A stretch of DNA of 64,000 nucleotides from an uncultured Myxococcales bacterium. GTDB lineage: Bacteria; Myxococcota_A; UBA9042. The notes under the pieces were generated by a model. It saw nothing but the letters and a program-made list of their open reading frames with translations. It made no database searches and was not told where the DNA came from. Position numbers and translations under genes: made by a program. The stretch covers positions 62,001-126,000 of the forward strand of contig CAIMLR010000026.1 in assembly GCA_903842345.1 (NCBI GenBank), written 5' to 3'. This document shows, piece after piece, positions 1 through 64,000 of the stretch (its first letter is position 1; every line of letters begins with the position of its first letter).

Positions 1-40
1 ACAACCACGGCGCGCATTTCTACGCGCCGGAGCCACCGTC

Positions 41-868
41 ATGCGCCCTTTTCTGCCTTTTCGCCTGCTCACGGCCCTCGCCTGCCTCACCATCCCGCTG
101 ACCGCCGTCGCGGGCGGTGACGCCTCCCTGACGCTGACCGACCCCGCCGGCGACGACAACGGCCCTGGCACCTACAAATACCCGACCGCGCCCGTCTACT
201 CCAAAGGCAGCTTTGACCTGCGCAAGCTGGAAATCGTCGACAAGGGCGACAAGGTCGAGTTCCGCGTGACCGTCGGCGCGCGCATCGAAGACCCGTGGAA
301 CTCCAAGGACTGGGACGGCAACGGCTTTTCCATCCAGTTCGCGCAAATCTACATCGACACCGACCATGAAGCGGGCAAGGGCTTCACCGGCCCGCTGCCG
401 GGCTTGGGCGCGTTGAAGTGGGCCGATGACGAGGCGTGGGACAAGGTCGTCCTGCTCTCCCCGCAAGGCCGCGCCAAGCTTTCCAGCGAGTTGCGCAAGG
501 CTGGCGCGATGAAGTCCGCGGCGATCATCCCGACCGTGACGCGCGCGCAAGGCTCCACGCTGATTGCCACGGTGAAAAAGTCCGACCTGGGCAGCACGCC
601 GCTCAACAAGTGGGGCGTGAACGTCGCGATGCAGTCCAACGAGGGCTTCCCGCTGTCCAGCGATTTGCTGACGCGGCCGGTCAATGAAACCGGCGGCGAG
701 CACCGCTTCGGCGGCGGCGCGGACGGCGATTGCGACCCACAAGTCATCGACATCTTTGCCGGCAAGGGCAAAGGCGACGCGAGCGAAGCGGCCGAGCAGC
801 ACAAAGCGCTGGCGTACAAATGTGGCAGTCAAGTCGCGCACATGCCGATGATTTACCCGGGGCAGTAG
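41..868 (+). CDS. Secreted protein with glucodextranase-C-like domain
   Basis: 275 residues. An N-terminal signal peptide (hydrophobic residues about 8-24, cleavage near AVAGG) predicts export. The mature N-terminus carries the motif DPAGDDNGPGTYKYPT, followed by a region with FDLRKLEI and IYIDTD. This is the pattern of the C-terminal binding module of glucodextranase (Glucodextran_C, PF09985), found in exported glycan-related proteins; here it stands alone without a catalytic domain. The start is an ATG preceded by GGAG. The next gene begins four bases after the stop, so the two are probably one operon. A role in binding an external glycan or helping the neighbouring outer-membrane barrel is inference. 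The left window edge hides what precedes it. Confidence 0.7.
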   Translation: MRPFLPFRLLTALACLTIPLTAVAGGDASLTLTDPAGDDNGPGTYKYPTAPVYSKGSFDLRKLEIVDKGDKVEFRVTVGARIEDPWNSKDWDGNGFSIQFAQIYIDTDHEAGKGFTGPLPGLGALKWADDEAWDKVVLLSPQGRAKLSSELRKAGAMKSAAIIPTVTRAQGSTLIATVKKSDLGSTPLNKWGVNVAMQSNEGFPLSSDLLTRPVNETGGEHRFGGGADGDCDPQVIDIFAGKGKGDASEAAEQHKALAYKCGSQVAHMPMIYPGQ

Positions 869-872
869 CAGG

Positions 873-2819
873 ATGCCCAAGCACTTCCGCGCATGCCCGC
901 GCCTCGTGGCCCTGCTCTGCCTCGCGTCCAGCGTCTGGGCCGGCGCCGCGTTCGCGGACTTGGCGAAATTCGAGATCGACGGCCGCATCTACACCAAGCA
1001 CATGTACCAGAACGACGACAGCCAGGGCATCCTCTCCCTCGGCAATCCGTTCTGGCCGGACAAGGTCTCCGGCCACAACGGCGTCGGCTCGGAATTTGAG
1101 CTGTCGTTCCGCGGCAAAGTCAGCGACTCCGTCGAAGCCGGCGCGCGCATCGCATCCCGCTTTGGCCAACGCTGGCAGGATTGGTGGGAATCCGGCGCGA
1201 GCGATTTTGGCGGTCAGGAAAACACGTCAGGCGACTCCGCCGGCATGAACCGCGCGGCGTACATGCAGTTGCGCGGCTCGTACGTGCAGTTGAACACGCG
1301 GATGCCCGGCTTGGACTGGTTCCGGGTCGGCAGCTCCGATTTTGGCATGTTCAACCCGTGGACCGTCGGCAAGGTCCGCTACATCGACCGCGACAATGGC
1401 CGCGGCTATTTCGCCTCGGGCCACTTTGGCAAGGACGACCAGTTCCAGTACCACGCCGGCATCATCGCGATGCCCAAGCTCTTCGTCGGTCCGGGCTGGT
1501 CCACGGGCCTGGGCGACCCGAACCTCGGCGGCAACGCGTTTTGGTCGCGCGACTGGGCGTATGCGGCGTCCGTGCGCTGGCAGCCGCGCGAGGAGACAAC
1601 CGTGCGCTGGGTCGCCGACTTCACGCAGGATTTGGAGGTCGACAAGGCTGATGCCGACGCCGTCGGCTCGACCAACCCGACGTGTCTCGACCAGCTCGGC
1701 CAGGCGATTCCCGGCTGCGTCATCAACCACGCGGTCGACATGCTCTCGCGCTACTCGAGCTGGAACTCGACGCTCGACATCGACCACACGTTCCTCGACG
1801 TCTGGCGCGTCCAAGGCCTCATCGCGCTGAGCGGCCAGCGCATCGACCCGACGCTCGCGGCCAACGGCGTCGCGCTCAACCAAGGCGTCTTTCCGCTTGT
1901 CTACAAGGACACGGACGCGTTTGCCGGCACGCTGCGGCTGACCGGCAACGACCCATGGGGCACAGGTCTCACGCTGCAAGCCGAGTACTTCAACATCGGC
2001 CAGGATTACAACGCGATTTTTGGCGCGCGCCGCGAAGCCGACGTCCTGCTCACGGACGGTCTCGTCGGCGGCGGCGGCCAGTTGCCGACGCTGAATCTCG
2101 CCAATGAATTCATTGATTTCGACGACGCGTGGGTCGAGAGCTGCATCGGCTGGCACGGCGCGACCGGCTTGGCGACGTGGGAGAAGGACGAGACGCGCAT
2201 CCGCACGGAATACACCTTCATCAACTATAACCAGAACGGCCAAGGGCGGGACGTCGACAAGGTCTACCCGACGTTCCTGCACAGCGAAGGCTTCACCGAC
2301 ACGGCCATCTACGACTACGCCAACACGCTCGACCGTGGCCGCGATCCGCGCTCCGTCTTCAAGCGCGACCAGCTGCGCCACACCCAGATCGCGGTTGCCG
2401 ATTTCCGCCAGCGCTGGCCCGACGCGCACAGCCTGGAACTCGACGTGAAAGCCAAGTACATCAGCGACGTGGACTATCGGCGGACCAACGGCGCGGGCGC
2501 GCTGGGCGACGACTATGACGGCAACATCTTCATCGCCAAAGCCAAGCTCTCGATGCCGCTGTGGGACGGCGTGAAGGTCGGCGTGCTGGGCCAGGTCGAT
2601 CACTGGGATGAGCAGCACCGCACGGGCACGCCGGAGCTCGGCTATGGCAACGACGTGACGGACAAGCAGACTGTGGCGTTCCAGTCGCAGATCTACTGGC
2701 AAGGCGTCAAGATCAGCTACTATCTTGAGTACATTCACAAATTTCAGGACCGCGAGCGCCAACCGGATCAGCTGTGGAACATCGTACGCTCCAAGGCGAC
2801 AATCGAAGCCGCGTGGTAG
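873..2819 (+). CDS. Outer-membrane beta-barrel protein
   Basis: 648 residues. The signal peptide ends near AAFADLAKF. The mature protein is rich in alternating aromatic/polar strands, Asp/Asn/Gly turns and Trp/Tyr, and ends in a terminal Trp after EAAW, which is typical of Gram-negative outer-membrane barrels. No enzymatic motif is visible. It may be a porin or export channel; similarity to alginate-export-type barrels is only an impression. It is almost certainly co-transcribed with the preceding exported glucodextranase-C-like gene (4-base gap), suggesting a two-component outer-surface unit. After its stop lies a weak 5-bp hairpin (TGGGG/CCCCA, 2821-2838) without a T-run. Confidence 0.75.
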   Translation: MPKHFRACPRLVALLCLASSVWAGAAFADLAKFEIDGRIYTKHMYQNDDSQGILSLGNPFWPDKVSGHNGVGSEFELSFRGKVSDSVEAGARIASRFGQRWQDWWESGASDFGGQENTSGDSAGMNRAAYMQLRGSYVQLNTRMPGLDWFRVGSSDFGMFNPWTVGKVRYIDRDNGRGYFASGHFGKDDQFQYHAGIIAMPKLFVGPGWSTGLGDPNLGGNAFWSRDWAYAASVRWQPREETTVRWVADFTQDLEVDKADADAVGSTNPTCLDQLGQAIPGCVINHAVDMLSRYSSWNSTLDIDHTFLDVWRVQGLIALSGQRIDPTLAANGVALNQGVFPLVYKDTDAFAGTLRLTGNDPWGTGLTLQAEYFNIGQDYNAIFGARREADVLLTDGLVGGGGQLPTLNLANEFIDFDDAWVESCIGWHGATGLATWEKDETRIRTEYTFINYNQNGQGRDVDKVYPTFLHSEGFTDTAIYDYANTLDRGRDPRSVFKRDQLRHTQIAVADFRQRWPDAHSLELDVKAKYISDVDYRRTNGAGALGDDYDGNIFIAKAKLSMPLWDGVKVGVLGQVDHWDEQHRTGTPELGYGNDVTDKQTVAFQSQIYWQGVKISYYLEYIHKFQDRERQPDQLWNIVRSKATIEAAW

Positions 2820-2924
2820 TTGGGGCGTGCGAACCCCAGCGGCGCGAGAATCGGTTGACGATGCGGCGGCGATCAGCGATCCAGCAAGGGCGGATGCAGG
2901 CGTCCGCGCAGACCCGGAGGCGAC

Positions 2925-3458
2925 ATGAACCCGATCGACGCAGTTACGGGCGGAGCACGCTGGCACGACCACCAGGCAGCGTTCCGGTTTCGCATCGACT
3001 TCTGGTTTGACAGCCAGTTGGCCGGCGGTTTCCAGGCCGTTGAAGGCATTCACACACAGGTTGAAGTCATCGAGTACCAGTCCGGCAAGGACATGTACCC
3101 ACGGCAAATTCCCGGCCGCCCCAAGATCACGCCCGTGGTGCTGAAGAAAGGCTACGTCAACACCGCGATCCTGTGGGACTGGATCAAGGCGACGATGGAT
3201 GGAAAATTTCGCTTTGAAAACGCGAGTATCGTGCTGATGGACGACTCCGGTCGGTCCGAGTTGGCGCGCTACAACCTCGTGGACTGCTGGCCGTCGCGCT
3301 GGGCTGGCTGGCAACTCGACGCCAACTCCAACAACGCGATGGTGGAAGAGTTTGAGCTGCAGGTCCGCACGATCGAGCGCATCTCCGCCTTTGACAAGAC
3401 CAACCTCGCGCGCGCCGCCGCTGGCCACGCGGTCAAGTTGGCGGGCAAGATCGGCTAG
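2925..3458 (+). CDS. Phage/contractile-injection tail tube homologue (gp19-like)
   Basis: 177 residues, no signal peptide. The order of segments, with an N-terminal FRFRIDFW, then GGFQAVEGI, a central PVVLKKGYVN and a C-terminal MVEEFELQVRTIERI, matches the T4-gp19-like tail tube family (PF06841; conserved phage-tail-region proteins), used by phage tails and extracellular contractile injection systems. The strong Shine-Dalgarno GGAGG lies 5 bases before the ATG. No sheath, baseplate, spike or ATPase gene is in the window; neighbours are an outer-membrane barrel and trmH. It is therefore an orphan: either a remnant, a part supplied to a system elsewhere in the genome, or a repurposed tube-fold protein. 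Family assignment is fairly secure; the role is unknown. Confidence 0.75.
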   Translation: MNPIDAVTGGARWHDHQAAFRFRIDFWFDSQLAGGFQAVEGIHTQVEVIEYQSGKDMYPRQIPGRPKITPVVLKKGYVNTAILWDWIKATMDGKFRFENASIVLMDDSGRSELARYNLVDCWPSRWAGWQLDANSNNAMVEEFELQVRTIERISAFDKTNLARAAAGHAVKLAGKIG

Positions 3459-3461
3459 CGC

Positions 3462-3491
3462 CAGCGGGGCTCAACGCCAACGCCCGCGCTG
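3462..3491. terminator. Hairpin between convergent genes
   Basis: CAGCGGGG (3462-3469) can pair with CCCGCGCTG (3483-3491), leaving one bulged base and a 13-base loop. It sits in the 42-base gap between two convergent genes (tail-tube homologue and trmH), where a bidirectional terminator would be expected. There is no T-tract on either side, so intrinsic termination is unproven. Confidence 0.35.
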
Positions 3492-3500
3492 ACGTCGACG

Positions 3501-4181
3501 CTACGGCGCTTCCTGCTCCAGCGCACGCCGCAGCTCCTCCGCATGCCGCTGGCCAAATTCCAGCCACGTCCTCCGCAGTTCCCACATCCGCGCGATTGGC
3601 ATGTCGCCCCAGCCGTGCAGATCCGCACGCCGCCGCGGCACCAGCTGTTCCAGGGAAATCGCCAGCGCGACCGACAGGTTGAACGACTGCACCATCCCGT
3701 ACATCGGCAGAATGTAACGGCGATCCGCCAGCGCGCGCATCTCCTCGCTGATCCCCGTCTTGGCGTTGCCCACGACGATCGCGATCTTCGGGTCCATCGG
3801 CATGGACGTCAGCGTCTCCGTGGCCTGCAGGTCGCTGACCCAGATGCTGAAACCCTCCGCTTTGAGCGCCCGCGCGCCTTCCAGCGTTGAACCGTGCTGG
3901 TGCACGTCCAGCCACTGGTCCGCTGACTTGGCGACCGTCGACTTCGAACGCATCCCAAACTGGTTGTGGATCACGTGGATGTCGTGCAGCCCATAGCCCT
4001 CGGACGTCCGCAGCCCCGCGGCGATGTTGTGCGGATCAAACACGTCCTCAAAGACGGTCGCGATGGAGACGATGCGATGGCGCAGCACGTCGTCAATGCG
4101 CGCCAGCCGCTCCGGCGTCGTGTACGGCTCCAGCGGATCCATCGCGGGCCAGTGAAAATCCAAATCATTGCGCTCAGTCAT
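3501..4181 (-). CDS. trmH: tRNA 2'-O-methyltransferase, TrmH/SpoU family
   Basis: 226 residues, cytosolic SPOUT-fold RNA ribose methyltransferase; by family it most likely methylates a guanosine in tRNA using S-adenosylmethionine. Visible SpoU motifs: motif 1 with HNIAAGLRTSEGYG, motif 2 VVGNAKTGIS, motif 3 LPMYGMVQSFNLSVA. These follow E. coli TrmH order closely. An oddity: the Glu usually found in motif 2 (GQEKTG in E. coli) is Ala here. The ATG overlaps the stop of the upstream DsbA-like gene by four bases (ATGA), so the two are translationally coupled. The 3' end faces the tail-tube gene. Confidence 0.85.
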   Translation of the reverse strand: MTERNDLDFHWPAMDPLEPYTTPERLARIDDVLRHRIVSIATVFEDVFDPHNIAAGLRTSEGYGLHDIHVIHNQFGMRSKSTVAKSADQWLDVHQHGSTLEGARALKAEGFSIWVSDLQATETLTSMPMDPKIAIVVGNAKTGISEEMRALADRRYILPMYGMVQSFNLSVALAISLEQLVPRRRADLHGWGDMPIARMWELRRTWLEFGQRHAEELRRALEQEAP

Positions 4182-5224
4182 GGCTTTCCGTCGTCCTCTC
4201 CGTCGCTGTCGTCGCTGTCCGCCTGCGAATCGTCGCTGTGCACACCCGGCAGGCTGGAGACTTTCTTGCCGATCAGGATCCAGCGGACAAAGCGGTCGCG
4301 GGTCCGCACGGGCATGCTGGCCAAGCCGCGCGCCTGCGCGAGCGGGACGTCGCCGCCAAAGAACTTCAGGTTCTCCGCCATTCGCGCCTCGGCCACGTCG
4401 ATCGCCGCGAGCAGCGCCGCCCCTTCACTTTGCGTCGCCGCGATCGGCAGCCCCGCCACCAGCAGGCCGGAATCGTGTGGAACTTCCAGCGCTTCCGCCA
4501 TCGTGCGCTCGATCTGCACCGCCAGCAGCGTCTCCGGATCGTCGCGATCGCGCGCCAGTTGCTTGGGATCGAACGACAGGCCGTGCAGCGTCTTGCTCAG
4601 CGACGCGGCTTGCCACGTCGTCGGATCCTGCGCCAGCGCCGGAATCGCGCCCCACAGCAGCCCCTGGGCATCCATCGCGTGGATCGTCAGCGCCACCGCC
4701 GTCGTCGCCGGATCCTCGGGGCGCGTCAGGAACACCAGCCGACGCATGCCCTCGCCTTTGCTGTTCGCCCCTGGATCCGCCGGATCGCGCAGAAATTTGG
4801 ACGGCTGATGCTGCCACTGCAGGAGCGTCGCCAACTGCCGCCGGCACCGCGGTTGCGCGGGATCGCACGCGAGCACAACCGCCATCGGTGCGCCCTGCTC
4901 GCCCACCGTCAGGAGCGTCTGCAGTTGCTCCGGGTCCGGCCGCGGCACGTAGCGGGCCATGCGGCCCACGATCGCGTCCTCGTGCTGGACCCACATCGCC
5001 ATGCCGCGATCGACTGCCAGCCACGCAACCACCACGGCCAGCGCCAGACTGAGCGCACGGCCAACGATGGACGGCAGCGCCGACCGCGTGATCGCGGGCG
5101 GAAGTTGAGGCGAATCGGGCGGCAAGGGAGAAGTCACGAGAGAGGCCGCCTGCGCGAACTGGCCCACGTCGGGCGGATGAGGGTGCGGAGTATGGCGGAA
5201 ACGCCGCGCTTCGGAAACGGTCAA
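4178..5224 (-). CDS. Membrane-anchored DsbA-like thioredoxin-fold protein
   Basis: Up to 348 residues. One transmembrane segment lies at about residues 55-72 (LSLALAVVVAWLAVD), giving an inside N-terminus and an exported C-terminal domain. That domain has the strand/helix order of the DsbA family: a beta strand with AVVLACDPAQPRC, then LVFLTRPED, an all-helical insert with QGLLWGAIPAL, and a terminal LLVAGLPIA strand. The usual CxxC redox pair is replaced by Cys-x6-Cys, so classical oxidase activity is doubtful. The C-terminal tail is very acidic. The longest reading uses a TTG start at 5224; a downstream GTG is possible, and the true start is uncertain. It is coupled to trmH by an ATGA overlap. 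Confidence 0.55.
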   Translation of the reverse strand: MTVSEARRFRHTPHPHPPDVGQFAQAASLVTSPLPPDSPQLPPAITRSALPSIVGRALSLALAVVVAWLAVDRGMAMWVQHEDAIVGRMARYVPRPDPEQLQTLLTVGEQGAPMAVVLACDPAQPRCRRQLATLLQWQHQPSKFLRDPADPGANSKGEGMRRLVFLTRPEDPATTAVALTIHAMDAQGLLWGAIPALAQDPTTWQAASLSKTLHGLSFDPKQLARDRDDPETLLAVQIERTMAEALEVPHDSGLLVAGLPIAATQSEGAALLAAIDVAEARMAENLKFFGGDVPLAQARGLASMPVRTRDRFVRWILIGKKVSSLPGVHSDDSQADSDDSDGEDDGKP

Positions 5225-5342
5225 CTTGCGGCGTGCGCGCGTGTGTCAATTCTGCCACACCCGAGTCGATCGCGGCCACAGCGGCTGACCTCCGGGTTGG
5301 TCTGTGAGACACTGCGGCCCCCAATCGCCCATCGAGGTTGTC

Positions 5343-7328
5343 ATGTCCGCCGCTGCCCAAATTTCCGCCGACGCGCTCACTATTGCCACCATCAAAGGCC
5401 TCGCGATCGACGCGATTCAGGCGGCGAACTCCGGCCATCCGGGCATGCCGCTGGGCATGGCGGACGCCGCCTACGTGCTCTGGCAGGACTTCTTGCGCTT
5501 TGATCCGAGCGCGCCGAGCTGGCCGGATCGCGACCGCTTCGTGCTGTCGGCGGGTCACGGCTCCATGCTGCAATACGCGCTGCTGCACCTGTATGGCTAT
5601 GACGTGTCGCTGGACGATCTCAAGCAGTTTCGCCAGCTGAACTCCAAGACGCCGGGCCACCCGGAATTCGGTCACACGGTCGGCATCGAGACGACGACCG
5701 GGCCGCTGGGTCAGGGCATCGCCAACGCGGTCGGCATGGCGCTGGCGGAAGAACGCCTGCGCGCGGAGTTTGGCGCGGCGCACGTGGACCACTGGACGTA
5801 CGCCATCGCGGGCGACGGTTGCATGATGGAAGGCGTGGCGTCTGAAGCGTCGTCGCTGGCGGGGCATCTGGGGCTCGGGCGGCTGATCGTGCTGTACGAT
5901 TCGAATCACATCACGATTGATGGCCGCACGGAGCTGACCTTCACCGAGGACGTTGCGGGGCGCTACGCCGCCTATCACTGGCAGGTCCTGCACGCGGAAG
6001 GCAATGACCTGGCGGCCGTCCGCGAGGCGTTGAAAGCGGCCAAAGCGGAGTCGACAAAGCCGACGCTCATCATCTGCAACACGGTCATCGGCCGCGGTTC
6101 GCCCAAGCTCGCGGGCAGTCACAAGGCCCACGGCGCACCGTTCGGCCCGGACGAAGTCGCGGCGACAAAGACGCATATCGGCCTGAATCCGGCGGCCTTC
6201 TTCGCCGTGGACGCGGCCGTGTACGAGCACACGCGGGGCAACAACGCCGCGCGCAAGGCGATCCGCGAGACGTGGGAGAAGCACGCGCAGGGGGAAAAAG
6301 GCCAAGCGCTGCTGAAGCGGCTGAATCCCGATCTGCCGGCAATGACCGCCCAGGTGGCGTGGCCCCAACAGGCCGTCGGCGGCATGCTGTCGACCCGCAA
6401 GGGCGGCGAGAAGGTGATGGCGGCGATCGGCGCGGTGGTGCCGCAGCTGCTCGGCGGCAGCGCGGATCTCGGCCACTCGACGTTTACTGAAATCGCCGAC
6501 GGCGGCCACGTGCAGAAAGCCAATTGGCTCGGCCGCAACATCCACTGGGGCGTGCGCGAACATGCGATGGGCTCGATCTGCAACGGCCTCGCGGCGCACG
6601 GCGGCCACATTCCGGTCGGCTCGACGTTCCTGGTTTTCCACGACTACATGCGCCCCGCCAACCGCTTGGCCGCCTTGATGGGGCTACAGGTCGTGACTGT
6701 GTACACGCACGATTCGATCTTCGTCGGGGAGGACGGGCCGACCCACCAGCCGATCGAGACCATCATGGCGATGCGGCTGATCCCGAATACCGTCGTGCTG
6801 CGGCCGGCGGATTTGGCGGAGACGGCGGGCGCGTGGCGTGTGGCGTTGCTGCGCGGCAATGCCCCGACAATCCTGGCGCTGACGCGACAGAACCTGCCCG
6901 AACTGCCGCGCGAAGCGGCGCTGGGCGACGCGGTGACGGCGGTCGAGCGCGGTGGCTACGTGCTGCGCCACGAAACGGCGGCGCTGCAGTTGGTCATTCT
7001 CGCGACGGGTTCAGAAGTGCATCTGGCGCTCGCGGCGCAGGAGCAGCTGGAAACGGAAGGCGTCGGCGTGCGCGTCGTTTCGCTGCCGTCGCTGGAGTTG
7101 TTCGAAGCGCAGACGCCGGCGTACCGCAAGTCGGTCCTGCCCGCAGGTGCCGCGCGCCTGAGCGTGGAGGCCGGCACGACGCGCGGCTGGGAGCGCTACG
7201 TTGGCCTGGAAGGCGCGAGCATCGGCATCGACACGTTTGGCGCGAGCGCGCCGGACAAGGTGCTGGCCAAGCACTTTGGTTTCACCACGGCGAACGTGCT
7301 GGCCAAGGCGCGGGCATTGCTCGCGTAG
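5343..7328 (+). CDS. tkt: Transketolase
   Basis: 661 residues from the ATG at 5343 (GAGG five bases upstream); a GTG at 5304 is in frame but less likely. It is the thiamine-diphosphate enzyme of the pentose phosphate pathway, moving two-carbon units between sugar phosphates in the cytosol. Seen: [14 protein letters not shown] at the N-terminus, [16 protein letters not shown], the ThDP-binding [15 protein letters not shown], and in the pyrimidine domain [12 protein letters not shown]. The length matches bacterial transketolases (about 660). It stands alone, transcribed away from the DsbA-like/trmH pair and ending three bases before a convergent methyltransferase gene. Confidence 0.97.
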
Positions 7329-7331
7329 CCG

Positions 7332-9056
7332 TCAGACCGACCGTTCGCGCCAAGCCAACGCTTCGGGCTGCCTCCGCGCTTCGTCCGCACGCAGGGTCGC
7401 ATCGAGCAGGGACAGCGCTGTTTCCCGCCACATGCCCGCGCGATCGCCCGCGAGCGCCTCGCCCACGTGCCGGAACGCCGTCGGCAGCGCGCCCAAATCC
7501 GCCGCCAGCCGGGCAAGCGCCAGATGCAGGCCCGAGTCCGTGGGCGCGATCGCCAGGCCCTGCCGCAGCGCCAACTCCGCTTCCGCGGTCTCACCAAGCA
7601 GCGCGTGCGCCATGCCGGCCAGCCGCCACAGCGTCGGACTCGTCACGGGATTGAGCTCCAGCCCGCGCGCCGCGATCGCCAACCCGAGCTGCAGCTGGCC
7701 AAAACCGAGCGCGCGCTCCGCCGCTTCCTGCAGGATCAGCCAATCGTCCGGTTCTGCCAGCGCTGCTTGACGCCACGCCTCGAGCGCCGCGGGCGCGTCC
7801 GTCGCCTCCCGCGCCGCAGCCACCAGCGCGCGACCACGTTCCAGCGCCGGACCGGCAAACAACGCGGCAAAGTCCGCGCACGTCGCGGGCAACGCCAGCC
7901 GCGCCAGCAGCCGCGTGCCGTGATCCCGCAGACCGTCGTCGGGCGGTGCCAGCCAGGTCGTCGTCGGTGCCTGTGCGGCAAACCAGCCGTCCAACTGCAC
8001 GAAACTGAGCGGCATCGCCAGCGTCCGGCCAAAGCGCTGGGGCATGCGCGACTGCGCCGCAGCCTCGGGCGTGAGCAGTCCAACGTCGCGCAGCACGGCG
8101 AAACCGTTCTCCGCCAGCGCATCGCGCAGCAGCGGCAGCACCTGCAACGCCCCAACCGGATGCTGGACGACGACGCCGTCCGCGAGCAGCGGATGGTCCG
8201 CGCCCAACGCCGCGCGCTGCGCATCGGCCGCGCGTTGCAGTTCAACGGCATCCGGGTGGGCCGCCAGGGCGAATGGCAGCGTCCGCACCTGCATCGCGGT
8301 CTGCAATTGCCCCGCGCTCAGCCGCGCCGCTGATTCCACGGAACCATCCGCCGCCAGCGCCTGCCCTTCCTCCAGGGCCAGTCCCACGCTCGCCTGCCAC
8401 GCCGCGAGATCGGCCACCAGCGTGCGCACCGCAGCGATCTCCCACTGGTCGGCGAGCTGGCGATAGATGTCCACCGGCAGCGTATCCAGCACGTAAAACG
8501 CCCACACGGCGTGCATTTGCCCGCGCAGGTCAAACACCGTCTGCGTCGCGTGCTCCCGGAAGAGCCCGGGCATGCGCGCATCCATCAGCCCCAGCCGCAC
8601 CCGCGGCCCGTGGGCGGCAAAGACCTGGCGATCCACCGCGAGCTGCACGACGGCCGGGCTGACGTCCGTCGCAAACGCCACCAGCCGTGCGTACCAATCC
8701 TGCCCCTGCGCCAGGCACAGCCGCCTGAACGTTTCCAACAGGCCGCGCAGGTGCGTCCCGGTCCCCATGCCCAGCTCAACGATGACGATCTCGTCGGGCA
8801 GATCGCCCGCCGCAATCCGCTCCGCACACCACGCCGTGAGCAAGTGCGCGCCATGCGCCGCCATCGTCCCGCTGTCGTGGCCCGCGGTCGGCAGCTCGCC
8901 GTGCAACAGCAGCTCCGCGCCGCCCTGCAGCCACGCCGCCTGCGCCATGCGGTATTCCAGAGCGCGCCCCATCGGCGTCCAGTCCTCCAGAACCGGCAGC
9001 GGCGCCGGCGGTGGCGTCTCCGGCGTCTCCTGAACGTGCTTGCGGCGTTTCTCCAT
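7332..9056 (-). CDS. SAM-dependent methyltransferase with C-terminal TPR-like repeats
   Basis: 574 residues from the ATG at 9056. Residues about 60-180 form a class I methyltransferase core with motif I IVIVELGMGTGTHLRGLLE followed by FATDVSPAVVQLA (acidic residue of motif II) and LGLMDARMPG. The layout recalls MidA-type methyltransferases, but the substrate cannot be read from the sequence. The last roughly 150 residues hold helical repeats of TPR type (LILQEAAERALGFGQLQLGLA and LALRQGLAIAPTDSGLHLAL), suggesting a protein partner. The middle part is long and Ala/Leu-rich without recognised motifs. It is a single gene, convergent with tkt and divergent from the phospholipase D gene. Confidence 0.65.
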   Translation of the reverse strand: MEKRRKHVQETPETPPPAPLPVLEDWTPMGRALEYRMAQAAWLQGGAELLLHGELPTAGHDSGTMAAHGAHLLTAWCAERIAAGDLPDEIVIVELGMGTGTHLRGLLETFRRLCLAQGQDWYARLVAFATDVSPAVVQLAVDRQVFAAHGPRVRLGLMDARMPGLFREHATQTVFDLRGQMHAVWAFYVLDTLPVDIYRQLADQWEIAAVRTLVADLAAWQASVGLALEEGQALAADGSVESAARLSAGQLQTAMQVRTLPFALAAHPDAVELQRAADAQRAALGADHPLLADGVVVQHPVGALQVLPLLRDALAENGFAVLRDVGLLTPEAAAQSRMPQRFGRTLAMPLSFVQLDGWFAAQAPTTTWLAPPDDGLRDHGTRLLARLALPATCADFAALFAGPALERGRALVAAAREATDAPAALEAWRQAALAEPDDWLILQEAAERALGFGQLQLGLAIAARGLELNPVTSPTLWRLAGMAHALLGETAEAELALRQGLAIAPTDSGLHLALARLAADLGALPTAFRHVGEALAGDRAGMWRETALSLLDATLRADEARRQPEALAWRERSV

Positions 9057-9157
9057 CGCAGACTCCCCACTGCCCGGCGGCTGCGCGTGTTGTAGCAGGA
9101 GACGCGGCGGCGGGGAATGGTGCGGCGCGCGACCCATTTCATGCTACCCTTTTGGTC

Positions 9158-10306
9158 ATGCCACGCGCCTCCAGCATCTTTCCAGTCCTCGGTCGACGCC
9201 ACGCGCTGGACGCCGACATGCGCGCGGATCATCAGGTCCGCGTCCTCGCGGATGCCCACGACGCGTGGCAGGTTCTGCTGGGCGACATCGGCCGCGCCAA
9301 GGTGTCGATCCTGATTGAGATGTACATGCTCGTGGACGACGCCGCCGGGCAGATCTTCGTCGCGGCGCTGGGCCAGGCAGTTGCGCGCGGCGTGGACGTG
9401 CGCATGACGATTGACGCGGTGGGTTCGCTGGACGTCGCAGGCAACCTGCCCGAGCAGCTGGACGACGTCGGCGTGAAGTGGCGGTTGTTTCATCCGGTGA
9501 CGGCGCAGACGCCGTGGAAACATTGGCTGCAGCGCAATCACCGTAAGCTGATGGTGTTTGACGAGCAGGTCGCCCACGTCGGCGGGCGCAACGTGGGCGA
9601 AAAATACTACGCGATGACGCCGGGCGAGCCGGTATGGCTGGATCTGGGCGCGCGCGTCGAGGGACCGTGCGTCGCGCCGATGGCGGCTGTGCTCCGCGCG
9701 CACTGGCGCAAGGTGCCGCGCGTCAAGGTGCCGCCGCCGTCCGTGGCCGGTCCGACGCTGGTGACCCACGCGTTCAATCTGGGCGGATCGCGCAAGGCCT
9801 TTGCCAATCGGCGGATGCTTCAGGCTGTGCGGAGCGCGAAGCAGAGCATCCACCTCGTGCAAGCCTATTTCCTGCCGAACTGGGCGCTCCAGCGGGCGCT
9901 TGTCAGCGCGGCGCGACGCGGCGTGGATGTACGCGTTATCGTGCCGGATTTGCGGACGTCAGACGTGCCGATCGTGGCGCTCGGCAGCGAGCACGGCGTC
10001 GGGCGACTGCTCAAGCGCGGCGTGCGCGTATTCGCCCTCACACGCGGCGTGATGCACGCGAAGTTCATGGTCATCGACGGCAAGTGGTGGACGATTGGCT
10101 CCGCAAACATGGATCCGCTGTCGCGGCTGCGCAATCTGGAAGCCAACATCGTTGGCATCGGCGAGGCGGAGGCGGGCGACGTCGAACTCTACTTTGACCA
10201 AATCGCCGCGATGGCGGAAGAGCTATCGTGGGACAAATGGCAGCAGCGTCCGCTCCTGCGGCGGATGGGCGGCGCGATCCTCTGGCGCCTGCGCGGCTTG
10301 GCGTAG
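9158..10306 (+). CDS. Phospholipase D family / cardiolipin synthase-like
   Basis: 382 residues. Two HKD phosphodiesterase motifs are intact: HRKLMVFD (H128, K130, D135) and HAKFMVID (H300, K302, D307), each followed by the Gly/Gly-Asn or Ser-Ala-Asn tract (GGRNVG; GSANMDPLS). This is the organisation of ClsB-type cardiolipin synthases, which join phospholipids at the inner membrane, although no transmembrane helix is present at the N-terminus. A phosphatidyl-transfer role is inferred from the family. Start chosen at the ATG 9158; the frame remains open upstream to 9011, but that part overlaps the divergent methyltransferase gene. Confidence 0.85.
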   Translation: MPRASSIFPVLGRRHALDADMRADHQVRVLADAHDAWQVLLGDIGRAKVSILIEMYMLVDDAAGQIFVAALGQAVARGVDVRMTIDAVGSLDVAGNLPEQLDDVGVKWRLFHPVTAQTPWKHWLQRNHRKLMVFDEQVAHVGGRNVGEKYYAMTPGEPVWLDLGARVEGPCVAPMAAVLRAHWRKVPRVKVPPPSVAGPTLVTHAFNLGGSRKAFANRRMLQAVRSAKQSIHLVQAYFLPNWALQRALVSAARRGVDVRVIVPDLRTSDVPIVALGSEHGVGRLLKRGVRVFALTRGVMHAKFMVIDGKWWTIGSANMDPLSRLRNLEANIVGIGEAEAGDVELYFDQIAAMAEELSWDKWQQRPLLRRMGGAILWRLRGLA

Positions 10307-10324
10307 CGGGGATACATCCCTGAA

Positions 10325-10393
10325 TTGGCTCGGAGCCAAAGTTCGTGTGTCGCCGCGCATCGGCCCTCAAGGACGCGAGCTTGGCGACCCAGC
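10325..10393. repeat. Intergenic hairpin element, copy A
   Basis: A 48-base core (10346-10393) begins TGTGTCGCCGCGC and ends GCTTGGCGACCCAGC. The same two ends, exactly the same distance apart, recur at 29378-29425. GTCGCC (10349-10354) can pair with GGCGAC (10383-10388). Just before it, TTGGCT (10325-10330) can pair with AGCCAA (10334-10339), a tight 6-bp hairpin. The element lies directly after the phospholipase D gene and before the convergent small membrane-protein gene, so it could act as a terminator; it might also be a dispersed repeat or a degenerate coding fragment on the minus strand. Confidence 0.5.
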
Positions 10394-10453
10394 CAGCAGC
10401 CTAACGAGGCCCACCACCGAACAGCCGTTGATCTCCGGCCCTGGCAGGCGCGT

Positions 10454-10738
10454 TCAGTGCTCGCCGGACGGGCATTCCAGACAGCGCTGCGCGCACGTGA
10501 CGCCGGTCGGCAACAGGGAGCACTGGGCGACTTCGCTCCGCCGCGACTGCGTCCACGGCCGGGTCTTGCGACTCTCCACGACGATATCGGCGGATTCGCC
10601 CGTCGCAGGACACTGCACCTGCCGCGCCGTAAGCACCCGCGAGGCGACAACAATCGCCGCGCCGAGGAGAATCCCAAGCGTCACGGCGATGACGCCGTAG
10701 GCCGGAAGAACGCTGTTGAACACGCCGACTGCAAACAT
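10454..10738 (-). CDS. Small Cys-rich single-pass membrane protein
   Basis: 94 residues. The start is set by a strong Shine-Dalgarno (GGGAGG, 5 bases before the ATG at 10738). Residues about 10-35 form one transmembrane helix (YGVIAVTLGILLGAAIVVAS). The short soluble tail contains QVQCPATGESADIVV and then CSLLPTGVTCAQRCLECP, five Cys in all, which might bind a metal or form disulfides. The spacing of CP-x-TG and the later Cys cluster looks like a conserved small protein family, but I do not recognise a named one. Function unknown. It stands between the convergent phospholipase D gene and the tldE/tldD pair, in the same direction as the latter. Confidence 0.65.
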   Translation of the reverse strand: MFAVGVFNSVLPAYGVIAVTLGILLGAAIVVASRVLTARQVQCPATGESADIVVESRKTRPWTQSRRSEVAQCSLLPTGVTCAQRCLECPSGEH

Positions 10739-10850
10739 GGCTGCCTCCCGACGCGCCAACAAAAACGAGCGCGCGCCTAAAGCAAAACCTAGGCGGTGTG
10801 GCCGAGAACAGCAAGGATCTCGCGGGGTGCGGTGACAGAACCGTGACCGG

Positions 10851-12170
10851 TTACAGCACCAATTCGACCCGTCCAACCAGCGCGCCCGGGAGCAGACTGC
10901 TCGCCGTGTGACGCGACCCGTACGTGTCCGCGTCCACAAGCAGCGCGCGCTCGACCGTGAGCGCCTCCAGGTGCTCGCCCAGCAGGCGGAACAGGGAATC
11001 GTCAAAGCGCATGACGTTGAGCGGCGCGACGATCTCGCCGTTCTCCACCCAGAACGTGGCGAACCGCGTCATGCCCGTGACCCGCGCGTTCATGCGATCG
11101 CTGAAATTGAGATACCAGAGGTTGCCGACGTAGAGGCCCGTGCCCAGGCGCTTGAGCACATCGGCTTCCGGCAAATCACCCGGCGCCATGTGCAGCGATT
11201 GCGTCGTTTCCTCGCCGTCCGCGTTGGCGGTCAGGCCGTATTCTTTGGCCGTGCGCGGTGAGATGAGGCTGCCCGTCAGCTTGCCGTGCTGCACCAGCGC
11301 GACCTGCCCGGGCTTGAGGAAACCCTCCGCCTGGAACGCCGGCGCGAGGCCACTGGCGTTGTCTTCCGTCAGCGAAACCAGCGGCGAGAGCGCCACTTCG
11401 CCGTCCTGCAGCTTCAGCAGCGGGCTGCGCTTGACCTGCAGTTGCTTCTCAGAGAAACCGCCCCAGTTGAGCATGGAAAGCAGCGATTCCAGCGCAACCG
11501 GCGAGAAATACGCGCGGTAGCCACCCGGCGCCAAGGTCTTGGCCGGCAGCTGCAGGAGCGCCAATTGCGCGACGGCGCTGGCGAGCTTCTGGGCAAAGAG
11601 CACCTCGTCCCACGTCGTGCCGGCGTAGCTGCTCTTCACAGCCTTGTCGCCGTGCGCGTAGAGGCTCCAGTCCAGGTTGAAGCTGGAGGTCTCCGACCAG
11701 AGACGGGAGCCGGTGCTCGACGCAAAACCGTTGGCGATGGCGCCGCACGCGAGGATGCCGACGAGGTCGTAGGCCGCCGCGCGCTCCGTCACAACCGCGA
11801 CGATCGCCGCGGCATCGAGCTGCGGATTGAGCGCCACGCGCGACGCCACGTGGCAATCGTCAGACAGGAGCAGATGCGGATCGGCCGCCACGTCGCCCAA
11901 CTGCCCGCGCAACGCCACCAGCTCCGCCAACACGGCCACGTGATCCGCCGGGGCGTGTTGCGTCAGCCCCAGCGTCACCGCCACCTGCTTGTTTTCCGCC
12001 ACGAGCCGCAGCGTCAGGTAGGCCTGCTCCACGCGCCCCGCCTGCCGGACGCGGGCATGGTTGAAGCGCACGAAGTCGGACGTCTCGCCCGCCAACCACG
12101 CCGTGTAGCGCTCGCCGGGCAGGAGGTTCGCGTCAATGAGGTCGGCAAGTTGAAAAAACGCATGCTGCAT
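10851..12170 (-). CDS. tldE: TldE/PmbA-type metalloprotease subunit
   Basis: 439 residues, cytosolic. This is the second member of a TldD/TldE pair: PmbA/TldE forms a heterodimer with TldD that degrades unfolded peptides and trims some ribosomally made peptides. Seen: an N-terminal alpha/beta region with DFVRFNHARVRQAG, a central beta-rich domain, and a C-terminal half with GTGLYVGNLWYLNFSDRMN and RFATFWVENGEIVAPLNVMR, typical of the U62 family. It lacks the HExxxH zinc site, as expected for TldE. Its ATG overlaps the tldD stop (ATGA), so translation is coupled. The length is normal for the family (E. coli PmbA 450). Confidence 0.85.
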   Translation of the reverse strand: MQHAFFQLADLIDANLLPGERYTAWLAGETSDFVRFNHARVRQAGRVEQAYLTLRLVAENKQVAVTLGLTQHAPADHVAVLAELVALRGQLGDVAADPHLLLSDDCHVASRVALNPQLDAAAIVAVVTERAAAYDLVGILACGAIANGFASSTGSRLWSETSSFNLDWSLYAHGDKAVKSSYAGTTWDEVLFAQKLASAVAQLALLQLPAKTLAPGGYRAYFSPVALESLLSMLNWGGFSEKQLQVKRSPLLKLQDGEVALSPLVSLTEDNASGLAPAFQAEGFLKPGQVALVQHGKLTGSLISPRTAKEYGLTANADGEETTQSLHMAPGDLPEADVLKRLGTGLYVGNLWYLNFSDRMNARVTGMTRFATFWVENGEIVAPLNVMRFDDSLFRLLGEHLEALTVERALLVDADTYGSRHTASSLLPGALVGRVELVL

Positions 12171-13624
12171 CAGCTTTCTCCGCCAAAGACGTCGATGTTG
12201 GCGAAAAGGCACGCGGGGCTGGCATGGCCGACGCGAATGACCTGGTTCGGTTCGCCCTTGCCGCAGAACGGCGTGCCCATGGTGTGCGACGTGCTGGCGT
12301 TGCCGACGCGCTTGAGCGCCCGCCAGAACGTCGCGGAAATGCCGCGGTAGTTCGGGTTCTTGACGACGCCGGCGAGCTTGCCATTCTCGATGCGCACGCC
12401 GCGCTCGCAGCCGAACTGGAACTTGTTGCGGGAGTCGTCGATCGACCAGCTGACGTTGGTGTCCATCAGCACGCCGTGCTCAACGCTCGCAATCATCTCC
12501 GCCAACGTTGCGTCGCCCGGCTCGATGTTGAGGTTGGCCATGCGGTCAATGGGCGGCCGGTTCCACGAGCACGCCCGCGCATTCGCCACGCCCGGCAGGC
12601 CCGCGCGCGCCTGCGAGATCGCGCCACCGAGAGGCCGCTGGAGAATGCCGTCCTGGATGAGCAGGTGCTTCTGCGCCGGCGAGCCGTCGTCGTCCCATCC
12701 GTAGGACGCGAATTCATTGGCGACCGTTGGATCGTACGCGACGTTGAGCAGGTCCGAGCCGTAGCGGTACGCGCCAAACATCTCCGGCGTCACGAAGCTT
12801 GTGCCCGCGTAGTTGCGTTCGTCGCCGAGGATGCGGTCGAGTTCCAGCGGATGGCCGATCGACTCGTGCAGCTGCAGCATCATCTGCTCCGGCAACAGCA
12901 ACAGGTCCATCTGACCGGTTGGACAATTTGGCGCGTGCAGCAGTTCCAGCGCCTCCTCCGCCACGCGGCGTCCCGCGCCGATGAGCCCCGCTGCCTGCAC
13001 GATTTCCATGCCGCCCTGGCGACAATAGCCGTTGTACTGGCCGCCCAGGCTGCGCGTCTGCGAATCGCCGTTGCCAAACGCGGTGACGGACGCGCCCGGC
13101 ATCACGTAGTGAAACGCCTGCTCCACGCCAGTCGCACCCTGCACCGCCGCGGCATGGCCGATGTACAGCTGCCGGGTCTGCAGCAGCGCCACGGTCGCGC
13201 CCCAATCGACAATCCGGTCGTCGACCTTGGCCGCGCGCGACTCCGCCATCAACAGGTCCAGCAGTTCGCGGCGGTGCCACTGCGGCGCATCGGCCACTTG
13301 CGGACTGCGGTACGCGCCGTTTGGCTCCGGCATCTGCAGCTGGCTGTAGTCAAAAACCGCGCGCGTCCGGCTGAGCTCCGCCCAGCGCTTCGCCTCGTCG
13401 ATGGCCGCTTGCAGTCCCGCCTCGGTCAGCCGGCTCGTCGCGGCATAGCCGTAGCCCCCGCGGTGGAGCACCGTCACCATCGCACCGCGATCCACCGTCC
13501 GCGTCAGCGGCTCCTGCACGTCCTGGCGCACGGAGAGCGTTTCGCCACGCGTTTCCACGACGCGCAGCGCGCAGAAATCCACGTTGGGACGGAGCTTGGC
13601 AAAAGTTGTCTTGAGGCCCTGCAT
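12170..13624 (-). CDS. tldD: TldD metalloprotease, catalytic subunit
   Basis: 484 residues from the ATG at 13624, close to E. coli TldD. The zinc-binding helix HESIGHPLELDRILGDE is intact (HExxxH, with a later metal ligand expected near the C-terminus), identifying it as the catalytic partner of the coupled tldE. Family knowledge: the TldD/E cylinder cleaves short unfolded peptides, acts in maturation of microcin-like peptides and in antitoxin degradation. No precursor-peptide gene is visible next to it, so a housekeeping peptidase role is more likely. The N-terminus has RVVETRGETLSVRQ, the family's usual beta-hairpin. A 65-base gap separates it from the MopE-like gene behind. Confidence 0.9.
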   Translation of the reverse strand: MQGLKTTFAKLRPNVDFCALRVVETRGETLSVRQDVQEPLTRTVDRGAMVTVLHRGGYGYAATSRLTEAGLQAAIDEAKRWAELSRTRAVFDYSQLQMPEPNGAYRSPQVADAPQWHRRELLDLLMAESRAAKVDDRIVDWGATVALLQTRQLYIGHAAAVQGATGVEQAFHYVMPGASVTAFGNGDSQTRSLGGQYNGYCRQGGMEIVQAAGLIGAGRRVAEEALELLHAPNCPTGQMDLLLLPEQMMLQLHESIGHPLELDRILGDERNYAGTSFVTPEMFGAYRYGSDLLNVAYDPTVANEFASYGWDDDGSPAQKHLLIQDGILQRPLGGAISQARAGLPGVANARACSWNRPPIDRMANLNIEPGDATLAEMIASVEHGVLMDTNVSWSIDDSRNKFQFGCERGVRIENGKLAGVVKNPNYRGISATFWRALKRVGNASTSHTMGTPFCGKGEPNQVIRVGHASPACLFANIDVFGGES

Positions 13625-13689
13625 CGCGTCTCCCTGGCCGTCCACCGGACCGCTCGGGCGCGCACTTTGCCGGATTTTCCGCCGCGCGA

Positions 13690-15411
13690 CTACAGGTTGG
13701 CCGCGGGAATTCGCACGCGGACGCGGCGGCGCACGACCAACCACCCACACGCGCATGCGAGCAGGAAGCCGCTGACGTCGCTGCCGAGCCGCGCGCTGCC
13801 GCAGCCCTTGAAGTGGCGGCTGACGTTGGGTTGCACGCAGCCCGCTTCGTCGGTCTGACCGTCGCAGTTGTCATCCAGGCCGTTGCCGCACGTTTCATAC
13901 GCGTCCGGGGAGCCGGGATCGACGCTGCAGACCGTGGCCAGCTTGTCGCTGCTGCAGAGACGCTTGCCGATCAAGCGGCAAATGCCCTTGCCCGCTTCGC
14001 ATTGGCTGCCGACGTCAAAGCCTTCATCGGTTTTGCCGTCGCAGTTGTCGTCCAAGCCGTTGCCGCACATCTCCTGTCTGGGCGCGCCGGCCGCGGGCGT
14101 CTGGCACACCACGCTGCCATCGAGCCCGCATTTCTTGACGCCATCGACCGCGCACGCGCCGATCCCGCTGGTGCAGGCCGAGTCGCCCATCATCTCGTCG
14201 GTCAGCCCGTCGCAGTCGTTGTCGAGCGCGTCGCACAGCGTCTCCGTCGCTTGCCAAGCCAGGCCCTGGACGCACGTCGGCGTTCCGTCGACGCACAGCC
14301 CCTGCGCCTGCAAGCACACGCCGCTGCCGCCGCACGCGAGGCCTGTGATCACCACGCCTTCATCGGTCTTGCCGTCGCAGTTGTCGTCCTTGCCGTTGCA
14401 CAACTCAGCCGGTGGCGCCCCGCACGTCCCGCACGCGTTGACCAAGCCCTCGTCGGTCAAGCCGTCGCAGTCGTTGTCAAAACCGTCGCACAGCGTCTCC
14501 TTTGCGGGTTCATAGCCGGTCGGATAGTCGCAGACATAGCCCGTGGCGCCCTCGCAGTGGACAACCGCGCCCGCTTTCGGCGTGCCGTCGGGGCTCGATC
14601 CCGGGGCGCAAATTCCCAGCGACGGACAGAAGCCGACGGGCGGCTGCAAATCGTCGTCGGTCACGCCGTTGCAGTCGTCGTCCTTGCCGTTGCAGACCTC
14701 CTGGGCGTCGATGTGCACGGCCGGATCGAGGTCGTCGCAGTCGCCATTGGTGGAGAGATAGCCGTCGCCGTCGAGATCGCAGCCGAGGTTCTTGGAGCCC
14801 GGGGTGCCGTACGGGCTGGTCTGCGGCGGTACGAGGCACCACAGCTTCTGCGCGTCGTTCTTGCACGGATCCGTGAACGCCGGATCCAAAGCCAGCACGG
14901 CCGCCTTGGGCTTGGGCATCGCCTGACACAGGTTGTACTCAAACGCGTCGATCAAGCCGCTCGGACCGGTCAACACCAGCTTGCCGTGGCACATCGGCAG
15001 CGTGAAACCTTCACCGAGCTCCAGAATTTTGACCTTCAGCAGCGCACTCAGCGGGCTCGCGTCGGGCACATCGCCCAGCGGCCACGCTTCACCGGCCTGG
15101 ATGAACGGCAGCGTGGCGCCCAGCGGAAGGTTCGAGAGGAGCGCGCCGTTGTCGCCGTAGATCTGGAGCGACACTTTGGCCAGTGACAGCGCGTACTTGC
15201 CCGGATTGGTGATTTCCACCCAGCGCGGGTCGTTGGCGCCACCCACCATGATTTCCGTGAACACGAGCGCATTCGGCGGCGCCGGACAACCGCCACCGGG
15301 ATCGCCGGGCATCGCCAGCAAGCGCGCCGGCGCACAAAGCACCAGCAACGCCACAAGGCGGGCATGGAGGCGGTGGCGAACGGGCGGCAGATGCTGGGGG
15401 GAGGGACTCAT
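13690..15411 (-). CDS. MopE-like surface protein with MYXO-CTERM-like tail
   Basis: 573 residues. A signal peptide (hydrophobic segment ARLVALLVLCAPARLLA) is followed by a lamin-tail-like beta domain (ALVFTEIMVGG, WVEITNPG). Then come six Asp/Cys repeats of the putative metal-binding MopE type, for example LCDGFDNDCDGLTDEG, LCNGKDDNCDGKTDEG and CGNGLDDNCDGQTDE. The end has a Cys (GCGSARLG), a hydrophobic segment and VVRRRVRVR, the tripartite arrangement of MYXO-CTERM sorting signals; this predicts processing and surface attachment. Ca2+ or Cu binding by the repeats is known for some relatives but not shown here. A divergent lipoprotein operon starts 144 bases away. Confidence 0.8.
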   Translation of the reverse strand: MSPSPQHLPPVRHRLHARLVALLVLCAPARLLAMPGDPGGGCPAPPNALVFTEIMVGGANDPRWVEITNPGKYALSLAKVSLQIYGDNGALLSNLPLGATLPFIQAGEAWPLGDVPDASPLSALLKVKILELGEGFTLPMCHGKLVLTGPSGLIDAFEYNLCQAMPKPKAAVLALDPAFTDPCKNDAQKLWCLVPPQTSPYGTPGSKNLGCDLDGDGYLSTNGDCDDLDPAVHIDAQEVCNGKDDDCNGVTDDDLQPPVGFCPSLGICAPGSSPDGTPKAGAVVHCEGATGYVCDYPTGYEPAKETLCDGFDNDCDGLTDEGLVNACGTCGAPPAELCNGKDDNCDGKTDEGVVITGLACGGSGVCLQAQGLCVDGTPTCVQGLAWQATETLCDALDNDCDGLTDEMMGDSACTSGIGACAVDGVKKCGLDGSVVCQTPAAGAPRQEMCGNGLDDNCDGKTDEGFDVGSQCEAGKGICRLIGKRLCSSDKLATVCSVDPGSPDAYETCGNGLDDNCDGQTDEAGCVQPNVSRHFKGCGSARLGSDVSGFLLACACGWLVVRRRVRVRIPAANL

Positions 15412-15503
15412 CACGGTGTCAGCGTAGCAAACGGCCGCGCTGCAATCCAGAAACCACACGATTCTGGCGAACCCGTCGCCGCGCCGCCGCCCGAAGGGTG
15501 CCG

Positions 15504-15531
15504 TTGCGCTCGATCGGAAAATGCGTAGACT
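15504..15531 (+). promoter_or_regulatory. Promoter-like -35/-10 pair
   Basis: TTGCGC (15504-15509), 16 bases, TAGACT (15526-15531), 25 bases upstream of the ATG of the three-gene lipoprotein/cytochrome operon. It has the same form as candidates before the genes at 27923 and 41879. Prediction by eye only. Confidence 0.45.
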
Positions 15532-15555
15532 AGCCGACTGGCGGGAGAACAACAC

Positions 15556-17166
15556 ATGAAGATTTCAGTGATTATGGCGCGGCTGCGCGCCGGTGCAGCG
15601 GTTTGCGGTTTGGCTGCAGCGCTGATGGGCTGCGAAGCTGCGGCGGCCAAAACGGCTGCAGCGGTGACCGACGACGCGTCAGCTGACACGGCCGCAACGA
15701 CCGAGAACGTCGTGGATCCGACGAAGGCGCTGCCCAGCGAGTGGGTCTCGTTCGCGCTGCACATGCCGTTGCCCGCGGATTGGGACGCGATGGCGTCCGG
15801 GCTGTTTGCCGACGATGCGGCGGCCGGCAAGTTCCTCCCCGAGCGGCAGTTTTCAACCGGCTACTGGATTGCCGCGGCGGCGGATCCGACGACGCCCGAC
15901 CAGTCGCGCCTCACGCTGACGTTCGTCAAAGCGGACGGCAAAACGCGCCGCACGCTCGCGGTCGTGCCGACGTCGTTTGCGATTGGCAAGGTGTGGCTGC
16001 AGACGGTGCGCGCGGCCATGGCCAAGATGACCGCGGACGCCGCCAAGGATCCGGTGGGCGCCGAGCGCTTCTTGCTGGAATACCACGTCGTCTCGACGCA
16101 GGGCGGCCTCTTCAACTTTGGCGTGGAAGGCAACCAGGGCGTGTACACGCTCCACATCACGGTTTCCAGCCCGCGCACGTCGCTGGTGCCGGAGGCCATT
16201 GGCCACGCGCTGCAATCGGCTTCGGCGTTTGACTCCATCGCGGGCACGGTTTGGTTTCACCTGAACAAGGACGACTTCGATTTCTTCGTCGACCACGCTT
16301 ATGGCGCCGGCGCGACGAGCAAGCAGAATTTCAAGGATTTTCGGCTTTTTCCGCACAATTGGCTGCGCCTCACCGTCGATCCGCACTTGGACCAGAAGTT
16401 CGTGAACGTCGGCTTTGAGGTCGTCACGCTGGACAACCAGCGCATCGCGGTGGCCAAGGCACCGGCGTCCATTCTGGCGGGCAACGCCTTTCAGGAGCTC
16501 GTATTGCACAACATGGGCACGATGCTGGACGCGGAGGACGCGAAGGCGGGTTCGTCGCTGCCGTGGGATTCGACTTTCTACTACGACCATCCCGATGGCG
16601 GCGGCGTCGTGCGCGTCGTGGCGCATGGCGAGGCGGGCAAATTCTCGATTGCCTACGCCGTCGAGACGCCGCAGCACGCGCTGGCGGACGTGCCGTTTGT
16701 GGCGTGGCCCGATGTTGTGTTCCCGGCCAAGGATCCCAACGCGGACGCGGCGTGCAATCAGTTGGGCGATCCGTCGATCCAGTTGGCGGCGCAGGGAACG
16801 CTGGACATGACGTTCAAGGCCGGCAAGGTCGTGCTGGACAGCAAGGACCTGAAGGGCCCCCTCAAAGGCACGATCCGCTGCAGCATTTTCCACGCCGCGG
16901 ACGTGACCGTCGTCGGACCAAACGATGGCGCCAAGTCGCTGCAGGATTTCAACGTCGAGAACGCCGACCTGCAAGCTGCGACCGCGCCGACGTTCACGAG
17001 CCAGCTGCTGACGGCGGGCCAGTATCAGGTGCTGTGCGCGCAGGATTTGGACAACAGCGGCGACGCGTCCAAGGGCGATCCGGTCACGCTGCCGATCGGC
17101 GGCCAGGAGGTCGCGTGCAACAAGAACCCGGTCATCATCGAGTTCGGCCTGCTCAATCCCAACTGA
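15556..17166 (+). CDS. Lipoprotein of unknown function, first gene of haem operon
   Basis: 536 residues. A lipobox (ALMGC) follows a short basic/hydrophobic signal, so Cys25 should be lipidated; an Ala/Asp/Thr-rich linker (VTDDASADTAATTENV) then leads to a large beta-rich region. I recognise no domain. Features: a dense Phe/Asp/His stretch (WFHLNKDDFDFFVDHAYG), and toward the C-terminus LLTAGQYQVLCAQDLDNSGD, which could be a metal-binding turn. It is followed 12 bases later by a beta-propeller/cytochrome gene and then a second di-haem cytochrome, all on the same strand, so it may be a partner of the haem proteins at the outer membrane. The promoter-like pair upstream supports operon start here. 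Confidence 0.6.
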   Translation: MKISVIMARLRAGAAVCGLAAALMGCEAAAAKTAAAVTDDASADTAATTENVVDPTKALPSEWVSFALHMPLPADWDAMASGLFADDAAAGKFLPERQFSTGYWIAAAADPTTPDQSRLTLTFVKADGKTRRTLAVVPTSFAIGKVWLQTVRAAMAKMTADAAKDPVGAERFLLEYHVVSTQGGLFNFGVEGNQGVYTLHITVSSPRTSLVPEAIGHALQSASAFDSIAGTVWFHLNKDDFDFFVDHAYGAGATSKQNFKDFRLFPHNWLRLTVDPHLDQKFVNVGFEVVTLDNQRIAVAKAPASILAGNAFQELVLHNMGTMLDAEDAKAGSSLPWDSTFYYDHPDGGGVVRVVAHGEAGKFSIAYAVETPQHALADVPFVAWPDVVFPAKDPNADAACNQLGDPSIQLAAQGTLDMTFKAGKVVLDSKDLKGPLKGTIRCSIFHAADVTVVGPNDGAKSLQDFNVENADLQAATAPTFTSQLLTAGQYQVLCAQDLDNSGDASKGDPVTLPIGGQEVACNKNPVIIEFGLLNPN

Positions 17167-17178
17167 GTGCTGCCGCGG

Positions 17179-18981
17179 ATGTCGATGCGCCCTCTCACGC
17201 TGCTCCTCCCGCTGTTGCTGACCGCCTGTCAGGTGACGCCGAACGCCGTCGATCGCACGCCGGGCGTGACGGGTTCGAGCATTGCGCTGCTGCCTGACGG
17301 CAAGCGGCTGGTTGTCACGGACCCAGACCAAGGTAGCGTCAGCGTCGTGGACACCGACTCGCTGGCGCTGCTTGGGCGCGTCGTCGTGGGCGGGGAACCG
17401 CACCAACTGCTCGTGATGGGCACGCAGGTCGTGGTCGCGAACTACCGCGGCGGCGAGCTGGTGATCGTGGATCCGGATGCGCTGCAGGTCGTGGCCCGCA
17501 AGCAGGTGTGCGCGGGGCCTTGGGGACTGGCGCGGGCGCCGGCTGGCTGGCTGGCTGTCGCGTGCGAGTGGCAAGGCGAGGTCCGCAAGGTATCGCCGGA
17601 CCTGCAGACCGTCGCAACGATCGGGCCCGTGTGGCGCGTGCGGGCGGTCGCGGTGCAAGGTGAAACGGTGCGCGCGGCCAATTTTGTCGGTCCGGACGTG
17701 CGGATCTGGTCATTTGGCCCGCAAGGGACGCAGTCGCTGCGACCGGTGCCCGATGGCCTCGCGGATGGCCGCGCCGACCTGTCCAAGATGTCACCGAGCC
17801 AGGTGACCACACTGTTGCCGCTGGCCGATGGCGGCATGCTTGTGGCGATGCAGTTGGTGGCCAACGCCGGCAGCGACGACGCCAAGCTGCCAAGCGGGTA
17901 CGGCACGCTGACCGATGGCCAGCCCAAGATCAATCCGGTGGTCCTGCGCCTCAACAGCGACGACCGCATCGTGGGACCGGCGACCTACGCGCGCTACGAC
18001 AACACGGGGCGCGGGTTCAACCATCCGAGTGCGCTCGCGCTGGCGTCCGCCAATCGGGTGCTGGTGACGCATCTGTCGACGCACGACGTGGCGCAGCTGG
18101 ATCTGACGGCGGATCAGACCGATGCGCGGCTTGTGCAACGCCAAGCGACGGCGGCGGGGGCGCGCGGGATCGCGGTTGCGCCTGAGCGCGGGCTCGCGTG
18201 GATCGACGGCGCTTTTGACAACGCGATTTCCCGGGTGCCGATTGACGCGATGCTCGCGCCCCCGGACGCGCTGCAGACCCGCGTGCGCGCCCTGCCCCAG
18301 CCGTTTTCCACGGCGGCGCGCGCGGGCCGCAAGGCATTTCACGATGCGGGCAATCAGCACCTGACGCCCCTGGGCGTGGTTGCGTGCAATTCCTGCCACG
18401 CCGATGGCGGCGACGACGGGCTGGTCTGGCACCTCCACGCGGGCACGGTCACGCCGCGCGCGCGCCGCTCGCAGCACCTTGGCGTCGCGCCGGTGGGCCT
18501 GGCCGGGCTGCACTGGGACGCCGAATTCGCCGCGCTGTTTGACCTGCTGCAATCGACCGTGCCCAACCTGATGGGCGGCGACGCGCTGCTGCTCAACGCG
18601 GACGACTTCACCGCCTACTTGCGTGAAATCGTCCAGACGCCGATTCCGCCGCCGGGGGACGCGGCCGCGATCGCGCGGGGCAAGACGCTGTTCCAAGCGC
18701 CCGCGCTCGATTGCGCGCGCTGCCACAGCGGCCCGGACTACACGGACTTGCAGCAGCATGCCGCGCTGACGCCCATGACGACGCTGCCGGGCGATACGCT
18801 GACGACCGCGCGGACGCCCTCGCTGCGCGGCGTCTTTCTGCGGGCCCCGTATTTCCACGACGGCCGCGCCGCCGACCTGTACGCGCTCCACAAGCGCAGC
18901 GATCTCGCCGACCACGGCGACACTTCTGGCCTGACGGATGCGGAAATGGCCGATCTCGTCGCGTTCCTGAAATCCCTGTAG
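17179..18981 (+). CDS. Lipoprotein: beta-propeller fused to di-haem cytochrome c
   Basis: About 600 residues. The lipobox LLTAC lies near the N-terminus; start chosen at ATG 17179, although GTG 17167 and ATG 17185 are in frame. Residues about 20-350 hold YVTN-type propeller repeats (IALLPDGKRLVVTDPDQGS, VSVVDTDSLALLGRVVVGGE). The C-terminal third has two haem-attachment sites, CNSCH (Cys403) and CARCH (Cys512), and the segment TPSLRGVFLRAPYFHDGR typical of MauG/bacterial cytochrome c peroxidase-like di-haem proteins. Predicted to face the periplasm or outer surface and carry out electron transfer or peroxide-type chemistry on an unknown substrate. The next gene begins nine bases after its stop. 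Confidence 0.8.
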   Translation: MSMRPLTLLLPLLLTACQVTPNAVDRTPGVTGSSIALLPDGKRLVVTDPDQGSVSVVDTDSLALLGRVVVGGEPHQLLVMGTQVVVANYRGGELVIVDPDALQVVARKQVCAGPWGLARAPAGWLAVACEWQGEVRKVSPDLQTVATIGPVWRVRAVAVQGETVRAANFVGPDVRIWSFGPQGTQSLRPVPDGLADGRADLSKMSPSQVTTLLPLADGGMLVAMQLVANAGSDDAKLPSGYGTLTDGQPKINPVVLRLNSDDRIVGPATYARYDNTGRGFNHPSALALASANRVLVTHLSTHDVAQLDLTADQTDARLVQRQATAAGARGIAVAPERGLAWIDGAFDNAISRVPIDAMLAPPDALQTRVRALPQPFSTAARAGRKAFHDAGNQHLTPLGVVACNSCHADGGDDGLVWHLHAGTVTPRARRSQHLGVAPVGLAGLHWDAEFAALFDLLQSTVPNLMGGDALLLNADDFTAYLREIVQTPIPPPGDAAAIARGKTLFQAPALDCARCHSGPDYTDLQQHAALTPMTTLPGDTLTTARTPSLRGVFLRAPYFHDGRAADLYALHKRSDLADHGDTSGLTDAEMADLVAFLKSL

Positions 18982-18990
18982 GAGTTGCCC

Positions 18991-20355
18991 ATGCGTTTCT
19001 TGCCGATTTTTGCCCTGCTTCTGGCCCTGCCGCTCGCCGCGTGCGGCGGCAAAACCGTCGCGGCGACCGATGATGCCGTCGCGGCGGGCGATGCTGCCGA
19101 CGATGCAACCGCGCTGGATGTGGCCGGGGATGCAACCGTCACGGCGCCGCCCAAGGGCTACACGAGCAAGTTCCGCGCGCAGCTGGCCAACAAGGCGCCG
19201 GCGAGCGTTGAAGAGGGCGAACGAATCTTCTTTGAGGAGACGTGGGGCACGGAGACGCACGGCGAATTCCCGCCGGCGGACTTCCTGGTCAAGCTCTGGA
19301 AAAGCGACACGGCGCAGTGGGGCGAGCAGTTCAGCAAGTACGGGTTCCTCGTGGATCCGGGCGACGATCTGCCGATTGGCCTCAAGCGCGGCCAGCAGGA
19401 TCCGACGAACGTTCACCACGTGTGCGCGACGTGCCACACGGCAAAGTTGCCCGACGGACGGCTGTGGGTGGGCATGCCCGCGACGCAGTTGCAGTGGGGT
19501 ACGTTCAATGCCGACGTGCACGACGCGTGGGTCAAGGCCGGCAACAAGGCGTATCTGTCGGCGGCGGCGCTCGCGCATTTCCGCGACACACAGCCGGGAT
19601 CGCTGAACATCGCGGGCGATACGGACCCCAACGTGTTCAACGACTTCCCGATGTACGCCGACCTGCACAAGATGAAGCATCTGAACATCCTCGGCAGCGG
19701 CAACGACTTGAAAACGGAAGTGTATTTGAGCGTGCACGGCTTCGTTGAACCGTCGCCGTTTCCGCCGACTGAAGCCGCCGACGCGCTTGTCGCGTACTTC
19801 GGCATCCTCGACACGCCGCAAGCGCCTTCGCCGACCGACATGGCCGCCGTCACGCGCGGCCGCAAGGTCTTTGTCGACAACCAGTGCATCGCCTGCCACC
19901 GCGACGACCTCTCCAACGACACCGCGGACTGGGTGGACGGCCCCGAACTGCTCCCCGGCGTCGACAAGAAGAACCACGAATTTGGCACGATCGCCACGTC
20001 CGGCACGTTCTTCAATTTCGCCACCGGCAGCAGCGGCGGCAGCGGTCCCGGACCGGGCTTGGCCGATTTGATCACGTTCATCGTCGAAAACGGCCTGTCC
20101 GTCGCCAATCCGAGTGGCTACGTCGCGACGAACCTGCACGGCCTGTGGGCCACCGCGCCGTACCTGCACAACGGATCGGTGCCCACCTTGGCCGACCTGC
20201 TGAAGCCCGCCAAGGATCGCCCCCAGACGTTCGTGCGCCTGGGCTACACCGTGGACACAGGCAAGGACGGAATCGCCAACAAGGGCCATGAGTTCGGCGC
20301 GATGCTGCTGGAGAACGACAAGTCCGACCTGGTGGCGTACTTGCTGAGCTTGTGA
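18991..20355 (+). CDS. Di-haem cytochrome c lipoprotein
   Basis: 454 residues; ATG at 18991 is set by AGGAG at 18980-18984, the first A belonging to the preceding stop codon. The lipobox LPLAAC is followed by an Ala/Asp-rich linker. Two haem c sites: CATCH (Cys145) and CIACH (Cys299). The C-terminal part has LHGLWATAPYLHNGSVPTLA, the usual distal segment of MauG/cytochrome c peroxidase-like folds, and ends LVAYLLSL. Known relatives act as periplasmic electron carriers or peroxidases; the specific role is not visible. It is the last gene of a three-gene unit with a propeller-cytochrome and a lipoprotein of unknown function. Confidence 0.8.
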   Translation: MRFLPIFALLLALPLAACGGKTVAATDDAVAAGDAADDATALDVAGDATVTAPPKGYTSKFRAQLANKAPASVEEGERIFFEETWGTETHGEFPPADFLVKLWKSDTAQWGEQFSKYGFLVDPGDDLPIGLKRGQQDPTNVHHVCATCHTAKLPDGRLWVGMPATQLQWGTFNADVHDAWVKAGNKAYLSAAALAHFRDTQPGSLNIAGDTDPNVFNDFPMYADLHKMKHLNILGSGNDLKTEVYLSVHGFVEPSPFPPTEAADALVAYFGILDTPQAPSPTDMAAVTRGRKVFVDNQCIACHRDDLSNDTADWVDGPELLPGVDKKNHEFGTIATSGTFFNFATGSSGGSGPGPGLADLITFIVENGLSVANPSGYVATNLHGLWATAPYLHNGSVPTLADLLKPAKDRPQTFVRLGYTVDTGKDGIANKGHEFGAMLLENDKSDLVAYLLSL

Positions 20356-20406
20356 CCGCAGGATGGGCGAACGCTCGGGGCGCGCGACGATTTCTCCGCT
20401 CCGGCC

Positions 20407-20434
20407 TTGCCACGTCCTGCCGCGCTTCTACCTT
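20407..20434 (+). promoter_or_regulatory. Promoter-like pair upstream of hibernation factor
   Basis: TTGCCA (20407-20412), 16 bases, TACCTT (20429-20434). It is weaker than the other candidates in the window but correctly placed for the gene at 20505, leaving a leader of about 65 bases that contains a hairpin. Confidence 0.3.
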
Positions 20435-20450
20435 GCCAGTGTGCCGTTGA

Positions 20451-20482
20451 GGATCGCGCGGGCAACCGCTCGCACGCGATCC
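20451..20482 (+). promoter_or_regulatory. 8-bp leader hairpin before hpf-like gene
   Basis: GGATCGCG (20451-20458) is the exact reverse complement of CGCGATCC (20475-20482), with a 16-base loop, ending 22 bases before the ATG and 8-10 bases before the Shine-Dalgarno (GGGAGG). It could influence mRNA stability or translation. No known riboswitch pattern is recognised. Confidence 0.4.
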
Positions 20483-20504
20483 GCGGCGTGTTGGGAGGTC
20501 GGTC

Positions 20505-20867
20505 ATGCATCTGCCACTGCAAATCACGTTTCGCAACATTGAACATTCGGACGCGCTGGAGGCCAAGGTCCGCGAACGCGCCGACGATCTGGACCACTGC
20601 TACGGCCGCATCATGAGTTGTCGCGTCATCATCGAGGCGTTGCACAAGCACCACCGGAACGGCAACCAGTTCCACGTGCGCATCGATCTGACCGTTCCCG
20701 AGGCTGAACTGATCGCCAACCGCGAGCCGGACGAGCACCACGCCTACACGGATGTCCACGTCGCCATTCGCGACGCGTTTGACGCCATGCGCCGGCAACT
20801 GGAGGACTACGCGCAGCGGGAGCGCGGCGAGGTGAAGACGCACGTCGGCGCTATGGGTCCGGCGTAG
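20505..20867 (+). CDS. hpf: Ribosome hibernation promoting factor-like (HPF/RaiA)
   Basis: 120 residues, cytosolic. It has the beta-alpha-beta-beta-beta-alpha order of the sigma-54 modulation/ribosome-associated YfiA family: LQITFRNIEHSDALEAKVRE at the start, a central strand VRIDLTVPEAELIANRE, and a C-terminal helix VAIRDAFDAMRRQLEDYAQR. Relatives bind the 30S decoding region and inactivate ribosomes during starvation. It is the short form, lacking the long-HPF dimerisation domain. GGGAGG lies before the ATG. Its 3' end overlaps the convergent methyltransferase gene by 17 bases. Confidence 0.85.
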   Translation: MHLPLQITFRNIEHSDALEAKVRERADDLDHCYGRIMSCRVIIEALHKHHRNGNQFHVRIDLTVPEAELIANREPDEHHAYTDVHVAIRDAFDAMRRQLEDYAQRERGEVKTHVGAMGPA

Positions 20868-21519
20868 CCAGCCGTTCGCCCATCAGCAGCCGGTTCTTGG
20901 GCGTCACTTCCGCGGGAATGCTCTGCGTCCAGATGTGATACCCGCCCGACCGCAGGCGCGTCGCGCGCTCCACGTCCACCGCCAGGCTGCCGTCCAGCCA
21001 GCCGTCCAGATCGCCGCGCTGGCGCAATGCTTGGCAACAGGGCAGCACGGCCACGCGCGCGCCCACGGCCTGCGCTTGGGCGAGAATGTCGTCGGTCAGC
21101 CCGCCGCATGCGTGCGCCGACACGACCACGTCGTCGGGGCGCAGCACCACGTCCTGCAAGCGCATCTGGGCAAAAGTCACGCGTCCGGCCAGCTTGGGCC
21201 AGGTCGTCGCCAGCGCGTCGGCCAGTTTCTGGTGGTTGCCGCTGAGCCGTAGGTCCACGGCCAGCGCCTCCGGCGATGTCTCGTCCAGCAGCAGCATGAC
21301 TTGCGCCAACAGGCCGTGACCGCAGCACAAATCCACAACGCGCCCACCGCGGAATCGCCGGCGGACCCGCCGCGCAACTTCCCACGCCTCGTGGAGTTCC
21401 TTGCGCGGCAGGACGCCGACGTCGCAGACCGTGCGGGCGAGACGGGCAAAAAGCGTATCACCCGGGTAGAGGTCGAGTTGATGCGGCGTAAGGCGGTTGC
21501 GGGAGCCAGTGGCGTGCAT
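20851..21519 (-). CDS. Class I SAM-dependent methyltransferase (Methyltransf_32-like)
   Basis: 222 residues. Motif I is VVDLCCGHGLLAQVMLLL, followed by the acidic LAVDLRLSGNHQ and ARVAVLPCCQALR. The combination of DLCCGHG and a LPCC strand is seen in Methyltransferase_32-like proteins, some of which act on RNA or small molecules; the substrate cannot be deduced. The N-terminal part (LTPHQLDLYPGDTLFARLAR) is helical. It begins 12 bases after guaA on the same strand and is probably expressed with it. Its 3' end overlaps the hibernation factor gene. Confidence 0.7.
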   Translation of the reverse strand: MHATGSRNRLTPHQLDLYPGDTLFARLARTVCDVGVLPRKELHEAWEVARRVRRRFRGGRVVDLCCGHGLLAQVMLLLDETSPEALAVDLRLSGNHQKLADALATTWPKLAGRVTFAQMRLQDVVLRPDDVVVSAHACGGLTDDILAQAQAVGARVAVLPCCQALRQRGDLDGWLDGSLAVDVERATRLRSGGYHIWTQSIPAEVTPKNRLLMGERLATPDP

Positions 21520-21531
21520 GGGGAGGCGCCG

Positions 21532-23100
21532 CTATTCCCACTCAATCGTCGCGGGCGGCTTGCTCGAGATGTCGTAGACAAATCGATTGATCCCGCGCAC
21601 TTCATTGATCACCCGGCTGGAAATCCGCACCAGCAGCCACCGCGGCAGGTCCGCCCAATCCGCGGTCATGCCGTCCACGCTCGTCACCGCGCGCAGCACT
21701 GCCGTCGCCTCGTACGTCCGCTGGTCGCCCATGACGCCCACGCTCCGCACCGGCAGCAGCACCGCAAAGTACTGCCACAGATCCTTGCGACCTTCCCAGG
21801 CGTCGATTTCCTGCCGGACAATGGCGTCCGCTTCCTGCACCAACCGCACTTTTTCGGCGGTGATGTCGCCGAGGATGCGCACCGCCAGGCCCGGCCCCGG
21901 GAACGGCTGGCGATCCACAAGGCTCGGCGGCAGGCCCAGCTCGCGACCCAGCACGCGCACTTCGTCCTTGAACAGCTCGCGCAGCGGCTCCACCAGCTTC
22001 ATCCGCATATGCTCAGGCAAGCCGCCGACGTTGTGGTGCGACTTGATCGTCACCGACGGCCCCTTGAAGCTGACCGATTCGATGACATCCGGGTACAGCG
22101 TGCCCTGCGCGAGAAAATCAAAGCTTCCTGCGGAGTGGCTCACTTCATCAAAAACGTCGATGAACGTCTTGCCGATGATTTTGCGCTTCTTCTCCGGGTC
22201 GTCCACGCCGGCGAGCGCGTTCAGGAACAGGTCGCGCGAATCCGCGACGTGCAGCGGCAGGCCCATGCCTTCGCCAAAAATCTTGCGGACGTCGTCCGAT
22301 TCCCCTTTGCGCAGCAGGCCGTTGTCGACAAAGACGCACGTCAGCTTGTCGCCAATCGCCTTGTGCAGAAGCGCCGCCGTCACGCTGGAATCGACGCCGC
22401 CGGAGAGGCCGCAGAGCACGTGGGAATCGCCGACTTGCGCGCGAATCGCCGCGACGGTCGTCTCCACAAAGCCAGCCATCGTCCACGACTGATCGCAGCC
22501 GCAGAGGCCCACGGCGAAGTTGCGCAGGACGTCCATGCCGCGCTTGGTGTGGACGACTTCCGGGTGAAACTGCAGGCCCCACAGGCGCTTGACCGGATCG
22601 GCCATCGCCGCCAGCAGCCCGTCCTCGCTGCGCGCCACGACGTGAAAACCCTCCGGCATCACCGCGACGGAATCGCCGTGGCTCATCCACACCGGCTGCG
22701 GCTCGCCCGCGTCAAAATTTGCGAAGAGCGCATCGGCGACGTCCAGCGTGATCTGCGCGGGCCCGTATTCGCGCGTGTGCCCGGGCGCGACTTTGCCACC
22801 CAGGCCGTTGGCCATCGTCTGCATGCCGTAGCAAATGCCCAGAACCGGCACGCCCAACGTCCAAACTGCGGGCGTCGGCGGCGCATCGACGTCGTAGACC
22901 GACGACGGTCCGCCCGACAGGATGATGCCGCGCGCGCCCCACGCCGCGATCTCCGCCAGCGGCTTGGTGCACGGCCAAATCTCACAGTAAATCTTCAGCT
23001 CGCGGACCCGCCGGGCGATCAGCATCGTGTACTGCGAGCCAAAATCGAGGATCAGGATGCGTTGGGCGTGAAGGGCGTCAGCGGGCGGAATGTGCGTCAT
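21532..23100 (-). CDS. guaA: GMP synthase (glutamine-hydrolysing)
   Basis: 522 residues from the ATG at 23100 (GAGGA upstream), normal length. It converts XMP to GMP using ATP and glutamine in the cytosol. The N-terminal class I glutaminase has LDFGSQYTMLIARRVRE, SGGPSSVYD and the nucleophile GICYGMQ (Cys90), with QFHPEV later. The ATP-pyrophosphatase P-loop is LCGLSGGVDSSVTAALLHKA (SGGVDSS). The C-terminal dimerisation domain has RQPFPGPGLAVRILGD and ends with TIEWE, as in other GuaA proteins. It works with guaB, which lies 3 kb upstream on the same strand. Confidence 0.98.
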   Translation of the reverse strand: MTHIPPADALHAQRILILDFGSQYTMLIARRVRELKIYCEIWPCTKPLAEIAAWGARGIILSGGPSSVYDVDAPPTPAVWTLGVPVLGICYGMQTMANGLGGKVAPGHTREYGPAQITLDVADALFANFDAGEPQPVWMSHGDSVAVMPEGFHVVARSEDGLLAAMADPVKRLWGLQFHPEVVHTKRGMDVLRNFAVGLCGCDQSWTMAGFVETTVAAIRAQVGDSHVLCGLSGGVDSSVTAALLHKAIGDKLTCVFVDNGLLRKGESDDVRKIFGEGMGLPLHVADSRDLFLNALAGVDDPEKKRKIIGKTFIDVFDEVSHSAGSFDFLAQGTLYPDVIESVSFKGPSVTIKSHHNVGGLPEHMRMKLVEPLRELFKDEVRVLGRELGLPPSLVDRQPFPGPGLAVRILGDITAEKVRLVQEADAIVRQEIDAWEGRKDLWQYFAVLLPVRSVGVMGDQRTYEATAVLRAVTSVDGMTADWADLPRWLLVRISSRVINEVRGINRFVYDISSKPPATIEWE

Positions 23101-23244
23101 GGGGTCCTCGTGGAAGGCGGGCGGTGTACCAGAAATCGGCCGCCGAGGGCAGCGACGTTGCGGAGGTGTTACAGCGCGACGGGTGTGGCGCTGCGGCGCC
23201 CGGGGCATTGCCAGCTACGCGGCGCGCAGGATTTCGCGGGAAGG

Positions 23245-24864
23245 TCACGGCTGCAGGCGGTAGAGCCCCAGCTGAAACGCCGGCACGTCCGGGTACCAAC
23301 CGTACTCGTTCTGGCCATGGTTCGGCGCGGACGTCTGGAGCACAGGCTGCCATGCGTGCTGGGCCAAGGTATCGGCGCAGATCGGCAGCATCGCCGGGAC
23401 GTTCGCCGGATGGTGGAAGATCGCCGAGCAGCGGTGCTCAATCAGCAGGAACGTCCCCGCCCGACACTGCGGCGCGCCGGCCTCGTGCCACTGCGCCATC
23501 GCGTACCGCTTGACGGCCCTGTGCGGCGGGCGCAGCAGGTAGTCCGGAAAGGCGCGCTGCACTTTGCCTTTGTCGGGCGGATCGGATTCATGCAGCGTCA
23601 CTAGGCACGCGCCATCCGCCGGCAGCTGCGCCAGCGCGGCGCGCGTGAAGCGCTCGGCGTCATCCTCGTTGGTCGGCGCAAACAGCCACAGCGTCGGCAG
23701 CGTCGTCAGGACAACCAGCGCGCCCAGCCAGCGCTGGGCCACGGGCGGCAGTTCAGCAAGTTGCCACGCGCCCAGCAACAGCCACAACGCCGCCAACGGC
23801 GCCTCCAGCCGCGGCACCGACGTCTGTGGCAGGTCGACAAGCAGCGCGAACACCCAGATGTAGGTCGCCACCGCGAGCTGCCGGCGCCACGCCGCTTGTT
23901 CAGCCGGCCGCCACAGGCTGCGCAGGGCCAACAGCGTCCAGGCGAGCGGAAACGCCAGCGGCCAGAACGGCAGAAAGCTGCCAACCACCGCCAGCGGCCC
24001 GAGCGGGAACAGCTTGTGCAGCCGATTGGTCCCCTGCGCCGCGTCCTGCAGCATCCGCTCGATCGTGTGCCAGAGCTGCGGCGCAACGAGGACGAGGAAC
24101 AGCAGCGCCAGCCCTACGCGCGGCCAGGTCAAGCGTACGCCGCGGCGCCGCACGACGAGGAAGCCGAGGATCGGCGCGACGATCAGCAACTCCGGACGCG
24201 TCAGCGCCGCCGCCGCCAACAGGACGATCGCGCGCCAGTGATCGCCGGCGCGCTTGCCATCGGGCGGCGCATCCAGCAGCAGCAGCCCCGACCACAGGAA
24301 AAGCGAGCCGGGCACGAGGATGCTCTCCGTCGCCGCATCGCGCACAAGCAGCGGCAGCAGCGCGAGGCCCACGGCGGCAAACACGAGCGCACGCGGCGGC
24401 GGACGCCATCGGGCAAACCACGCCAGCAGCGGCCAGAGGGCCAGCCAGGCGGTCACGCGGTGCAAGGCGAAGAGCGTCGCGTGATCGGGCGGGAGGAACA
24501 GGAACAGCAGCCGGTGGAGCACTTGGGCGCCTGCGCCGTAGCGGTGCACGCCGGTCAGGACGGCGGAACGCTCGACAAGCTCGTAGCCGGAGAACAGCAG
24601 GACCAGGCGCGCGGGCACAAGCAGCCGCGCGAGCAGCGCGATCCCAAGCGCGGCGAGCACGGCGCGCAGGTGCGGCCGCGGCAGGCGACGGAGGGTGTCC
24701 GCAACGATGACGGCGACGCGCGGCAGGGCCAACAAGGCGGCAACGAGGCCAAGCGCTGCGACGCCAAACTGCGCGGCGTCAGTCGGCGACCACCACGTCA
24801 TCTGCGCGGCCAAGCCAGTCGGCACTTCGCCAGCGTAATCGATGAGCCGCGTGGCAGCGTTCAT
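23245..24864 (-). CDS. Polytopic membrane protein, glycosyltransferase-like (GT-C type?)
   Basis: 539 residues, roughly nine or ten hydrophobic segments between residues 25 and 400, then a soluble C-terminal domain of about 130 residues. The alternation of long helices with short Arg-rich loops and the segment AAAALTRPELLIVAPILGFL resemble dolichol-phosphate-sugar-dependent (ArnT/mannosyltransferase-like) membrane glycosyltransferases, but the DD/DE catalytic motif near the first loop is not clear, so this is a guess. The ATG overlaps the stop of the TPR gene upstream (ATGA), so both are translated together. A 144-base gap with no convincing element follows before guaA. Confidence 0.5.
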   Translation of the reverse strand: MNAATRLIDYAGEVPTGLAAQMTWWSPTDAAQFGVAALGLVAALLALPRVAVIVADTLRRLPRPHLRAVLAALGIALLARLLVPARLVLLFSGYELVERSAVLTGVHRYGAGAQVLHRLLFLFLPPDHATLFALHRVTAWLALWPLLAWFARWRPPPRALVFAAVGLALLPLLVRDAATESILVPGSLFLWSGLLLLDAPPDGKRAGDHWRAIVLLAAAALTRPELLIVAPILGFLVVRRRGVRLTWPRVGLALLFLVLVAPQLWHTIERMLQDAAQGTNRLHKLFPLGPLAVVGSFLPFWPLAFPLAWTLLALRSLWRPAEQAAWRRQLAVATYIWVFALLVDLPQTSVPRLEAPLAALWLLLGAWQLAELPPVAQRWLGALVVLTTLPTLWLFAPTNEDDAERFTRAALAQLPADGACLVTLHESDPPDKGKVQRAFPDYLLRPPHRAVKRYAMAQWHEAGAPQCRAGTFLLIEHRCSAIFHHPANVPAMLPICADTLAQHAWQPVLQTSAPNHGQNEYGWYPDVPAFQLGLYRLQP

Positions 24865-26306
24865 CGCCGGCGACGCCACCGCAGCAGGGCAATGATGCCC
24901 AGCGCCAGCACAACAATCGCAGGCAGCCAGCGCACCGTGAACCGGCTCACCTGCCGCAACTGCCGGCAACGCTGCAGATCCTTGGCGCCCTGACACGCTT
25001 GCAGCTCCGCGAGGATCTCGGAAACGTGCGCCTGCTTGCCCGGCGTCTTGTCCAGCGTCCCGGCCATCGCCTTGTCGTACGCCTGCAAGTCGGCGATCGC
25101 CTGCGCGGTATTGCGTTCAGCGAAGATCATCGCGCGGCAATACAGCACGTCGGGATCCGTGCCGCCCATGGTCGCCGCGTGCCCGACCAACTGCTCCGCG
25201 TCCGCCTGCCGACCCTCGTGCCACGCGTTCATCGCCCGATACAGGTACTCGCGCGGCTCCACTTTCATCAGCGGCTCAGCGCGCACAAGGTACTTGTCGG
25301 ACTCCTGCCACGCGCCGTCGTGGTGCAGGATCGACCCCACGATGAACGCGGCGATCAAATCCGGCTGCGCGGCATCGGCCCGCTGGCGCATCGCCGCGAG
25401 CACCGCCTTGTCCGGGCAATCGATGTAGATTCGCGAGAGCCGCGCCAACTCCGACGCAATCCCCGGCACTTTCGCCAGATCCAGCTTGGCAAGCACGGCC
25501 AGCGCCTCGCCGCAGCGCTCCTGCTGCCGCATCAGCAGCGCGAGGTCCACCGCGACGAGCGGGTCATCGCCGCCCGCCTTCTGCACTTCGCGCAGGATCG
25601 CCTCGCCCTGCGCCGGCTTGCCGAGCGTCGCGGTCCAGCGCGCGAGCGTCTGCTGTGCCTTGGGACACGCCGGCGCCTGCCGCGCGAGGTCATTGGCCAC
25701 GCCAAACAGCGCCGGTTTCTGCGTCGCGATCAGCCCGACCACCCAGTGCTGGCGCGTCGCGCAATCGATCGCCTTGTCCTGCGCCAGGAGCTGCAACAGG
25801 TGGTCCGCTTGGTTGGCCGCGATCAACGCATCACCGCGCGCCTGCACGCCGTTGGCTGCCTGCGCTGTGGCCGTCGCGTCCGCTGGCTCGGCCGTCGCGG
25901 CGTCGCCCTCGCGGTCGTGCAGCGGCAGCCACTTGAACTCCGGCACTTTGGCCAGCTGCGCCTTGATTTGCGCGACGACGTCGTCGGGCAGCTCCGCGGA
26001 AATGCTGGCGATCTCAAACTGGCCCGCTTGCCGCGGCCCGCCAACGTACTGCGGATGCTGCAGCCGCACGCCCAAGCCGAGGCCCGTCGGATCGCGGTAG
26101 CGCGCGTCAATCGCGCCGTGGTCGATGTTCGCGCCGGTGAACGTCCAGCCTTTGGGCCACGCCGCCGTCGGCGCGAGCGCCTTTTCCAGCACGGCTTCCT
26201 GCCCGGGCGGAATCGCCCAGCGGTCCGCAGCCAGCGCGTGACGCGGCAGCCACAGCGTCAGCACCGCCAGCGCGATGCGGATCACGGACGGTCGGGAGAT
26301 GGCCAA
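24861..26306 (-). CDS. Exported TPR-like protein with C-terminal membrane anchor
   Basis: 481 residues. Start is TTG at 26306, decided by AGGAGG exactly 6 bases upstream; this Shine-Dalgarno overlaps the guaB stop codon. The signal peptide ends at HALAADRW. The middle contains degenerate helical repeats (PAQGEAILREVQKAGGDDPL, ECG-like EALAVLAKLDLAK, DAEQLVGHAATMGGTDPDVL), and the C-terminus one transmembrane helix (WLPAIVVLALGIIALL) with a basic RWRRRR tail on the cytosolic side. It should be a periplasmic scaffold fixed to the inner membrane. Coupled downstream to the polytopic membrane protein, a likely partner. No catalytic motif is seen. Confidence 0.6.
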   Translation of the reverse strand: MAISRPSVIRIALAVLTLWLPRHALAADRWAIPPGQEAVLEKALAPTAAWPKGWTFTGANIDHGAIDARYRDPTGLGLGVRLQHPQYVGGPRQAGQFEIASISAELPDDVVAQIKAQLAKVPEFKWLPLHDREGDAATAEPADATATAQAANGVQARGDALIAANQADHLLQLLAQDKAIDCATRQHWVVGLIATQKPALFGVANDLARQAPACPKAQQTLARWTATLGKPAQGEAILREVQKAGGDDPLVAVDLALLMRQQERCGEALAVLAKLDLAKVPGIASELARLSRIYIDCPDKAVLAAMRQRADAAQPDLIAAFIVGSILHHDGAWQESDKYLVRAEPLMKVEPREYLYRAMNAWHEGRQADAEQLVGHAATMGGTDPDVLYCRAMIFAERNTAQAIADLQAYDKAMAGTLDKTPGKQAHVSEILAELQACQGAKDLQRCRQLRQVSRFTVRWLPAIVVLALGIIALLRWRRRR

Positions 26307-26315
26307 AACGGCCTC

Positions 26316-27821
<1,506 letters not shown>

Positions 27822-27874
27822 CTAGCAGTTTCCCGACCGTTTGGGCAGCGTGAAGCGGTTCGTTCACCGCTTTG

Positions 27875-27903
27875 TTGCGCGGGGCGGACGCGGCCGGTAG
27901 AGT
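27875..27903 (+). promoter_or_regulatory. Promoter-like -35/-10 pair
   Basis: TTGCGC (27875-27880), 17 bases, TAGAGT (27898-27903), with the ATG of the YbjN-like gene 20 bases further. It matches the pairs at 15504 and 41768 and lies in the divergent gap with guaB. Confidence 0.45.
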
Positions 27904-27922
27904 TGCCGCCACGGAGATCGCC

Positions 27923-28447
27923 ATGCCTTTTGATGCCACAGTCGCCCTTGAATCCATCCAGCTCGCGCTGGCCGCCAGCATGGCTGACGTGGCGTTTGAC
28001 GTGGAGCCCGACCCGGCGGCGGCAGCGCTGTCCTTTGTCCACCCCGCGCACGACGCGACGATCCTGGTTGTCGTGGAGGCCGCCGATCCGCACCATCAAG
28101 TGCCGACGCTGCTCCTGGCCGTGGTCCTGGGCGATTGGCAGGATGCCCGCGGCGAGAGCGGCGGCGCGGCGCTTTTTGGCCTGAATTCCAAGCTGATGAC
28201 CTGTGCGGTCGGCCTGATGCCGCTGAACGAGGACGAATTGGCGTTGGCGCTGTGCAAACGCGTGCCGCTGGACAGCATGCCGCCCGAGCAAGTGCTGCCG
28301 GCGCTGGAAGACATGATTTGGGAGTACGCGGCGATCTCGGGCTGGCTGGAAGGTGGCAGCCCGGAGCGGCCGACGGATCCAGATGCGCTGCCGTCCGACC
28401 TGCAGCCGCCGCGCCCGCGCCTGATCACAAGCCTGGACGAGGCCTGA
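27923..28447 (+). CDS. YbjN/CesT-chaperone-like small cytosolic protein
   Basis: 174 residues from ATG 27923 (GGAG upstream). No signal or membrane segment. It shows an alpha-beta-beta-beta-alpha pattern: an N-terminal helix, strands with DATILVVVEA and TLLLAVVLGDW, a central GGAALFGLNSKLMTCAVGL, and a C-terminal acidic helix LPALEDMIWEYAAISGWLEG. This resembles the YbjN/type-III-chaperone fold, which acts as a helper or regulator; the resemblance is structural, without a diagnostic motif. The last 30 residues are Pro/Asp-rich. A lipoprotein gene begins three bases after its stop. Confidence 0.5.
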   Translation: MPFDATVALESIQLALAASMADVAFDVEPDPAAAALSFVHPAHDATILVVVEAADPHHQVPTLLLAVVLGDWQDARGESGGAALFGLNSKLMTCAVGLMPLNEDELALALCKRVPLDSMPPEQVLPALEDMIWEYAAISGWLEGGSPERPTDPDALPSDLQPPRPRLITSLDEA

Positions 28448-28450
28448 GCC

Positions 28451-29341
28451 ATGACCCGCGCGCGCCTGCTGATCGCACTGTCGCTCGCGCTCGCGCTGCA
28501 GGTCGGATGCGCGACCGGCATTCAGCAAACCGCGGTGCTGCCGTGGGTGCGCGGCGGCTGGTCGTTCTCTGGTACGGATTTTGTCGCGCGCGATCCCAGC
28601 GGCACGTCGATGCCCGTCCACATTGGCGGCGACTCCGGGCGGATTCAGGACATTGGCACCGTGACGCAGATTCTGCTGGCGATGGACTTGCCGTTCATGC
28701 GGGCGTCGATGGCGCCCGCGTTGCTGGGCAACAACAACGTCGAGTTCATCCAGGCCGACCTGCTCTACAAGCACCTCATTGTCGATGAGCCAGGGCGGCG
28801 CTGGTGGCTGCTCGCCGGCCTGGGCGCGATGATCCTGAACACCGGCGTGTCGTTCACGACGCATCCGACGCAGAACACCGTCATCGCCGGCCACAACGTG
28901 ACGCCTGACGACACGATCAACTACACCGCGCGGCGCGACGCCAGCGGCATCTACGCGGCGCTCGGCGCGCAAGTGGAGCTGACCGGCTGGTGCCACGGCT
29001 ACGTGGAGATGCTCGCCCGGCTGTCGCACTCGGAGAGCCAGTATGAGTCGATCACCATGCCGATTGGCGCCAACGGCACGACGGTCGACCTCACGGGTGC
29101 CAACTCCAACGTGACGCTCGATCGCCAACTGCAGGGCAGCGTGACGACGAACTACACGGTGCCGACGTTCCTGCTGTCCGTCGGCGTCCAGTTCAACCTG
29201 CCGAGCTACCACGTCACGCGCCGGTTCGTGCACTGGCACGCGGGCGATCCGGCGATGGACGAACTGCCGCCCGAGCCTGAGACGCCGCCGCCGCCGCAGC
29301 CCTTGATGCCCGCTGAGGCGCTGACGCCGACCGCGCCGTAA
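28451..29341 (+). CDS. Barrel-like outer-membrane lipoprotein
   Basis: 296 residues. The lipobox LQVGC gives a predicted lipidated Cys20. The mature part alternates short amphipathic strands and Gly/Asn/Asp turns (VHIGGDSGRIQDIGTVTQIL, WLLAGLGAMILNTGVSFTTH, YVEMLARLSHSESQYESITM, FLLSVGVQFNLP), similar to small eight-strand outer-membrane barrels, and ends with a Pro/Glu-rich tail (ELPPEPETPPPPQ). Function unknown. Three bases behind the YbjN-like gene, so probably one operon; its stop is followed by copy B of the intergenic hairpin element. Confidence 0.55.
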   Translation: MTRARLLIALSLALALQVGCATGIQQTAVLPWVRGGWSFSGTDFVARDPSGTSMPVHIGGDSGRIQDIGTVTQILLAMDLPFMRASMAPALLGNNNVEFIQADLLYKHLIVDEPGRRWWLLAGLGAMILNTGVSFTTHPTQNTVIAGHNVTPDDTINYTARRDASGIYAALGAQVELTGWCHGYVEMLARLSHSESQYESITMPIGANGTTVDLTGANSNVTLDRQLQGSVTTNYTVPTFLLSVGVQFNLPSYHVTRRFVHWHAGDPAMDELPPEPETPPPPQPLMPAEALTPTAP

Positions 29342-29350
29342 GGGGCCGAG

Positions 29351-29425
29351 TCGAATCCATTCGATCCGCGACCAGCTTGTGTCGCCGCGCGTATCGCCGC
29401 AGGCGGGCGCGCTTGGCGACCCAGC
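29351..29425. repeat. Intergenic hairpin element, copy B
   Basis: The 48-base core (29378-29425) has the same 13-base start and 15-base end as the element at 10346-10393, in identical spacing, with about half of the inner bases changed. GTCGCC (29381-29386) pairs with GGCGAC (29415-29420), and inner GCGCG/CGCGC extends the stem. TCGAA (29351-29355) and TTCGA (29360-29364) form a small upstream hairpin. It occupies the 220-base gap after the barrel-like lipoprotein gene; nothing else was recognised in that gap. Confidence 0.5.
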
Positions 29426-29561
29426 GACAAGCAAAGGGCCCGACCGAAAATTTGGAATGCCGAGTTGTTCTCGTTGGCGCTAAGCACTTCTCGCCAGCGC
29501 GGCGGACATCGCGTAGTTTTGTCGCGCCATGCTTTCGTCGCGTGGCTGTCACGAGGCCGTC

Positions 29562-31136
29562 ATGTTCCTGCGCATTTTTCCGCTGTTCATCGCCGCTGGG
29601 CTGCTTGTGCCGGCCTGCCAAGCATCGCCGCCGCCGGACACGACGCCGGCAGTCGATGGCACCGCGCTGCTGTCGACCCAAGGCCGCCGCGGTCTGGGCC
29701 ACCACGCCGACGTGCCAACCGCCGAGGACCCGCGGATTCCGGCGGACATGCTGACGCTGCTGGGGCAGCTTTTTGGGGAGACGGTCGTGCTGGCCGGCGA
29801 GCCGCATCAGCCGCTGACGGCGGACAGCGCGCCGCCGCCGGCGATCGGCGCCAATCCGCACACGCTCGTGCGCTTTGTGCATCTGACGGACACGCAGCTT
29901 GTCGACGATGAATCGCCGGCGCGCAACTGCGTGTTTGACGCGGCGGGAACGACGGACGGCGCGTTCCGGCCGCAGGAAGGCTATGGTTGCCACATGCTGG
30001 ACGCGGCGGTGCGCGCGGTGAATGCGCTGCACGCGAGCCTGCCGCTGGATTTTGTCCTGACGGGCGGCGACAACGTTGACGATGCCCAGCGCAATGAAAT
30101 GCAGTGGTTTGGCAAGGTGCTCAACGGCGGGCCGGTGGAATGCGACAGCGGCGCGGACGACGGCGACAAGCCGGGGCTGACGTTTCCGCAGAAGCGCGCG
30201 TTTACCGCCGCGGGGCTGAACGTGCCGTGGTACTGGGTGAGCGGCAACCACGACGTGCTGGTGACGGGCGTCTACAAGGTCGACGCGGCGGAACGGGAGC
30301 TCGCGACGGGGACGACGCCCGTGATGGGCGCGCGCGACTACCGGCAAGTCGGTGCGCCGGTGACGACGGAGGAAGTGCCGGCGGATGCGCTGCGGCTACC
30401 GCTGTACGCGACGGAGATCGTGGCGGAAGTGAAGGCGATGGCCGACGGACCGGGGCCGCACCTGCACGGCCTGGCGAGCGTCGCCGCGGACAATCCGTAC
30501 ATCCAGTACCGCGCGACGCCTGTCGCCAATCAGCCGGTGGACATCATCGCGCTGGACAGCAACGCGCACACGGGCGGGTCGGATGGCGTGATCTACGCGG
30601 ACGTGTTTGAGAAGCAGATCCGCCCGCTGCTGGAAGCCGCCCAGGCCGCGGGCCACTTCGCCGTTGTCGTCGCGCACCACGGCTCCGGCGCGATGGGCGA
30701 CGGCGGCGATCCGTTTGGCACCTCGCAGCTGGGGACGATGACGCCCGAGCAGTTCCGCCGTGAGCTGTCCAAGTACCCGAACGTGCTGTTCTATCTCGCG
30801 GGGCATTCCCATGTGAACCGGATCACGCGGTATCAGCCCAAGGACGGGGACGTCGTGCGGCCGTTTTTTGAAGTGCAGACGGCGTCGCTGGCGGATTGGC
30901 CGTCGCAGATGCGGCTCATTGAGTTGATCGATGCGGACAACGGCTTCATCGCCGCCAAACTCACCGCTTTTGACACGCCGGCGCAGATTGGCGGTCAGCC
31001 AACCAACGAACTCGCGCAAGAGGCGCTGCGGCTGATGACGATGGACCGCGCGTCTGGCTGGGATGTGAACCTCGGCGAGGGCCTGCTGACCGATCGCAAC
31101 ATGCTCCTCTGGATCAAGAAGCCCGCCGGCATGTGA
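29562..31136 (+). CDS. Exported calcineurin-like metallophosphoesterase
   Basis: 524 residues from ATG 29562 (GAGG upstream). The signal ends at VPACQAS; Cys may be lipidated although the lipobox is imperfect. Metallophosphoesterase motifs in order: VHLTDTQL (the usual DxH is DxQ, as in several exported phosphodiesterase-like members), FVLTGGDNVDD, WVSGNHDV, VVAHHGSG and FYLAGHSHVNR. These bind a two-metal centre and cleave phosphate esters; the substrate is unknown. The protein should lie in the periplasm or on the outer membrane. A 220-base gap with hairpin element B separates it from the lipoprotein gene before it. Confidence 0.8.
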   Translation: MFLRIFPLFIAAGLLVPACQASPPPDTTPAVDGTALLSTQGRRGLGHHADVPTAEDPRIPADMLTLLGQLFGETVVLAGEPHQPLTADSAPPPAIGANPHTLVRFVHLTDTQLVDDESPARNCVFDAAGTTDGAFRPQEGYGCHMLDAAVRAVNALHASLPLDFVLTGGDNVDDAQRNEMQWFGKVLNGGPVECDSGADDGDKPGLTFPQKRAFTAAGLNVPWYWVSGNHDVLVTGVYKVDAAERELATGTTPVMGARDYRQVGAPVTTEEVPADALRLPLYATEIVAEVKAMADGPGPHLHGLASVAADNPYIQYRATPVANQPVDIIALDSNAHTGGSDGVIYADVFEKQIRPLLEAAQAAGHFAVVVAHHGSGAMGDGGDPFGTSQLGTMTPEQFRRELSKYPNVLFYLAGHSHVNRITRYQPKDGDVVRPFFEVQTASLADWPSQMRLIELIDADNGFIAAKLTAFDTPAQIGGQPTNELAQEALRLMTMDRASGWDVNLGEGLLTDRNMLLWIKKPAGM

Positions 31137-31244
31137 CCACGCGCGTCACATTCGCGTGGAGGCCAAGCGCCGTTTCAACGCGGTGGGTTGACCTTGGCGC
31201 GGCGGATCGGCACTTTGCACTTCCCGTTGCGAAAGGACCTGACC

Positions 31245-31469
31245 ATGCATTTTCACCTCCCCCTGCCCGCGTGGACGCGCGATCGTCGGCTGTTCCTGCT
31301 TGTGGCAGCCGTTCACGTCTACCTCGGCGGCGGACACATCTTTGGAATCATTGGCGATCACGTGACCGGAATGGACCTGTGGACGGACATCTGGAAGGGC
31401 GTGGGCGCGTGGTCCGCCGCGTACTATTTTGTCGCCCTCGCCGGCCGACCTGCGACACCGACAAAATGA
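31245..31469 (+). CDS. Small two-helix membrane protein
   Basis: 74 residues from ATG 31245 (AAAGGA eight bases upstream). Two hydrophobic segments, LFLLVAAVHVYLGGGHIFGI and a shorter GAWSAAYYFVALAG, are separated by a charged loop (DHVTGMDLWTDIWKG). His residues in and beside the first helix (HVY, GGGHIF) are notable. I do not recognise the family. It lies between the metallophosphoesterase and glycogen phosphorylase genes on the same strand; its reading frame and ribosome site look real, but function is unknown. Confidence 0.5.
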   Translation: MHFHLPLPAWTRDRRLFLLVAAVHVYLGGGHIFGIIGDHVTGMDLWTDIWKGVGAWSAAYYFVALAGRPATPTK

Positions 31470-31536
31470 CACAGGGCTGCACCTTTTCCCCGTGCGAGCG
31501 TGTGCTACGCTTGGCGTTCTGACACTTGGAGTTTCT

Positions 31537-33249
31537 ATGCACCACATCGCCTACGTGACCGCTGAAATTGGCCTGACCACCGCGATTCCGACGTATTCCG
31601 GCGGCCTCGGCGTCCTCGCCGGCGACCACGTCAAAGCCGCTGCGGATCTCGGCGTGCCGCTCATTGGCGTGACCCTGTTCTACAAGCGTGGCTACGGCAA
31701 GCAGTCGGTCGACGCGTACGGCGAGCAGCACCTCGATTTTCCGATGTGCGAGCCGAGCGATGTGCTGGAAGATACTGGCATCCAGGTCGAGATGGCGTTC
31801 GAGGGCGAAAACGTCCGCATCCACGCGTGGAAGCGCCTCGTGCAGGGCCGCAGCGGTCACACGGTGCCGGTGCTGTTCCTGGATACCGACATCGACGGCA
31901 ACTCGCCGGTGTGGCGCCCAGTTTCGAACCTGCTCTACGGCGGCGACAACCTGAATCGCCTGCGCCAGGAGGCCATTCTCGGCCTGGGCGGTTATGAAGT
32001 CCTCAAGGCGATGGGCGTTACGGAGGACCTGTCCGCGCACCTGAATGAAGGCCACACCGCGTTTTTTGCCGCCGCGATGCTGCGCGACATTGGCAGCGTC
32101 GAGGCGACCCGCAAGCGCGTGCACTTCACGACGCACACGCCGGTGGCGGCGGGCTACGATCGCTTCTCGCTGGCGGAAGTCCAGCGCGTTGTCGGCAAGT
32201 ACATTCCGCCGGAAGTGGCGCTGCTGGGTGGCGAGACGGAACTGAACATGGCGTGGCTGGCCGCGTCGCTGGCGGACACCGTGAACGGCGTGTCGGTCAT
32301 CAACGCGCGCGTGGCGACGACGCTGTTCCGCGACGTGAAGATTGAAGCGGTGACCAACGGCGTGCACTTTGACACGTGGGTCGCGCCGGAAATGGGCGCG
32401 CTGTACGACCACTACCTGCCGGGCTGGCGCTTCAAGCCGGAGCGGCTGCGGGACATCGCGCTCATCGATCCGGACGATTTTGACCGTGCACGCCGCCGGG
32501 CCAAGCGCGAACTTGTGGAATACGCCAACGGCGAGACACAGCTCGGGTTTGACGCGGAGATCCTCACGCTGGGCTTTGCCCGCCGCGTGGCACCGTACAA
32601 GCGCGCGACGCTCATCTTCAGCGACATCGAACGGCTTTTGGCGCTGGGTCGCGGTCGCCTGCAGATCCTGTTCGCCGGCAAGGCGCATCAGAACGACACG
32701 GAAGGCCGCAAGCTGGTCCGCGATCTGGTGGCGCTGTCGCTGAAGTTGCGCGGCGATCTGCGCGTGGGCTTCCTGCCGAACTACAACATGTGGCTGGGCC
32801 ACAAGCTGACGGCGGGCGTGGACGTGTGGTTGAACAACCCCGTGCGGCCGCTGGAAGCGTGCGGAACGTCGGGCATGAAGGCTGTGCTCAACGGCGTGCC
32901 GAACCTGTCGATCCTCGACGGCTGGTGGGCGGAAGGCTGCGTCGACGGCGTCAACGGTTGGGCGATCGGTCAGGACTGGGATGAACGCGACGACGACCGC
33001 GACGCCAACGCGTTGTACGAGTCGCTGGAAAACCGCGTGCTGCCTGCGTACTACGGCGATCCGGACGCGTGGCGGGCCATCCAGCGCGCCGCGATTGCGA
33101 CTGCGCCGGCGTTCTCCGCGGAGCGCATGGTCCGCGAGTACGCCAGCCGCTACTACAAGATCGGCCTGCCTGGCGAACAGCACGGCCGCACGTCGCGGGT
33201 CACCCTGTCAGACATCGTGATGCCGCTGCCCATCGGCCGCTCGTCATGA
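31537..33249 (+). CDS. glgP: Alpha-glucan phosphorylase (short GT35 type)
   Basis: 570 residues from ATG 31537 (TTGGAG upstream). It is a cytosolic PLP enzyme that releases glucose 1-phosphate from glycogen or maltodextrin. The protein is the short type, lacking much of the long N-terminal regulatory part of E. coli GlgP (about 800 residues). Seen: AYVTAEIGLTTAIPTYSGGL, LNEGHTAFF, FTTHTPVAAGYD, TNGVHFDTW, and the PLP-lysine segment EACGTSGMKAVLNGV with Lys448, then LDGWWAEGC. Its stop overlaps the ATG of the GMC oxidoreductase (ATGA), so the pair is translationally coupled. Confidence 0.93.
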   Translation: MHHIAYVTAEIGLTTAIPTYSGGLGVLAGDHVKAAADLGVPLIGVTLFYKRGYGKQSVDAYGEQHLDFPMCEPSDVLEDTGIQVEMAFEGENVRIHAWKRLVQGRSGHTVPVLFLDTDIDGNSPVWRPVSNLLYGGDNLNRLRQEAILGLGGYEVLKAMGVTEDLSAHLNEGHTAFFAAAMLRDIGSVEATRKRVHFTTHTPVAAGYDRFSLAEVQRVVGKYIPPEVALLGGETELNMAWLAASLADTVNGVSVINARVATTLFRDVKIEAVTNGVHFDTWVAPEMGALYDHYLPGWRFKPERLRDIALIDPDDFDRARRRAKRELVEYANGETQLGFDAEILTLGFARRVAPYKRATLIFSDIERLLALGRGRLQILFAGKAHQNDTEGRKLVRDLVALSLKLRGDLRVGFLPNYNMWLGHKLTAGVDVWLNNPVRPLEACGTSGMKAVLNGVPNLSILDGWWAEGCVDGVNGWAIGQDWDERDDDRDANALYESLENRVLPAYYGDPDAWRAIQRAAIATAPAFSAERMVREYASRYYKIGLPGEQHGRTSRVTLSDIVMPLPIGRSS

Positions 33250-34904
33250 TTCGCGACGCTTGGCTCGTGCCTGACCCGGCGACGCTGCCAGTGGACGCCG
33301 ACGGTTTTCACGCCGACGTCATCGTCATTGGCTCCGGCTTTGGCGGCTCAGTCTCCGCGCTGCGGCTGACCGAGAAGGGCTACAAAGTGCTGGTGATCGA
33401 GCGCGGCAAGCGCTGGCAGCCAGGCGATTTTCCCAAAACCAACTGGAACGTGCGCAAGTCCATGTGGGCGCCGGCGCTTGGCTGTTTTGGCATCTTGCGT
33501 CTGTCGCTGCTGGACGACGTGATGGTGCTCTCCGGCGCGGGCGTGGGCGGTGGCAGCCTTGTGTACGCCAACACGCTGCTGATTCCGCCGCTGCCGTTTT
33601 TTCGCGACCCGCAGTGGGCAGGCATGGTTGCGGATTGGCAGGCGGAGCTGGCGAGCCACTACACGATGGCGCAGCAGATGCTCGGCGCAACGCCCAATCC
33701 GGTATTTGGCCCGGCGGACCGCGTGCTGCAGGAAATCGCCGATGAGATGGGCCGCGGCCACACGTTCAAGGCGACCGACGTCGGCGTCTACTTTGACAAC
33801 CCCGGCGACACCGTACCCGACCCCTATTTTGGCGGCGAAGGCCCCGACCGGACAGGCTGCATCCAATGCGGCGCGTGCATGACCGGCTGCAAGCACGGCG
33901 CGAAGAACACGCTGGACAAGAACTACCTGTACCTCGCCTGCGCCAAAGGCGCCCGCGTCGTGCCCGAGCGCGAGGTCATCGGCCTTTCGTGTATCGGTGG
34001 CGCGGACACCCGCGGCAGCCAGGGATGGGAACTCGAACTGCGACCCGCGATCGGCCTGAAGCGGCTGTTCGGCGGTCACCACACGCTGCGCGCCCGCCAG
34101 GTCGTGTGCGCGGCCGGCGTGCTGGGCACCCTGCCGCTGTTGATGCGCTCGCGCGAGGCGGGGACGTTGCCGCACCTGCCAGCGACGCTCGGCGGCCACC
34201 TGCGCACGAACTCGGAAGCCATCACGGGCGCGATGTCCGGCGGCAGCGGCACGGATTACTCCAAGGGCGTCGCCATCACGTCCGGCGCGTTCTTTGACGA
34301 GCACACGCACATCGAGGTCGTTCGCTACGGCGAAGGCAACGACGCGCTCGGCCTGCTCGCGACGCTCCTGACGGACGGCGGCGGCAAAGTTCCGCGCCCC
34401 GTTCGCTGGGTTTGGACCTGCCTGACGCACCCGATCCAGCTGGCCCGCAGCCTGTGGAAATTCGGCTGGGCGCGCGGCGGCATCATCCTGCTGGTCATGC
34501 AGACGCTGGACAACTCCCTGAACGCAGTTTGGAAACGCTCACGGTTCATGCCGTGGATCAAGACGTTGCGCACGGAGCGGCCGCAAGGCTCGGTCGCCAA
34601 TCCATCGTACATTCCGATTGGCAATGAAGTCGCGCGGCGGGTCGCCAAACGCACTGGCGGCGTGGCGATGAGCGCGCTGAACGAAGTGCTGCTGGACATT
34701 CCGACGACGGCGCACATCCTCGGGGGCTGCCCCATCGGCCCGGAAGGCAAAGGCGTCGTCGACGGCCAAAATAGCGTCTACGGCTACCAGGGCCTGAAAA
34801 TCTGCGACGGCTCCATCGTCCCGGCCAACCTCGGCGTGAACCCGAGCCTGACGATTACCGCGCTGACCGAACACGCCATGGCGTCGGTGCCGCGGAAGAG
34901 CTAG
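33246..34904 (+). CDS. FAD-dependent GMC-family oxidoreductase with Cys cluster
   Basis: 552 residues. The N-terminal dinucleotide motif is DVIVIGSGFGGSVSALRLTE followed by VLVIERGKRW, binding FAD; GAGVGGGSLVYAN follows. At residues 205-215 lies CIQCGACMTGC, a Cys-x2-Cys-x2-Cys-x3-Cys arrangement like a ferredoxin cluster ligand set, then GAKNTLDKNYLYLA. The C-terminus has GGCPIGPEGKGVVDGQNSVY, GLKICDGSIVPANLGVNPSL, the GMC/cholesterol-oxidase substrate end. The substrate (sterol, alcohol or sugar) is unknown. No signal peptide; a hydrophobic GGIILLVMQTL lies in the middle. It overlaps glgP by four bases. Confidence 0.8.
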   Translation: MIRDAWLVPDPATLPVDADGFHADVIVIGSGFGGSVSALRLTEKGYKVLVIERGKRWQPGDFPKTNWNVRKSMWAPALGCFGILRLSLLDDVMVLSGAGVGGGSLVYANTLLIPPLPFFRDPQWAGMVADWQAELASHYTMAQQMLGATPNPVFGPADRVLQEIADEMGRGHTFKATDVGVYFDNPGDTVPDPYFGGEGPDRTGCIQCGACMTGCKHGAKNTLDKNYLYLACAKGARVVPEREVIGLSCIGGADTRGSQGWELELRPAIGLKRLFGGHHTLRARQVVCAAGVLGTLPLLMRSREAGTLPHLPATLGGHLRTNSEAITGAMSGGSGTDYSKGVAITSGAFFDEHTHIEVVRYGEGNDALGLLATLLTDGGGKVPRPVRWVWTCLTHPIQLARSLWKFGWARGGIILLVMQTLDNSLNAVWKRSRFMPWIKTLRTERPQGSVANPSYIPIGNEVARRVAKRTGGVAMSALNEVLLDIPTTAHILGGCPIGPEGKGVVDGQNSVYGYQGLKICDGSIVPANLGVNPSLTITALTEHAMASVPRKS

Positions 34905-35026
34905 CCACGCGGCGCCTTGTCTTCCAGTCGCGCGTGATGCTGGCGGCGGCGCCACCACGTGCGACCCATCTGGCCGATGCGCACGACGAACAGGATCGTC
35001 CCGAGAATCCCCAAAATACCCGTCAT
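34901..35026 (-). CDS. 41-residue single-pass membrane protein coupled to trpG
   Basis: Sequence read directly from the minus strand: a hydrophobic stretch MTGILGILGTILFVVRIGQM followed by a basic part with TWWRRRQHHARLE and ending APRG. The ATG (35026) comes one base after the stop of the trpG/pabA-like gene (TGA, t, ATG), so it is expected to be translated by re-initiation. Its stop codon overlaps the end of the GMC oxidoreductase gene on the other strand. It is a tiny inner-membrane protein of unknown role, too short for family assignment. Confidence 0.5.
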   Translation of the reverse strand: MTGILGILGTILFVVRIGQMGRTWWRRRQHHARLEDKAPRG

Positions 35027-35027
35027 A

Positions 35028-35636
35028 TCAATTCGCTCCCAATTCGCTCAGCCACGCCACCGCCGCGCGCGCCAGTTGGCTACCCTCGGGCGTACCCACG
35101 CTCTCCGGGTGAAATTGCACCGACTCGCACGCCCATTTGGCGCTGCGCAGCCCCATGATCAACCCATCGTCCAGCCACGCCGAAACCTGCACGTCCGCCG
35201 GCAGCGAGGCGGCATCCACGGCGAGACTGTGATAACGCATCGCCAGAAAGGGCTGCGGCAACCCGCTGAACAGCCCTATGCCGTCATGTTGAATGAGAGC
35301 CTGACGGCCGTGAATGGGTTCAGGCGCGCGCACGACCTGCCCGCCGAGCGCGATCGCCAGCGCTTGATGGCCGAGGCAGACGCCCCAGATCGGCAGCTTG
35401 CCCAGCACCGCGCGGAGAAAGGGCAGCAGCTGCCCGGCATCCTCCGGCGCATTCGGCCCTGGAGACACGACCAGCGCGTCCGGAAGCGCGTGCTGCAGTG
35501 CGTGCAGATTGGCGTCCGTGTTGCGCACGACGCGGAGATCCAGGGCGATACCCGTGGTTTGCGCCGCGGACATCAGCAAGTCAGCAAGGTTCCAGGTGAA
35601 CGAATCGTGGTTGTCCAGCAGCACCACGCGCTTCAA
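35028..35636 (-). CDS. Glutamine amidotransferase of TrpG/PabA type
   Basis: 202 residues. Class I glutaminase triad present: GVCLGHQ (Cys87) and QFHPES (His176, Glu178), with LLDNHDSFTWNLADL and VVSPGPNAPEDAG at the N-terminus. It delivers ammonia to a chorismate-using synthase (anthranilate or aminodeoxychorismate). No trpE or pabB is in the window, so its partner is elsewhere. The ATG overlaps the stop of a large lipoprotein gene (ATGA), and the stop is followed by the 41-residue membrane protein, an unusual setting for this enzyme. Whether it serves tryptophan or folate synthesis cannot be told. Confidence 0.9.
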   Translation of the reverse strand: MKRVVLLDNHDSFTWNLADLLMSAAQTTGIALDLRVVRNTDANLHALQHALPDALVVSPGPNAPEDAGQLLPFLRAVLGKLPIWGVCLGHQALAIALGGQVVRAPEPIHGRQALIQHDGIGLFSGLPQPFLAMRYHSLAVDAASLPADVQVSAWLDDGLIMGLRSAKWACESVQFHPESVGTPEGSQLARAAVAWLSELGAN

Positions 35637-37750
35637 GGCAGCACGGGGTAGACGTGGACGCTGCGCCAGGTGGCAATTGTCGTCGCGGTGGGCTGGCTGA
35701 GCTGCGGTGGGAGGATCTGGTTGGAGGCGGCGCTGCCATCGCCGTTGCCGAGCACGCAGGCGATCTTGAGCGGCGCGCCGCTGGCCGGGATCCCGTTGGG
35801 ATAGAGCAGCGCGAGGCTGATGCTGGCCTCAACTGCGGCGTTGCTGCTGCTGGCCTGGACGATGCCCTGGAGCCACGGCAAGTCCGCGAGGTTGCTCATG
35901 CCGCGCCAGCCGGCGTTGGTGGAGCCGGCCAAGTCGCCGCCGCCAAATGACGCCATGCCGACGCTCGCGAACGCGAAGTCGATGCCGATCTGGCTGTCGC
36001 TGACCGTGTAGAGGTTGCCGAGCGCGTTGTCGACCGCGCCGCTGGCGTCACCAATCGCGCTGGGACTCGCCGCGCCGGTGCCGCTGCCGTAGTCGACGTC
36101 GAGGTAGCACGCGATGGCGTTGAGCGGCTCGGTGGTGCCTTTGACGCCGACGTAGAGGTTGTTGGCGTCGTACGCGATCCACAGCTGGTTCAGCTCGTTG
36201 GTCTTGGTCAAATCCGCCGGGTTGTCCCAGTTGCTCAGCGTGTCATTGATGGCGCTGAGCGACATCGCGTTCCAGTCGGAGTCCAGGAGCCCGTCCACAA
36301 TCGGCGTGTCGATCGGCACGACGTCCAGCGCCGCCGCCAAGCTCAGCATTGCACCGCTTGTCGGCTGGATGGCGACGTCGGCGAACGCGGGCGGGAGAGG
36401 CGGCACGGTGACGGAGAGGCCCTTGCCGGCGATGAGCTGCGGATTGCTGCCGACGCCGAACATCGTCGCGTCGGCGACGGACGTGAACTTGACGCCAAAC
36501 GCGGTGTTCAGGTTGTCGCCGAGCAGGATGACCGTGCCGCCGCCCTTGGCCGCGGTCCACGTGGGCTCGATGCCGGTGAGCGTCGCAACCGGCGCGCTCG
36601 TCGTGTCGGCCGTGTCGGTCGTGCCTGCATCGACGTCCGTCGTGCCGGCATCCGTGTCCACAGGCGCCTTGCAGATGCCGTTCACGCACGTGTCGCTGCC
36701 GGTGCACGGCGGGTCGCAGCTGAGCACGGGCTTGCCCGGCACCACAAACGCCGTATTCAGCGTCTTGCCTTTGGAGTCCTTGGACAGAATCACCGGCACG
36801 CTTTGCCACGTGGCGTCAATCGCTGACGCGGTCCACGCCAGCACGCCATCCGGCAGGCCGTTGCCGCCCTGCTTGTACTCCTGACCATCGATCGGATCCG
36901 CGTCGCCTTGGGTCGTCACGAACGTGAACTGCACTTCATCGCCGGCATTGAGCGGCCCATCGTGCTTGCCCAGGTTCTGCTTGAGCACAAACGTCAGGAT
37001 GCCATCGCCCGCGACGGCGTCGCCCTTCAGGCCGTCGTCCAGCAACTGCACCGGCGTCCACTGGTTCAGCGTGCCTTTGACAAAGAACTTGAAGTCGTTG
37101 GTGTTCCAGGATGCGTACGCCTTGTTCAGCGCCTTGGTGTCCAGCGTGATCTTGGCGTCGAACGTCCCGAATTTCGGCAGCTTCATCCCCGGCACGGCAA
37201 AGGTCCCGCCCTGGCCTTGCTGGATCGTAAACGTGCCGTTCGCGCCCACCCACATCCAGTTGTTGAACTCGTTGAGCGCGCCGTACTCAAACAGCGTGTC
37301 CTTGGTCGCGACGAATTTGACCTGGTTGCTGAAAATGTGATCGCCCGCGGTCGCGCCCGCTTGCTCGTGGCCGCCGGGCTGCGCGCCGTCATCATAGAGC
37401 GCGACGAACGGTCCGTCGGTCGGCAGCCAGGACGTCGCGTACGTGATGCTGTTTGTCGCTTCGTCAAAGACGAACGAGCCGGTCCACTGCATGTCGCCGT
37501 CGGTGAACGTCTGGTTGGCGCTGTCGTCAACGGCGAACGTCAGCCAGACAAAGTCGCCTTTGACGATGGCATCGCCGTCGACCGTGTCGGAAGTCGCCGT
37601 GCCGTCGCTGGCGAGGCCATCGAATAGCGCGGTCACGTCGCCGTGAATGTCAGAACCGCCGGCGGCGTCGAGAACGGCGTTGCCGCCTTGCGCGGGCGAG
37701 CCACATGCAGCCAGCAAAAGCGCCGGTACCAGCCAAAATTTCGAGATCAT
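35633..37750 (-). CDS. Large lipoprotein with IPT/TIG and CBM9-like domains
   Basis: 705 residues from ATG 37750. The lipobox LLLAAC is close to the start, followed by an Asp/Ala/Thr-rich spacer. The N-terminal 350 residues contain two beta-rich blocks with Trp/Asp repeats (DDSANQTFTDGDMQWTGSF; NTNDFKFFVKGTLNQWTPV). A Cys-rich piece (CDPPCTGSDTCVNGICKAP) leads into an acidic Asp/Thr linker, then an IPT/TIG immunoglobulin-like domain (about 387-480: TLTGIEPTWTAAKGGGTVIL). The last 220 residues start DGLLDSDWNAM and include LWIAYDANNLYVGVKG, the signature of CBM9/DOMON-like domains. Likely a cell-surface binding protein. It precedes, and overlaps by four bases, the trpG-like gene. Confidence 0.7.
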   Translation of the reverse strand: MISKFWLVPALLLAACGSPAQGGNAVLDAAGGSDIHGDVTALFDGLASDGTATSDTVDGDAIVKGDFVWLTFAVDDSANQTFTDGDMQWTGSFVFDEATNSITYATSWLPTDGPFVALYDDGAQPGGHEQAGATAGDHIFSNQVKFVATKDTLFEYGALNEFNNWMWVGANGTFTIQQGQGGTFAVPGMKLPKFGTFDAKITLDTKALNKAYASWNTNDFKFFVKGTLNQWTPVQLLDDGLKGDAVAGDGILTFVLKQNLGKHDGPLNAGDEVQFTFVTTQGDADPIDGQEYKQGGNGLPDGVLAWTASAIDATWQSVPVILSKDSKGKTLNTAFVVPGKPVLSCDPPCTGSDTCVNGICKAPVDTDAGTTDVDAGTTDTADTTSAPVATLTGIEPTWTAAKGGGTVILLGDNLNTAFGVKFTSVADATMFGVGSNPQLIAGKGLSVTVPPLPPAFADVAIQPTSGAMLSLAAALDVVPIDTPIVDGLLDSDWNAMSLSAINDTLSNWDNPADLTKTNELNQLWIAYDANNLYVGVKGTTEPLNAIACYLDVDYGSGTGAASPSAIGDASGAVDNALGNLYTVSDSQIGIDFAFASVGMASFGGGDLAGSTNAGWRGMSNLADLPWLQGIVQASSSNAAVEASISLALLYPNGIPASGAPLKIACVLGNGDGSAASNQILPPQLSQPTATTIATWRSVHVYPVLP

Positions 37751-37788
37751 CGCGTGCCTCACAGACCGCGCCTGAACGGACTGCGCGG

Positions 37789-40473
37789 CTAATCGACCGT
37801 GACTTCGTCCAACAGGATGACGGTGTCGTAGATCGAGTCGCCCTTGTCCGTGGCGAAGAACTTCAGGTTCACTTTCTTGTCGATGCCGGAGAGGCCGCTG
37901 ACGTCCGTGCAGGTCTTCTGCCACGGGGTCATCCAGACGCCGCCCTGGTCAAAGGACACGTCGGCTTGGGTCAACGTCTTCCACTGCTGGCCGCACTTGC
38001 ACGCGGCACTGCCGGGATCGCACGGCGACTTGCCGCCGCAGTCGTAGGGGCAAAGCTGGTCGATCCACACGTCCGTCATGGTGATTTGGCCGGAATCCGC
38101 GGTCAGCGTGGCGCGGAATTCGTCCATGTACGAGGAACCGCACCATTCGATGAATTCCTCGCTGTAGAACTTCCAGAAAAAGCACAGGTTCTGCTTGTTC
38201 TTGTCGACGCAGAACGGCTGCTCCAACGAGCCGTTCTCGGTCGTGAAGCCCAAGCCCGTGGAAATGATGCCCATGAACTTGCCCGCGACGGGAACGGTCT
38301 CGCCGAGGCGGGAGACCACGCGGCCGTCGCCGACCGGCTTCCAGCCCGTGACCTTGCCGGTGTCCCAGCTCGGATTGATGAGGTTGGCGTCCTTGGTGTT
38401 GGCGGCGCTGTCCCCGTACAAGCGCATGTGCGCGCCGGCGTGCGCGGGATCTTCGCCCGGGACGATGGCCTGCAACACGCTCAAGCCGTTGTTGATGAGG
38501 CCGTCAAACAGGCCCCAGCCTTTGAGGTACGCGTAGTCGGCGTTGACGTAGTCCGAGTAGCCGATGACGGCCGCGGCGCCGGCAGCGATGAACTGCAAGG
38601 CCATCGAGCCGTTGTACATCGAGCGGCATGCGCCGAGGTACACAATGGACGCCGGGAATTTCTCCGGCGAGTGGCGGCGCACAAATGCGGGGAGAAAGCC
38701 GTAGGTCGAGTCGCCGACGACGACGCGGCCCGTCATGATGTCGGCCTGCGTGTAGTCGACGCAAACGCCGCCGCTCATCGACGTCTTGACGCAGGTTTCC
38801 GTGGGCTTGCAGCCATTGCTGGACTGGTCGCAGCTGCCGCTGTTGGCGGAGAGCGCGCTGCAGTCGACGTTTTCGCCGGACCAGATGACTTCCTGCGAGC
38901 CGAGATGTTCCCACGTGAGCGCCTTCTTGGCGTCCGCGTCCATCGTCAGGAACATGGAATCGCCGTGGCCGGTAATCGCGATCACGCCGTACGTCGCCAT
39001 CTGACGGTAGTATTTGAGCAGCGCGGCGTTGTCGCTGTAGGAATCGACGGCGAACGGCGGGCACTGCTTGGCCTTGAGCGCGGCGCCGGCCTGTGCGGCT
39101 TCATCGCCACCGGTCGCGGCAAACTCGGCTGCGAATGGCGCGAGCGCGAGCGCCCGACGCGTGCCAACGGAGTGGGTTGGCAACGCGGCGCCGTCGCCGG
39201 ACGGCGGACCACCTGCGCCGCGGAGGCCCTTGGACGCAAGGTTGAGCGCGCCCACGCGGCCCGTCTTGTAGCGAATCCAGATGTTGCCGCCGTCCGTCGT
39301 GCCGGCCTCCGCAACCGTCGCATCGGCTTGGACGGCCGCGAGCGCCGCCGCTTGGGCAGTCGCCGCAGGCGTGCCGCCGCCGGTTGCGGTCTTGTAATCG
39401 CCGCTCACCTTCTTTTGCAGGCCCACGATGGCGCTGCACTCAGACTGCGAAAAATGCGCCACCGCGTCGACTTCAGCGACCGGCGAGAGGGCCTGATACG
39501 TCGTCACGGCCGAACCGCTGAGCTTCACGCTCACGGTCGCGCGCACGCGGAAGCGGTAGATCTTGGGCGCGCTGGCGGTGAGGGTCAGGCACGCGGAGTA
39601 CACGCTGTCCTTTTGCGCGTCGTCGCAGTTGCCGCCGTTGCCGTTGTCCTGGAGCTTGTCGTAGTCCTGAATCGGCTTGCCGGTCTCGTCGACTTCAACA
39701 AGTTGGATCGTCGACGCGTCCACGACGCTGCCTGCGGCCGCCGCGCCTGGCACTGGCATCGCCACAACGAGCTTGGATGACTCGCCGACAAAGATCGCGT
39801 TGGGCGAAATGATCGGCGGGCCGTCAAAGGAAAACAGCGGGTTGTACGTGAGGTGAATGGAATCCGCCGCCGTCTGCGCGCCCTTGGTCGCCGTGACCGT
39901 GACGGTATTGTCGCCCTGGTCAAGGGTCAGGATGTCGCTCTGCCAGAATTCCTCGCACACCGGCTGGGCTGAACCCGCGCCGCAGACGACGCCCTTGGTG
40001 CCGTTGGCCGCCGACCACTCGATCTTCTCCGGGTGGCCCCAGGCGACGCCGGAGAGCGCGGCGCTCGCGCCTTCGTTTTGCGCCCAATCGCGGCCGCTCG
40101 GGCCGAGGATCTTGATGAGCAGTTCCTTGTATTCGTCCGGCTGCGTGGCTGCGTCGCCATCTTTTTGCCACGCCACGTCCGTGTCGCTGCCAATCGTGCC
40201 GTCAGTGCCCGCGGTCGAGTCGCCGGAATCGTCCTTCGCGATGTCGGAGGCGTCGCCGCCGATGGTGTCCGGCAGATCCGTGGTATCCGCCGCAGCGTCC
40301 TGATCGGTGCCCGTGTCCACGCCAGAAGTCGCGTCGCTGTCCGCGCCATTGGCGCCAGTCCCGTCCACGGTGGAGTTGCCGGAGCAGCCGCTTGCGCACG
40401 CGAATGCGAGGGCGGCCGCGGCGGCCAGGGCGTGCGCAGGCTTGGCTGAAGAAAGACCGAGAAAACCAAACAT
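37789..40473 (-). CDS. Large lipoprotein with putative caspase-like (clan CD) dyad
   Basis: 894 residues from ATG 40473 (GGAGG upstream). A signal sequence with Cys (FACASGC) and a 60-residue Asp/Thr/Ala linker are followed by an Ig-like region (about 140-260). Residues about 480-680 show a clan CD cysteine-protease-like pattern: strand YGVIAITGHGD (His503) and strand SIVYLGACRSMYNG (Cys616), then GAAAVIGYSDYVNADYAYLK and an amphipathic helix, as in gingipain/CHAT folds. The stretch between His and Cys is long (113 residues) and holds a Cys-rich insert (CKPTETCVKTSMSGGVC). The C-terminal 200 residues are a beta-rich adhesin-like domain. Protease activity is inference. Confidence 0.6.
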   Translation of the reverse strand: MFGFLGLSSAKPAHALAAAAALAFACASGCSGNSTVDGTGANGADSDATSGVDTGTDQDAAADTTDLPDTIGGDASDIAKDDSGDSTAGTDGTIGSDTDVAWQKDGDAATQPDEYKELLIKILGPSGRDWAQNEGASAALSGVAWGHPEKIEWSAANGTKGVVCGAGSAQPVCEEFWQSDILTLDQGDNTVTVTATKGAQTAADSIHLTYNPLFSFDGPPIISPNAIFVGESSKLVVAMPVPGAAAAGSVVDASTIQLVEVDETGKPIQDYDKLQDNGNGGNCDDAQKDSVYSACLTLTASAPKIYRFRVRATVSVKLSGSAVTTYQALSPVAEVDAVAHFSQSECSAIVGLQKKVSGDYKTATGGGTPAATAQAAALAAVQADATVAEAGTTDGGNIWIRYKTGRVGALNLASKGLRGAGGPPSGDGAALPTHSVGTRRALALAPFAAEFAATGGDEAAQAGAALKAKQCPPFAVDSYSDNAALLKYYRQMATYGVIAITGHGDSMFLTMDADAKKALTWEHLGSQEVIWSGENVDCSALSANSGSCDQSSNGCKPTETCVKTSMSGGVCVDYTQADIMTGRVVVGDSTYGFLPAFVRRHSPEKFPASIVYLGACRSMYNGSMALQFIAAGAAAVIGYSDYVNADYAYLKGWGLFDGLINNGLSVLQAIVPGEDPAHAGAHMRLYGDSAANTKDANLINPSWDTGKVTGWKPVGDGRVVSRLGETVPVAGKFMGIISTGLGFTTENGSLEQPFCVDKNKQNLCFFWKFYSEEFIEWCGSSYMDEFRATLTADSGQITMTDVWIDQLCPYDCGGKSPCDPGSAACKCGQQWKTLTQADVSFDQGGVWMTPWQKTCTDVSGLSGIDKKVNLKFFATDKGDSIYDTVILLDEVTVD

Positions 40474-40606
40474 GGCGATGCCTCCGGGCGCTGGGACCAA
40501 GCCGTTCAGCGTACCCAACCCAGTACCGGCAGGCAAGCACAAAGGCTCACAAAATGCGCGACGCGGGCAGAATCGGAGGGCCGCCAAATCACGCGGGCAC
40601 GGGGAC

Positions 40607-41668
40607 TTATCCCTCGTGCGCCGGGACGACCGGCAGCGGTGTGGCAAACCGTTCCACCCAGAGCGGCACATGCGGCGCAGGCTCGTGGAAACATTCGCCG
40701 TCCAGCGTGTACGGTCCGCTCAGCCGCATCTGGTGAGCCACGGGCAAATCGACGACGCCCGCGCCGCCGCGCTCGGACATCAACGCCGGCAGCAGGCCCA
40801 CGAGTTTGCGCGGATCCGTCTCTTCCACAACGCGCACCGCAAAGCCCGGCGCGCCAAGTGGCCGGCGGATCGCCCGCACCGCGCCGATAGCCAGCGTCAA
40901 ATCCGCCGTGACCGCCGTGACTCCGCCGTACAACGCCCAGCGCTGCCCATCCACTTCCAGGTCCGCGTACGGCCCGAGCTTCCAGGACTCCTGACGCCAA
41001 AGCGGACTGCCCAGCAGCGCGCCGCGGCTGAATTCGAACAGAAAACGCGACAGCCCGAGATAGCCCGCGCCAAACCGGCTGTACAGTTCCAGCGCGTGGT
41101 ACGCGAGCGCCGAACCAAACACGAAACCGAGCCGCGGCGTCTCGCCTTGCCACTGCACCTGCAACATCGGCACCGGACGCACCGCCACGCGCGACAGCGG
41201 ACCGTGGCCAAAATCGCCCAGAAATTGCCGCAGCGTCTCGTGCGGCGGCCCGTGGATCGCCACGGAACGACCGACGATATTGAGTGTGCCGCCGTTCAGG
41301 ATCAGGATCCGCGGCCACGGCGGCATTTCCCCCGTGTTGCGTTGGGTCTCCTGGGCGAGCTGCCACAGCGCGTTGACCGCGTGGTGGAGGGACCCGTCGC
41401 CGCCGGCGATGGCCAGCACGTTCGCACCCTGCTCTGCGACGAGTTGGGCAATCGCCCGATGGAGCGACGCGAGGTCCCGCGTTTCCGCGTAGAGCTGCAT
41501 CCCGACGAGCGCGGCCAGTTCCGCGCGCTTGCCGGCACGCCGCAGACGCCGCGCGCGCGGATTCGCGACAACCGCCAGCCGCACCGGTGCGTCGGGCGCG
41601 CACGCCGCCTTCCGTTGGCGCAGGCCTTCCGCTGAAACAGCGTGGGCAATGGGATCTGGCACCGTCAC
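40607..41668 (-). CDS. Diacylglycerol/lipid kinase family protein
   Basis: 353 residues, GTG start at 41668 supported by GGAGGAGG. Cytosolic or membrane-peripheral enzyme of the DAGK catalytic-domain family (also sphingosine/YegS-like). Motifs: LAVVANPRARRLRRAG at the N-terminus, the nucleotide-binding VLAIAGGDGSLHHAVNAL (GGDG), and ILILNGGTLNIVGR (the GGT-N motif, here NGGTLN). The C-terminal half is a beta sandwich with VVDLPVAHQMRLSG. It should phosphorylate a lipid or polyol using ATP; which is unknown. Divergent from the FHA gene, with 210 bases between. Confidence 0.8.
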   Translation of the reverse strand: MTVPDPIAHAVSAEGLRQRKAACAPDAPVRLAVVANPRARRLRRAGKRAELAALVGMQLYAETRDLASLHRAIAQLVAEQGANVLAIAGGDGSLHHAVNALWQLAQETQRNTGEMPPWPRILILNGGTLNIVGRSVAIHGPPHETLRQFLGDFGHGPLSRVAVRPVPMLQVQWQGETPRLGFVFGSALAYHALELYSRFGAGYLGLSRFLFEFSRGALLGSPLWRQESWKLGPYADLEVDGQRWALYGGVTAVTADLTLAIGAVRAIRRPLGAPGFAVRVVEETDPRKLVGLLPALMSERGGAGVVDLPVAHQMRLSGPYTLDGECFHEPAPHVPLWVERFATPLPVVPAHEG

Positions 41669-41767
41669 GACGCACCTCCTCCGCGGTGCTTTGTCGCACA
41701 GTTCGCCGCCCCTTGCCTACCGGCGCAGCCACCGCCGTGGCGTTTCCGTGGCAAAATGGCAGTCCGC

Positions 41768-41795
41768 TTGCGTTTGGAAGTCATCCTGTTAGATT
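41768..41795 (+). promoter_or_regulatory. Promoter-like -35/-10 pair
   Basis: TTGCGT (41768-41773), 16 bases, TAGATT (41790-41795), in the divergent gap before the FHA gene (ATG at 41879). This is the best match in the window to the recurring TTGCGN/TAGANT form. Confidence 0.5.
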
Positions 41796-41878
41796 GCGGG
41801 TCGGTTCGGCGCACCCACAAGAGGGCCCATTGGGTCAAAGTGCGGTCGTCGCGATTGCGACTGAGGGTTCGAGCGCTG

Positions 41879-43612
41879 ATGGTCAAACTATCGATTCAGG
41901 ATAGCGAAGGCCGCACGACCATCGTGCCCTTGGCCGACGGCGAGCTGGAAATCGGCCGCGACGACTCCAATGCCATTTGCCTGACCGACCGCAACGTCTC
42001 GCGCCACCACGCGAAGCTGACGGTGAACGGCTCGCGCGTCTGGATCGAAAACGTGCAGGCGTCCTGGGGCACCAAGCTCAACAAGCTGCTGATCCGCGAG
42101 AAGCATGAAATCGCTGAAGGCGATCTACTGCAAGTCGGCGACTATACGCTGGAAATTAACAGTGAAGGGCAGAAGCAGCGCGACACTGCCCTGCGCGACG
42201 ACGCGCCGACGCGCACGGCCAGCAAGGGCGTGGATGGCGCGACCGCGATGATCAACCTCGCGGATCTGCAAGGTCTGGCGCCGGCCGCGGGGCCATCAAC
42301 GGCGATCCCGGAAGCGTCGCAGCCGCGCCTTGTGGTGGAGAGTGAGAATCTGCGCGGCATGGAATTGCGCATCTCCAAGACGCCCATTGTGCTGGGCCGC
42401 GTGCGCGAAAACGCCGATCTGGTGCTGGATCACCGCTCAATCTCCAAGGAACACGCCCGGCTGACGCGCATGAGCAACGGCACGTGGCAAATCCTCGATC
42501 TGGGCAGCGCCAATGGCTTGAAGGTCAACGGCGAGCCGTATTCCAAATGCGACGTGGAGTCCGGCGATCGCATCGAATTGGGCCACGTGACGTTGCGGTT
42601 CCTGGCTTCTGGGATCGCGACGCCGGGCATCGAAGACGTGGGCGGGCCCAAACGCAGCAAGGTGCCGCTGGCGATCGCAGTCGGCGTGGCGGCGGCGTTG
42701 CTCGCCGTGGGCGCAGTTGTGGCGCTGTCCGGCGGCAAGAAGCCCGCTGATGCGGCAAAAGACGATTCTGCGTCCATTCCGGCGGCGATCGCCAAACCGG
42801 AAGCGCCGGCGGCGGAACCGGCCCCTGCGCCCGAACCCAAGCCGGCGACGGACCAGGCAGCGGCGGATGCGGGAACGGCTGAAGCGCCCAAGTCCCCGGA
42901 GACGGCTGGAAGTGCGGCGACTGACGCGTTGGCCAAGGCCGAAATCCTGCGCAAGACCGGCGCCTACGACGACGCGCTCCAGGTGCTGCGCGCGGCGGAC
43001 ACGAACAACGCCCAGGTCTCCTTGCGGCTTCGCCAGCTTGAGGCGGAGAAGAAGTGGAAGGCGCAGCTCGATCTGGCGGAATCCCTGCTCGCCAAGGATC
43101 CCGCGTCGGCGCTTGAACACGCGACAGAGGCCAAGGCCCATCTCGCGGTGGACGATCCGTTGACGGCGACGGCCGAGAAGGTGATTGACGCGGCCAAGGC
43201 CGGTTTGTCGGAGAAGCACAAAGGCCCGAAGGCCGATGGCCGAGCCAAGCCGGAGCCAACGCCGCTGGTGAAGCCGGAACCCAAGCCGGAAGCAAAGCCC
43301 GTGGCCAAGCCCGAGCCGAAGCTGGAACCGCCGCCGGAAGTGAAAGCGGCGCCGGCGACCAAGTCTGGCAAAGACCTCTACGAAGAAGGCCGCAGCGCCC
43401 AGATGGACGGCAAGACGGACGCGGCGATCGGCCTGTACCAGCAAGCGGCGAAGGCGGGATTCGGCAAGGCGCACAAGCAGCTGGCGCTTCTCTATCAGGC
43501 CCGCAATGACAAAGGCGGATGCGCCAAGAACGCCAAGGCGTATCTGGAAAAGAACCCGTCCGCGGGCGATGCCGACGCCATGCAGCAGCTCCTCGACAAG
43601 TGCTCGAACTGA
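41879..43612 (+). CDS. Two-FHA-domain membrane protein with TPR/Sel1-like tail
   Basis: 577 residues. FHA domain 1 (about 1-95) has LEIGRDDSNAICLTDRNVSR and HHAKL; its later loop is divergent. FHA domain 2 (about 150-245) is canonical: VLGRVRENAD, SISKEHARL and DLGSANGLKVNG, able to bind phosphothreonine. A transmembrane helix lies at 262-284, after which a Pro/Ala/Glu-rich spacer, a helical repeat region (SLRLRQLEAEKKWKAQLDLA) and a C-terminal Sel1-like unit (LYEEGRSAQMDGKTDAAIGL) follow. It should sense phosphorylation by Ser/Thr kinases, such as the one at 60.5-62.2 kb, and transmit it across the membrane. nagZ begins 27 bases later. Confidence 0.85.
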   Translation: MVKLSIQDSEGRTTIVPLADGELEIGRDDSNAICLTDRNVSRHHAKLTVNGSRVWIENVQASWGTKLNKLLIREKHEIAEGDLLQVGDYTLEINSEGQKQRDTALRDDAPTRTASKGVDGATAMINLADLQGLAPAAGPSTAIPEASQPRLVVESENLRGMELRISKTPIVLGRVRENADLVLDHRSISKEHARLTRMSNGTWQILDLGSANGLKVNGEPYSKCDVESGDRIELGHVTLRFLASGIATPGIEDVGGPKRSKVPLAIAVGVAAALLAVGAVVALSGGKKPADAAKDDSASIPAAIAKPEAPAAEPAPAPEPKPATDQAAADAGTAEAPKSPETAGSAATDALAKAEILRKTGAYDDALQVLRAADTNNAQVSLRLRQLEAEKKWKAQLDLAESLLAKDPASALEHATEAKAHLAVDDPLTATAEKVIDAAKAGLSEKHKGPKADGRAKPEPTPLVKPEPKPEAKPVAKPEPKLEPPPEVKAAPATKSGKDLYEEGRSAQMDGKTDAAIGLYQQAAKAGFGKAHKQLALLYQARNDKGGCAKNAKAYLEKNPSAGDADAMQQLLDKCSN

Positions 43613-43639
43613 CGCCATTTCTACCCAGACAGGACAGCC

Positions 43640-44803
43640 ATGACGCGTGATCCCTTGCGTGCCGCGCAGACTCTGAGCGCGTCGGCGAATCTTGACGCTC
43701 AGGACGCCCGGCGCTTGGCGCTGGAGCTTTTTATTGTCGGCTATGAAGGCACGTCGCTGCCGGCGCAGTACGCCGAGTGGCTGCGCGAAGGCCTGGGCGG
43801 CGTGATCCTGTTCAAGCGCAATCTGGAATTCGCGGCGGACGGTGCGATTGACACGGCGGCGCTCGCTGCGCACACGGAATCCATCTTCGCGGCGTCCGAG
43901 CAATGCCCGTGGCTGCCCGCGCCGATCTTCTCGGCTGTGGATCAGGAAGGCGGGCTCGTCGCGCGGCTGCGCAAACCGTTCACGGAACTGCCGCCGATGC
44001 GCAAGCTGGGCGAGCGGGGCGACGACGCGCTCCTTGCTTCGGTCGGTCGCCAGCTGGGGCGCGAGTGCCTGGCCGCCGGTTTCAACCTCGATTTCACGCC
44101 GGTGCTGGACGTCGATACGAACCCGCAGAACCCGATCATCGGCAATCGGTCCTTCTCGCGCGATCCGGCTCAGGTGGCGCACTTCGCCGGCGTGCTGCTG
44201 GACGCGCTGCAAGCCGAGGGCGTGTTGGGCTGCGGCAAGCATTTTCCCGGCCACGGCGACACCAACGCGGACAGCCACCTGGAACTGCCGGTCCTCAACC
44301 ACGATCTGCAGCGCCTCAAGGACGTGGAACTGCTGCCGTTTCAGCGCCTTGCCGATCGCCTGCCGATGGTCATGACCGCCCACGTCCTTTTCCGCGCGCT
44401 GGATGCGGAGTGGCCCGCGACGGTGAGTCCGCAGATCCTGCGACCGCTGCTGCGCGACTACTGCGGCTTTGACGGGGTCATTGTCAGCGACGACTTGGAA
44501 ATGCACGGCATCGCTCAGGTGTTGCTGCCAGGAGAGGCCGTGCGACGCGGCATTGAGGCGGGATGCGACAATTTCCTGGTGTGCAGGCGGCAGGACACGC
44601 TGGAATCCGCGCTGGAAGGCGCCACCCGCGTGCTGCTGGGACTGGATGGCGCGGTGCAGCGCGACCGAGCGCTCGCGAGTGTGGCGCGCGTGCGTCGGCT
44701 CCGCGCGCGGCTCGTGCGGCCGCATCCGACCGCGGCGGGCATCGCCGCCGTGTTGAACGATTCGACGACTGCGCAACTGCGCACCGCGCTCGCCGGCTTG
44801 TAG
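43640..44803 (+). CDS. nagZ: Beta-N-acetylhexosaminidase, GH3
   Basis: 387 residues, ATG at 43640 with AGGACAG upstream. Glycoside hydrolase family 3 enzyme of peptidoglycan recycling, removing N-acetylglucosamine from 1,6-anhydro-muropeptides in the cytosol. Seen: AVDQEGGLVARLRKPFTELP, LDFTPVLDVDTNP, the catalytic His/Asp loop GCGKHFPGHGDTNADSHLEL (KHFPGHGDT), and the nucleophile strand GFDGVIVSDDLEMHGI. It is about 45 residues longer than E. coli NagZ, mainly at the N-terminus. It lies between an FHA protein and an S41 protease, all on the same strand. Confidence 0.93.
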   Translation: MTRDPLRAAQTLSASANLDAQDARRLALELFIVGYEGTSLPAQYAEWLREGLGGVILFKRNLEFAADGAIDTAALAAHTESIFAASEQCPWLPAPIFSAVDQEGGLVARLRKPFTELPPMRKLGERGDDALLASVGRQLGRECLAAGFNLDFTPVLDVDTNPQNPIIGNRSFSRDPAQVAHFAGVLLDALQAEGVLGCGKHFPGHGDTNADSHLELPVLNHDLQRLKDVELLPFQRLADRLPMVMTAHVLFRALDAEWPATVSPQILRPLLRDYCGFDGVIVSDDLEMHGIAQVLLPGEAVRRGIEAGCDNFLVCRRQDTLESALEGATRVLLGLDGAVQRDRALASVARVRRLRARLVRPHPTAAGIAAVLNDSTTAQLRTALAGL

Positions 44804-44848
44804 CCATTTGGCTTGCGCCGTGTAGCCCCGGCTGGCAGTCTGCAACGC

Positions 44849-47017
44849 ATGGATGAGCCGATCAGGCCGCCAAAGGTGAACAAAGTGACCCAGAACGACC
44901 TGCACAAGAACGCGCCTCATCTGCGGTTGCGTTGGCTTTTGCTGACAATCCTCGCGCTGATGGCCGTGGCCTGCAAACCCGCGCCCGCCGCCGCTGCAAG
45001 GACGGCCAAGGCCAAGCCCGCCAGTCCCGCGGCGCCTGCCGCACCGCAAGCTGTAGCCGATCCGACCGCGGAAGAAGCCACCGCGACCGTTGCTGGCGCT
45101 GCCGGAACCGCCAAGCCCGTTGCCGCCAAGAGTGAGGACGACGAGGACGACGAGGACAGCGACAACGAAGCTGACTACTGGAAAGGCATCCAATTTGACG
45201 TGCACAATTTTGATGAAGTGCTCGACTACGTGTCGACCTACTACATCGACGCGACCAGCGATCGCAAGCGTGCTTGGGTGGAAGCTGCCAATTTTGCGCT
45301 GCTTTCATTGGAGCCCGCGGTTGAACTGCTGCCGGAATCCTTCTACCAAGGCCGCCACGGCAGCCCCGACGAAGAAGGTCGCCTGGACGGCACGACCGCG
45401 GCGTTCCAGTGCAGCAACAAGGCGCTGCCGGGCATCGTCCTGCACACGCTCCCCAACGACGACTACCTCAAAGCGCACCGGCCCGTGCGCAAGAAAGGCC
45501 GCCTGAGCAATGAGGAAGTGCTGGCGCTGCGCGACAAATACAAGACGCGCGCAAACCTCTACAACGAAACGTGGGACAAGCTGGCGTTCGATCGGCCGGA
45601 ATTCGACTGCGTGATGGCGTATGTGACAAAGGAGATCAAGGCGTATCAGGCCAAGAACCCGCCGCCGCCCAAGGTGAGCAAGGAAGCTGCCAAGGCGGCA
45701 AAAGCCGCCGCGGAGAAGGTTGCGGCGGACAAAGCGGCGGCTGCCAAGGAAGCGGCCAAGACCGCCAAGGCCGATGGCAAGCCTGCTGCCGCCAAGGATG
45801 CCGATGTGCCGGAGGCACCCAAGCCGCAGCCGGACTTGAACCGCGCGTGGCTCGCGGCGGCGCAGGGCTACCTGTACGCGTTGGACCCGCACTCGAGCGT
45901 GATTGCGCGCCGGGCGTGGGACAAGTCCACGCAGGACACGCAGGACAACAGCTTTGAGGGCATTGGCGCGGTGCTGACCCAGCGCGACGACCTCACGATT
46001 ATCGAGAACCCGATGGAAGGCCGTCCGGCGTGGAAAGCCGGCCTGCGCGCGGGCGACGTGATTCACAAGGTCGACGGCAACGATGTCGCCGGGATGCTGC
46101 TGTCCAAGGTCGTCAAGCAGATCCGCGGCAAGCGCAATACCGTCGTGACGCTGACGATCAGCCGCGAGTCGGATCCCGAGCCGAAGGACTACGCGATTAC
46201 CCGCGAGCACATCGACGTGAAGAACGTCGACGGCAGCTTGGTCAAGGAATACAGCGGCATCGCGACGGTGAAGATGAACGGCTTCATTCCCCAGAGCGTG
46301 ACCGACCTGCGCGACCAGATCACCAAGCTGGAGAAACAGGCGCCGGGCGGCAAACTGACCGGGCTGATCCTCGATCTGCGCAACAACTCGGGCGGGTTGC
46401 TGGACAAGGCGATCAAGATCGCCGACCTGTTCCTCGCGAAAGGCAAGATCGTCAGCGTCAAGAGCCGCCGCAGGGCGGAGGAAGTGCACGAAGCGACGCC
46501 CTCGCCGAGCGACTATGGCTATCCGCTGGTGGTGCTCGTGAGCGACGGCTCCGCGTCGGCGTCGGAGATTGTCGCGAGCGCGTTGCAGGACAACCAGCGC
46601 GGCCTCGTCGTGGGCCTGCGGACGTTTGGCAAGGCGAGTGTGCAGACGCTGTTTGAGCCGGCGCTCCATCAGGACTACTACATCAAGCTGACGATCGCGC
46701 GGTACTACGCGCCCAGCGGCTATACGCTGCAGGTCGTGGGCGTGACACCGGACGTGGAAGCCGCACCGGATATCGACGGCAAGGTCCCGGTCGGTTTCCG
46801 CGAGGAGAACCTGAACAACCACCTGGTGCCGCTGCAGGGCACGCAGAAATCCCCGTGGGCGGACAGCATCCCGGCGCTGGACAAGTGCGTGAAGGAATTT
46901 GGCAAGGCGGACGCGATCGCGAAGCGCGAGCCCAAGCCGCAGATTCACCCGGATTACCAGCTGCTGAAGGCCGCGGATTACGCGACGTGCCTCGGCAAGC
47001 TCGGGCTGGCGCAGTAA
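44849..47017 (+). CDS. C-terminal processing protease (S41, CtpA-like) lipoprotein
   Basis: 722 residues from ATG 44849 (a GTG at 44885 would shorten the N-region and is also possible). The lipobox LMAVAC predicts lipidation. A long acidic/alanine-lysine-rich region (with SEDDEDDEDSDNE) precedes. The PDZ domain (about 390-460) has NPMEGRPAWKAGLRAGDVIH. The S41 domain has GLILDLRNNSGGLL, LVSDGSASASEIVASALQDN and VGLRTFGKASVQTLF; Ser570 and Lys595 form the Ser/Lys dyad with the family's usual 25-residue spacing. It should clip periplasmic proteins at the C-terminus. The charged Lys/Ala insert at about 280-330 is unusual. Confidence 0.9.
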   Translation: MDEPIRPPKVNKVTQNDLHKNAPHLRLRWLLLTILALMAVACKPAPAAAARTAKAKPASPAAPAAPQAVADPTAEEATATVAGAAGTAKPVAAKSEDDEDDEDSDNEADYWKGIQFDVHNFDEVLDYVSTYYIDATSDRKRAWVEAANFALLSLEPAVELLPESFYQGRHGSPDEEGRLDGTTAAFQCSNKALPGIVLHTLPNDDYLKAHRPVRKKGRLSNEEVLALRDKYKTRANLYNETWDKLAFDRPEFDCVMAYVTKEIKAYQAKNPPPPKVSKEAAKAAKAAAEKVAADKAAAAKEAAKTAKADGKPAAAKDADVPEAPKPQPDLNRAWLAAAQGYLYALDPHSSVIARRAWDKSTQDTQDNSFEGIGAVLTQRDDLTIIENPMEGRPAWKAGLRAGDVIHKVDGNDVAGMLLSKVVKQIRGKRNTVVTLTISRESDPEPKDYAITREHIDVKNVDGSLVKEYSGIATVKMNGFIPQSVTDLRDQITKLEKQAPGGKLTGLILDLRNNSGGLLDKAIKIADLFLAKGKIVSVKSRRRAEEVHEATPSPSDYGYPLVVLVSDGSASASEIVASALQDNQRGLVVGLRTFGKASVQTLFEPALHQDYYIKLTIARYYAPSGYTLQVVGVTPDVEAAPDIDGKVPVGFREENLNNHLVPLQGTQKSPWADSIPALDKCVKEFGKADAIAKREPKPQIHPDYQLLKAADYATCLGKLGLAQ

Positions 47018-47020
47018 CCG

Positions 47021-47530
47021 ATGGCGGAACCGACGCTGCAATCGCTCGCCGAGGAGATCGCGGACCTGCGGGCGCGTCTGGCGTCGTTGGAGGCGCGGCT
47101 GCAGCCCACGCCGCTTCCGGCGCTCCAGCCAGCCGTGACGGCGACGCCCCAGGATGCGCTTGAGGCGGCCAAAGCGACGGTCACGGCGCTCTTCGCGGTC
47201 GCGATCAACAGCGCGGCGCTCGATGAGGAAGCGGCCTTCCTGGCGTTTCGCGACTTGGTGCACACCGATCGCCGCGGCACGCCGCTGCTGGACGAGGAAC
47301 TGCGGTCGTACAAGTGGCGCCCGCTGCAGCAGCGACATCGGCAATATCTGGCCCAAATCACCGATCCCGCGAGTTTTGTCGTGGAGCGCGCCCAGCCGGA
47401 GTCGCCTGGCGGGCAAACGGAAGTGCTCAAGCTCTTTTTGCGCGCCGAAAAGCGAATGCCGCCGCCGATTACCCTGCGGCGGGATGCCCATGCCGGCGGC
47501 GCCTGGCGACTCGAAGCCTCGAGTTTGTGA
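47021..47530 (+). CDS. Coiled-coil hypothetical protein
   Basis: 169 residues, starting three bases after the S41 protease stop, so presumably co-expressed. It begins with a heptad-rich coiled coil (LQSLAEEIADLRARLASLEA), a short Pro/Gln linker and then an alpha/beta part with AFLAFRDLVHTDRRGTPLLD and DPASFVVERAQPESPG. No signal peptide or membrane segment. I do not recognise the family. Its position behind the protease suggests a partner or an unrelated last gene. Reading frame and codon use look normal for the window. Confidence 0.6.
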   Translation: MAEPTLQSLAEEIADLRARLASLEARLQPTPLPALQPAVTATPQDALEAAKATVTALFAVAINSAALDEEAAFLAFRDLVHTDRRGTPLLDEELRSYKWRPLQQRHRQYLAQITDPASFVVERAQPESPGGQTEVLKLFLRAEKRMPPPITLRRDAHAGGAWRLEASSL

Positions 47531-47593
47531 CAGCACAGTCACGCCGACACCTTGACCCAGCGCAGCATTCGTGTATCCTGTCACGCGCCTTGC

Positions 47594-47664
47594 GGCGGCA
47601 TGGCCAAGTGGTAAGGCAGAGGACTGCAAATCCTCCATCCCCGGTTCGAATCCGGGTGCCGCCT
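47594..47664 (+). tRNA. tRNA-Cys (anticodon GCA)
   Basis: 71 bases. The acceptor ends GGCGGCA (47594-47600) and TGCCGCC (47657-47663) pair fully; the D-arm includes TGGCCAAGTGGTAAGGC; the anticodon loop is CTGCAAA within a GAGGA/TCCTC stem, giving GCA; the T-arm is CCCCGGTTCGAATCCGGG. The discriminator base is T, as expected for tRNA-Cys, and CCA is not encoded. It lies directly upstream of the rimP-nusA-infB operon. A 315-base gap follows (47665-47979) with a gene remnant and a terminator-like hairpin. Confidence 0.97.
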
Positions 47665-47695
47665 CCGGAACCGCCCGCTCCCTGAGCTCTTCAGC

Positions 47696-47824
47696 TCACC
47701 AGCGGTGGTTCCTCAGAAAGTCGATCGTCTGGTCGGCCTTCTGCTGTGCGTGATGCGGTTTTTTGGCATCGCGCCCTCCGTGTTCGTGGACCTCGAAGGT
47801 TTCGACCTGACCGAGGCGCCCACA
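47696..47824 (-). pseudogene. Possible C-terminal remnant of an alpha/beta-hydrolase-like gene
   Basis: On the minus strand a reading frame ends with QVETFEVHEHGGRDAKKPHH, then AQQKADQTIDFLRNHRW and a stop at 47696. Codon use resembles real genes, and the ending (hydrophilic turn, then a helix closing with IDFL-x2-H) is like the C-terminus of prolyl-oligopeptidase/esterase-type hydrolases, where the His loop precedes the last helix. No catalytic residues upstream fit and the frame soon loses sense, so it appears a fragment. It lies between a tRNA and the rimP operon, a common place for leftover inserted DNA. Low confidence. Confidence 0.3.
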
Positions 47825-47925
47825 CACGGCTGCTCCGACGGACTCTGGCTCCACGCCACTGACTGTGCTCGGTGCAGGTCTGCAGTCAGTTGCCCAACGG
47901 CGACTGAAAGCTGGCCGGGGTGCGG

Positions 47926-47977
47926 ACCATCCAAACACCGGCGTTGCGCAAAGTGTCTGAAACGATGGTGCTTTTTT
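47926..47977 (+). terminator. Hairpin with T-run just before rimP
   Basis: ACCATC (47926-47931) pairs with GATGGT (47964-47969), with inner ACAC/GTGT pairing possible, followed by GC and six T (47972-47977). This is the form of an intrinsic terminator or attenuator. It ends two bases before the rimP start codon, so it would terminate tRNA-Cys transcription or act as a leader attenuator of the nusA operon, as known upstream of nusA in E. coli. Confidence 0.5.
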
Positions 47978-47979
47978 AG

Positions 47980-48657
47980 ATGATGCAAGTCATGGCGACT
48001 TCAGACAGCAAAACGACGGCCAACCCCAAGCGCGACGCGCTTGCGACGCGTTTGACGGCGTATTTCGCCCCGCGTGTCACGGAACTGGGTCTCGAGTTGC
48101 TGCAACTGCGCCTTCTCGGCAGCCGCGGCGCGATGCGCCTGGATGTGCGGGTCGATCGCCAGCCCGGTCAGGGCGCCGTGAAGCTCAATGATTGTCGGCG
48201 TGTGTCGCGACTGCTGAGCACCGAACTGGACGCGTTTGAAGCCGCGGGCAACGCCGATCTGACGATCGACGGCGCCTACGAACTGGAAGTGTCGAGCCCC
48301 GGCATGGATCGCGTGCTGCGCAACGAAGCGGATTTTCAGCGCTTCCTCGGCATGACGGCCAAGGTGGTTGTGCGCCGTGAAGGCGTGCAGGAATCCGTAA
48401 CCGGCGTGCTGGAGCGCTGCGAAAGCGGCGAACTGACGCTGAACCTGGGCAAGAAGAAGCCGCTGAAGATCGTGAGCCTGAGCGACATCGCCCAGGCCAA
48501 TCTGGCGCCGACGTTCGCCGAGTGGTTGGCGTTGGGCGAAAAACTGAAAGCGGAGAGCGCCCTGTTGGGCGAGTCCGAGACGGTCGATGCGACCGACTTG
48601 GATGACGAAGAGCTTGAGGATGACGCGGACCTTCAGGACGACGGGACGGTCGACTGA
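47980..48657 (+). CDS. rimP: Ribosome maturation factor RimP
   Basis: 225 residues at the first ATG (47980); 47983 and 47992 are alternatives and none has a clear Shine-Dalgarno. RimP aids 30S subunit maturation. Seen: an N-terminal domain with RVTELGLELLQLRLLGSRGA and CRRVSRLLSTELDAFEAAGN, the signature YELEVSSPGMDRVLRNEADF, and a C-terminal SH3-like barrel (LTLNLGKKKPLKIVSLSDIA). The last 50 residues are an acidic extension (DDEELEDDADLQDD) not found in E. coli RimP. It is the first gene of the operon with nusA, ylxR, infB, rbfA and truB. Confidence 0.93.
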   Translation: MMQVMATSDSKTTANPKRDALATRLTAYFAPRVTELGLELLQLRLLGSRGAMRLDVRVDRQPGQGAVKLNDCRRVSRLLSTELDAFEAAGNADLTIDGAYELEVSSPGMDRVLRNEADFQRFLGMTAKVVVRREGVQESVTGVLERCESGELTLNLGKKKPLKIVSLSDIAQANLAPTFAEWLALGEKLKAESALLGESETVDATDLDDEELEDDADLQDDGTVD

Positions 48658-48684
48658 ATTGCGTACTTTTGAAGGAGTGACCCT

Positions 48685-50220
48685 ATGTTGGCAGCGAACC
48701 TGAATCCAATCATCGACCAAGTGTCGAAGGAAAAGAGCATCGACCGGTCTATCCTGGTCGAGGCGCTTGAACAGGGCATTCTGTCGGCAGCGAAGAAGAT
48801 CTTCGGTCACGGGCGCGAACTGGAAGCCAAGTACAACGTGGAAATCGGCCAGGTCGAGCTCATGCTGTACATGGTCGTCGTCGACGACGGCGCGATTGAG
48901 AACACGGAACGCGAGCTGGGCTGGTCCACGGCGCAGATTATCGATCCGGACGTGCAGATCGGCGACGAACTGGGCTTCCAGATCTTCTACCTCGACCGCG
49001 ATCGCTTGAGCGCGGAGGAAGAAGATCGCAAGTACGGCGACATCCTGAACATCAAGACCGCGCGCCAGCAGTTCGGCCGCATCGCCGCGACGACCGCCAA
49101 GCAGGTCATCACGCAGCGCGTGCGCGACGCCGAGCGCGACGTCGTGTTCAACGAGTACAAGGATCGCAAAGGCGAACTGGTCACCGGCATCACGCGGCGC
49201 TTTGAGCGCGGCAACGTGATCGTTGACCTTGGCCGTGCGGAAGCCGTGCTCCCGATGCGCGAGCAGATGTTCCGCGAGTCCTACCGCGCCGGTGACCGCG
49301 TGCAGGCGTACGTCAAGGACATCCGCCGCGATGCGCGCGGTCCGCAGATCGTGCTGTCGCGCACGGATCCGCGCCTGATTGAGAAGCTGTTTGAGCTTGA
49401 AGTGCCGGAGATTTACGAAGGCATCGTCAAGATCATGGCCGTGGCCCGCGAGCCGGGTGAGCGCGCCAAGATCGCCGTCGCGTCCAAGGACTCGGATGTC
49501 GATCCGGTCGGCGCCTGCGTGGGCATGAAAGGCTCGCGCGTTCAGGCCGTTGTGCAGGAACTCAAGGGCGAGAAGATCGACATCGTGCCGTGGAGCCCGG
49601 ACATCGCCAAGTTCGTGTGCAACGCGATTCAGCCGGCGGAAGTCAGCCGCGTGCTGATCGACGAAGACAACCAGACCATCGAACTCATCGTGCCGGACGA
49701 CCAGCTCAGCCTGGCCATTGGCCGCCGCGGTCAGAACGTCCGCTTGGCGTCCAAGCTCGTCGGTTGGAAAATCGACATGCAGTCGGAAGGCAAGATTGAG
49801 GAGATGAAGAAGATGCTCGGCGAGGCGCTCATCGTCGTCCCGGGCCTCGACGAATCGCTGATTTCCTACATGTTCAAGCTGGGTTATCACAGCCCGGACA
49901 ATCTGCTCAACGCCCATGGCGAAGATCTGGCGGGCATCCCGGGCATCTCGGACGAGATGGCCATGCAGATCCAGCAGATCGCGTTTGAAGTGAAGAAGCA
50001 GCGGGATGAAGATGCCCGCAACGCCCGTGAGCAGGCGGCCCAAGCGGCTGCCATCGCGGCGGCGGCAGTGGAAGCGACGGAAGCGGTGGATGCGGCGGCT
50101 GAAGAAGTCGCGGCGGAGATCGCGTCGGCTGAATTCGCTTCGGCGGAGTTGGCTTCTGCGGAGTTGGCTGCGGCTGACGCGAGCGGCGACGAGATCGCTA
50201 CTGCGGGCGCCTCGGCGTGA
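48685..50220 (+). CDS. nusA: Transcription termination/antitermination factor NusA
   Basis: 511 residues, preceded by GAAGGAG. NusA binds RNA polymerase and controls pausing, termination and antitermination. N-terminal domain (1-125) with [20 protein letters not shown]1 domain (about 135-200) with [20 protein letters not shown]; two KH domains (200-345) with [20 protein letters not shown] and [20 protein letters not shown]; then a helix-hairpin-helix unit ([19 protein letters not shown]). The C-terminal tail is Ala/Glu-rich with near-repeated [14 protein letters not shown], unlike E. coli. It overlaps the next gene by GTGA. Confidence 0.97.
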
Positions 50221-50852
50221 AGACGCGATCGGACGTGACGCGAACCTGCAGGGCATGCAGGTCGCGACGGCCGGTCAGTGAATTGCTGGGCTTGACGGTG
50301 ATAGATGGTCACCTGCAAGTCGTGAAGTTGGCGGGACGAGCAATCGCCCCGGCCACAACCGGAACGGGCGGCGCAAGCAGCACGGAACGGGGCAACAAGG
50401 GCAGCTATTGCTGCCCGGACAGGAAGTGTGCCGAAAGGGCCGTCAGCGCATTGTTGCGCCTCGGTCGTCGGCATGGAACGACGGTCGCCGAACATCCGGC
50501 GGTCCCACTGTTGCGCCAGGCGGCCGAGGAGGCTGAACGGCGCGGACAGCTGCGGACTGCAGGACTCGCGCGCCGGGGCATCGAAACCGGAACAGACGTT
50601 CTGGTGGGTGCCTGGAGTGCCGCCGCGGCGCAGTGCCGGTCAGCTCTGGAAACAGACACGACCGGACGAGCTAACGGTGGGCAGCGCGCGAAACGCGCAC
50701 GGGAGCGGGACCTTGGCTGTTGCGACGACAACTCTGACTGTAAAGGACCTCGCGCGCGAGTTGAACATGACGGACGTGGAGCTGATGGCCAAGGCCAAGG
50801 CCAACGGCACCATGCTCTCGACGTTCTCGCGCCTGACCCCAGCCGATGCTGA
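50217..50852 (+). CDS. ylxR: YlxR family RNA-binding protein (DUF448), extended
   Basis: Start GTG overlaps the nusA stop. Residues about 5-85 are the YlxR fold: [20 protein letters not shown] and [20 protein letters not shown]. It is the small RNA-binding protein normally found between nusA and infB. The frame stays open to 211 residues, longer than the usual 90-100; the part with [20 protein letters not shown] might be a decayed L7Ae-like domain, which is fused to YlxR in some bacteria. Its last 140 bases overlap the proposed infB start, so either the tail is real and overlaps or infB starts later. Boundary uncertain. Confidence 0.65.
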
Positions 50853-53646
50853 CAAGATTCGGCGGCTGATTCGCCCCGCGTCCGCAGCGCCTGCGATGCG
50901 ACCGGCCGACAAGCCCGCCACAACGACGACTGCGGTTGACGCTGGCCGTCCCGTCATGCGCCGACGTGCCGTGGGTGACGCTCCGGCTGGCCATCCGCCC
51001 GCTGCCGAGATCCATCTCCCGGTTGCGCCGCCGCCCGCGCCCGTCGTGGCGCCCGCCCCGCCCGCGCCCGCGCCGGTGATCGCCGTTGCGCCGCCTGCGC
51101 CGCTCCCGGTGATTGCGATTGCGCCGCCGCCGCCGCCGGCCCCGGAGCCCGCTCCGGCGCCTGAGCCCACGCCAGCCCCGGCGCCTGCGCCCACTCCGGT
51201 GCCCGCGCCCGCGCCGGTTGTTGCGCCGACTGGCACGTATCGGGACGACCGTCCGCGCCTGAACCGCGCGCGTCTGGAAGATCTGACGCCGCCGCCGGAA
51301 ATGATGCTGAAGATCAGCGAGCCGGCCCCGCAGCCGGTCGCCCCGCAGGTTGTTGCACCGGTTGAACAGCCGGTCGCGCCCGTGGCCGTTGCTGAAGCCC
51401 CTGCCGCCGCCGTGCCGGTTGCCGTCGTGGAAGAGGAAGCGGCCAAGCCGATCCTCCTCAACGAGATTGGCGCCGCCTTGCGCGAAACGTCGACGCGGCC
51501 CAAGAGCGGTCTCGTCCGCATGGCGATGCCCGACTACCTGAAGGACATCCCCAAGCCGACCCCGAAGCCAGGTCTGACCGATGCGCCGGCCCCGCCGCCG
51601 CAGCAGCCTGCCGCTCCCGCCGCCCCTGGTGGCAGCGAAATGGGCGCCGATCGCGCTGCGCCGCGTGCGCTGGGCGAACGCGAGGATCCGCGCAATGCGC
51701 GTGGCCGCAAGGTGATTTACGATCGCCGTCGCGATTCTGCCTCGACGGCAGACGCGGGTCGCAACCGCGGTGGCAAGAAGCCGCGCAAGGGCATGAAGCC
51801 CATTGCCGCGATCGCGCCGGCCAAGCAGGAGAAGCGTCACCTGCGCATCGAGGACACCATCACGGTGGCAAACCTCGCGCACCAGATGTCGGTCAAGGGC
51901 ACGGAAGTCATCCGCAAGCTGTTTGACCTCGGCATCATGGCGACGGTCAATCATCCGCTCGATCTCGAGACGGTTGAGCTCATCGCGGGCGAATTCGGCT
52001 TCACGGTCGAGAACGTCAGCTTTGATCTGGACGCGTACCTCCAAAAGCCCGAGGACACCAAGGGCCAGGATGTGCCGCGTAGCCCGGTCGTCACCGTCAT
52101 GGGTCACGTCGATCACGGCAAGACCAGCCTGTTGGACGCGATTCGCAAGACGCGTACGGCGGCCAAGGAAGCGGGCGGCATTACCCAGCACATCGGCGCC
52201 TATGTCGCGGAAGTGCCGGGCACGTCGTTTGCCGATGGTCGGGAGCGCCGCGTGGTGTTCCTCGATACGCCGGGTCACGAAGCGTTCACGGCCATGCGTG
52301 CCCGTGGCGCCAAGGCGACGGACGTCATCGTGTTGGTTGTTGCGGCGGATGACGGCGTAATGCCGCAGACGATCGAAGCCATCAACCACGCGAAGGCGGC
52401 CAACGTGCCGATCATCGTGGCGGTCAACAAGATCGACAAGCCGGGTGCGGACGTGGAACGCGTTCGTCGCGAACTCGCCGATCAGGGCGTCGTGGCGGAA
52501 GAATGGGGCGGCGACGCGATCTTCTGCGAAGTGTCGGCGAAGACCGGCGCGGGGCTCGACAAGCTGCTGGAAATGCTGGCGCTGCAGTCGGACATCATGG
52601 AGCTCAAAGCCAATCCGCACGCCGACGCGCGCGGCCTGGTTGTCGAATCGCGGCTTGAGAAAGGCCGGGGTCCGGTGGCGACGCTGCTGGTGCAGTCCGG
52701 TACGCTCAAGCGCGGCCAGTTCGTTGTGGCGGGCAGCCAATACTGCCGCGTCCGCGCGATGCTGGACGACATGGGCCGTCCGCTCGACGAAGCCGGTCCG
52801 GCGACGCCTGTGGAAGTCATCGGCTTTGATGCTGTGACCAACGCCGGCGATGAAATGTACGTCGTTGCCGATGAAAAGAAGGCCAAGGCCATCGTCGAAC
52901 ACCGCATGGAGAAGCAGCGCGAGAAATCGGCGCTTGTCACCTCGCGGCGTACGCTTGAGAGCCTCGGCGAAGTGGGCGAGACGATCACCAAGGATCTCAA
53001 CCTCATCATCAAGGCGGACGTGCACGGCTCGGCGGAAGCGCTCAAGCAGGCGCTCTCCAAGATCGAGCACGAGGAAGTCAAGGTTCGCGTCCTGCACGCG
53101 GCGGTTGGCGGCGTCACGGAATCCGACATCAACCTGGCGTCGGCGTCCAAGGCGGTCATCATCGCGTTCAACGTGAAGCCGGAAGTGAAGGGCAAGCGCC
53201 TGGCGGACGATCTCAACGTCGTCATCCAGCCGTTCTCCGTCATCTACGACGCCATCGACTTTGTCACCGCGAAGCTGGAAGGCATGCTCGAGCCGATCAT
53301 CGAGGAAGTCATCCTCGGTCACGCGGACGTGCGCAACCTGTTCAACGTGCCCAAACTGGGCACGATTGCCGGTTGCAGCGTGCTGGACGGCGTCATCCAA
53401 CGGAGCGCGAAGATGCGCGTCCTGCGTGCAGCGACGCCCACGGCGACGGTCAGGGAGAACATTTGGGAAGGCGAAATCGCCTCGCTCAAACGCTTCAAGG
53501 ACGACGTCAAGGAAGTGGCGCAGGGCTACGAGTGCGGCATCGGCCTCACGGGCTTTGCCAAGCTCAATGTGGGCGATCAGCTTGAGTGCTTTGAGCTCAA
53601 GAAGACGGCGCGCAAGCTGACGCCGGTTGGCAATCCGCGCGCTTAG
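50713..53646 (+). CDS. infB: Translation initiation factor IF-2
   Basis: About 977 residues if TTG at 50713 is used (GGAG 7 bases upstream, [18 protein letters not shown] following); the frame stays open to 50428 but that part overlaps ylxR. IF-2 brings initiator tRNA to the ribosome, using GTP. The N-terminus has an IF2_N-like helical region, then a long Pro/Ala-rich linker (residues about 90-300), a second IF2_N ([20 protein letters not shown]), and the G domain with [11 protein letters not shown] (464-474), DTPGHEAF and NKIDKPG. C-terminal domains include [18 protein letters not shown] and [11 protein letters not shown]. Internal starts giving shorter isoforms are possible. Confidence 0.95.
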
Positions 53647-53661
53647 CCGGTAGAGACACGT

Positions 53662-54069
53662 ATGCGTAGACAACCGACTTTTACTCGCGCCGACCGGCTC
53701 GAGACGTTGATGTTGGACGAAGTCGAACGACTGCTGTCGTACGAAGTGCGTTCACCGCTGGCCTTGACCGTCAAGGTCGTCGCCGGGCGTCTCGCGCCGG
53801 ATCTCGGCCACCTGCGGGTCAACTACATCCTGCGCGACAGCGACGGTTCCGCGGAGCCCAGCAAGGCGCTGTTGGAAGTCCTGGAGAAGGCCCAAAGCTT
53901 CATCGGCCGCACGCTGGTGGAGGCGATGGACCTGCGCAGCAAGCCGCACGTGGTCTTTGTGTTCGACAAGGACGCGCAGCGCGCCCAGCGCATCGAGCAG
54001 ATTCTCGCGGAGGATCGCGCCAAGCGGCCTGCCACGCCCGAGGAGCCGTCGGAAGATGTCCCAGCGTAA
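53662..54069 (+). CDS. rbfA: Ribosome-binding factor A
   Basis: 135 residues, cytosolic. RbfA is a KH-domain protein that helps late 30S maturation and 16S 5' end processing. Seen: N-terminal FTRADRLETLMLDEVERLLS, a strand LALTVKVVAGRLAPDLGHLR, and the C-terminal LRSKPHVVFVFDKDAQRAQR. The pattern of an RSP/SPLAL turn and a terminal acidic tail agrees with RbfA. It starts 15 bases after infB and overlaps truB by 14 bases. Confidence 0.88.
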   Translation: MRRQPTFTRADRLETLMLDEVERLLSYEVRSPLALTVKVVAGRLAPDLGHLRVNYILRDSDGSAEPSKALLEVLEKAQSFIGRTLVEAMDLRSKPHVVFVFDKDAQRAQRIEQILAEDRAKRPATPEEPSEDVPA

Positions 54070-55018
54070 ACCCGCACAGGTCCATGGCTTGCTCGTCATC
54101 GACAAGCCGGCCGGCTGGACGTCCCGCGACGTCGTCAACAAAGTCAGCGGCTTGCTGGGCGAGAAGCGCGTCGGCCACGCCGGCACGCTCGACCCGATGG
54201 CCACCGGCATCCTGCTCGTGGCGTTCGGCGAAGCGACCAAGGGCGTGCGCTGGTGGCAGGACGCGTCCAAGACGTACGAAACGACCGTGCGATTCGGCAG
54301 CGCGACGCTGTCCGACGATGCCGAAAGCGCCGTGTTGCGCACCGCCAAAGTGCCGCAGTTGACGCCTGAGCGCGTGATGGCCGCGATGCCGCCGCCGGGG
54401 GAGCTCCTGCAGGTCCCGCCCGCGGTGAGCGCGCTGCAGCGCGGTGGCGTGCGCGATCACACGCGCGTGCGGCGCGGTGAAGTCGTGGTGCGGGAACCGC
54501 GTCCCGTCAAGTTGGAATCCGTTGAATTGCTCGAGATCGCCAGCCCGGAGGTCCGCCTGCGGGTGACCTGCGGCGCGGGCTTCTACATCCGCGCGCTGGG
54601 TCGCGATCTCGGCGAAGCGATGCAGTCGGCGGCGCATCTCGGGACGTTGCGGCGGACGTTCGGCGGCGGTTTTGCCCTGAGCGACGCCATCGGCCTGGAG
54701 GCTTTCCAGAAGCTGACGGAAGAAGAACGCCTCACACACCTCCGCCCGCTGCCAGAAGCGCTGGGCCGCGTGCTGCCGACCATGACGGTGGACGACGCGA
54801 TGGTGTTGGCGTTCCGGCAAGGCAAGCAGCCCGTGTTCCAGACGGAATTGCGCGGCGATATTCTGGTGCTGGATGAACGCGGTCACGCGGTGTGTGTGGC
54901 GATCGCCCATGACGATGAAGGCGGCGCGCGCCTGGTGGTGGAACGCGGCTTCGTCGCGCCCGATGCCGCGCCGACCGACGATTCCGCGTCCGAACCTGAA
55001 GCCGCGTCGGCCGAGTAG
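54056..55018 (+). CDS. truB: tRNA pseudouridine(55) synthase TruB
   Basis: 320 residues from ATG 54056, overlapping rbfA by 14 bases. It makes pseudouridine 55 in the T-loop of tRNAs. N-terminal HGLLVIDKPAGWTSRDVVNK; the catalytic loop VGHAGTLDPMATGILLVAFG with Asp46; YETTVRFGSATLSDDAESA; QVPPAVSALQRGGVRDHTRV; and GAGFYIRALGRDLGEAM. The C-terminal PUA-like part carries a short acidic extension (DDSASEPEAASAE). The operon rimP-nusA-ylxR-infB-rbfA-truB is the classical order; rpsO/pnp do not follow. Confidence 0.96.
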   Translation: MSQRKPAQVHGLLVIDKPAGWTSRDVVNKVSGLLGEKRVGHAGTLDPMATGILLVAFGEATKGVRWWQDASKTYETTVRFGSATLSDDAESAVLRTAKVPQLTPERVMAAMPPPGELLQVPPAVSALQRGGVRDHTRVRRGEVVVREPRPVKLESVELLEIASPEVRLRVTCGAGFYIRALGRDLGEAMQSAAHLGTLRRTFGGGFALSDAIGLEAFQKLTEEERLTHLRPLPEALGRVLPTMTVDDAMVLAFRQGKQPVFQTELRGDILVLDERGHAVCVAIAHDDEGGARLVVERGFVAPDAAPTDDSASEPEAASAE

Positions 55019-55022
55019 CCCG

Positions 55023-56003
55023 GTGGATCAGCCGCTGGCCGCCCGCATCCTGTCGCGCCACCCGCTGGTCTGTGCCGATCCCGGGACGGCGGACCGCCCG
55101 CCCCACGTGCGCGCCGGCTCCACGCTGCTGCAAATCGCCAACCAGTTGCTGGTGTTCCAGGACGACTGTCTGTGGCTCGCCATCGTTGACCTGCCCTCCC
55201 TGCGGGTGACCGCCCTGCCCTTGCCGGCGGAAGACGGCGTGCGGGTGTTTGCGCATGCCGAGAAAGCCGCGAAGCCGGATCTGGAGGCCGCGTTCGCCGT
55301 GCAGCGCGACGGGCGCTGGTTGGTCGTCGCAGTCGGTTCCGGATCGACGCGGCGGCGGCAACGCTGGCTCGTCATCGAGGACTGGCTGGGCGCGCGGACG
55401 ATGCGCTGGTTTGACGCGGCGCCGCTCTATCGGCAACTGGCCGCCCGCACGGATTTCTGCGGCGCGGAACTGAACGTGGAGGGCGCGGTGGTGCGCGGCG
55501 ATCGGCTTGTGCTGCTGCAGCGCGGCAACGGTGCGCCGCAATACGGGCTGCAGCCCATCGATACGACTGGCGAATTGCCGCTGGCTGACGTCCTGGCGTG
55601 GATTGCCGATCCGCTGCTTCCGCCGCCGGATCTGCTCACTGTCCGCCCGCGCCATCCGGGGACGATTGACGGCGTGCGCCTGACGCTGACGGACGCGGCA
55701 GCGCTCGACGCGACGACGCTTGTCGCGCTGGCAGCGGCAGAAGCTTCGCCCGACACCTATGCCGACGGCCAGGTCGTGGGTGCCGCTCTGGGGATCTTGT
55801 CGCCGGATGGCGAGCGCTGGGCGGTGCTGACGGAGAATGGCGCGCGGTTTGTCGGCAAGCCCGAAGGCATCGCACTGGACCGCGCCGTACCTGGGCAGGG
55901 CTGGCTGGTCCTGGACGCTGACGATCCGAACAAGCCTTCCGAACTGTGCCGTTTCGCGTGGAATGCCGACGCCGACGCAGCTTCGCGGCACGGAGCGGGC
56001 TGA
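55023..56003 (+). CDS. DUF6929-like hypothetical protein
   Basis: 326 residues from GTG 55023, four bases after truB. No signal peptide. The protein shows blades with repeating GRWLVVAVGSGSTRRRQRWL, LNVEGAVVRGDRLVLLQRGN, and LTLTDAAALDATTLVALAAA followed by EASPDTYADGQVVGAALGIL. The order of a GSGS-R strand, an NVEG-A strand with LQRGN and a final AxEAS strand agrees with what I recall of the DUF6929 propeller-like family; function unknown. It may be transcribed through from truB, but its job does not look related to ribosome assembly. Confidence 0.5.
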   Translation: MDQPLAARILSRHPLVCADPGTADRPPHVRAGSTLLQIANQLLVFQDDCLWLAIVDLPSLRVTALPLPAEDGVRVFAHAEKAAKPDLEAAFAVQRDGRWLVVAVGSGSTRRRQRWLVIEDWLGARTMRWFDAAPLYRQLAARTDFCGAELNVEGAVVRGDRLVLLQRGNGAPQYGLQPIDTTGELPLADVLAWIADPLLPPPDLLTVRPRHPGTIDGVRLTLTDAAALDATTLVALAAAEASPDTYADGQVVGAALGILSPDGERWAVLTENGARFVGKPEGIALDRAVPGQGWLVLDADDPNKPSELCRFAWNADADAASRHGAG

Positions 56004-56073
56004 TCGCATCAGACGGCAACGCCCCGGCTTGAATCGCTGGCACCGCGACTTACATTGGCGCGGAGGTGGCGCC

Positions 56074-56280
56074 ATGAAGAGTATTTTGAACCTGGCCAAT
56101 TGGGACCGAATTCTGCGCATCGTCGTGGGACTGGTGCTCGTTTCGCTCGTCTTCGTAGGTCCGCAGACGCAATGGGGCTGGCTTGGGCTGATCCTCGTCG
56201 GCACGGGCTTGGTCGGCTTCTGCCCGATCTACCACGTGCTCGGGCTGAAGACCTGCGAAACGCCGCCGGGTTCCAAGTAG
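56074..56280 (+). CDS. Small DUF2892-type membrane protein
   Basis: 68 residues, ATG with GGAGG upstream. Two transmembrane helices (ILRIVVGLVLVSLVFVG; WGWLGLILVGTGLVGFCPIY), with the family signature WGWLGLILVGTGLVGFCP then LGLKTC near the end, as in the membrane part of YgaP and DUF2892 proteins, which often accompany rhodanese-type sulphur metabolism. No rhodanese gene is beside it. The two Cys (CPIY, KTC) are the conserved ones. The 92-base gap after it shows nothing clear before the convergent lipoprotein gene. Confidence 0.8.
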   Translation: MKSILNLANWDRILRIVVGLVLVSLVFVGPQTQWGWLGLILVGTGLVGFCPIYHVLGLKTCETPPGSK

Positions 56281-56372
56281 CCCGGACCGGGACGACGCCC
56301 GGGTGGCTACGGCGCCCCTGACCTTGGCGTGATTGCCTCGGGGCAGTCAGCGTCTGCTCAGCGCGGCGCGCC

Positions 56373-59300
56373 CTACTTGCAGATCGTGCCTTGGCAAATC
56401 CCGCCGCCGGGGCACGGCTGATTCGGCGGACCGGCGCTGTACTTGCAGCCGAGCGTGCCGTCGCAGTCGTCCTGCGTGCAGACATTGCCGTCGTCGCAGC
56501 CGCTGGGGAGTACGCCGAGGCACTTGCCGGCGCTCGTGCACGTCTGGTGGTACCACGGGTCGATGCGGACGAGTTGCGCCTGGGTCGTATTGCCGGCGAT
56601 CACGAGGTCGCCGCTGCCGTCGATGGCGACGGAGCGATAGGCCGGAGCAGTGCCTTGATTGGCGTTGCTCAGCGTCTCCGGTTTGCCGGCGAAACTTTCC
56701 ACGCTGACGCGCGCGTACACGGCTTGGGCGCCCGCGCCGCCGACGAGGAACGCCGTGTCGGACGCGAGACCGTTGCCGCCGGACGGGAAGAACGCCACGT
56801 CGTACCACGTGGTGCCTTGGGGTCCCGGCGGAGCGTAGGCGTCCTTGACGCTGCCGGTGGCAAAGTCGAGGTGGACAAGCCACGGCGTGGCCGTCGCGTT
56901 CTGACCTTGGGCGCCCACGGCGATGAGGCCGCCGTCCGCGCGAATGCCGACCCCGAGGAGGCGGCCTGTGATGCCAACGAACGCCTGGGTCCAGATGACG
57001 TTGCCCGTCGCGCCGAGGCGAACGGCGAACGGGACAGGCGCGCTGTTGCTGGCATGCTTTTCGCCGACGACGAGGACGCTGCCATCGCTGAGGAACACGG
57101 CGTCATTGGCGTTGTCGGCGTTGCCCACACCGGCGCCCAACCACTCCCAGCCGATGCTGCCGTCGGCGAGGATGCGCGTGACCCGCGGCTGCGGCTGGTT
57201 GCTGCCGAGCGCGAGGACGCCGCCGGTGGGATGCGCGACGACGCTGGAGAACTGCACGCCTGTGTACGGTTTGTCAAAAACGACCGCGCCTGTCGCGAGG
57301 TCGAGCTTGCGGACGCGCGCGCCCTCGGGATTGCCCAGACCGCTCCAACCGGCCTGCCAGATGGCGTCGTCCACGCCCTGCGCGCAACCGCGACCGGGGA
57401 GCGCCGTTGTGCCAAGGGCGACATTGTCCATTTTCTGCTTGCCCGCGGCGTCGACCCACGTGATGTAGGAGGAGCCGATGGCGTCGTTTGTTGAGCCGCA
57501 GAGGACAAAGCCGCCCGCGCTGACTGGCTCCATGTGATACAGCGTGCGCCCGCTGAAATTCTTGGAGAAGAGGCGCGGCCCGCCGAAACACGTACCGCTG
57601 ACACACGAGTCGCCGACGGTGCAGTCCACGCCGTCGTCGCACCAGCTGCCATCGGCGACCGGCGTGTGGACGATGCCAAGCGTCGGGTCGCATTTGTCCA
57701 GCGTGCACGGGTTGCCGTCGTTGGTTGTTGCCCCGCTGAGGGACTGGCATGCGCCGGCGAGGGTGCACGTTGCGCTGCCCCACGGGTCGAGCGCGAGCTC
57801 CAGAACGTCGCCGTCGGTCGCGCCTTGCCAACCGTACGCGACGAGTCGGCCATCGGCCTGCGGCAGCGCGGCGGTCAGGCGTTGCGGCAAAAGGCCAAGC
57901 GGCGACGCGTAGCTCCACTGCACTTGCCCCTGCGGATTGACCGACAGGATGGCCCCGCGCGCCAGCGTATCCGCGCGTGTGCCCACGACGTACGCGCCCG
58001 CGGTCCCTGCCACCAGCGTCGCGTCCTGCCACAGATCGGCGCCGAGCGACTGTTGCCACGCGAGCGCGAGGTTGCCGTCCAGTTGCAGGAGCTCCAGCGT
58101 CGCGGGCGACGCATCGTCGGCCAGCGCCAGCACCAACGCGCCGCCGCCCGCGGTCGCCAGCGCCGAAAGCACCCGCAGATTGCCCACACCGACGTGCAGC
58201 TTGACGTCCGTGTTGACGTCGCCGGTCGCCTTGATCTTGACGAGCCACAGGTCGTCCCCGCCGGCCTGGTTCGGCGTTGTGCCAATCCCGAGGAAAGTAC
58301 CGCCTGAGAGTCCGACCAAGGCGTCGACGCGCGTGTCCTGGGCGCTGCTGGACAGCCATTCTGACGTGACGACGACGCTGGGCGCGGCGCCGCTCTTGAC
58401 CGTCGCCACGCCGATCCAGCCGTGCAGCGGTTGGCCGGCTTGCGTGCGGTTGCCGGCCAGAAGCCATTGCGCGCCGATGGCCTGCTGCCCGGTGATGCGC
58501 CACGCGAGGTCGCTGGCGACGAACTTGGAGTGGCCGGTCGAGAGGTCGTTGCCGAACCAGCCAAACGCTGGACTTGTGCCGCCGCTCGCTGTCGAGGTGT
58601 CGCCGATGACCCACACGCCGCCGGTCGCAGGTACCGCCAAGCGCCCGACCTCACTCAGCGTGCCGTCGCCGACGGTGCGCTGACCGCCAATGCCGCCGTC
58701 GGCGTTCACGGTCCACAGGCTGAAATCGCTCGGGGCGAAGGCGCTCGCCGCGCTGGATCCGGCGAGCCAACTCACGCCACCGCTGCGCGCGGCCGCGTTG
58801 ACCGTGTCCGATGTGCCCGCGTCGACCGTGTGCAAGCCGAACGCGAACGGACCGCCCACGCAGGTGCCGCCGACACACGTGTCGGGCAACGTGCACGGGT
58901 CGCCGTCGTTGCAGGCGCCGTTCAGTGCGACGTGGCTGCAGCCGCTGGCCTTGTCGCACGCGTCGGTCGTGCAGCTGTTGGCGTCGTCGCAATCGACCTT
59001 GACGCCGCCGCACACTGTGTTGGCGCACACGTCCTGTTCGCTGCACGCGTCGCTGTCCGTGCACGTGGCGGTGTTGGGCGGGTAGACACAGCCGGTCGTT
59101 GGATCGCAGTTGTTGTTGGTGCAGACATTGCCGTCGTCGCACACGACCGCGGTGTGCTGGCAGCTGCCGTCCTTGCAGCCGTCGCCCGCCGTGCATGCGC
59201 TGCCGTCCGTGCAGGTCGCGCCGTTGGCGAGGAAAACGCAGCCGGTGAGCGCGTTGCAGCTGTCGTCGGTGCAGCCGTTCTTGTCGTCGCAGGCCAGGGC

Positions 59301-59717
59301 CTTGCCCACACATTCGCCGCTCGCGCACATGTCGCCGTTGGTGCACGCGTTGCCGTCGTCGCATTTCGTCGTGTCGGGCAGCCATTTCGCCGCGCATTTG
59401 CCGGTCGCGGCGTCGCAGCTTGCGGTCTGACAGCCGTTCTTGGGTGGACACACCACGTTCGCGCACAGGTCGGTGACTTCGGGGACGTCGAGCGCATCGA
59501 TCGTGTCCTGCGCATCGACCGCATCCGCGGCCGAAACGTCGCTCGCGGCGTCGGCAGCATCGACGGCGGCATCGGCATCGCCCAGAGCCGCGTCGTCCGG
59601 GTGCGCAGCGCGCCACGCCGCTTCATATTCCGCGCCGACTTGCGACGGATCGCGCCAGCAACCCGTGAGGCCGGCGAGCAGAATCATCGCCGCCATGGGA
59701 AAGTGCGCCATCCGCAT
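56373..59717 (-). CDS. Large Cys-rich-repeat lipoprotein
   Basis: 1114 residues from ATG 59717, overlapping the stop of the TPR gene (TGATG). Signal with lipobox LTGC, an Asp/Ala-rich linker, then roughly 200 residues of Cys repeats of the form CDDGNACTNGDMCASGECVG and CDDKNGCTDDSCNALTGCVF, a disulfide-rich pattern frequent in myxobacterial surface proteins. Two long beta-rich regions follow (about 290-660 and 720-1070), with propeller-like GG..L..G repeats, split by another Cys block (CQSLSGATTNDGNPCTLDKC). The end has CDDGNVCTQDDCDGTLGCKY. Likely a large outer-surface protein; function unknown. Confidence 0.75.
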   Translation of the reverse strand: MRMAHFPMAAMILLAGLTGCWRDPSQVGAEYEAAWRAAHPDDAALGDADAAVDAADAASDVSAADAVDAQDTIDALDVPEVTDLCANVVCPPKNGCQTASCDAATGKCAAKWLPDTTKCDDGNACTNGDMCASGECVGKALACDDKNGCTDDSCNALTGCVFLANGATCTDGSACTAGDGCKDGSCQHTAVVCDDGNVCTNNNCDPTTGCVYPPNTATCTDSDACSEQDVCANTVCGGVKVDCDDANSCTTDACDKASGCSHVALNGACNDGDPCTLPDTCVGGTCVGGPFAFGLHTVDAGTSDTVNAAARSGGVSWLAGSSAASAFAPSDFSLWTVNADGGIGGQRTVGDGTLSEVGRLAVPATGGVWVIGDTSTASGGTSPAFGWFGNDLSTGHSKFVASDLAWRITGQQAIGAQWLLAGNRTQAGQPLHGWIGVATVKSGAAPSVVVTSEWLSSSAQDTRVDALVGLSGGTFLGIGTTPNQAGGDDLWLVKIKATGDVNTDVKLHVGVGNLRVLSALATAGGGALVLALADDASPATLELLQLDGNLALAWQQSLGADLWQDATLVAGTAGAYVVGTRADTLARGAILSVNPQGQVQWSYASPLGLLPQRLTAALPQADGRLVAYGWQGATDGDVLELALDPWGSATCTLAGACQSLSGATTNDGNPCTLDKCDPTLGIVHTPVADGSWCDDGVDCTVGDSCVSGTCFGGPRLFSKNFSGRTLYHMEPVSAGGFVLCGSTNDAIGSSYITWVDAAGKQKMDNVALGTTALPGRGCAQGVDDAIWQAGWSGLGNPEGARVRKLDLATGAVVFDKPYTGVQFSSVVAHPTGGVLALGSNQPQPRVTRILADGSIGWEWLGAGVGNADNANDAVFLSDGSVLVVGEKHASNSAPVPFAVRLGATGNVIWTQAFVGITGRLLGVGIRADGGLIAVGAQGQNATATPWLVHLDFATGSVKDAYAPPGPQGTTWYDVAFFPSGGNGLASDTAFLVGGAGAQAVYARVSVESFAGKPETLSNANQGTAPAYRSVAIDGSGDLVIAGNTTQAQLVRIDPWYHQTCTSAGKCLGVLPSGCDDGNVCTQDDCDGTLGCKYSAGPPNQPCPGGGICQGTICK

Positions 59718-60556
59718 CAGAACCGCCACGTCAGCCCCACAGTCGTCGGGGTCGCGGTGAGAGTGGGTGTCCTTTGACTCGTCGATTGTTCACCGATTCG
59801 CCAATAAAGACCGAGCGCGAGCGCACCAGCACCTGCGGCTGCGGCGATGACGGACGCGGTGGACACGCTGTTGATGCGTTCCTGCCGCGTCGTCGCTTCC
59901 GTCCCGCGAATCGCCCCGAGATCGCTCGTCAGCGCGCTGCGATCCGCTTCCGCCCAAATCGCCAAGCCAATCGCCGCGACAATCAACCCGCCGCCCGTCC
60001 ACATCGCAGCTTGGGTCAACGCATGCCCGGGCGCTTCCGGCGGCGGCCGCTTCGCGATAACGGGCGGCGGCGGTTCCGGCTCAACGACCAAGGGCGTCGG
60101 CGCGCGCGGCGGCTCGACGGCGACCGTGGGCGTGATCGGCGCGGGCGGCGGAATGACCACGACGGGCTCCGCGACGACGTCCTGCATCGCCACCAGCGAC
60201 GCGGCGGCCTTGGACTGCAGCGGATGGTTCGGCGGCAGCAACTGCCGCAGGCTCTCCAGCGCCGCGCGCGCCTCTTGGGTGTGGCCGGCCATCTGTTCAG
60301 ATCGCCCGACGCCGTAGAGAAATTCCGGACGCGCCGGATTCAGCACGTACGCCCGCCGATAGAGTTCTGCCGCCAGCGTAAACTGCTTGTTGCCGTAATA
60401 GGCCTTGGCTTGCCGGGCGACGACCGCCGCCTCGTGCGCTGGCTCTTTGGCCGGCTTGGGGGCGGCTGCAGCGGGCGGAACAGGTCGAGCGTGGGCGCTT
60501 GCCGCCATGAGCAACAGCGCGACCAGCAGCAGCCTACTCGGGGAGCGAAAGGTCAT
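59717..60556 (-). CDS. Exported/anchored TPR protein
   Basis: 279 residues from the second of two adjacent ATGs (60556), chosen because GGAG sits five bases before; an earlier ATG at 60586 is less likely. Signal peptide with LLLVALLLMAASAHARP. Residues about 40-110 hold two TPR motifs (AKAYYGNKQFTLAAELYRRA, FLYGVGRSEQMAGHTQEARA). A long Pro/Val-rich spacer follows, then a membrane segment (ALTQAAMWTGGGLIVAAIGL) and a second one (AAAAGAGALALGLYWRIG). It resembles tetratricopeptide proteins that go with myxobacterial Ser/Thr kinases. The start overlaps the kinase gene by 23 bases and the stop overlaps the Cys-rich lipoprotein start. Confidence 0.65.
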   Translation of the reverse strand: MTFRSPSRLLLVALLLMAASAHARPVPPAAAAPKPAKEPAHEAAVVARQAKAYYGNKQFTLAAELYRRAYVLNPARPEFLYGVGRSEQMAGHTQEARAALESLRQLLPPNHPLQSKAAASLVAMQDVVAEPVVVIPPPAPITPTVAVEPPRAPTPLVVEPEPPPPVIAKRPPPEAPGHALTQAAMWTGGGLIVAAIGLAIWAEADRSALTSDLGAIRGTEATTRQERINSVSTASVIAAAAGAGALALGLYWRIGEQSTSQRTPTLTATPTTVGLTWRF

Positions 60557-62225
60557 CATCTCTCCGAACACCGCCACCGCGCGCATGTCCGTGCTTGTGG
60601 GCCTTGCTTTTGCCGACTGACGGCTCGTCCGCAGCGGATTCTGCGGCTGGATCAACGGCAACCGCCGGTTGCGATCTTGCCTGTTCACTGGCCGTGGGCG
60701 CAAGCGGCGCGGCAATTTCTGTCACGGGCGCTGCCGCAGCCGCAGGTGGTTGGCTGGCGGGCGGGTCCAGCTCTGCCTTCCGGACCGGCGGGACGGCGGC
60801 TGCCGGAGCGGCAGGTGCAGGAATTGACCGTTCTGCCAACGCGAACCACGCGCCCGCGCCGGCAAGCGCGACCGCACCGGCAGCGAGCCACGGCCATGCT
60901 TTGCGCGGCGCCGGGCCCGCCGCGGCGAGGTTGGATGTCGGCGCACCGGATGCTTGCCCCAAGGCCGCCAGCTCGCTGGGCGCGCGGCGGACAAAGCGCG
61001 TAAAGTCCCCCGTGCCTTCTGGCCCACCCGCGTCGGTTGCCTCCCGGCGCCGGGCCACGCGCGTTGCCTCAGCATCGGCGCTCGCGGACCGCGCGGCAGG
61101 GAGCGCGGCCTCCGTGTCGGCAGCAACGGACACGTCAAAATCGGCCGGCACCACAGCGCCGACGCGAGTCCGGTCGATTGCGCCTTCGTCCGGGTCCTCG
61201 CGATAGCGAAAATCCCAGCCGCCCTTGTGCAGAGGCAAATCGCCCTGATCGTGGAGCGTCCGCTGCACCGCGTCGAGCGCCGCCCGCATCTGCCGCGCAT
61301 CGGCGAATCGCTCCGACGGCGTCTTGGCCATCGCCTTCTCAATCGCGGCGACGAGCCCCGGCGCCACCGGCACGCGCACAAGCGACGCCAGCGGCGGCGG
61401 CACGCTCGACAAGTGCCCCATCATGATCGTCAGCGGATTGGGGTCCTGGAATGGCGGTTGGCCGGTCAGGCAGCGGTACAGAACCACGCCCAGCGCGTAC
61501 AAATCACTGCGCCCATCCACGGGATCGCCGCTGCACTGTTCCGGGCTCATGTAGGCCGGCGTGCCGAGCGCGTGACCGGAACCCGTCAAGGACGAGCCCT
61601 TGACCAGCGCGATGCCAAAATCAAGCACTTTCACCACGCGCTCGCCGTCCACGTCGGTCAGCATCAGGTTGGCTGGCTTGAGGTCGCGGTGCACGAGGCC
61701 GCGACCATGCGCTTCAGACAGGCTGCGCAGCGTGTCGATGCCGATCTCCAGCGTCTCCTCCTGCGTCATCACCTCGCCCACGGCCTTGCGCGCGCGCAGC
61801 TCCTCCTCCAGCGTGTGGCCGTGCACGAGCTCCATGGCCAGGTAGAGCGCGCCCGTGTCGTGTTGGCCCACGTCAAAAACCCGCACGGTGTTGGGATGGC
61901 GCAGCCCGGCGGTCACCTGCGCTTCGCGGTAGAACCGGCGGATGTCGCTTTCGTCGTGATCCGCCGGCGTGAGCATCTTGAGCGCCACGCGGCCCAGTCC
62001 GCCGGTGTGCTCCGCTTCATAGACCGCGCCAAAGCCGCCGACGCCCAAAATGCGCTGGACGCGGAACTTGCCGGCAACGACGTCGCCGACGTTCATGGTG
62101 GCAGCGGACGGTAGCACTTTCTTGCGGGTGAAGGTCGCGACGCCATCGGCAGGGCAGAACGCCTCGACCGTCAAAGTGGCGCACGCGGGGCAATACCGCA
62201 TCGATGCGCCAATCGTCACCGTCAT
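60534..62225 (-). CDS. Ser/Thr protein kinase with N-terminal zinc ribbon-like motif
   Basis: 563 residues, ATG with GGGAGG upstream. A short CPAC...CPADG motif at 12-28 resembles a zinc knuckle. The Hanks-type kinase domain (about 54-320) has the Gly loop GVGGFGAVYEA (61-71), Lys83, VHRDLKPANLML (Asp181) and DFGIA (Asp202), then GTPAYMSPEQ, so it should be active. A transmembrane helix (AWPWLAAGAVALAGAGAWFA) lies at about 455-475, followed by a Pro/Ala-rich extracytoplasmic tail. Kinase substrates may include the FHA protein of the window (inference). Operon with the TPR protein and the Cys-rich lipoprotein. Confidence 0.9.
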   Translation of the reverse strand: MTVTIGASMRYCPACATLTVEAFCPADGVATFTRKKVLPSAATMNVGDVVAGKFRVQRILGVGGFGAVYEAEHTGGLGRVALKMLTPADHDESDIRRFYREAQVTAGLRHPNTVRVFDVGQHDTGALYLAMELVHGHTLEEELRARKAVGEVMTQEETLEIGIDTLRSLSEAHGRGLVHRDLKPANLMLTDVDGERVVKVLDFGIALVKGSSLTGSGHALGTPAYMSPEQCSGDPVDGRSDLYALGVVLYRCLTGQPPFQDPNPLTIMMGHLSSVPPPLASLVRVPVAPGLVAAIEKAMAKTPSERFADARQMRAALDAVQRTLHDQGDLPLHKGGWDFRYREDPDEGAIDRTRVGAVVPADFDVSVAADTEAALPAARSASADAEATRVARRREATDAGGPEGTGDFTRFVRRAPSELAALGQASGAPTSNLAAAGPAPRKAWPWLAAGAVALAGAGAWFALAERSIPAPAAPAAAVPPVRKAELDPPASQPPAAAAAPVTEIAAPLAPTASEQARSQPAVAVDPAAESAADEPSVGKSKAHKHGHARGGGVRRDDDLSLPE

Positions 62226-62432
62226 CCCGCCTCCCACTCGCCGCGCGATTGGCCGTCGGTGGCCAATTCCGCCGCCAAGTGTCCGCGATCGGCAGGCCAA
62301 TCCGCAAGTTCAGATGCAATCACCGCGACGACGGCCCTTCAGCCCGGAACGGGGCGCACAGGCCAAAGGGCGTCGTCGCGATGCGGAGGATCGGCCGCCG
62401 TGGGAACGGCCGAATCCGCCGGTCTGGCACGG

Positions 62433-63608
62433 TCAGGGACGGCAGATGCCAGCCTTGCACGTGGTCGTCTTGCCGTCGGGCGTCGCGCCGCAGTCGGCGT
62501 CTGCCGTGCACGTGGGGATGCAGCCCTTGGAACCGTCCTGGAGCGATTCGCAGCCGCAGCCCTTGGCGGTCGGTCCGCATTTTCCGCTGCAATCCGCGCT
62601 GGCGGTGCAGGCGGTGGGGCCAGTGCCGCCGCCAGGGCCAGTGCCGCCGGTGACCGCGCTCGGCGTGCCCTTGTAGCAGCCGATGATGTAGGGGAAGCCG
62701 GTCGTCGCGTGGTAGCGGTAAGTCCCGTCGGCGCCGATCCGGCCGTTGCAGGAATCGAGGACGGTGTCATCGCCGGGGACCGCGGTGTAGGTGTAGGCCT
62801 TCCACGCATAGGTCGTCGGGTCGCCGGTCTTGACCCAACCGGACTTCATCGTGACGACCTGCTTGCAGTCCGCATCCAGACACGCGTTGGGGCCGTAGAT
62901 GGGAAAGCCGTCGAGCGCCCAGCCGATGACCGGCGAGGGTTCCTGTGCCGACGGCTCCGCCAGCGTCCACGGTTGCGCAACCGCCAAAGCCGCAGCCGTG
63001 AGGCATTTTACCGTCAACGCGTGGTTGTGGTACTCCTGCGGGGACGTGTGGCCAAAGCAGCCGTCCATCAGGCCGTTGAACACCGGATCGCCGTAGATCT
63101 GGTTGGCCGGCTGCGTCGCTTCCGTCGGACCGTAGAAGGGCAGCCCCGCGACCGTGAACCCCGCGACGCCGAGCAGCGGCACGTCCGTCGTCGTGGCGGC
63201 GATCGCCGGAAAGCGCGGAATCGCATAGGTGTGGTTCACCGTCGTCAGCGCATTCGGCGTCATGGCAACAAACGCATAGAACGGCATGCCGTTGCTCGTC
63301 ATCGTGAACATGGTGTCCGTGCACGCGCCCGTCACGGCCGCCTTGGCGTACCCCGCGCCAGCGCCCTGCCCCTTGGCAACATCCAGGAGAAGCGCCGCTT
63401 GCGGGCATGCGCTTGCCACCGCATCCGCGCCGGCGGCCGCGTCGCTGCTGCCCGAGTCAGCGCCCGCATCCAGCCCCGCGTCCATCGCGACCGCGTCGCC
63501 CATGGCTGCCGCACCACCGTCAGCGGCAGCCGTCGTTGTGCATCCACCGGCAGCGATCGCCGCTGTGACGAGTCCGAGAACTGCGATTTGCCTGTTGAAC
63601 TGTCGCAT
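62433..63608 (-). CDS. YHYH-domain lipoprotein
   Basis: 391 residues, ATG with GAGGAGG upstream. Signal with lipobox AAGGC and an Asp/Ala-rich linker. The YHYH domain (about 80-320) includes MPFYAFVAMTPNALTTVNHT, SPQEYHNHAL, GWALDGFPIYGPNACLD and DGTYRYHATTGFPYIIGCYK; the His residues suggest metal binding. The C-terminus has a Cys-rich tail (GCGCESLQDGSKGCIPTCTA). YHYH proteins are widespread in bacteria and are usually exported; their role is not known. A second YHYH gene lies 35 bases upstream on the same strand, with partly similar sequence, pointing to tandem duplication. The 207-base gap to the kinase gene shows nothing clear. Confidence 0.8.
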   Translation of the reverse strand: MRQFNRQIAVLGLVTAAIAAGGCTTTAAADGGAAAMGDAVAMDAGLDAGADSGSSDAAAGADAVASACPQAALLLDVAKGQGAGAGYAKAAVTGACTDTMFTMTSNGMPFYAFVAMTPNALTTVNHTYAIPRFPAIAATTTDVPLLGVAGFTVAGLPFYGPTEATQPANQIYGDPVFNGLMDGCFGHTSPQEYHNHALTVKCLTAAALAVAQPWTLAEPSAQEPSPVIGWALDGFPIYGPNACLDADCKQVVTMKSGWVKTGDPTTYAWKAYTYTAVPGDDTVLDSCNGRIGADGTYRYHATTGFPYIIGCYKGTPSAVTGGTGPGGGTGPTACTASADCSGKCGPTAKGCGCESLQDGSKGCIPTCTADADCGATPDGKTTTCKAGICRP

Positions 63609-63643
63609 TGCGACCTCCTCTGATTCCGGGTGGATGAACGAAA

Positions 63644-64000
63644 CTACTGCAGCGTGCCCGGCATGCCGGTGCCGTTGAAATACTGGCCCTTGAAGGCTGG
63701 CGTGCCCTTGAAACAAGCCGGCAGGTACGGGAACGTCGTGGTCGCGTGGTAGTGGTACGCGCCATTGGGCTCGACCCGGCCATTGCATTCGTCCAGGTAC
63801 GCCTTGTCGGTGTGCGCCGCCCAGGTATACGCCTTGAACGCGTACGTCGCCGGGTTGCCCGTCTTGGTGTAGCCGCTCAGCACGGTCTCAAACGTCGTGC
63901 AATCCGCGTCCTTGCAAGCGGTCGGTCCGTAGATCGGGAATCCGTCCGCCGCCCAGCCGATCAGCGGCGAAGCTGCGGTCGTCGTCGTCGGATCGGCGTT
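63644..64000 (-). CDS. Second YHYH-domain protein, 5' end outside window
   Basis: Only the last 118 residues are in the window; the frame is open to the right edge. It contains SPLIGWAADGFPIYGPTACK, then GYTKTGNPATYAFKAYTW, NGAYHYHATTTFPYLPACFK and ends GMPGTLQ. The GFPIYGP and YHYHATT-FPY parts match the YHYH gene downstream, but it lacks that gene's Cys-rich tail. Tandem paralogues are expected. The start, signal peptide and upstream neighbours cannot be seen. Confidence 0.8.
   Translation of the reverse strand, partial: NADPTTTTAASPLIGWAADGFPIYGPTACKDADCTTFETVLSGYTKTGNPATYAFKAYTWAAHTDKAYLDECNGRVEPNGAYHYHATTTFPYLPACFKGTPAFKGQYFNGTGMPGTLQ

Follow-up and report, generated by a model that had tools for sequence, protein, structure and literature searches.

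A 48-nt hairpin shared by two kinds of probable miniature transposon that abut stop codons in freshwater myxobacteria

We analysed a stretch of 64,000 nucleotides from an uncultured Myxococcales bacterium (the window), which contains two related 48-nt sequences, copies A and B. Taken as a whole, the observations are best explained if A and B each form the core of a non-autonomous miniature transposon (MITE), the two being of different kinds that share a hairpin, and we regard this as very probable. The mobile MITE nature of the elements and their position abutting stop codons are well supported. The hairpin is dispersed over several genomes, its elements insert with target duplication and adjoin stop codons, its paired bases covary, and it is shared between element types. 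Matching ends and duplications in the sequence suggest which transposase moves which element, and the job of the hairpin within the elements is one that we infer.

Results

The preliminary description of the window had reported that A and B (Table 1) are equal in length, are identical in their first 13 and last 15 bases, can both form GTCGCC/GGCGAC pairs and both follow a forward gene, and each of these points held on re-examination, the pairing by folding. The gapped end pattern occurs twice in the window and in none of 100 shuffles. What had been overlooked is that longer mobile elements surround both 48-mers as their core, and that copy A also lies between convergent genes. Each 48-mer forms the central hairpin of a MITE-like element of about 120-145 bp, and only the core is common to A and B because each of them belongs to a different kind of transposon.

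Table 1. Hairpin cores, elements and neighbouring genes in the window.
Feature	Position	Strand	Basis
Hairpin core, copy A (48 nt)	10346..10393	+	Sequence, gapped-pattern scan, fold, core alignment
Hairpin core, copy B (48 nt)	29378..29425	+	Sequence, gapped-pattern scan, fold, core alignment
Element A, IS630-type (alpha) MITE, 142 bp	10313..10454	+	Aligned with 40 other alpha copies
PLD-like gene upstream of A (open frame from 9011)	9158..10306	+	PF13091/PF00614, gene call
Small convergent gene; its TGA stop uses the terminal base of element A	10454..10738	-	Gene call, sequence
Element B, TNA-type MITE, 139 bp	29342..29480	+	Filled/empty comparison with G001-G004
Left TAA copy of target duplication, stop codon of gene 28451-29341	29339..29341	+	
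Right TAA copy of target duplication	29481..29483	+	
Gene without Pfam match, its stop codon the target of B	28451..29341	+	
Metallophosphatase-like gene downstream of B	29529..31136	+	PF00149

The site of element B can be read directly. All four relatives of the same genus (G001-G004) possess both genes but lack the element between them; in the window's own genome (G000) the stop TAA is followed by 139 bp, a second TAA and then sequence alignable to the relatives, three of which were aligned. The insertion of element A is shared by G000 and G002 and absent from G001, G003 and G004, and its flanks have decayed from CTA/TAG to GGA/CAG.

A scan of the whole 5.85-Mb genome for the two ends at fixed distance, as proposed earlier, found only A and B with both ends exact, whereas covariance models matched more copies. 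One end (TTGGCGACCCAGC) occurs exactly eight times in G000, seven of them within recognisable copies and the eighth (L006) weak. A covariance model built from A and B (R1) gave 15, 30, 30, 17 and 28 matches at E<=0.1 in G000 to G004, respectively, whereas 14 other relatives yielded no match at this cut-off; a second model built from 15 diverse cores (R2) gave 13, 30, 31, 16 and 30 at E<=1e-4. G000-G004 represent one freshwater myxobacterial genus. Beyond it, R2 matched at the same threshold in other genera of the family (G012, five matches; G006 and G020, one each) and in none of 30 genomes from other families of the class, 52 genomes being searched in all, so the core is present in at least four genera. 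The chance resemblance that would have followed from a lack of copies elsewhere in the genome and in relatives is thus contradicted by copies in both, and the suggestion of a dispersed palindromic element proved right, the family being dispersed through several genomes.

Among named genomes, the exact pattern was found in 21 stretches, all in four MAGs of uncultured Myxococcales bacterium; a plasmid collection held no match to a 123-nt beta element (see below), and viral contigs held none to the exact pattern. The 157 raw hits in 166 loci were reduced to 116 distinct places, some of them weak and probably due to chance (L027 and L028, for example), and with the core as search bait these counts favour conserved cores, a bias partly offset by end-based searches. 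At one site (L010:368 in G000, L070:1213 in G002) the core is kept in both species, between genes that look by eye like atpD and atpC. In G006, two further perfect hairpins flank the core (L226), unlike the copies in the window's genus.

Sorted by their flanks, 41 of the 116 places are alpha, 28 are beta with delta, 13 are gamma and 34 are of other kinds; the 82 aligned copies range from 109 to 153 bp. Alpha elements measure 141-147 bp in 40 of 41 cases and 153 bp in the other. IS630 elements prefer CTAG as a target, and alpha copies are flanked by CTA on the left in 25/41 and TAG on the right in 29/41, as expected of TA duplication at CTAG. Beta elements, mostly 123 bp, carry TNA on the right in 23/28 and on the left in 14/28, identical on both sides in 9/28; slid controls gave 0-1 on the right and 0-6 on the left. 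Gamma flanks are noisier (TNA left 5/13, right 7/13, identical 1/13), a point that counts against the explanation offered here. Judged by eye, the ends of the copies in G012, a member of another genus, are related to these, and copy L224 lies between TCA and TCA. The same gap between genes holds an alpha element in G002 (L085) and a beta element in G001 (L095), with equal core orientation.

As is typical of MITEs, the elements are short, non-coding and present in many copies, judging by their lengths, copy numbers and a negative coding test. The alpha, beta, gamma and delta ends are imperfect inverted repeats by eye, though weak in B itself. Target-site duplications and empty sites were found for B, and duplications in the beta flanks; at A the flanks have decayed and differ. 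Autonomous partners with matching ends (ISAzo13-family and IS630-type) occur in related genomes, and none was found in G000. The first is an element of about 1.3 kb in G003 and G004 with a transposase of the ISAzo13 family (PF07592, E 4.5e-136); its first 37 bases match gamma at 26 positions, and in G004 it is flanked by TTA/TTA. A search for gamma ends in five genomes returned 27 loci: 16 with a core close by, four autonomous ends and seven with neither. As the terminal repeats of B are weak, it is the TNA duplication and the relatives that link B to ISAzo13.

For alpha, the right end matches the 3' end of a transposon located at the start of two G001 contigs. The peptide encoded next to it shares 61% identity, over 36 residues, with the C-terminus of a G003 transposase (DDE_3, PF13358). 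Of this IS630-type element of G001, the assembly contains just the 3' end, at those two contig starts. Insertion of IS630-family elements takes place at TA, which is duplicated in the process (PMC2170065). No alpha ends were detectable on the IS630 copy of G002 (L180). The core is absent from all autonomous copies examined, the G001 IS630 having been examined at its 3' end only. In G000 neither a DDE_3 transposase nor a gamma-type end was found, so that current mobility there is no more than possible.

Could the 48-mer instead be a REP-like hairpin, mobile in itself, a third kind of element that entered both types of MITE? The core is common while the arms differ, and some copies have no recognisable arms, as such an origin would predict; yet no consistent flanking signature surrounds the core, and matches to alpha ends (<=1 mismatch; G001 and G002) nearly all adjoin a core, the exceptions by eye being two IS ends. 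We consider this improbable.

Several arrangements involve neighbouring repeats. The alpha right arm begins with the element's own end in inverted copy (CTAAACATGCC ... GGCATGTTTAG). In some delta elements the right arm is a palindrome of the element's end. A 34-bp inverted pair of ISAzo13-like ends serves as the delta right arm at L206:1501-1534 and L196:1485-1518. In G002, alpha copy L071 interrupts another repeat, which this genome also contains intact (L067/L070); at these three loci a multi-copy intergenic sequence (CGTCGCGCGGGCACTAGGCTTTTGGCC...) is the target or neighbour of alpha elements. At L048, L069 and L132 (G004, G002 and G001) the core is orthologous and its far side directly duplicates part of the 3' end of the preceding gene, L069 being cut by a contig end. 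At the end of contig 217 of G004 (L080:562-780), an 88-bp tandem repeat comprising the last codons of a gene plus the core runs into the contig end; L130 clusters with L080 and possibly represents a further end of an array of this sort. In the alpha left arm, a second conserved hairpin was considered but found no support, its fourth pair being an A/C mismatch in 26/40.

The folded core has stems of 6, 5 and 3-4 bp, with a TT bulge between the first two, an internal loop between the second and third, and a three-base loop at the tip. The core alignment comprised 94 distinct sequences of the 110 scoring 19 or more, omitting four of other lengths and six lower-scoring places. The 15-pair hairpin is formed in 87% of its cells, and 64 cells show double changes against a shuffle mean of 24 and maximum of 34 (300 shuffles). 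Among the 15 diverse cores, 91% of cells are paired, the ten double changes (shuffle mean 3.0) were reached by 0/500 shuffles, and the covariation score exceeds all 500, which keep relatedness in. The RNAalifold covariation term is small, and single folds are only moderately better than shuffles (z -0.5 to -2.3). In 25 of 110 cores the length is 46 nt, both partners of one base pair having been lost. At curated thresholds Rfam 15 matched only a tRNA elsewhere in the window and neither core nor element; a sub-threshold match of a ribosomal leader to the core at B (E 1.2; 15.1 bits against 34.1) was taken as chance.

Across five orthologous insertions, the core differs at 31/240 positions and the arms at 135/447; in the three alpha pairs with well-defined arms, the figures are 17/144 and 65/286 (p 0.006). 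In one of these pairs, L015/L118, the element has diverged more than its flanking genes, which are 93-96% alike. From these few orthologous pairs, the core is likely to be under constraint in place. One alternative is that these are ordinary MITEs in which the core is functionless filler and its sharing one chance capture. MITE features fully explain the position and spread of the copies, and modular repeats such as BOX occur in bacteria (PMC3049150); the compensatory changes in the hairpin, the slower divergence of the core than of the arms and the carriage of the core by at least four genera all speak against filler, and we hold this alternative to be possible but doubtful.

The preliminary description had also entertained a coding origin. 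Read on the minus strand, A and B give WVAKLASLRADARRH and WVAKRARLRRYARRH, and three of the seven differing codons are indeed synonymous. This reading, in which a repeated small gene was once translated in the W-V-A-K frame and left these remnants, could further appeal to a frame free of stops in 92 of 94 distinct cores. Stop-free 45-mers are, against this, expected at the window's 67% GC; over 70 distinct 48-mers the synonymous share is 0.227 in the W-V-A-K frame and 0.19-0.25 in the other five; the common 2-base deletion shifts any frame, as the 46-nt cores have lost both partners of one pair; and the arms are not common to the element types. The suggested comparison between covariance and codon conservation thus revealed compensatory pairing changes and no synonymous excess in that frame. 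The A/B synonymy is a small-number effect, and we give a gene remnant almost no credence, the comparison of frames having already refuted it.

Stop codons were placed by a codon-usage score trained on the window, at the 106 of 116 places with at least 250 nt on both sides. The distance from core to best-scoring stop peaks sharply at the element ends, with a stop codon exactly at one end in 60/106 places. Of 120 called stops, 61 fall inside windows of 3-5 nt, which were fixed after the peaks were known and agree with independently aligned element ends. Over all types, 20 stops lie at the left end and 41 at the right, so the core can face either way relative to the gene. Among alpha places, 22/37 have the stop at the right end and 1/37 at the left; in the favoured orientation, an A supplied by the element restores TAA. 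This codon accounts for 16 of these 22 stops and for 5 of 43 stops in the window. Where both neighbours could be called (n=68), the pairs were convergent at 27 places, tandem at 37 and divergent at four, the corresponding numbers of gaps in the window being 7, 29 and 6. The p value is 0.012 for the excess of convergent pairs and 0.18 for the deficit of divergent ones. No intrinsic (Rho-independent) terminator, that is, a hairpin plus a T run, was found at A, nor a U-tract at either core; one weak match near B (29497-29514) lies outside the element and core.

Such positions, together with the neighbour arrangement and the strength of the hairpin, would also suit a host 3'-end signal, whether terminator or RNA stabiliser, that transposons have spread and that has been retained because of what it does as RNA. 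The lack of a U-tract, the varying orientation of the core and the 46 of 106 copies without exact stop adjacency argue against it, and we think this account possible though doubtful. Neither an orientation preference nor a U-tract favours any one RNA role, which counts against assigning one.

Discussion

Our preferred explanation, two kinds of MITE with a common core, has three parts. First, A would be mobilised by an IS630-family transposase with duplication of TA at CTAG, and B by a transposase of the ISAzo13-family type with a 3-bp TNA duplication. Second, a stop codon or something close to one is found in both target motifs, and a stop would be rebuilt by the element ends; insertions exactly at gene ends would consequently be harmless and accumulate. 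Finally, the common cargo of both kinds of MITE would be the 48-nt hairpin module. As to what the hairpin does, we tentatively place first a two-sided 3'-end structure in the host transcript, which would block read-through or exonucleases and so make the insertion tolerable; a cruciform joining the transposon ends ranks second, as the next most likely role. As to how both kinds came by the same hairpin, it is possible that small elements landed beside a core and then moved jointly with it, in the manner of a miniature composite transposon, a lead given by the inverted own end in the alpha right arm and the palindromic delta right arms.

Tiny transposons are well known, and MITEs tolerated at gene ends are the ordinary part of this picture. 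RUP of Streptococcus pneumoniae, 107 bp and proposed to be mobilised by IS630-Spn1, is likewise a small non-coding element with ends like those of an IS630 relative and a TA target (PMC2229807); its sequence and host differ, and the available text of that report describes no hairpin shared with MITEs of another transposase family. BOX in the same species encodes a stop codon at the extreme 3' end of 36 genes, and pneumococcal repeats are enriched between convergent genes (PMC3049150). BOX thus resembles the present elements in modularity, stop-codon overlap and convergent enrichment, but, as described there, is built from modules boxA/B/C, whereas here one hairpin core is combined with elements differing in ends and target duplications. 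QMITE2 of Coxiella, ERIC and SPRITE are also intergenic or 3'-UTR stem-loop MITEs (PMC10969869, PMC3049150), to which no sequence relation was found at the curated thresholds of Rfam. The ISAzo13-family IS (PF07592) of G003/G004 shares gamma-type ends and, in its TTA/TTA, the type of duplication, but is autonomous, measures about 1.3 kb and lacks the hairpin.

The unusual part is that one hairpin module occurs in the MITEs of two transposase families and is conserved in place better than their arms. A literature search, with subscription journals mostly outside its reach, found nothing on a hairpin module common to the MITEs of two transposase families, nor on miniature inverted repeats in Myxococcales. 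A bolder proposal, which we put forward as a possibility short of likely, is that the 48-nt hairpin acts as an independent module: MITEs belonging to two or more transposase families would have captured it, in four or more genera of one bacterial family, selection would preserve its stem once inserted, and genes would receive from it a ready-made 3' end exactly at the stop codon.

In summary, these observations suggest that transposons of different families carry the same cargo, and that target motifs resembling stop codons, together with ends that rebuild stops, offer a route to harmless insertion in compact bacterial genomes. If the hairpin works in transcripts, selfish DNA would supply the 3' ends of genes; and if the hairpin is a module of its own, transposons would install 3'-UTR structures genome-wide.

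Follow-up and report, generated by a model that had tools for sequence, protein, structure and literature searches.

Clan CD cysteine peptidases carry a catalytic dyad in which a histidine precedes the cysteine, the histidine being followed by a conserved glycine and the cysteine standing behind a hydrophobic strand; autoprocessing is known in this clan (PMC12445089). In CHAT proteins (PF12770), e.g. the TPR-CHAT protein Csx29 of Craspase, the His-Gly pair follows a hydrophobic strand and the cysteine a later one; the dyad of Csx29, H585/C627, has a spacing of 42 residues (PMC9729208). Peptidases of family C25 (gingipain type, PF01364) represent an extracellular type of clan CD peptidase, and the C11 lipoproteins of Bacteroidales (fragipain, DpnB) are lipid-anchored, surface-exposed and process secreted proteins (PMC11169675).

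The window, i.e. the whole 64,000-nucleotide stretch of DNA that was analysed, encodes a predicted lipoprotein that resembles these systems in different respects. With CHAT proteins it shares the His-Gly after a hydrophobic strand and the Cys after a later one, a GAxAVxGY-like segment with a helix behind the cysteine, and the profile register of both residues; in contrast to them, the window protein scores below the CHAT cut-off, is predicted to be exported and lipid-anchored, lacks TPRs and contains a Cys-rich insert, its His-Cys spacing being 113 residues versus 42 in Csx29 (PMC9729208). The likeness to C25 consists in the extracellular clan CD peptidase type and in a profile similarity above shuffled controls, whereas the window protein has no C25 match and its own genome gave no match to C25 at all. 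The C11 lipoproteins offer a functional parallel, not a membership, in the predicted layout of a lipid-anchored surface endopeptidase of clan CD: they belong to another peptidase family and phylum, the window protein has no C11 match, and its Ig-like domains, choice-of-anchor-L-like domain and Cys insert are extra. The initial annotation had called a lipid-anchored, surface-exposed caspase-like protein of this architecture unusual; lipid anchoring is not new, because the surface lipoproteases of C11 type have already been described in Bacteroidales (PMC11169675), and the statement is right only in part. New are the unannotated family itself, its Cys-rich insert and a putative protease/pseudoprotease gene pair.

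Gene, domain order and neighbouring genes

The features of the locus are as follows (read from the sequence unless another basis is given in brackets):

37789-40473, minus strand: open reading frame of the 894-residue predicted lipoprotein
40481-40485, minus strand: Shine-Dalgarno-like GGAGG, 7 nt before the ATG
40384-40473, minus strand: signal peptide with lipobox ASGC, residues 1-30, predicted lipidated Cys30
40141-40383, minus strand: Asp/Thr-rich low-complexity linker, residues 31-111
39451-40140, minus strand: two tandem Ig-like beta-sandwich domains, residues about 112-341 (confident part of the AlphaFold model and Foldseek)
39325-39447, minus strand: helical hairpin preceding the catalytic domain, residues 343-383, with the conserved Cys346 (modelled helices, pLDDT about 75-80)
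38404-39336, minus strand: CHAT/C25-like catalytic domain, residues 380-690 (CHAT matches, profile alignments, consensus score)
38965-38967, minus strand: predicted catalytic His503 (conservation; aligns with the CHAT His)
38761-38862, minus strand: Cys-rich insert, Cys538-Cys571 (Cys conservation among members)
38626-38628, minus strand: predicted catalytic Cys616 (conservation; aligns with the CHAT Cys)
37795-38391, minus strand: choice-of-anchor-L-like C-terminal beta domain, residues 695-893 (NF038133 match)
35633-37750, minus strand: downstream lipoprotein gene (TIG-like), 38 nt past the stop (usual neighbour)

The start of the reading frame at 40473 is backed by the upstream GGAGG and by orthologues with the identical first methionine. 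The lipobox occupies residues 27-30, and its cysteine, Cys30, is kept in 58 of the 60 members covering that site; with signal peptide and lipobox cysteine the protein has the features of a bacterial lipoprotein, and lipidation is predicted. The Ig-like region was matched by Foldseek to two-domain Ig proteins (E about 1e-5). The C-terminal 199 residues resemble the choice-of-anchor L family NF038133 (curated NCBIfam cut-off 27 bits), which was matched by 39 of 40 members with a best E of 9.9e-9; the window protein itself (E 9.8e-6, 25.2 bits) falls slightly short of the cut-off and is not assigned to that family. This C-terminal likeness is found family-wide, whereas anchoring is here predicted by the N-terminal lipobox. 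The same choice-of-anchor-L-like domain forms the C-terminal end of another Cys-rich protein of the own genome (L003, G000:C42:132398-132913).

The order of a diacylglycerol-kinase-like gene, this gene, the TIG-like lipoprotein gene and a pabA-like gene is kept in several genera; the first and last are what we take these flanking genes to be from reading their sequences. Orthologues of the TIG-like lipoprotein were present in five of the six loci covering that spot, the exception being L033, in which the pabA-like gene directly follows. Since it is missing there, and since no homologue was found near the second paralogue L066 within the stretch examined, the TIG-like lipoprotein was rejected as an obligate partner. 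No link between the gene and known defence systems was detected by PADLOC. The record L038 (CAMDBH010000023.1), titled as a Klebsiella pneumoniae MAG, has this myxobacterial locus in conserved gene order and is probably mislabelled.

Relation of the predicted catalytic domain to CHAT and C25

Searched alone, the window protein matched no Pfam family (C25 included) and nothing among the PDB sequences; PDB profile searches with three alignments returned nothing relevant, no solved clan CD structure being matched. Of two AlphaFold models of the window protein, the first showed only the Ig-like domains and the helical hairpin well, its catalytic region being mostly below a pLDDT of 50, and the second, made for residues 340-700, had a mean pLDDT of 46; the input alignments were shallow, with 7 and 9 rows. 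Strands were modelled just ahead of His503 and Cys616, mostly at a pLDDT below 50 that gives them no weight, and the Foldseek search with the catalytic-domain model, itself of low confidence and derived from a shallow alignment, gave no significant match. As a result of this low model confidence over the catalytic domain, support for the fold comes from the sequence only.

Among the members of the family, CHAT was the recurring enzymatic Pfam match (14 of 74 members, all sub-threshold, best E 5.2e-4), and no competing non-protease enzyme family matched the catalytic core in these member-by-member Pfam searches. The curated Pfam cut-offs are 24 bits for CHAT (PF12770) and 23 bits for Peptidase_C25 (PF01364). 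The best natural member scored 20.0 bits against PF12770, none of the natural members tested reaching the cut-off; the majority consensus of ten distant or insert-free rows, which is not a natural sequence, passed it with 26.1 bits (E 7.2e-6), and the same consensus remained below the C25 cut-off with 11.8 bits.

For a comparison of profiles, CHAT and C25 profiles were built from the domains of related genomes and aligned to the family profile. The hhalign score against CHAT was 32.7, a value reached by none of 150 column-shuffled controls (maximum 24.4) and, in a repeat, by none of 100. After removal of the insert columns, one 150-column CHAT alignment spanned both catalytic residues, placing ITGHGDS on ATHGY and YLGACRS on LSACDT, i.e. 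His on His and Cys on Cys. The profile of the distant relatives reached 41.8 with CHAT and 40.4 with C25, and no control scored higher than 18.9. The caspase-like fold proposed in the initial annotation thus gains sequence-level support from the dyad and from CHAT and C25 comparisons that score above all column shuffles; the resemblance to CHAT which had been suggested for the segment behind the cysteine was borne out as well, as the GAxAVxGY stretch aligns with CHAT domains together with the dyad and its strand contexts. That the HG and xxC motifs arose convergently in an alpha/beta domain of other descent, which would place the protein outside clan CD, would agree with the missing Pfam match of the window protein and with the uninformative structure models; it appears highly improbable, however, because the profile alignments to CHAT and C25 beat all shuffled controls, those to CHAT with the dyad in register, and because CHAT is the only enzymatic Pfam family that recurs among the members.

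Distribution of the family and joint loss of the dyad

Matches to the protein query were found in 49 of 379 genomes of the phylum, 48 of them belonging to the own class, of which 52 genomes were sampled; usually, two paralogues are present. The catalytic-domain profile detected six genomes outside the class, including one that the protein query had found. Besides the window protein, the own genome encodes one more full-length homologue, of 40% identity, and a third protein, which has only the C-terminal domain in common. In the tree, each of the two paralogues of the own family has a clade to itself with full support, and the duplication therefore predates this family. Searches for relatives among viral contigs and among plasmids found none.

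Both predicted catalytic residues were located as first described, His503 in GVIAITGHGD and Cys616 in SIVYLGACRS with a spacing of 113 residues, and their arrangement (GHG...ACR) agrees with the clan CD motif of a histidine before the cysteine, a conserved His-Gly and a cysteine after a hydrophobic strand, as given in PMC12445089. In an alignment of 75 members, His503 is kept in 73 of 75 and Cys616 in 72 of 74. If distant members are included (92 rows), both residues are present in 86 rows and both are missing from four, and no complete member has lost just one of them: the two single-residue rows belong to one gene, which an in-frame TGA divides into two halves. This conservation is far beyond chance. 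The split orthologue (L008 / L036, G181:C379) is interrupted by a single in-frame TGA inside the insert, which may be a sequencing error or mark a broken gene.

The four members without the dyad form one clade (SH-aLRT 99); a copy with intact dyad is L075_3685_4941. The flanks are visible for three of the dyad-less genes (L168, L169 and L170, in G226, G267 and G133), and in each case an intact copy on the same strand immediately precedes the dyad-less gene; the fourth, L166 (G249), is located at a contig edge. Judged from the sequences, this is the pattern of a putative protease with a derived pseudoprotease. A different explanation, namely that a surface adhesin uses the CHAT-like fold for binding or as a scaffold, the dyad being maintained for structural reasons or for a reaction other than proteolysis, would be compatible with the adhesin-like architecture (Ig-like and choice-of-anchor domains) and with the one clade that keeps the remaining protein without the dyad. 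We regard it as unlikely, since the histidine and the cysteine are retained in all other members, relatives in other families of the phylum included, while most other columns drift, and since dyad loss is confined to one clade of duplicates, which have an intact copy as neighbour in all cases with visible flanks.

The protein is probably a lipid-anchored cysteine endopeptidase of clan CD, of CHAT/C25 type, that acts on exported or surface proteins. As such, it would be exported by the Sec pathway and then tethered to the outer membrane through Cys30, presumably at the cell surface, where the flexible Asp-rich linker and the two Ig-like domains would hold up the clan CD-type endopeptidase domain. 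The thiol of Cys616, activated by His503, would attack and cleave exported or surface proteins; close to the active site, the Cys-rich insert would probably form a disulfide-knotted lid with an influence on access or stability, and binding of surface partners is the probable role of the C-terminal choice-of-anchor-L-like domain. Neither a substrate nor an S1 specificity was readable from the sequence. As a non-exclusive version of this endopeptidase reading, the protease might process itself rather than cut other proteins, a fragment being set free by cleavage in the linker, the Ig region or the C-terminal domain: the multi-domain, lipid-anchored layout with its long linker and the autoprocessing precedent in clan CD (PMC12445089) would fit, but conservation of the domains extends as far as the C terminus, and we consider self-processing possible, if rather doubtful.

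The family libraries searched give no protease annotation, yet a copy is present in nearly every sampled genome of the class. If active, these proteins would extend the surface clan CD proteases, so far known from Bacteroidales, by a CHAT-like branch that is lipid-anchored and comes with natural inactive paralogues and insert-free relatives, so that simple comparisons could test what the dyad and the insert each do.

His-Cys spacing and the Cys-rich insert

The initial annotation had set the 113-residue spacing against a usual range of 30-50 residues. The spacing indeed exceeds that of CHAT domains, but the range was too narrow, as His-Cys spacings of 41-84 were seen in those CHAT domains of related genomes whose dyad could be read. 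Family members that carry the insert have spacings of 112-135, and L080, which lacks it, has 83.

The Cys-rich insert described before is present between His503 and Cys616; it is clade-specific, however, being absent from L080 and from most distant members, in which the dyad is kept. The insert is therefore an addition to the core fold, and its candidacy as a part of the catalytic core was rejected. Five cysteines (Cys538/548/555/561/571) lie between the dyad residues, this number being found in 65 of 72 intact members; Cys548/555/561 are kept in 74 of 74 and Cys571 in 71 of 74. The insert weakly resembles small Cys-rich modules (Dickkopf_N, Lustrin, TIGR04201).

A more far-reaching interpretation, to which we give little credence, is that the window protein would be the first member to be described from a class-wide, hitherto unrecognised surface protease family whose insert would act as a redox-sensitive active-site lid, one lineage having added the adjacent, co-oriented pseudoprotease as regulator or substrate trap; here Cys571, which disappeared along with the dyad, may form a pair with Cys616 or protect it. 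None of the four dyad-less members has Cys571 (38761-38763), and every intact member with the insert has kept it. The dyad-less members keep Cys548, Cys555 and Cys561 and have gained extra cysteines, the insert having been rebuilt. Because all four form one clade, the common loss of Cys571 and the dyad counts as one event at most; with a single co-loss clade and a rebuilt insert therein, a C571-C616 disulfide is only an idea. In L002, L057, L067, L084 and L085 (own genus, second paralogue) Cys538 is substituted by proline, and the number of insert cysteines is even.
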